Source: a virus. From it: DNA of 21,809 nucleotides. Of the stretch, positions 1 through 21,809 are shown piece after piece. The stretch's first letter is position 1. Every line of letters begins with the position of its first letter. A program made the position numbers and the translations under genes. The stretch spans positions 1 through 21,809 of IMG/VR virus record IMGVR_UViG_3300042991_000074; one strand, written 5' to 3'. The notes under the pieces are model-generated. The model searched no databases. It was not told the DNA's origin and was given only the letters and a program-made list of their open reading frames with translations.

Positions 1-1899
1 TCCCTCTATAACAAAGGGTCTGGACGTCCATTCCGCCAGCCGAATGTCATGCGAGACACAGGCACATGCAAACGGCAGATTGTATATGATTCGCTGTTTG
101 AGATAACCACTGATGAGGAATATATAGCGGCCTGTTCAGCGCCTGGCCCCGTATGGGAGCCTGACGAAACAGGATTGAACCCGGCATTGTTGGGAAAAAT
201 AAACCTCTATCTGGTTGAAGCGACAAAACTGCAAGCATCCGCGCCACCGCAGCTTGAACTGTCAGACGACGACCTTGACCGAATTTCGATTTCCACCCCT
301 CAATGTATCAGCCAGTTAGCTAATTTAAGAGACCCTTCTTATCACGGTGCTACGTTTAACGACGTAGCTATGCAGCTTTGCGCCTACGCTGTCACCGCAA
401 AAAAGACCGAGGCGGAAACTGTAGCCGGATGCAAAGTATTCATCGAAAACTACCCCTCAACATCACTTAATACCGCTCAAAAACGCTACGATAATTTCCG
501 GGCCAGGTTCCGCACCATGATGGCAAACGGGAAGCAGCATTCTTGCGCCGGTATCAAGGCCCTCCGGGTGAGCGGGTTTGATTGCAGTAAATGCGGATTA
601 AGACCGATCTTCTCTGCCCCGGTTGTCGATGTGATAGAACAAATGACAAAAGAAGACCTGAAGGCCACCAATTTAAGCAGCACCTTGCCGGAATGCACAG
701 GGCTAATTCTAAAGGGGATGGAGGCGTTAAGACAACCGGGGATGCCTTGTATTGATGCTTATTCTTTTTCATCTGTAATAACGGCTATTGCAGGTGCAAT
801 GGGCGGTAAAGTCGAGTGCCAAGGTTTGTGGCCTAATATTTACAATATTAAGGTCGGGCCTACATCGAGCGGTAAATCTGCTTCCGATAAATCAATCAGA
901 TCAGCACTGAAAAGAGTTGGGCTTGATAATTTTTATGGCATGACTTCGATATCAAGCGGGCCAGCATTATACCGGGGGCTATCTAAGAATCCCCAAACGA
1001 TCCTTCTCATCGACGAAATTACCGGGTTGTTCAGAAGGTATGGAAAAACGGACATTATAGCAGATGGAAAACGTGAAGCATTGTTAAGCGCGTACAGCGA
1101 AAGCGGTCAAGAGGTTGTAAAGCAATACGGAAATGAAAAAGATACTATACACGTCAATAATCCATGCCTTACTGTGTCCGGCAACGCCACCCCATTGATT
1201 TTTGAGGCTTTTTCACTCGACGATTTTATGTCAGGCATGATTCAGCGTTTCGATTTTTTTGTATATGACGGAGATATTCCTCTGCGAGGCATCCAGGGGG
1301 GCGATTGCGAATCCAAGCTCGACCTTTTTGCAAGGGGGATTGCCGATATTGTCCGTACGGCGAGGCCCCGTGATTGGATGTTGGTTGACGGGGCAGTCAA
1401 TATAAAGTTGACAGATATTGCGGCATCTATGTTACTTGACTTCTCAAACGATAATACAAAACACACGAATACATTCAGCGAATCCGACGGCTGCCGAGGT
1501 ATAATTTCCAGGAGGTATGAACTGGCTATTAAATACGCGCTATTGCATATGGGGAGCGAGAGGCAACCGTCTGATCTATTTGAGCCAATGACTCCCGATG
1601 ACCTTGAATGGGGAATAACAACGGCAAAATTATTGTGTGGGTGGAAAATAGACAAGCTCAGAGACAATATAATATCCGGTGATTTTGACAGGGATTGTGG
1701 AACATTTCTTAAAGCGATTATATCCGCGATTGTTATAGGGAAACGTCCAACTTTTAATATCTTGGCAAACAGGCGTAGAGAGTTGAAAAATTGGAAAAGG
1801 GTCTATTCACAGGATGTAATTGACATGCTCGTAACAAGGGGCGATATCATTATTGATGAGACGAAAAGAACAACCGCTTATTTTTTAGTGAAAAAATAG
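1..1899 (+). CDS. Replicative primase/helicase-like P-loop ATPase (DUF3987-like), 5' end outside window
   Basis: Probably a phage DNA-replication protein that uses ATP to unwind DNA, possibly fused to a primase. The frame is open from base 1 with no stop, so the ATG at 49 is probably internal and the real start lies upstream. Numbered from that ATG, a Walker A motif GPTSSGKS sits at residues 270-277, a Walker B ILLIDE near 318-323, and a sensor-1-like SGNATP near 377-382, all spaced as in DUF3987/SF3-type helicases. Before them, around residues 164-184, is a Cys cluster (C...CSKC) like the small zinc motif seen at the end of some phage primase modules. The first visible residues (RQPNV...TGTCK) resemble the tail of a primase-polymerase domain, but that is inference. 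The C-terminus is basic and may bind DNA. The gene ends in TAG at the edge of a repeat array, fitting a role in origin firing. The ATPase call is firm; the primase half is not visible. Confidence 0.75.
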   Translation, partial: SLYNKGSGRPFRQPNVMRDTGTCKRQIVYDSLFEITTDEEYIAACSAPGPVWEPDETGLNPALLGKINLYLVEATKLQASAPPQLELSDDDLDRISISTPQCISQLANLRDPSYHGATFNDVAMQLCAYAVTAKKTEAETVAGCKVFIENYPSTSLNTAQKRYDNFRARFRTMMANGKQHSCAGIKALRVSGFDCSKCGLRPIFSAPVVDVIEQMTKEDLKATNLSSTLPECTGLILKGMEALRQPGMPCIDAYSFSSVITAIAGAMGGKVECQGLWPNIYNIKVGPTSSGKSASDKSIRSALKRVGLDNFYGMTSISSGPALYRGLSKNPQTILLIDEITGLFRRYGKTDIIADGKREALLSAYSESGQEVVKQYGNEKDTIHVNNPCLTVSGNATPLIFEAFSLDDFMSGMIQRFDFFVYDGDIPLRGIQGGDCESKLDLFARGIADIVRTARPRDWMLVDGAVNIKLTDIAASMLLDFSNDNTKHTNTFSESDGCRGIISRRYELAIKYALLHMGSERQPSDLFEPMTPDDLEWGITTAKLLCGWKIDKLRDNIISGDFDRDCGTFLKAIISAIVIGKRPTFNILANRRRELKNWKRVYSQDVIDMLVTRGDIIIDETKRTTAYFLVKK

Positions 1900-1998
1900 T
1901 ACAAATTAGGGACAAAAAACCTTAAAAATACATTGTACTTTTTCTTAACGCGAAAAGAGACGTTGTACTTTTAAGGTTTTCTTGTACCTAATTTGTAC
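1899..1998. repeat. Imperfect inverted repeat overlapping the replication gene stop codon
   Basis: The 29-nt left arm (1899-1927) begins at the last base of the stop codon and pairs with the 30-nt right arm (1969-1998), with one mismatch and one single-base gap. The arm ends read GTACAAATTAGG and CCTAATTTGTAC. The right arm is part of the 135-bp unit and recurs at 2104-2133. It could form a cruciform or a transcript hairpin. There is no T-run directly after it. Confidence 0.75.
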
Positions 1999-2226
1999 TT
2001 ATGAGAGAGAAAAAAAAGTAATGATTATATATATATATATTATAATAGTACAATAGTACAATAGTATTATATATCTTTTTACAAAAAAAAAGAGACGTTG
2101 TACTTTTAAGGTTTTCTTGTACCTAATTTGTACTTATGAGAGAGAAAAAAAAGTAATGATTATATATATATATATTATAATAGTACAATAGTACAATAGT
2201 ATTATATATCTTTTTACAAAAAAAAA
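1953..2226. repeat. 135-bp tandem direct duplication (two exact copies)
   Basis: Every base from 1953 to 2091 is identical to the base 135 positions downstream, giving just over two copies (1956-2090 and 2091-2225). Each unit carries three TTGTAC and two GTACAA sites, an (AT)n run and an A-tract. Exact identity suggests recent duplication, active maintenance, or an assembly artefact. Confidence 0.95.
2046..2069. repeat. 8-bp tandem repeat TAGTACAA (2 exact copies plus 1 degenerate)
   Basis: TAGTACAA occurs at 2046-2053 and 2054-2061, followed by the degenerate TAGTATTA at 2062-2069. The same array recurs 135 bp later at 2181-2204. It sits directly after the alternating AT run and looks like a small iteron for an initiator or repressor. 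Confidence 0.8.
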
Positions 2227-2282
2227 AGGCGACTTTCTGTTAACGCGTGTACGCGAGTACTTTTTTCACAAAAGGAAACAAA

Positions 2283-2453
2283 ATGAAGCAAAAGAGAATA
2301 AGAACTAAAAAAAGCTGCGGGAACTGCCTCTACAGAGAATGCGGAATAGCTAATGGCCCGCCGCAGTGCGTCTATTATTTTGCATTTCAGATTTGGTGGA
2401 CTCGAATTTACAACGACAATAACGTGTGCAAGAAGTGGGTGAGTGCGAATTGA
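2283..2453 (+). CDS. Small Cys-rich, possibly zinc-binding phage protein (56 aa)
   Basis: A 56-residue basic protein of unknown function. It has a CGNC knuckle near residues 12-15, then three more cysteines (REC, PQC and NVC) ending in CKKW. This C-x2-C...C...C...C-x-x-W layout is common in tiny phage proteins thought to bind zinc. The ATG at 2283 is preferred over the upstream in-frame GTG at 2247 because AAAGGA lies at 2271-2276, six bases before it, and because the upstream residues fall in the repeat-flanking DNA. It follows the repeat array and is followed by the terminator at 2529-2568, so it is the last gene of the early rightward unit here. Function is not assigned. Confidence 0.7.
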   Translation: MKQKRIRTKKSCGNCLYRECGIANGPPQCVYYFAFQIWWTRIYNDNNVCKKWVSAN

Positions 2454-2474
2454 GTAAATACCGCAAAAAACGCA

Positions 2475-2525
2475 TTCTTTGCCGCCGCCATTAAACGATG
2501 GCGGTAATCAGCGTACAAAGAGGAG
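2475..2525 (+). ncRNA. Candidate structured RNA upstream of terminator
   Basis: An inner stem CCGCCAT (2485-2491) pairs with ATGGCGG (2498-2504) over a 6-nt loop. An outer stem TTCTTTG (2475-2481) pairs with CAAAGAG (2516-2522), ending in a G-T wobble. Together with the terminator that follows, this would give a compact folded RNA, either a 3' untranslated structure of the small Cys-rich gene or a separate small RNA. No matching RNA family is recognised. Confidence 0.35.
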
Positions 2526-2528
2526 GGA

Positions 2529-2568
2529 ACAGTCCAGAATCGCATACAGGCGATTCTGGACTGTTTTT
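2529..2568 (+). terminator. Strong intrinsic terminator ending the early rightward unit
   Basis: A perfect 15-bp stem (2529-2543 with 2550-2564) has an ATACAG loop and is followed by TTTTT. It lies between two convergent units, the early genes on plus and the HTH gene ending at 2580 on minus. In the leftward direction the stem is followed by a pyrimidine-rich but not T-rich run, so leftward termination would be weaker. Confidence 0.85.
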
Positions 2569-2579
2569 AGGATTATCTG

Positions 2580-2873
2580 TCAACGCGGATGGAATAAACC
2601 ATGCCTGCCGAGTTTGAGCAGCAACGCCATGAACGCCTGCTGCTGCCGCGTCGGACTCCGGCTGGTCTCGATCCGCGACACATTAGCGGCAGGCATTCCC
2701 ATTATCAAGCCCAGCTCAGATTGGGACAAACCAAGCTGGATTCGGCCCGATTGAAAAATCCTGGAGGGGGACAGATCCGGATCATCCTCGTCGCCTGCCG
2801 GTAAATCCTCGTAGCCCGGCGGAAGCATGGCATCGTATTGCGCCTGGCATTTTTCGTAATTTTTAATCATCAT
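2580..2873 (-). CDS. XRE-family helix-turn-helix transcriptional regulator (97 aa)
   Basis: A small DNA-binding regulator. Residues 1-40 are a polar, acidic leader (PPGYEDLPAGDEDD). Residues 45-86 form an XRE/Cro-CI type HTH with the signature LGLSQSELGLIMGMP followed by NVSRIE, the recognition-helix pattern. The open frame runs upstream to 3092, but that part is leader sequence. GAGGA at 2878-2882 gives 4-nt spacing to the ATG at 2873 and 7-nt spacing to the next ATG at 2870, so either may be used. Its start overlaps the stop of the 26-aa membrane peptide as ATGA, which implies translational coupling. It is last in a leftward three-gene unit and convergent to the early genes. Likely roles are phage repressor/switch or antitoxin-like autoregulator. 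The HTH call is secure; the target is unknown. Confidence 0.85.
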   Translation of the reverse strand: MMIKNYEKCQAQYDAMLPPGYEDLPAGDEDDPDLSPSRIFQSGRIQLGLSQSELGLIMGMPAANVSRIETSRSPTRQQQAFMALLLKLGRHGLFHPR

Positions 2874-2950
2874 AAAATCCTCTCTATGTACCCGACTACC
2901 AGGTACAATGCAAAAATGCAGGCCAGTTTTAGGCCGGTGGAAATTCTCAT
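2870..2950 (-). CDS. 26-aa single-pass membrane peptide
   Basis: A very short gene with good support. GAAGGAG lies 8 bases before the ATG at 2950. The peptide starts MRISTGLKLA, continues as a hydrophobic segment over about residues 7-22 (rich in L, V, I, A, F), and ends YIERIL. Its TGA overlaps the ATG of the HTH gene (ATGA), the classical sign of coupled translation. It is preceded by the same hairpin/A-tract leader as the acidic 173-aa gene. A hydrophobic mini-protein coupled to a regulator could be an inner-membrane toxin or exclusion peptide, or simply a leader whose translation opens the HTH start. Function is inferred only. Confidence 0.6.
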   Translation of the reverse strand: MRISTGLKLACIFALYLVVGYIERIL

Positions 2951-2993
2951 GGCATTTTCTCCTTCTTTTTTTTAAGGGCCGGTTGCCCGGCCC
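2951..2993 (-). promoter_or_regulatory. Leader hairpin, A8 tract and Shine-Dalgarno of the 26-aa peptide gene
   Basis: On the minus strand, GGGCCGG pairs with CCGGCCC around a GCAA (GNRA) tetraloop (2976-2993). TT, eight A residues (2966-2973) and GAAGGAG (2959-2965) follow. There is no T-run after the stem in the sense direction, so it is not an intrinsic terminator. It may set mRNA stability, processing or ribosome loading. The A-tract/SD part is identical over 18 bases to the leader at 3528-3545. Confidence 0.55.
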
Positions 2994-3001
2994 GGTGGTT
3001 G

Positions 3002-3523
3002 TTAATCGAGACGAGTAAAATATGCCTGGTTGTCCCAGTTTATCCCGCCCAGGTCGCCATAAGTTTGCTGTAGCGCTATGGTGCGTGGGCAATAGATAAC
3101 CTTGTACTGTACGCCCTCTTCGTCCTCAACCTCGGCGGAGTACACGTCGTAATCATCGCCGCTTTTGTCAAACTCTACGTTGGCTTTATCAAGCTCCCTT
3201 AGCTGCTTGCGGGGGATATCGGCACTGTTAATACTATCCCAACCCGGCATACTGGTTGTGTCGCCAGGAAGGCAGTCTGGCAGACCGTCGTTACCCTCCT
3301 CAATGATTTCATAGGTTGGCCGACCGGCCTCTCCATGTGACAGGCAATAGGTGCCATCTTCCAAGGCATCAATGACCTCTTGGGCGTCCTCCTCAAGCTC
3401 CCAGTTTACTTGAGTGTAATCGGTCTCGTCGCCGCCTGGTAGATCGCACTCCCTCAACAACATCTCTTGAGGGGCGCTTGTCGTGCCTTGGAAGTAATTT
3501 GGTGTCATTTTTACATTAAACAT
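3002..3523 (-). CDS. Highly acidic hypothetical protein (173 aa)
   Basis: No family is recognised. The protein is strikingly acidic: 38 Asp/Glu against 11 Lys/Arg by hand count, with clusters such as ELEEDAQEVIDALEDG and VEDEEG. There is no signal peptide or membrane segment. The ATG at 3523 has GAAGGAG at a 7-nt spacing and matches the promoter at 3586-3613, so the start is well supported. It is first in a leftward cassette with the 26-aa peptide and the HTH protein, set between replication and packaging modules where phages often carry host-takeover or anti-defence genes. The charge would suit a DNA-mimic inhibitor of a nuclease or polymerase, but that is inference from composition. A DNA-free structural or chaperone role is equally possible. 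Confidence 0.75.
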   Translation of the reverse strand: MFNVKMTPNYFQGTTSAPQEMLLRECDLPGGDETDYTQVNWELEEDAQEVIDALEDGTYCLSHGEAGRPTYEIIEEGNDGLPDCLPGDTTSMPGWDSINSADIPRKQLRELDKANVEFDKSGDDYDVYSAEVEDEEGVQYKVIYCPRTIALQQTYGDLGGINWDNQAYFTRLD

Positions 3524-3564
3524 GGTGTTTCTCCTTCTTTTTTTTTTCGAGGCGTTATTGCCTC
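3524..3564 (-). promoter_or_regulatory. Leader hairpin, A10 tract and Shine-Dalgarno of the acidic gene
   Basis: On the minus strand a 5-bp stem GAGGC/GCCTC with a 6-nt loop (3549-3564) is followed by CG, ten A residues (3538-3547) and GAAGGAG (3531-3537). The order hairpin, A-tract, SD is the same as in the leader of the 26-aa gene, with 18 identical bases across the A-tract and SD. Confidence 0.55.
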
Positions 3565-3585
3565 AATTCATCCTTTATGATTGAC

Positions 3586-3613
3586 ACTATAATCCATTGG
3601 ATATTAAAGTCAA
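3586..3613 (-). promoter_or_regulatory. Sigma70-type promoter of the leftward cassette
   Basis: Reading leftward, TTGACT (3613-3608) is followed after 16 bases by TATAGT (3591-3586). Transcription would start near 3579 and run into the acidic-protein leader. The boxes are close to consensus and correctly oriented for the only gene unit on this strand. Confidence 0.65.
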
Positions 3614-3642
3614 GGGGAAAAGTAACTTTTATTTGCAAATTA

Positions 3643-3684
3643 AAAAAAGAAAGCGTATCAAAACTTTGACACGCTTTCTTTTTT
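3643..3684. terminator. Bidirectional intrinsic terminator between divergent units
   Basis: A stem of about 20 bp (3643-3662 with 3665-3684) contains one A-C mismatch (3657/3670) and a minimal loop. It is flanked by A-rich DNA on the left and T-rich DNA on the right, so both transcripts end in a U-run. It lies just upstream of the late promoter, where it would stop read-through from early rightward transcripts and antisense transcripts into the leftward cassette. Confidence 0.75.
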
Positions 3685-3685
3685 G

Positions 3686-3712
3686 TTGACTTTTATTTTT
3701 TTCTGGTATTAT
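3686..3712 (+). promoter_or_regulatory. Extended -10 promoter of the late (packaging/structural) operon
   Basis: TTGACT (3686-3691) is followed after 15 bases by TATTAT (3707-3712), with TG one base upstream of the -10 box (TGGTATTAT). This extended -10 may compensate for the short spacer. It directly follows the terminator stem and precedes the small terminase gene. No other convincing promoter is seen in the following 18 kb. Confidence 0.6.
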
Positions 3713-3771
3713 GTTAAAAAAAATGTACACCTACGGATGGGCGAATTTAAAGCCAAAAGGCAATGAAAATA

Positions 3772-4206
3772 ATGGTAAAATTGACTGGTAAACAAGAAAA
3801 TTTCTGCATCGCATTCCTGGAGACAGGCAATGCGACCGAAGCGTATAAAATAGCGTACCCAAAATCTATGGCGTGGAAAAGCGAAAGCGTCCGGAGAAAA
3901 GCATTCGATGTGGTAGAGAATGGCAAGATTCAGGCACGGATGGAGGAACTGCGCGCGCCAGTGGTGGAAAGGGCTAGGATAACCTACGAATCGCACCTTG
4001 ACGAATTGGAGTTATTGAGGGAGTCGGCGAAAGCTGCTGAGAATCTCGGTGTAGCCGTCACAGCGGAGACGCAGCGGGGCAAATGTGCTGGTCTTTATGT
4101 GGAGAGAGTCGAGGTTAAAAATATCTACGCAGAAATGCCGTCACACGCCCGGAAAACGCGGATAGCGCAACTCCTGGAGAAGGCGCTTGTCGCTGTCGAA
4201 AGCTGA
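3772..4206 (+). CDS. terS: Terminase small subunit
   Basis: DNA-recognition subunit of the packaging motor. It binds concatemeric phage DNA and hands it to the large subunit. The N-terminal block KLTGKQENFCIAFLETGNAT then EAYKIAYPKS is the helix-turn-helix signature of Terminase_2-type small subunits, and residues about 50-100 look helical and suited to oligomerisation. Length is normal (144-147 aa). ATG codons at 3763 and 3772 are both possible. AAAAGG (3755-3760) is only 2 bases from the first and 11 from the second, so 3772 is slightly preferred. It is the first gene of the late operon and overlaps the large terminase gene by 20 bases. Confidence 0.9.
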   Translation: MVKLTGKQENFCIAFLETGNATEAYKIAYPKSMAWKSESVRRKAFDVVENGKIQARMEELRAPVVERARITYESHLDELELLRESAKAAENLGVAVTAETQRGKCAGLYVERVEVKNIYAEMPSHARKTRIAQLLEKALVAVES

Positions 4207-5641
4207 GGAAATAGAGTTGCTTAGCCTGGTCGATGCAGAGAATAGGGCCGCTGAGGAAAATAAACTCGCCTCCTATCGGCCATATTCTAAACAAAGAGAA
4301 TTTCACGCCGCCGGGATGCAATACAGGGAGCGGCTTTTCAGGGCGGGAAATCAACTTGGGAAAACCTTGGCCGGTGCTTTTGAGATTGCTATGCACCTGA
4401 CTGGCAGATACCCGGAGTGGTGGTCAGGGAAACGGTTTGCCGCGCCCGTGCGGTTTATGGCCGGGTCGGAATCGGCAGAGCTTACCCGTAAAGGCGTTCA
4501 GCGGTTACTTGTCGGAATCCCGGAAGATCGTAGCGCTTGGGGAACCGGCGCAATCCCAAAAGCCTGTCTGTCAGGGTGGTCGATGCGCTCAGGTGTTGCG
4601 GATGCCTTAGCATCAATCACAGTAGCGCATGTAACCGACGGGATTCCTGATGGAAATTCGACGCTGCAATTTGCATCGTATGACCAGGGGCGGACAAAAT
4701 GGCAGGCGGATACGCTTGATGGTGTGTGGTTTGATGAGGAACCGCCAGAGGATGTTTACCTGGAGGGGATAACGCGGACGAACACAACGGCTGGCCCGGT
4801 GATTCTTACGTCCACGCTTCTAAAGGGGATGACAAAAGTGGTGGCTCGGTTTCTGGGTGAGACGTCACCGGATCGGATCGACATCTGTATGACGATAAAC
4901 GATGCAGAGCATTACACGCAGGCAGAGCGTGATCGCATTATTGATAGCTATCCGAAACATGAGCGAGACGCCCGGACAAAAGGTATCCCGTCGATGGGGT
5001 CGGGCCTGATTTTCCCGGTGGAAGAAGAGATGATAACGGTCGAATCGTTCTCCCTGCCCGCTCACTGGCCCCGGCTGGTTGGCGGCGATTTTGGGTGGGA
5101 TCATCCGTCGGCTTGGGTGTGGCTCGCGTGGGATCGTGAGACTGATACCGTCTATATCTATGATGTCCTGCGGATGAAAGAGACGTTAATACCTGTTCAG
5201 GCTGCGGCAATCAGTGGTCGCGGCAAGTGGATTCCAGTGGCATGGCCGCATGATGGGTATCAGGTCAAGGATGCAATGCACGGGGAGCAACTCGCCGCTC
5301 AATATCGTGCCGCTGGTGCAAATATGCGCCCGGAACACGCCCATTTCGAGGACTCGCAGGTTGTCGGTGAGGTCAGGGCCAGCCGGATATCAACAGAGGC
5401 CGGGATTCAGGAGATGCTGACACGGATGCAGTCCGGACGGTTACGAGTTTTTTCGCATCTCAACGAGTGGTTTGAAGAGAGTCGCATGTATCATCGAAAA
5501 AACGGGTTGATTGTCAAAGAGCGTGACGATCTTATGTCGGCAACAAGGATGGGGATTATGGATTTACGATACGCTATTACTGAGCCACGAGCAAACAGGG
5601 GCATAGCCCATACAGCGAACCGGGATTGGTTTTGCAATTAA
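4187..5641 (+). CDS. terL: Terminase large subunit (packaging ATPase/nuclease)
   Basis: Motor that pumps DNA into the prohead and cuts it. An N-terminal ATPase has a Walker A-like RAGNQLGKT near residues 52-60 and a Walker B GVWFDEEP near 180-187, with the catalytic Glu after Asp. A C-terminal RNase H-like nuclease has GGDFGWDHP near 299-307 and the late acidic site RDDLMSATR near 445-453. The 484-aa length is typical. The start is TTG at 4187, with GGAG seven bases upstream inside the small terminase gene. The gene overlaps its neighbour by 20 bases, consistent with coupled translation. A downstream TTG at 4217 is possible but loses the overlap signal. Confidence 0.95.
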   Translation: MSLSKAEEIELLSLVDAENRAAEENKLASYRPYSKQREFHAAGMQYRERLFRAGNQLGKTLAGAFEIAMHLTGRYPEWWSGKRFAAPVRFMAGSESAELTRKGVQRLLVGIPEDRSAWGTGAIPKACLSGWSMRSGVADALASITVAHVTDGIPDGNSTLQFASYDQGRTKWQADTLDGVWFDEEPPEDVYLEGITRTNTTAGPVILTSTLLKGMTKVVARFLGETSPDRIDICMTINDAEHYTQAERDRIIDSYPKHERDARTKGIPSMGSGLIFPVEEEMITVESFSLPAHWPRLVGGDFGWDHPSAWVWLAWDRETDTVYIYDVLRMKETLIPVQAAAISGRGKWIPVAWPHDGYQVKDAMHGEQLAAQYRAAGANMRPEHAHFEDSQVVGEVRASRISTEAGIQEMLTRMQSGRLRVFSHLNEWFEESRMYHRKNGLIVKERDDLMSATRMGIMDLRYAITEPRANRGIAHTANRDWFCN

Positions 5642-5650
5642 GGCTACAAC

Positions 5651-7963
5651 ATGGAAGAGCTCGCTAATATTGATAAGATAAAAGCTGACGGACGAGGCGG
5701 GTTATCGCTCTACCAACTCGAAAGCCTAATGTCTGATATCCGGTATCAACCGCTCTGGCGGGATGAAGCGGACACCTGCGGAGATTTTTACGACGGACAT
5801 CAGCTCACCACGGAACGGCTGGCACGGATGACCAGACTCGGCATCCCGCCGCTTATCACAAACCTGATCGCCCCTGTAATTAACTCCGTCCTGGGCCAAG
5901 AGGCTAAAGCGCGTACCGATTGGCGCGTGACCGAAGCAGATGAAGCAGACCAGGTGCCGGAAGAAATGATGCTGGCACTAAATGCCAAGTTGAATGAGAT
6001 AGAGCGGGAGTCAAGGGCTGACCGTGCTATCTCTGATGCCTACGCGTCTATGATTAAAACAGGTGTCGGGTGGGTTGAGGTGTCACGAGCGACAGATTGT
6101 TTCGCGTACCCGTACCGGGTCGAGTCAGTCCACCGCAACGAAATATGGTGGGATTGGCGGTCGAGTCAGCCTGATTTGTCTGATGCAAGATATCTGGTAC
6201 GCAAGCGGCGGTTTGATGTTGATGAACTGGTTGCGTTGATGCCGGAGAAAAAAACGCTCATCGAGGCCGCCGTGTTCGATAATTTCAAAACATGGCAATT
6301 TGAGATCGGCTCACAGTCCATCCATGACTCAGACTTGGCTTATGCTGCACACCTGGAGAGGGTCACTAATATTGACACGATTGAGTGGCGTGATTCTGAT
6401 CGTAAACGAGCGACGCTTTTTGAGGTATGGTATCGGCAATGGGTGCGCGGCAAGGTGCTGGAGTTACCAAATGGGACAGTCGTTAAATTCGATGCCAAGG
6501 ATCCACAACACGCTATAGCTGTATCTCAGGGATATGTTACTCCGCAGGTGAAAACGTATTCAGATATTCGGGTGGCATTCTTCCTCGGTTGTCACCGGCT
6601 CTACGATATGCCCACTCCATACCCGCACCGTTTTTTTCCGTATGTCCCGTTTTTTGGCTACAAAGAGGACTCGTCGGGGGTGCGGTATGGCATGATTCGC
6701 AGCATGATTTCTCCGCAGGATGTAGTCAATTCGGCTGATGCTAAAATGCACTGGCTTTTAAACTCGCGGCGAATTATCGCAACCAGTGATGCTATTGACC
6801 TGAGTTTTAACTCATGGCGGCAGGTTCAAGACCAGATTTCAAGCCCAGCCGGTGTCGTTTTGCTTGACCCTACCAAGCCGCAAGCAAAATTCACCGTAGA
6901 ATCCGAGTTTACCTTGAGCGCCCAGCAGTTCAGCCGCCGGATGCAAGCGGCGGCTGACATTGAGAACGCAGGGGGGATTTACAAGGCCGCTTTGGGTAAG
7001 GAGAGCGCGGCAGCGTCCGGGATCGCCATTAACAGCCTGATCGAGCAGACCGGGGTCATGATGGCTGAGATTAACGACAACGCTTCTTTTGCACGTCGTC
7101 AAGTAGGGGAGATACTGTTCTCTTTGCAGCTTGAAGATATGGGGCAAAAAGAGACGCGGGTTGCGATCAAGAAACACGGGAAAAAATCTATCGTCACCTT
7201 GAATCAGCGAGTGCATGACCAGATAGGAACGGAAGCAATAGAGAATGATGTGTCCACGGTAAAGGCAAAGGTGACGCTGACAGACATCCCGACTACCCCG
7301 TCATTCAAAGCCCAGCAGTTGGCCATCCTTTCCGAGGTTGCAAAGTCATTACCGGCTGAGATGCAAGCCGTTTTTGTCCCAGCGATGATACTATTATCAG
7401 ACGCACCAGACAAGGAAGACCTGGCCGAAGAGATACGCAAGATGGCAGGACTTGGGCCGAAATTAGACGACGAGGAGCAGGCCGCAGCCGATGCCAAGTC
7501 CGCCGAAGCCTCCGCCGCCGCCGCCGCACTTGAACAGCGAACAAACGAGGCCAATGTAAAGTTGCTGGAGGCGAAAGTTGACCAGCTTGTCAAGCAGAGC
7601 GACAAAACCGTCGCGGAGACAGTTGCGGAAATGGTGAAGGCTATCTACGCAAGTATGCAGGCCGGCCAGGTAGTAGCAACCGTACCGCACGTTGCGCCGA
7701 TTGCCGATGAACTGCTACGGTCGGCGGGATTTCCAGATGCACACAGTCCTGATATCTCCCCAGAATTACAGGCGCAAGCAATGCCAGATGGCAGCACCAC
7801 AGAACAACCATTACCAGCATCCCCTTTTGTCGGAGAGCAGACAGGGATTGAGACGATGCGAAACGATGGAGTACAGCAACCCTTCGGAAATCCCGAAGCC
7901 TCGCTTGATCTTGGCGCGCAAGATCAAAACTCGCCTACGGGCGCAATCGTTGGCCCGGCGTAA
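5651..7963 (+). CDS. Portal protein, P22 gp1-like
   Basis: Forms the dodecameric ring at one capsid vertex through which DNA enters and leaves, docking terminase and the neck proteins. The 770-aa length and the N-terminal organisation (FYDGHQL, PPLITNLIAPVINSVLGQE, then a long mixed core) match P22-type portals rather than the shorter HK97-type. Residues about 606-680 are an Ala/Glu/Lys-rich helix that would form the barrel reaching into the capsid, as in P22. The remaining C-terminus is Pro/Gln-rich and probably flexible. The ATG at 5651 lies nine bases after the terminase stop, with AAGG just upstream. Confidence 0.92.
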   Translation: MEELANIDKIKADGRGGLSLYQLESLMSDIRYQPLWRDEADTCGDFYDGHQLTTERLARMTRLGIPPLITNLIAPVINSVLGQEAKARTDWRVTEADEADQVPEEMMLALNAKLNEIERESRADRAISDAYASMIKTGVGWVEVSRATDCFAYPYRVESVHRNEIWWDWRSSQPDLSDARYLVRKRRFDVDELVALMPEKKTLIEAAVFDNFKTWQFEIGSQSIHDSDLAYAAHLERVTNIDTIEWRDSDRKRATLFEVWYRQWVRGKVLELPNGTVVKFDAKDPQHAIAVSQGYVTPQVKTYSDIRVAFFLGCHRLYDMPTPYPHRFFPYVPFFGYKEDSSGVRYGMIRSMISPQDVVNSADAKMHWLLNSRRIIATSDAIDLSFNSWRQVQDQISSPAGVVLLDPTKPQAKFTVESEFTLSAQQFSRRMQAAADIENAGGIYKAALGKESAAASGIAINSLIEQTGVMMAEINDNASFARRQVGEILFSLQLEDMGQKETRVAIKKHGKKSIVTLNQRVHDQIGTEAIENDVSTVKAKVTLTDIPTTPSFKAQQLAILSEVAKSLPAEMQAVFVPAMILLSDAPDKEDLAEEIRKMAGLGPKLDDEEQAAADAKSAEASAAAAALEQRTNEANVKLLEAKVDQLVKQSDKTVAETVAEMVKAIYASMQAGQVVATVPHVAPIADELLRSAGFPDAHSPDISPELQAQAMPDGSTTEQPLPASPFVGEQTGIETMRNDGVQQPFGNPEASLDLGAQDQNSPTGAIVGPA

Positions 7964-7987
7964 GGGCAGCAGGAGGAGGTCGGTAAA

Positions 7988-8956
7988 ATGAGTAAGGAAT
8001 ATGACATGGACGCAATGGCTGATATGAGTATTGATGAGATCGACGCTATAGCAAATGGAACTGCAGGAGACAGCGGCACGTCAAACGCGGATACCGAGCA
8101 AGGCGCAGAGCTTGGAGACGGAGAACAGGTTGTAAAAAGCGCATCAACCGGCGCATCCGACACAGAAGGCCATGGTGGAGTAGAGACAAAGAGCGGAAAA
8201 GGGACAATCCCTTATGCTGTCCTCAAGGAAACTCGTGAGGAATTGGCGGATATGAAACGCCGCTTTGAGGCACTACAATCAAAGCCATATCAGGCTGTCA
8301 TCCCTGAAAATCATGCCGAGGTGGTAGCCGCTACTCATGCCAGCCTGGCCGAGTTGAGTGAGAAATTCGAGACTGGCGACATTGAGTGGGAGGACTACCA
8401 AAAGCAACTGGCAATCCTGACCGTAGAACGAGAAAACTTGCTGGCGGCCAGGATTAAGGCCGAGATTTCAAGCGAAATGCAGGCGGAGCAGGCGCAGATG
8501 GCGGAGAACAAGGCCAAAGAAGCATGGTCTGGCGCTGTGTCAACATTTCTGTCAAGCAAGCAAGACGGAATTGACTATAACGCTGACACGGCCAAATACG
8601 CCGAGCTTGACGAAGCTGTCAAGATGTTTGCGAATAGCCCGGCGAATGCCAATAAGGACTACCAGTGGTTTTTGTCTAAGGCTCATCGGGAGGTCATGGA
8701 GAACAACGGCATTACCCCGGCGGCAAAGCAAACGCAGGGGAGTATTCTTGCTCCAGCCAGTCGGAACAACGGGCAAGCGGGCGGACAACTCGATCAGGGG
8801 AAAGCCCCGTTCAATTCGTTGAGTGACCTGCCGGGCGGGATGATTCCGGACGGGTCTGACGTGGAGCAGATATCGCAACTCTCCGGGTCGGCCTTGACAA
8901 ATCGTTTCCTGAATGACCCAGGTCAGATAGATAAGTTGCTGGCCTCGCTCAATTAA
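7988..8956 (+). CDS. Capsid scaffolding protein
   Basis: Probably guides coat assembly and leaves before or during packaging. The evidence is position (between portal and coat) and composition: a low-complexity acidic N-terminal third, helical or coiled segments at about residues 78-98 and 144-180 (rich in Glu, Ala, Gln, Met), and a disordered Gly/Asn/Gln-rich stretch before a short C-terminal helix that could contact the coat. No enzymatic motif is seen. A strong AGGAGGAGG lies seven to eight bases before the ATG, fitting high expression. The 322-aa length is close to P22 gp8. Confidence 0.75.
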   Translation: MSKEYDMDAMADMSIDEIDAIANGTAGDSGTSNADTEQGAELGDGEQVVKSASTGASDTEGHGGVETKSGKGTIPYAVLKETREELADMKRRFEALQSKPYQAVIPENHAEVVAATHASLAELSEKFETGDIEWEDYQKQLAILTVERENLLAARIKAEISSEMQAEQAQMAENKAKEAWSGAVSTFLSSKQDGIDYNADTAKYAELDEAVKMFANSPANANKDYQWFLSKAHREVMENNGITPAAKQTQGSILAPASRNNGQAGGQLDQGKAPFNSLSDLPGGMIPDGSDVEQISQLSGSALTNRFLNDPGQIDKLLASLN

Positions 8957-9000
8957 CAGGAAAATCCAATATTTAATTATCAATTCAAGGAGAAAATATA

Positions 9001-10302
9001 ATGGCTCAAACTACCGTTCCAACAGGTTCCGCGATGGCGCGAAAGGTCTATGGCGCAGCACTATTCGCCAAGGTCGTAAGTGCGCCCTCTATTATTAAGG
9101 GCCTTACCGGGCCAGCCCCTAAACAGTCAGACGCAGAGGCAAAATTAAAAGGTCAGACTGTCCCTGATATGCCTATTGTTCGGGTCACCGACCTGTCAAA
9201 ATCAGCGGGTGAGACCGTCAATGTAGATTGTTATGATACTATCAGCGGCAAGCCTATCATGGGCGACCGTAACGCTGAGGGCCAGGGCGAAGCGTTGTCC
9301 TCTTCCAGCCAGGATATTAAGATTGACAATACGACCAAGGTCGTAGATGCTGGCGGCAAGATGGCTCAACAGCGCACGGTCAATCAGTTGCGCGGTATCG
9401 CTATGGCGCAGTTGCTTGGCTACTTTCCCCGTCTGCATAGTCAACAAGCCCTGGTTCATTTGGCCGGGGCGCGTGGCACCCAGACCGGGAAAGACTGGGT
9501 TGTCCCGCTTGACACTGATCCTGACTTTTCAGAGATCATGGTCAATTCTATCACCGCCCCGACCTACAACCGCCATCTTGTTATCAATGGCAACAGTTTT
9601 ACTAATGGCGGGTTACAGCTTGGGAGTATTGCAACGACTGATCTATGGACACTCGGTCACGTTGACGAGTTGGCTACCATCCTGAGCGATCACAATATGG
9701 GTCTTCAGCCGGTCAAGATTGCTGATGACCCAGCCGCCGACGACGAGCCGATTAAGGGTTTGCTTTATCTCACTGAGCGTCAATGGGCGCAGATCAAGGC
9801 CGCTGCTACCGCCGCTAACGGGGTGTCATTCGCAACCGCTACCCAGAACGCTTGGGCGCGTAAGAGTTACGGTTCTAAGCATCCGCTGTTTTCTGGTGAG
9901 TGCATTATGTGGGCCGGTATCCTGATGCGGAAACAGCCGAAATTCTCTATCCGTTTCGCTCCTGGCACCACCGGGGTCAAGTATGTGCCGGTTGCCAACC
10001 GTTACCTTGCCGCTCAGACCACAGCAGACGTGACTATCCCTGCCCTGTCTGGCACCTACGGTGTTGATCGGGCATTGCTTCTTGGTGCTCAGGCCCTTGC
10101 GTATGTCTTTGGGCGGAATCAGGGTTCTGATACCGGGTTCAACTGGATGGAGAACCTGTACAACTTTGAGCGCAACATGGAGGTTGCTGGCGAATCTATG
10201 GGCGGGATGGCTAAGTTGCGGTTTACTTTCGATGATGGCGCAGGCAATAAAGAGCCTACTGATAACGGTGTTTTTGTTATAGACTCCGCCGCGAAGCTGT
10301 AA
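9001..10302 (+). CDS. Major capsid protein, N4 gp56/DUF4043 family
   Basis: Main shell protein. The block MPIVRVTDLSKSAGETVNVD followed by the conserved GDRNAEGQGEALS and a helix-rich QQRTVNQLRG segment is the N4-gp56-like (DUF4043) coat signature, with an expected HK97 fold. Length (433 aa) is normal for that family. AAGGAG precedes the ATG by eight bases and codons are clean, as for an abundant protein. It directly follows the scaffold and precedes a putative decoration protein. Pairing this coat type with a P22-type portal recurs in environmental podoviruses. Confidence 0.9.
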   Translation: MAQTTVPTGSAMARKVYGAALFAKVVSAPSIIKGLTGPAPKQSDAEAKLKGQTVPDMPIVRVTDLSKSAGETVNVDCYDTISGKPIMGDRNAEGQGEALSSSSQDIKIDNTTKVVDAGGKMAQQRTVNQLRGIAMAQLLGYFPRLHSQQALVHLAGARGTQTGKDWVVPLDTDPDFSEIMVNSITAPTYNRHLVINGNSFTNGGLQLGSIATTDLWTLGHVDELATILSDHNMGLQPVKIADDPAADDEPIKGLLYLTERQWAQIKAAATAANGVSFATATQNAWARKSYGSKHPLFSGECIMWAGILMRKQPKFSIRFAPGTTGVKYVPVANRYLAAQTTADVTIPALSGTYGVDRALLLGAQALAYVFGRNQGSDTGFNWMENLYNFERNMEVAGESMGGMAKLRFTFDDGAGNKEPTDNGVFVIDSAAKL

Positions 10303-10326
10303 CGTAAACAGGTAAAGGCAATGAAA

Positions 10327-10349
10327 CAGGGCGGCTAAAAACCGCCCTG
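10327..10349 (+). other. Intergenic hairpin after the coat gene
   Basis: An 8-bp GC-rich stem CAGGGCGG/CCGCCCTG has a CTAAAAA loop and no T-run afterwards. It probably stabilises the abundant coat mRNA or marks a processing site rather than ending transcription. Confidence 0.6.
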
Positions 10350-10382
10350 CAACTAAGAATTTCAAACAAGGAGTAAAATGAT

Positions 10383-10829
10383 ATGAGCTTAACAATTCAG
10401 CCTACATACAACCATGCTATCAGTTCAGGCAGGGGAAACCGTGTTGTCTTCACCAACCAGGCACTTGTCGCTATCGCTTTGGTAGCCGCCGACAAGGTAC
10501 GCATTGTTCGTATCGCCGGTGGCACCAAGATAGACCGCGTGGTTATCAAGACCGCTGGTGATCTTGATTCTGGTACTGGTGTACTTACCGCCCAAATCGG
10601 GTTTGAGCATATCGACGGATCAACGGGGGCATCGCTTACCGATGTGGCCGGAACCGGGGCAAACGCTCTGGCTACCGCAAACGCCACGACTACATATGAG
10701 CTTTGTCCGCCGGTAACGGTAGCCAAGGACTCTTATCTGGTCATCACCTGTGTCGTCGGAGCTAACGCGCAAGCATCAGCCGTCGTGGTTCATGGAAAGG
10801 TTGAGGGCGAGGGCCTTGGCGTAGCGTAA
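10383..10829 (+). CDS. Putative capsid decoration or head-associated protein (148 aa)
   Basis: No family is recognised with certainty. The protein is small and rich in Ala, Val, Thr and Gly, with alternating hydrophobic patterns suggesting a beta-sandwich (for example VRIVRIAGG, DRVVIKTAGD, LVITCVVGA). It has no membrane segment and no catalytic motif. The position right after the coat, framed by two hairpins, is typical for capsid cement/decoration proteins. The ATG at 10383 is chosen because the nearer ATG at 10378 meets a stop after one codon; AAGGAG is upstream. Virion role is inferred from position and composition. Confidence 0.6.
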   Translation: MSLTIQPTYNHAISSGRGNRVVFTNQALVAIALVAADKVRIVRIAGGTKIDRVVIKTAGDLDSGTGVLTAQIGFEHIDGSTGASLTDVAGTGANALATANATTTYELCPPVTVAKDSYLVITCVVGANAQASAVVVHGKVEGEGLGVA

Positions 10830-10852
10830 GTGTAAAAGCGTAAGCATTGAAC

Positions 10853-10883
10853 AAACTTCGCCAGGGTCGCCCTGGCGAAGTTT
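10853..10883 (+). terminator. Strong hairpin with short T-run after the head genes
   Basis: A perfect 14-bp stem (10853-10866 with 10870-10883) has a TCG loop and is followed by TA, with the T-run largely inside the stem. It probably acts as a partial terminator, lowering expression of neck and tail genes relative to coat, since no new promoter is seen after it. Confidence 0.65.
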
Positions 10884-10895
10884 TATGAGGGAGCA

Positions 10896-11294
10896 ATGAG
10901 AGACAAAATGGCAGGGACAATTCGGCAAACAGTATATGGGATCCGGTATATTGGGAACAGAGATAGGCATTTTGACAATCTCTATGGGACGGGACTTACT
11001 TGGATTCCGGGACAGGTTCATAATGTTGAGGAAAAAGCGGCAGAAGCTATGGTTCTTCACGCCGATGTGTACGAGCTTTCAGAAGTTGTCGAAGGTGAGG
11101 CGGTAGCCCGTGCATTTAAAGAAAGCGTTGAGCTTCCAATTCCTCCGATTCTCCCCAGCCTGGAAGGGATGGACGCCCCAGCATTACGAGCTTACGCGCA
11201 AGAGCATTACGGGGAGAACTTACATCACAAGATGAGTGCAGAGAATATGCGCTTGAAGATTGTAAACCTTATCGGTGAGCGTGGGGCGAAATGA
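10896..11294 (+). CDS. Neck-region protein with C-terminal HeH/SAP-like helical motif (132 aa)
   Basis: Unknown function. The N-terminal part (GIRYIGNRDRHFDNLYGTGL then TWIPGQVHNV) matches the general pattern of small phage proteins found between coat and head-tail adaptors. The last 45 residues (LRAYAQEHYGENLHHKMSAE...) look like a HeH/SAP/Rho-N type helix-extended-helix that can bind nucleic acid or act as a docking module. The ATG at 10896 has GAGG five bases upstream; an in-frame ATG at 10908 is an alternative. The stop overlaps the next start (ATGA), indicating coupled translation. Confidence 0.65.
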   Translation: MRDKMAGTIRQTVYGIRYIGNRDRHFDNLYGTGLTWIPGQVHNVEEKAAEAMVLHADVYELSEVVEGEAVARAFKESVELPIPPILPSLEGMDAPALRAYAQEHYGENLHHKMSAENMRLKIVNLIGERGAK

Positions 11295-11902
11295 CGGGCG
11301 ACGACCTAATCCAGATTGCTGTCCCGCGAATAAGCAAGCTGGACTCAACAAGTGGCCTGTCGGCAATAGACGCTTTGAACATTGCCGTCTCGGTCGTGTT
11401 TATGCGATTGTTGCAACGGCGCAGTGCGCTTGTGATATCAACCCTGGCCATAACATCCGCAAGTGGTTCATTCGCATTGCCTACGGGATTCAGGGGGATT
11501 GTTGCTGACCCATATCTAACCCTCACTGATGAGACAATTACACTGCTACCGCTTCCGCAAGGGATGGAGCAAGAGCTTTATGGGGAGTCAGATGTTCCAG
11601 AATATTACAGAGTAGAAGGCCTATCCATCACCGTGTTTCCAGGGACGACGACTGAATATGTTATGCGCGGGCAGTACTTTGTGCATCCAGGGGTACTTAC
11701 GGGCGTCTCCACAGTCCCATGGTTAGGGATGTTCGATGATGTGCTTGTTGACGCAATGATTGAGGCTGTAAGGATTGGCGGGTTCATTGGCGTTATTGCG
11801 AGCCAGCCGTTTATGAATGAGATGTTTATGGCGGTTGATTTAATTTTATCGGAAAGAGATAACCCTGGCCCCGTCTACAATTATCTTAAACTGGAAGGAT
11901 AA
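11291..11902 (+). CDS. Head-tail adaptor-like protein (203 aa)
   Basis: Probably a neck protein joining the portal to the tail. It has a helical N-terminal half (LIQIAVPRISKLD, ALNIAVSVVFMRLLQRRS) and then a beta-rich part with YYRVEGLSITVFPG and YVMRGQYFVHPG, the pattern seen in gp6-like/Gp4-like connector proteins of podoviruses. It shares the ATGA junction with the preceding gene and is followed three bases later by another adaptor-type gene. The family assignment rests on pattern and position, not on a unique motif. Confidence 0.6.
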   Translation: MTGDDLIQIAVPRISKLDSTSGLSAIDALNIAVSVVFMRLLQRRSALVISTLAITSASGSFALPTGFRGIVADPYLTLTDETITLLPLPQGMEQELYGESDVPEYYRVEGLSITVFPGTTTEYVMRGQYFVHPGVLTGVSTVPWLGMFDDVLVDAMIEAVRIGGFIGVIASQPFMNEMFMAVDLILSERDNPGPVYNYLKLEG

Positions 11903-11905
11903 CTA

Positions 11906-12568
11906 ATGGGCACAATATTAGCGTCTGCAATACTGACCAAGGCAAAGACAATAGTCCAAGATTCAACAGGTGTGCGCTGGCAGACCAGTGAGTTGCTTGG
12001 GTGGTTAAACGATGGCCAACGTGCCGTTGTCTCGCTAAAGCCGGATGCCTCGGTGAAGAATATTGCTGTTGCGCTGACTGTCGGGTCTAAACAGACAATC
12101 CCAGCCGACGGAATTGTAATGATTGACGTTGTTCGTAATATGGGCAGCGGGTCAACACCGGGCGCGGCAATACGGAAGATTCAGCGGCATGTCCTTGACG
12201 AGCAGATACCCGACTGGCATACGTCAGCGAAAGCATCTGCGGTCACGTTGTACGCCATGTTTGACCCTCGTAACCAGAAGACATATTATATCTATCCGCC
12301 TGCCGCGTCTGCTACTCAAATTGAAATAGTTTACTCATGCGTCCCTGTTGACGTGGCGACTGAAGCGTCAACCATAACTATCGACGACATCTACGCAGGG
12401 CCGCTTTTGGACTTCGTTCTGTATCGGGCATACTCAAAAGACGCAGAGTATGCTGGCAATGATGGCAGGGCCGCCGCAAGCTACGCCGCATTTTTGCAGA
12501 CATTGGGTGGGAAGGAAAAGGCCGAACAAGAGAATGAAGCACCATCCTCCTCTGCCCAGATGCGATAA
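11906..12568 (+). CDS. Phage adaptor protein, DUF6682-like (220 aa)
   Basis: Probably a connector between head and tail, comparable in role to T7 gp11/P22 gp4. The opening (ILTKAKTIVQDSTGVRW then SELLGWLNDGQRAVV) is the distinctive helical N-terminus of DUF6682-type phage adaptors, followed by a beta-sandwich with TYYIYPPA. GGAAGGA lies eight bases before the ATG. The C-terminus is Glu/Ser-rich and likely flexible. It is directly followed by the nozzle-like gene. Confidence 0.72.
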   Translation: MGTILASAILTKAKTIVQDSTGVRWQTSELLGWLNDGQRAVVSLKPDASVKNIAVALTVGSKQTIPADGIVMIDVVRNMGSGSTPGAAIRKIQRHVLDEQIPDWHTSAKASAVTLYAMFDPRNQKTYYIYPPAASATQIEIVYSCVPVDVATEASTITIDDIYAGPLLDFVLYRAYSKDAEYAGNDGRAAASYAAFLQTLGGKEKAEQENEAPSSSAQMR

Positions 12569-12571
12569 GCC

Positions 12572-14176
12572 GTGCTGATTAATATTAGCAAATTCGGCGG
12601 GGCGATGCCAAAGGTTACGCCTGGGTTGTTGCCAGAAAATGCCGCTCAATATGCGGAGAATTGCAAGACTGACCGTGGCACTTTGCGCCCGTACAAGGCC
12701 AGCACGTTCATTCTCAACCCCCCTAAAAGCGGGGTAATCAAGACTCTCTATCATTACCTTGACCAGTATATCCTCGCGTGGAACACCGAAGTCGATGTGG
12801 CAAGTGGCCCTGTGACTGATGATATCTACAACCGTATTTATTGGACAGGCGATGGAATCCCTAAACTTGCCAACTCTGCAATGTTTACGGCTGGCGGCGG
12901 AACAGATTACCCCAACGACTATTTCCCCCTTGGGGTTCCTGCCCCTACCACTGCCCCCTCGATAGTGGTAACAGGCACCTCAACGACTCCTGCCCTTGAT
13001 GAATCAAGGGCATATGTATTCACCTACGTTACCGCATTTGGTGAGGAAGGCCCCCCAAGCCCTATTTCAAGCATTGTTGTTGTTGGGCCAGGCCAGACTG
13101 TAACTGGTACTTTTATTATTCCTCCTGGTGGCTACAATATAGTGACAAAACGGTTTTACAGAACTGTCACCGGATCCACGTCAACAGAGTTCAGGTTTGT
13201 GGCAGACATTTCAGCGGCCACAACAGAAGCTATTGATGAAGTTGATGCCGATTCATTAGGAGAGGTGTTGCCCTCAACCTATTGGGACGCACCACCGGCT
13301 GATCTTAAAGGGCTTATCGGTCATCCTTCTGGTTTTCTTGCAGGGTTCGTGGGGCGTGACCTGTACCTTTCTGAGGTTTTTCAGCCACATGCCTGGCCGG
13401 ATTCGTACAAAATCCCTTTTGAGCATGACATTGTAGGGTTAGGGGTTTTTGGATCGTCAATTCTCGTTACTACAAAGAGCGTTCCGGCCACTGTAACAGG
13501 GGTTGAACCGTCAAATATGACTGTTGACAAGCTGGCAATACATCAATCTTGCTTGAGTAAGCGTGGGATAGTTAATGTCGGTAATGGGGTAGCTTATCCC
13601 TCTCCTGATGGGTTGATAGTTATCGGGGCAGGATTAGCGAAAAACGCCACAGAGGCCCTTTATACAAAGGAACAATGGGAAGCGTTGCATCCTGAACAGA
13701 TGAAATCCGCCTTCTATGATGGCAAGTTTTATGGGTTTTTTGATTCCCAGGCCATTGTCCTTGACCCGTTAGGCAGCGACGTTATAACTCTTAACGTAAC
13801 AGCCACGGCGGTTTATGTATCGCCACTATATGACGGGCTGTACTGTCAGATAGGAGACGATATTTACCAGGTTGACGCGAATGCCGCTGGTGTTTTGGGC
13901 GATATGTTATGGCGGTCAAAGTTGTTTGTGGCTCAAGACCCGCAAGCGTCACCAGGGGTGGCGAAAGTACGGGCGGGGAGTTACCCGCTTACCTTTAGGC
14001 TGTATGCTGATGGTGTACTGGTTCATACCCAGACGGTAGCGGACAACGAACCGTTTAGGCTGCCGTCTGGGTATCATTTTGAAGAGATGTATTTCGAGAT
14101 AACATCTTCTTACGAGGTTTATTCTGTGGCCGTTGCCTCAACCATATCCGAGCTTGCCAATGCGGTGATGATATGA
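12572..14176 (+). CDS. Tail nozzle/tubular protein B-like (534 aa)
   Basis: Probably forms the distal tail tube or nozzle. The N-terminal signature (ISKFGGAMPKVTPGLLPENA, then AENCKTDRGTLRP) is shared by many podoviral nozzle proteins. The rest is beta-rich with propeller-like repeats (GRDLYLSEVFQPHAWPDSY, DGLIVIGAG, YDGKFYGFF). Residues about 124-227 look like an inserted fibronectin-III or Ig-like domain (AYVFTYVTAFGEEGPPSP). The start is GTG at 12572, three bases after the previous stop. The ribosome site is weak, so translation may be coupled. The first ATG is at 12605, but it would cut into the conserved N-terminus. It overlaps the adhesin gene by ATGA. Confidence 0.75.
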   Translation: MLINISKFGGAMPKVTPGLLPENAAQYAENCKTDRGTLRPYKASTFILNPPKSGVIKTLYHYLDQYILAWNTEVDVASGPVTDDIYNRIYWTGDGIPKLANSAMFTAGGGTDYPNDYFPLGVPAPTTAPSIVVTGTSTTPALDESRAYVFTYVTAFGEEGPPSPISSIVVVGPGQTVTGTFIIPPGGYNIVTKRFYRTVTGSTSTEFRFVADISAATTEAIDEVDADSLGEVLPSTYWDAPPADLKGLIGHPSGFLAGFVGRDLYLSEVFQPHAWPDSYKIPFEHDIVGLGVFGSSILVTTKSVPATVTGVEPSNMTVDKLAIHQSCLSKRGIVNVGNGVAYPSPDGLIVIGAGLAKNATEALYTKEQWEALHPEQMKSAFYDGKFYGFFDSQAIVLDPLGSDVITLNVTATAVYVSPLYDGLYCQIGDDIYQVDANAAGVLGDMLWRSKLFVAQDPQASPGVAKVRAGSYPLTFRLYADGVLVHTQTVADNEPFRLPSGYHFEEMYFEITSSYEVYSVAVASTISELANAVMI

Positions 14177-17100
14177 CAACAAGCCCAAACATCCCTGCAA
14201 TTTCCAACAAGGCTACGTCATCAGAGATCAAGACAGCCATTGACCGTCTTCGTGGGTACTTCGTCGGAGTCCAACGGGAAGGCGGGGCTGTTACGGTACA
14301 GGAATTAATCAAAGCCAAAATCGCGCGGATGAACAAATACGGGCAGCTTGTAGTTGATGACTTCTATGAGGTGCCGGACGGCGCAAGCCTTACAGATGAA
14401 CAGCTTATCACGCTCAATGGGGCAAAACTTATTATTGATGGCATAGCCAGCGACGGGATATTCTCTACCATTGAGAAGGCACAATGGAAAGACACATGGG
14501 ACAACCTTCTGGCTGAGGCCGGGCAGATACAAATACAATGTATTGCTGATGGTTTCACAAGCGAACCATATAAAAACGTATATGATGCCAGCAACACGGC
14601 CGAGTATAACAACTGGATAACAGCCGGTCTAGACCTTGAGGAATATATGCTTGCCCCCGCTCCTGATGGGGCTGACTGGGGTGACCTGGAGCGGAATACC
14701 GTCATAACTCCCCTTACGTTTAAGGGCTTTTGGGACAATTACTTTGTTACAAGGCAAATCATCCTGAACGCGATCACCCTGGCAAGGGGTTTGACCCCTG
14801 ACCAGCTTGAGGATATCGAGGATGCGAATAATCTTGTCTCTGGTATTTCAGAGGATGGAATATTCTCAACCGTGGAGAAACTTCAATGGCGCGGTACGTG
14901 GGATAACCTTGTCGCAGAGGCAGGCGAATTAAAGAATCAGTGCGTTGCTATAGCGATCACAACCGAGCTACACAAGAATGAGTCGCATGTAGACAATGCC
15001 GAAGAATACAATACATGGATAACAGCAGGGAATACCCTCTATGAGTACATGGAGGTTACGGCGCAATGGAACGATACAACGCAGAATACAGCTATTACCC
15101 CTGCAACATTTGATTCCAACTGGAATGATTACCTTGTTGCCCGTCAAGTATTGATTAACAAGGTTGGCTTGACGGTAGGTTTTACTCCTACCCAGAAAGC
15201 GGATATAGCCAGTGCGAATACGGTCGTAGCGGGGCTTACTGATGATGGCATGATGTCGTCTGTTGAGAAGAAGCAGTATCGAGAAACTTGGGAAGCAGCA
15301 CTTCAGGAATACGATGCACTCTCAGCCCAAGTAACAGCATTTTCCCTTACAAGCTCTGCCGAGTGGGTTAATTTTAACGATGCTTGCACTAAGGCCACAT
15401 CGCCGATAGGGTTAGGCCCATATATGGAGATGTTTTGGGGTGTAGCCTATGCCAATATTGGTATTGACACCACCTTTGTATCAGTGGGATCAGATGCCGC
15501 AGAGTTCAGGTCAAAGTGGAATCTGTATTTCAACACTAAGCAGACATTGATTAACAAGCTCGCTGACGTTGCCGCCACACGAGCTAATTGGTCAGGAATT
15601 GCCGACGATGACAGTAATAGGCCGGAAAATAACGCAACAGTTGGCTCCCCGGCGGGCACGTATGTAGGCGGTACGCTGGCCGAGACAGTTGAGCAGAATG
15701 CAGCCGATGCGCTTGCAGGTGCTTACACAAAAACAAAATTAGAGGTAGATTTGAATGCTGGCGTAGGTGATATCCTTGCAGGTTCCGGCGGTGATTATCG
15801 GCTTGATGTTGATACTGCTGGCGGCTTGATAATTATCAAGCACAAGGATGTCGTCTATGGAGGGACAGCATCAACGGGAACAAATAAGCCAGCAATCGCG
15901 TTGTCTTCGACCGGGATTGCCATGGGGGTAAACAGGTCGTCAGATGGGCTGTGGGTGGCCTCCGTGTCCATATCAGCATCAACAGGGAATGCCACTTTTG
16001 CCGGAACTGTAAACGCCACAGCGGGGACGTTTAGCGGGAATATCTCAGTCGGTGGATACCTTCAAATAGGGAGTGGTGGTGTTTTTAGATGTGCTAAAGC
16101 AAGCTATTCCGACGCTGCTTCTCCTGGATGGTGGATGGATTATAACGGTGGAGACCCGCAATTCCACATAGGAAATGCTACCAGTTCGTTTAAATATTCA
16201 ACATCTGATGGGGCCGTTGTCACTGGTGCTGTTCTTGGTGCTCCTGCGTCTGGTTCTGACCCTTCACTCATGTCTTGGACATTCTCAGGATCATTCTCTG
16301 CTACTAATTACAGGGATGTTTCATGGACATCAGGGACGTTAAAATTTGCTGATGGCACGACTTATGCGATAACAAGTGGATCAACAGGAAATATGTCTTC
16401 CAGGACATATATCTATTTTGCTAAAACAATTTCTACGACTGCGTTCCAAATCACCACAACAGGAACAGACGCAATCGGTTCGGGCAGAATACAAATAGCG
16501 ATTGCAAAAAACTCCGCCATAACCACGTCAGACGCATTCTTCCAGGTATTCGGAGGCTATGGCGGAATCATGATCGGGGCCGATGAGATAGCGGCGAACT
16601 CGATCACCGCCAACGAAATAAGTTCGACATATGTTTATGCTGGAACAATAGCAGCGGGGAATATAACGACAGGAACGCTTGGCGTATCATTAACCATGGG
16701 CAATACGTTTATTGTCAATTCCTCAGGGAAAATATACAGCACCGGCAAGAGTTCATACGCAAGCACAACAAACGGGTTTTTCCTTGGCTACGACACAGAT
16801 GGGTATAAATTAAATATCGGGGGCAGCGCAAAATACCTGAAATGGAGCGGAACAGACTTAACAGTTGTTGGTGATATTACAGGTTCAACAGGGACGTTTA
16901 GTGGTTCGTTAAGTGCTGCCAATCTGACAGCAGGGAATATTACAGTAGCGGTGTCAATGAACTGCGCCGGGTATGTGTCATGCACAGGCATTAGCACAAC
17001 CACATTCAGCACAATCAAATTCCCAACAGGTACAGTGACGTGCCGGTGTTCGTTATCCGGTTACAACACAACATCAACGGAATCCTCCTCAGATGCAAGG

Positions 17101-17442
17101 TGCGGCGTTATTGGCAGGGCGACAAGTACAAGCTACCCCGGCGCGGGTGTTTTGGGGGTGAACACAACCGCTACTCACGGGATAGGTGTAGTCGGGTACG
17201 GTGGTGCGCATGGGGTGTATGCGACCTGTAATAGCGGGGGACGGGCCATTTACGCACAGGCATACAGTACGTCACAGGTTGCATTAGAAGTAAGCGGGAA
17301 AGTTAATTTATTGCAATCGGCGACAACAGGAACGGCAACGGCGACATTCCCCGGATCAAACAAGCCGGGATCAAACACAACTAACGGCTGGATAGATATT
17401 CAGTTAAACGGAACCACATATTACATACCAGTGTGGACATAA
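14173..17442 (+). CDS. Large tail adhesin/receptor-binding protein with three helical repeats (1089 aa)
   Basis: Probably the host-recognition fibre or tail tip. Three related helical repeats begin near residues 86, 220 and 350, about 130 aa apart, each opening with DGIFSTIEKAQW-like text and closing with a W/F-x-x-Y...R/K-Q-x-L/I-I-N helix. Such modules occur in gpJ-like and central tail proteins. The second half is beta-rich and Ser/Thr/Gly-rich, with two related segments (nt 16075-16230 and 16720-16875) such as FFLGYDTDGYKLNIGG. Residues about 978-1028 contain GV-G repeats (GVIG, GVLG, GVVG, GVYA). The end (WIDIQLNGTTYYIPVW) is typical of fibre tips. Six cysteines cluster near the C-terminus, unusual for a fibre. 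The start overlaps the nozzle stop. Confidence 0.82.
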   Translation: MTTSPNIPAISNKATSSEIKTAIDRLRGYFVGVQREGGAVTVQELIKAKIARMNKYGQLVVDDFYEVPDGASLTDEQLITLNGAKLIIDGIASDGIFSTIEKAQWKDTWDNLLAEAGQIQIQCIADGFTSEPYKNVYDASNTAEYNNWITAGLDLEEYMLAPAPDGADWGDLERNTVITPLTFKGFWDNYFVTRQIILNAITLARGLTPDQLEDIEDANNLVSGISEDGIFSTVEKLQWRGTWDNLVAEAGELKNQCVAIAITTELHKNESHVDNAEEYNTWITAGNTLYEYMEVTAQWNDTTQNTAITPATFDSNWNDYLVARQVLINKVGLTVGFTPTQKADIASANTVVAGLTDDGMMSSVEKKQYRETWEAALQEYDALSAQVTAFSLTSSAEWVNFNDACTKATSPIGLGPYMEMFWGVAYANIGIDTTFVSVGSDAAEFRSKWNLYFNTKQTLINKLADVAATRANWSGIADDDSNRPENNATVGSPAGTYVGGTLAETVEQNAADALAGAYTKTKLEVDLNAGVGDILAGSGGDYRLDVDTAGGLIIIKHKDVVYGGTASTGTNKPAIALSSTGIAMGVNRSSDGLWVASVSISASTGNATFAGTVNATAGTFSGNISVGGYLQIGSGGVFRCAKASYSDAASPGWWMDYNGGDPQFHIGNATSSFKYSTSDGAVVTGAVLGAPASGSDPSLMSWTFSGSFSATNYRDVSWTSGTLKFADGTTYAITSGSTGNMSSRTYIYFAKTISTTAFQITTTGTDAIGSGRIQIAIAKNSAITTSDAFFQVFGGYGGIMIGADEIAANSITANEISSTYVYAGTIAAGNITTGTLGVSLTMGNTFIVNSSGKIYSTGKSSYASTTNGFFLGYDTDGYKLNIGGSAKYLKWSGTDLTVVGDITGSTGTFSGSLSAANLTAGNITVAVSMNCAGYVSCTGISTTTFSTIKFPTGTVTCRCSLSGYNTTSTESSSDARCGVIGRATSTSYPGAGVLGVNTTATHGIGVVGYGGAHGVYATCNSGGRAIYAQAYSTSQVALEVSGKVNLLQSATTGTATATFPGSNKPGSNTTNGWIDIQLNGTTYYIPVWT

Positions 17443-17453
17443 AAGAGAGAACC

Positions 17454-17624
17454 ATGACTGAAGAAACAAAGCAAGCATTGGTGAAATTATTTGAAGATAA
17501 TATTGGCAACCGTATTACGGTAGCTCTCGCAAATGGGATGTTGGGCGAGATCGGGAAACTTATAGAGCCGCAAGAGAATCCGCTGGCGGCAATATTCAAT
17601 AAAGACATCCATGATCCTCAATAG
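17454..17624 (+). CDS. Small hypothetical protein (56 aa)
   Basis: An unrecognised small, probably helical, slightly acidic protein with a central NIGNRITVALANGMLGEIG segment. The ATG at 17454 is preferred over the upstream GTG at 17433, which overlaps the adhesin, because AGAGAGA lies just before it. It sits between adhesin and SGNH hydrolase, where small fibre chaperones or attachment adaptors can occur, but nothing in the sequence proves that. The last 14 bases overlap an alternative early start of the next frame. Confidence 0.6.
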   Translation: MTEETKQALVKLFEDNIGNRITVALANGMLGEIGKLIEPQENPLAAIFNKDIHDPQ

Positions 17625-17667
17625 ATGGATATTGGTTTTATTGCTGACATTAGGTGGAGATAAAACA

Positions 17668-18225
17668 ATGGCTAAAGTGCCGGTGATTGGATTTATTGGG
17701 GCGAGTTACAGTTCTGCGTTTAGAATTGACGGGACTGCAATAAATGGTGGGCGCTATATGGTGCTGCCCGACGCACTGAGACGGATCAGCGATTACTGGG
17801 TTGTCTCAACCGCATGGGCCGGAGCTGGCGGTAACGACTACGGGCGGCAAGCGAATGATCTTGTTGTCAAGACAACAACAGATAAAGGGGAACTGACCCT
17901 TGACGTGGTAGTGATTGACATAGTGGGACAATGCGCTTTGAACGATTGCACAAACGACGAGCAAGACAATCTTGTCGGGATAGTAAAGGAACTGGCGGTA
18001 CTCGCATACGCAAACAATGTTAAGGTGATTGTGACAGGCTACCCGGAGATTGCTCAATTACAATGGAGAGAAAAGTACCAAGATGCCATGCAAGCAGACC
18101 CACTGGTTCATTATGTCCAGATATATGATGGGGCACAAGTCTTTGATGGGGTACATCCTGTAAAGGAGTCTATGATGATTGCAGCGGTGAGGCTGAAAGA
18201 GGCGATAGAGAAGATAGGAGATTAA
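17668..18225 (+). CDS. SGNH/GDSL-type hydrolase, likely tail-associated esterase (185 aa)
   Basis: Likely removes acyl groups from host surface polysaccharide. Block I is GFIGASYSS, with catalytic Ser13 and Ala in place of the usual Asp of GDS. A block II-like AGAGGND follows, then a block III-like VVVIDIVGQCALND (Gly87, Asn92), and block V FDGVHP (Asp160, His163) completes the Ser-Asp/His set. The spacing and length fit small SGNH domains. ATG 17668 has GGAG at eight bases. An ATG at 17611 would add a hydrophobic N-terminus (WILVLLLTLGG) that looks signal-like but has no ribosome site and overlaps the upstream gene. Position right after the adhesin supports a tail enzyme. Confidence 0.8.
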   Translation: MAKVPVIGFIGASYSSAFRIDGTAINGGRYMVLPDALRRISDYWVVSTAWAGAGGNDYGRQANDLVVKTTTDKGELTLDVVVIDIVGQCALNDCTNDEQDNLVGIVKELAVLAYANNVKVIVTGYPEIAQLQWREKYQDAMQADPLVHYVQIYDGAQVFDGVHPVKESMMIAAVRLKEAIEKIGD

Positions 18226-18227
18226 GC

Positions 18228-18776
18228 ATGGGCGACGACATTGTTGACGGATATGGCATTGATGACAGCGGAAGACCGGTTAATTTGCATGGAGAGTACC
18301 CACCTGGATGGGAAAAGAATTTAGATGGAAGATGGGAAAAGGTGCCGACGGGTGACGAGTCTACCCTCATGGACTTTTCCGATCCTGTCACCGTTAACGC
18401 CGCTGATGGCCTGGTGAACGGAAAGGCTTCTGATACCTATGCCCAGATAAGTAGGGAACAATGGGAGGATTACAAGAATCGGTTTATCCCGCTTGAGGAT
18501 AGGCTGTTAAACGCTTACGACAACCAAGATATGAAACAGCAAAGGTTGGCTGATGTGACAAAGAGTGCCAACGCTGCCAGCGACAATGCTGTTTATGCCG
18601 GAAAAAGACAACTTGCAAGGTATGGCCTGAATTATGGTGATCAAAAGGGCATAGTCAGGGAGGCAGGGCTTTTAAAGGCAACAAATGCCATAGATGCCCA
18701 AAATAACAATCGTGGACTCATGGCAGAAAGAGATGAGGCGCTGCTTTCCGGTGGGGTGACAGCAAGGGGCGTATGA
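18228..18776 (+). CDS. Putative internal/ejection-type virion protein, paralogue A (182 aa)
   Basis: No named family. Residues about 65-100 (YAQISREQWEDYKNRFIPLE) match a segment of the gene at 19171 (LAQISNEQWHQYTTRLAPYE), and both continue into a helical, Ala/Asn/Asp-rich region with no membrane span. The N-terminus (PPGWEKNLDGRWEKVP) is unlike the paralogue and may be a separate module. Such QW-x-x-Y...P-x-E proteins are common next to DNA-ejection genes in podoviruses, so a virion role is inferred. TAGGAG lies upstream of the ATG. The stop overlaps the GNAT-like start (ATGA). Confidence 0.65.
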   Translation: MGDDIVDGYGIDDSGRPVNLHGEYPPGWEKNLDGRWEKVPTGDESTLMDFSDPVTVNAADGLVNGKASDTYAQISREQWEDYKNRFIPLEDRLLNAYDNQDMKQQRLADVTKSANAASDNAVYAGKRQLARYGLNYGDQKGIVREAGLLKATNAIDAQNNNRGLMAERDEALLSGGVTARGV

Positions 18777-19174
18777 TATCCAACTACCAAACTAAAGACT
18801 ATGAATCTGTGGTTGCCCTACTGAATGACTGCAAAGTTGACCCGCCGACTTGCCCTGAAGAATTGTTCGGCCCTTGCTTTGTGGCAAAGCGAGACGGTGA
18901 TTTAATAGGATGTATTCACGTCCTGGTGGGGGAAGGCTCAAAGGCGTATGTTGACTTTCTTGCAATCAGGGAGGAATGGCGATCATCCCTCTGCTTATAT
19001 TATCTACTGAGACAGTTGAGAGAAGTTCTCACAGGGCGCGGGATAAAGAAAATCATGTTCCATGTAGAGAAAGACAATCCCCGGATGGTCGAGCAATTAT
19101 TCAAGCGGAGAGCGGATTACAGGATAAGAAAGCTGAACGATCTGCACTATTTTACAATGGAGATTTTAGGATGA
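18773..19174 (+). CDS. GNAT-like acetyltransferase-fold protein (133 aa)
   Basis: Has the outline of a small GNAT domain: N-terminal helix (YESVVALLND), strands ELFGPCFVAKRDGDLIGCIH, motif A at about residues 60-79 (VDFLAIREEWRSSLCLYYLL), then KKIMFHVEKDNPRMVEQLF and RKLNDLHYFTMEIL. The acetyl-CoA loop is normally R/Q-x-x-G-x-G/A. Here it is REEWRSS without glycine, so cofactor binding may be weak or lost. It sits by ATGA overlaps between two paralogous virion-type genes, suggesting it modifies or assembles with them. Fold call is moderate; activity is unproven. Confidence 0.7.
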   Translation: MISNYQTKDYESVVALLNDCKVDPPTCPEELFGPCFVAKRDGDLIGCIHVLVGEGSKAYVDFLAIREEWRSSLCLYYLLRQLREVLTGRGIKKIMFHVEKDNPRMVEQLFKRRADYRIRKLNDLHYFTMEILG

Positions 19175-19857
19175 GAGTTCATACGAAAATTGTATTAGAT
19201 ATGTCAGATTGTTCAGTCATATTTGAGGAAGGATTCGAGTATGACGGGGCGGTTGACCTGCTAAAAGGCGGAGGGGGTGGTGCGATCGAAGAAACCGCGC
19301 ATGAAAAGGCACTGGCCCAAATCTCAAACGAGCAGTGGCATCAGTACACAACCAGGCTTGCCCCCTACGAAGACAAGCTGATCGCCAAAATCGACACCAC
19401 GGCGGCAGACCAGAGCGCTATAGCTGGCAAGGTGAATGCTGATGTTGCCTCATCTTACGATAACGCTCCGCAGCAGGTCGTCAGCCAGACCGCAGCGCAA
19501 GGGTTAACCCCTGCAAGCGGCCAATTTAAGCAGCGACTTGGGATGAACGCGCTGGAACGCGGGAAGGTTACATCAAGGGCATTGGGAGCAGCAAGTCAGG
19601 CGGCAGACGATCAGACTTATATCAAACTCCAAGAGGCAATAGCGATGGGACGGGGAGAGGCGGCGGACACAACAAGGGATATGACAACTCTTGCCAGAGA
19701 CGCAAGCTCACAGGCCATATCTGATGCCAGGAATTCACAAGATAAGAGCTCCTCGATGGCATCCAGTGTTGCTTCGACGGCAGGGATGGGGCTTGCGGCA
19801 TGGAATAATATGAAGACCCCGACAATCACGGCAGACAAACAGAAGACAAAATTCTGA
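19171..19857 (+). CDS. Putative internal/ejection-type virion protein, paralogue B (228 aa)
   Basis: The N-terminus (TKIVLDMSDCSVIFEEGFEY followed by DGAVDLLKGG) is a pattern seen in small podoviral virion proteins. Residues about 48-70 carry the QW...Y...PYE element shared with the gene at 18228. The rest is Ala/Gln/Ser/Asp-rich and probably helical, with GQFKQRLGMNALERGKV and a C-terminal low-complexity tail. The ATG at 19171 overlaps the GNAT stop as ATGA. The frame is open back to 18976 but that part overlaps the GNAT gene out of frame and has no ribosome site. Probable DNA-ejection or internal head protein, by context. Confidence 0.65.
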   Translation: MRVHTKIVLDMSDCSVIFEEGFEYDGAVDLLKGGGGGAIEETAHEKALAQISNEQWHQYTTRLAPYEDKLIAKIDTTAADQSAIAGKVNADVASSYDNAPQQVVSQTAAQGLTPASGQFKQRLGMNALERGKVTSRALGAASQAADDQTYIKLQEAIAMGRGEAADTTRDMTTLARDASSQAISDARNSQDKSSSMASSVASTAGMGLAAWNNMKTPTITADKQKTKF

Positions 19858-19870
19858 CAGGAGATTTATT

Positions 19871-20173
19871 ATGTCTATTACAGGTCTTGGGCAATCATAT
19901 AAGCATCAAGCAATGAATGGTTTCCGCGATCTATCCACCATGGAGCATCAGCGTGATGCCGCTAATAACGCCTTAGAGCAACAGGAAAAAGCAACGCAGA
20001 TGAGCACCACAATGACAGGCGCAGGCATGGGGGCCGTGGCAGGTGCCGCGTATGGTGCCTCAGCAGGCGCAGGTGGCGGCGCAGCAGCAGGGGCCACATC
20101 TGGGGCGTGGGCAGGCCCAATTGGTGCCGTTGTCGGTGCCGTCGCTGGTTACCTGTTTTCAGAACTCTTTTAA
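19871..20173 (+). CDS. Glycine-zipper membrane-active protein, probable ejection factor (100 aa)
   Basis: Residues 1-45 are polar and helical. Residues 50-96 are an uninterrupted Gly/Ala-rich glycine-zipper (GAGMGAVAGAAYGASAGAG..., GPIGAVVGAVAGYLF) able to pack into a membrane oligomer. There is no classical signal peptide. In short-tailed phages such proteins sit in the ejection cluster and may help form a channel in the cell envelope. AGGAG lies before the ATG, and the leader resembles that of the next gene (GGATGATTTATT versus GGAGATTTATT). Function is inferred. Confidence 0.68.
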   Translation: MSITGLGQSYKHQAMNGFRDLSTMEHQRDAANNALEQQEKATQMSTTMTGAGMGAVAGAAYGASAGAGGGAAAGATSGAWAGPIGAVVGAVAGYLFSELF

Positions 20174-20185
20174 GGATGATTTATT

Positions 20186-21778
20186 ATGCCAAATTATGCA
20201 CTTGACGCGCTACGTGGATATGAGGGTGTGAATAGTATCTACCGGCAGAACAAATTGGATGCCCAGGAGTCAGAGCTTTATAACCGAGCGCGGACGAAAG
20301 AGGATGCGCTGATTGAGGCAAACAGGCTGAGGGGTGCATCGCTTCTCGAATCTGTTTCGGGAGAACAGCAACCGGGAGTGACTGCGCCGATTGCGGCAAA
20401 CGGGCTGAGGGGTGAAACGGGTTCCGCGTCTATTCCAGCAGAACAGCAGGCGGGAGACAGGGAGCTTGTTGCTCAATCCTTTTATAAACACATGACCGAC
20501 AAATGGGGATTTACCCCTGAGCAGTCGGCAAAAGCTATGGGTAAGGCGCAACCGCTTATCAATAACCCAGATCAAGCGGCGGAAGCTATGTCACTGGGTG
20601 ACAATATCGAATCGGCCCTTCGGAGCGGAAAGCTACCAGATCAAAAAGAGCTTACCCGCTATGCGAACATTCTCGGAGCAACGGAACTTGCGAACAGAAA
20701 CGGGGATGATGGATTGGATCGAAAAATCAACGGCACGTATGTTGCTCCGTCCGGTCGGGGGATAATGTTTGACCTTGGAATTACTGACAAGGCAAGCGGC
20801 AGGAAATATAGTGCCCCGGCCACAGTCGGCAAAGGGACTGACGAAAAAGATACCGTCCAAGAGTTCCCGATAAAAGACGTGCTTGCATGGTTCGGCGGGT
20901 CAAGAGAGACATTGAAAGCATTGGTTGAGGCAGAGGCTATGGCTGGCTTGTCCACCACGGCGGACAAATATCAAGCCTACGTCGAGAGGCAGCAGGGCAG
21001 GGGTGAACATATCCAGGATGCGGTTGCTTCTAAACGGGCCATGAGTGGTGAAGATGATTATGCCACAGACGGGAAGAGCATTGTAACCCTCAACGACTTC
21101 AAAAAACTCTCCGCTGAGCAGCAGGCAAAGTTTATACCGCTGAAGCAGCAAGAGATAAATATGAAGCGGGAGCAGTTAGACATTGCAAGGACTGCTGCTG
21201 GGAAGCCGTCTGACCTTGAAAGAAAAATTGCGCAGATTGGGATTATGGTGAAGAATAACGAACTGACCCCAGAAGAGGCCAAGGCCGCCCGGTTGCATAT
21301 CTATGGTGCCATACCGGGAACATCCGACACGGCGCAGATAGGCCTCTTGATGAAGCAAGAAGCGATAGAGCGCGACAAGCAAAACACCATTAACACAATC
21401 GAACAGAAAAGGGCTGCCATCATAGACAAGGATGGTGGCGTTACTGAGCAAAACATCGCCGAAATAAACGTTCTCACTAAGATACTTGGCGAACCGCCAT
21501 TTGTCGCTGTAACGACTCCAGGGGAGAAGCACTTTATTGGCCCCGATGGCGCTCCCACCGTTATCTATAAGCAAGAAACTAAGGTTGGAAGTGGCAATGG
21601 CGAGCAGCAAGGCCCAGAAGATCAAGGAGCGAGTGAAGGGAAAGCCAAGCAGGGCGAAGAAAAGAAAGCTCAAGGCACGGTGCCGCCTGTAAATGAGCGA
21701 GTAGCCGGAAAGACGACGACAACCATAAACGGGCAGGATTTGGTTTGGAACGGAAAAGGCTGGGTAGTCAGCAAATAA
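20186..21778 (+). CDS. Putative large internal virion/ejection protein (530 aa)
   Basis: No named family is recognised. It is long, polar and mostly helical, with a Gln/Glu-rich N-terminus (QNKLDAQESELYNRARTKED), a region with WGFTPEQSAKAMGKAQPLI, a short ordered stretch around residues 180-245 (GTYVAPSGRGIMFDLGITD), coiled segments (LKQQEINMKREQLDIARTA), and a low-complexity Glu/Gln/Gly-rich tail ending in a small domain (TTTINGQDLVWNGKGWVV). Its position after a glycine-zipper protein at the end of the structural block fits an ejection protein stored in the capsid. AAGGA is upstream. The gene is complete in the window. Confidence 0.65.
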   Translation: MPNYALDALRGYEGVNSIYRQNKLDAQESELYNRARTKEDALIEANRLRGASLLESVSGEQQPGVTAPIAANGLRGETGSASIPAEQQAGDRELVAQSFYKHMTDKWGFTPEQSAKAMGKAQPLINNPDQAAEAMSLGDNIESALRSGKLPDQKELTRYANILGATELANRNGDDGLDRKINGTYVAPSGRGIMFDLGITDKASGRKYSAPATVGKGTDEKDTVQEFPIKDVLAWFGGSRETLKALVEAEAMAGLSTTADKYQAYVERQQGRGEHIQDAVASKRAMSGEDDYATDGKSIVTLNDFKKLSAEQQAKFIPLKQQEINMKREQLDIARTAAGKPSDLERKIAQIGIMVKNNELTPEEAKAARLHIYGAIPGTSDTAQIGLLMKQEAIERDKQNTINTIEQKRAAIIDKDGGVTEQNIAEINVLTKILGEPPFVAVTTPGEKHFIGPDGAPTVIYKQETKVGSGNGEQQGPEDQGASEGKAKQGEEKKAQGTVPPVNERVAGKTTTTINGQDLVWNGKGWVVSK

Positions 21779-21799
21779 AAATGCACTTATGGGGATGCT

Positions 21800-21809
21800 A
21801 TGGCATTTG
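21800..21809 (+). CDS. Possible start of the next late gene (partial)
   Basis: An ATG at 21800 (ATG GCA TTT) follows TGGGGAT by a short spacing and continues out of the window. Other ATGs at 21781 and 21794 are possible. Only three codons are visible, so no product can be named. Confidence 0.3.

Follow-up and report, generated by a model that had tools for sequence, protein, structure and literature searches.

Gene organization of the locus

The window, by which we mean the whole stretch of DNA analyzed, is an IMG/VR virus record of 21,809 bp. It carries, in this order, the 3' part of a DUF3987 gene, a repeat array, a small Cys-rich ORF, a hairpin plus T run, an HTH gene, an ORF of 173 aa (minus strand), and genes for terminase, P22-like portal and major capsid proteins. 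Because the contig encodes these last three proteins, its source is a tailed phage and not a PICI, a kind of phage satellite that lacks a full complement of structural genes. The features other than the individual repeats are as follows.

1-1899, plus strand: DUF3987 primase-helicase gene, its 5' part cut by the left contig end; the frame is open from base 1 and stops at TAG 1897-1899
661-1677, plus strand: AAA+ helicase core with predicted MCM-like fold and Walker A motif GPTSSGKS (AlphaFold2 and VIA-align)
1678-1896, plus strand: C-terminal winged-helix domain of the AlphaFold2 model, proposed to bind the iterons
1898-1999: imperfect inverted repeat or stem-loop of 102 nt, made of iterons in opposite orientation (arms 1898-1928 and 1969-1999, 84% complementary)
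2004-2047: tract with 89% AT that separates the iteron sets and is a candidate site of melting; second copy at 2139-2182
2283-2453, plus strand: small Cys-rich ORF (56 aa) after the candidate origin, with no family match
2583-2876, minus strand: HTH gene, HTH_3-like (E 1e-4, just below the curated cut-off)

Assignment of the leftmost gene to the primase-helicases, as originally predicted, is supported by matches to Pfam DUF3987 (PF13148; 4.8e-11, 42.9 bits against a curated cut-off of 27) and to PHROG 3022, "DNA primase" (2e-26). With the gene truncated at the contig end, no primase domain is present on the contig, and what is left is a DUF3987/MCM-like helicase. A search with this protein returned nothing in viral contigs or plasmids and only remote matches in phages. 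The prediction that DUF3987 represents a family of primase-associated helicases had been made earlier (PMC5862659), and a DUF3987/DUF5906-type primase is required for normal replication of PICMI, which are Vibrio satellites (PMC10803314).

The final 412 residues of the helicase were modeled with AlphaFold2 from a 36-sequence alignment (mean pLDDT 86, pTM 0.81). The best VIA-align match of the model is the MCM chain 8x7t_D (Z 19.4, rmsd 5.3, 339 residues); it covers model residues 13-410 and thus includes the winged helix, whose elements are helices 341-358, 365-371, 373-376 and 380-392 and strands 396-400 and 405-409. The top of the matches listed in the comparison with PDB structures consists of MCM-type proteins only, and SaPI Rep is not among the matches listed. 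Profile comparison of the C-terminal domain gave a weak match to the winged-helix chains 2dk5/RPC6 (E 0.01-0.05). The predicted fold is accordingly that of an MCM-like core followed by a C-terminal winged helix.

Downstream, a longer frame of the Cys-rich ORF, starting at 2247, had no match in Pfam or PHROG searches. Behind this ORF, at 2528-2570, a perfect 16-bp hairpin leads into a T run and is a probable terminator. A perfect palindrome, TGTACC-N9-GGTACA (2887-2907), lies just upstream of the HTH gene start. It could be an operator for the HTH protein; its GGTACAA is common to two of the iterons described below.

A cluster of iterons at the 3' end of the helicase gene

All twelve of the TTGTAC/GTACAA sites originally counted by hand were recovered at the same coordinates: TTGTAC is read on the plus strand at 1933, 1963, 1982, 1993, 2098, 2117 and 2128 and on the minus strand at 1899, 2048, 2056, 2183 and 2191. 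The entire 21.8-kb window contains 20 such hexamers, 12 of them in the cluster, which is the sole array of its sort in the window. The better-defined repeat is the 7-mer AGTACAA, found at ten of the twelve sites and on both strands, as the original prediction of sites in both orientations implied; the remaining two sites read GGTACAA. Ten of the 12 AGTACAA copies in the window belong to the cluster. A degenerate iteron, GGGACAA, is seen at about 1910.

1898-1904, plus strand: iteron AGTACAA, overlapping the stop codon
1933-1939, minus strand: iteron AGTACAA
1963-1969, minus strand: iteron AGTACAA
1982-1988, minus strand: iteron variant GGTACAA
1993-1999, minus strand: iteron AGTACAA
2047-2053, plus strand: iteron AGTACAA
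2055-2061, plus strand: iteron AGTACAA
2098-2104, minus strand: iteron, copy of 1963-1969
2117-2123, minus strand: iteron variant GGTACAA, copy of 1982-1988
2128-2134, minus strand: iteron, copy of 1993-1999
2182-2188, plus strand: iteron, copy of 2047-2053
2190-2196, plus strand: iteron, copy of 2055-2061

Part of this number stems from an exact tandem duplication of 135 bp (1953-2087 and 2088-2222, 100% identical), which doubles five iterons and the AT-rich tract. Since the last five sites (2098-2191) copy those at 1963-2056, the independent sites number seven, not twelve. An exact duplication in a single metagenome assembly could be an assembly artefact; it alters the site count and leaves the conclusion on the origin unchanged. 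The chance level also needed revision: the earlier figure of 0.15 sites per 300 bp was too low, the local AT-rich composition giving 0.39 expected in 386 bp. With the duplicate copy excluded, 7 sites stand in the 251 bp after the stop codon, a number matched by none of 5000 dinucleotide-preserving shuffles (mean 0.28, maximum 4). The excess of sites thus survives correction for both duplication and composition. The description of the sites as phased fared less well. The sites are real, but helical phasing is just partial, since neighboring independent sites are separated by 34, 30, 19, 11, 55 and 8 bp.

The first iteron overlaps the TAG stop codon, placing the array immediately 3' of the helicase gene. 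From there the order is an iteron set (1898-1999), the AT tract (2004-2047) and a pair of iterons facing the other way (2047-2061). This layout is complicated by the duplication, which repeats the right part of the iteron/AT unit a further time. Folded as single-stranded DNA, the 1898-1999 segment reaches -29 kcal/mol (z -8.6). A search of the region against Rfam matched no RNA family, and no near or distant DNA match to it was found among 50,697 phages. GC skew has no minimum or turn at the array on this contig, itself a fragment. DnaA boxes are not above chance, with one TTWTNCACA match (2262-2270) against 1.8 expected in the window.

Arrays behind other DUF3987 genes

DUF3987 genes were gathered regardless of repeats, from viral contigs and a few genomes (first set) and from prophage loci in a 398-genome sample (second set). 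Pattern scans called for a narrower alignment, one with the window in it having diverged too far; the narrower one yielded four genome loci and eighty viral ones. For every gene, the 400 bp downstream of the stop codon were scored for repeats of an exact word. A first round, with more controls, gave significant arrays in 11 of 73 (first set) and 11 of 32 genes (second set), against 4 of 277 control gene ends. The set was then reduced to 41 independent DUF3987 genes with dissimilar C-termini, the window being one of them, and compared with 107 control gene ends from the same loci. A significant array (4 or more copies at p ≤ 0.005) directly 3' of the stop codon was found in 16 of the 41 (15 of 40 without the window) and in none of the 107 controls (Fisher p 9e-11). 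The other 25 genes have no significant exact-word array at the 3' end; among them are many marine Roseobacter-phage types, in which the next gene follows immediately. Strong folding follows the same trend, with z below -4 in the first 130 nt at 10 of 41 DUF3987 ends and 3 of 107 control ends.

The word itself differs in nearly every lineage. One relative (G001, IMGVR_UViG_3300025009_000297) has a portal 65% identical to that of the window and a helicase of only about 15% identity; its DUF3987 stop codon is immediately followed by TTATGRCA iterons pointing both ways, and the contig has no other such array. Moraxella phage Mcat11 has nine copies of GCAGACA, the first 6 bp past the DUF3987 stop codon, and in Pseudomonas phage phiAH14b the stretch right after the DUF3987 gene holds GGGGAACA repeats. 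Words of further loci are:

TTCGACGA: L099, L100, L177
AACTAGTG: L106, L113
CGCCGACA: L166
TGCAATAA: L167
TAACGTCA: L172
GTTAGAAA: L202
ATCCTTCA: L206
ACCCGTCA: L207
AAAACTGT: L216, L218

In most array cases displayed, an AT-rich stretch is flanked by two clusters. The comparison with related phages proposed at the outset thus came out in favor of the prediction: position, iterons both ways round an AT-rich core and a private word are met again in unrelated phages and prophages with DUF3987 genes. The finding named beforehand as evidence against an origin was that of related phages with the gene and no sites. What is found is an array kept in place under a different word, whereas one marine Roseobacter-phage lineage has no array there.

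Three loci with different iteron words (L098, L167 and L172) resemble one another in an element around AATGATTTCAAYGG, which separates the first iterons from the AT tract and lies about 45-75 bp past the DUF3987 stop codon. A scan of viral contigs for GTACAA arrays identified a single contig, prophage-like and lacking a DUF3987 gene, in which seven GTACAA copies are spaced 10-11 bp apart (L038, IMGVR_UViG_3300031760_000342, 4857-4925), for which reason the GTACAA word alone is not diagnostic. At the head of another contig (L034, 1-220), a 12-bp tandem repeat contains the word CACCGCG about 18 times.

On contigs related to the window through their structural genes (L178-L192; portal up to 80% and capsid up to 94% identical), no DUF3987 gene and no array was found. 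This pattern suggests exchange of the replication module, though several of the contigs are fragments. As either would explain why portal and capsid relatives mostly lack the gene and the array, we do not count them as evidence against an origin.

Iteron word and winged helix

Near-identical DUF3987 proteins have a common iteron word. Among 21 array-bearing loci, iteron similarity tracks winged-helix similarity (Mantel p 0.007). When identity of the helicase core is held constant the partial correlation is borderline (p 0.051), so that a correlation beyond general relatedness is no more than suggestive. Divergence is more rapid in the winged helix than in the core, with mean identities of 50% and 65%, respectively, in pairs whose cores are more than 50% identical. 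Six prophage loci (L207, L212, L246, L210, L222 and L220) have iterons with a common CCGTCA core and a variable 5' part, together with winged helices bearing a (T/C)QF(L/M) motif. This pairing of core and motif is a possible natural recognition code.

Alternative explanations for the array

The original prediction also allowed for binding of a phage repressor. The cluster would then be an operator array, bound cooperatively at TTGTAC by the HTH protein (2583-2876, minus strand) to control transcription out of the replication gene. An HTH_3-like protein is indeed encoded nearby, and the option is retained because the TGTACC-N9-GGTACA palindrome lies upstream of its gene and shares GGTACAA with two iterons; about 0.56 such matches, with up to two mismatches, are nevertheless expected by chance in the window. 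The location of the array, behind the primase-helicase stop codon, is not that of an HTH gene promoter, and a search within the array revealed no sigma-70-like promoter. The comparison lends the option no support: in other lineages the array remains behind the DUF3987 gene while the downstream genes differ, and none of the loci compared yielded a relative of the HTH protein. We consider this explanation improbable.

A transcription terminator or mRNA 3'-end structure would account for a strong fold directly behind a stop codon: the 102-nt hairpin would end or stabilize the transcript, its symmetry would give rise to the repeats, and 3' hairpins are commoner at DUF3987 genes than at control ends. 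However, the stem is AT-rich, no intrinsic terminator was called at 1898-1999, and the hairpin with T run at 2528-2570 is a better candidate. Such a role would also leave unexplained both the iterons on the far side of the AT tract and the relatives that have iterons without a strong hairpin (for example L099, L166 and L206). It appears very improbable. That the repeats are functionless AT-rich junk swollen by assembly duplication, as the exactness of the duplication in one metagenome assembly might suggest, is extremely improbable given that seven sites persist without the duplicate and that arrays of other words occupy the same position in unrelated lineages. None of these explanations accounts for an array that stays behind DUF3987 while its word and the downstream genes change.

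A candidate replication origin

In our judgment the cluster is quite likely a replication origin recognized by the C-terminal winged helix of the adjoining helicase. The original proposal of an iteron origin recognized by the adjoining primase-helicase is the best-supported reading, on the grounds of a recurring position, layout and private word in unrelated DUF3987 loci; the comparison across divergent DUF3987 genes is the strongest evidence for it. By analogy with SaPI Rep, SCCmec Cch2 and PICI origins, the winged helix of the MCM-like helicase would bind AGTACAA iterons in both orientations, and the bound protein would load a helicase ring or rings there. The AT tract would melt, possibly aided by extrusion of the hairpin, and the helicase would then initiate copying of the phage genome. 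We infer binding and loading, as well as the direction and the part played by the hairpin. Binding sites at the 3' end of the gene itself would hold initiator and origin together during exchange of phage modules.

We lean slightly toward a broader proposal, in which the DUF3987 primase-helicases of Pseudomonadota phages and prophages form a wide class of self-contained replicons. In these, a fast-diverging winged helix would bind a lineage-specific 3' iteron array, often folded into a hairpin; the satellite-type rep-ori would double as the replication origin of complete tailed phages, and from the protein lineage one could predict the iteron word. The mechanism is ordinary, since the rep-ori layout is known from satellites; its occurrence in tailed phages and its generality across DUF3987 lineages were not found described in the open-licence papers searched.

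An origin layout said to be unique to phage-inducible islands (PMC6092414) would thereby extend to tailed phages, which bears on the sharing of replication modules between satellites and phages. DUF3987 is still a "domain of unknown function" in Pfam; the comparison makes it testable as an origin-binding MCM-like initiator helicase and supplies candidate binding sites for more than 12 DUF3987 lineages. It also offers a simple rule for finding phage origins: search directly behind the DUF3987 gene.

Relation to known origins

In phage lambda and in classical iteron plasmids, the origin iterons adjoin an AT-rich unwinding region; those of lambda sit within the O gene. The iterons of the window likewise adjoin an AT-rich region. 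They differ in that they lie after the gene and that its product is predicted to be a helicase, with DnaA boxes not exceeding chance.

The replication protein of plasmid pRN1 combines an archaeo-eukaryotic primase domain, an SF3 helicase and a winged helix, and a stem-loop of about 100 nt directly 3' of its gene is needed for replication (PMC4234260). The window shares this trait in the stem-loop at 1898-1999. The pRN1 origin, from a crenarchaeal plasmid, is in contrast described as a stem-loop rather than as iterons and starts 54 bp past the stop codon; similar stem-loops are reported in several bacteriophages (BIP-1) (PMC4234260).

At the putative origin of SCCmec, the helicase Cch2 uses its C-terminal domain to bind AAGTG repeats that directly follow the gene encoding it (PMC7581432). 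That helicase is of the D5/Primase_Cterm type, its iterons number three, and it belongs to an integrated island rather than a phage.

In layout the array matches the SaPI/PICI rep-ori. PICI origins consist of two iteron sets round an AT-rich region, immediately 3' of rep (PMC6092414), and SaPI Rep recognizes, with its C-terminal domain, iterons just downstream of the rep gene (PMC7581432, citing Ubeda et al. 2007). The window agrees in having a candidate origin just 3' of the putative initiator-helicase gene, two sets of short iterons round an AT-rich region, a C-terminal DNA-binding domain (here predicted) and an iteron word that varies among elements. The SaPIs and PICIs, however, are satellites, and SaPI helicases are of the DUF927 or D5 type, whereas the window combines a DUF3987 helicase with terminase, P22-like portal and major capsid genes, and its first iteron set additionally forms a 102-nt hairpin.
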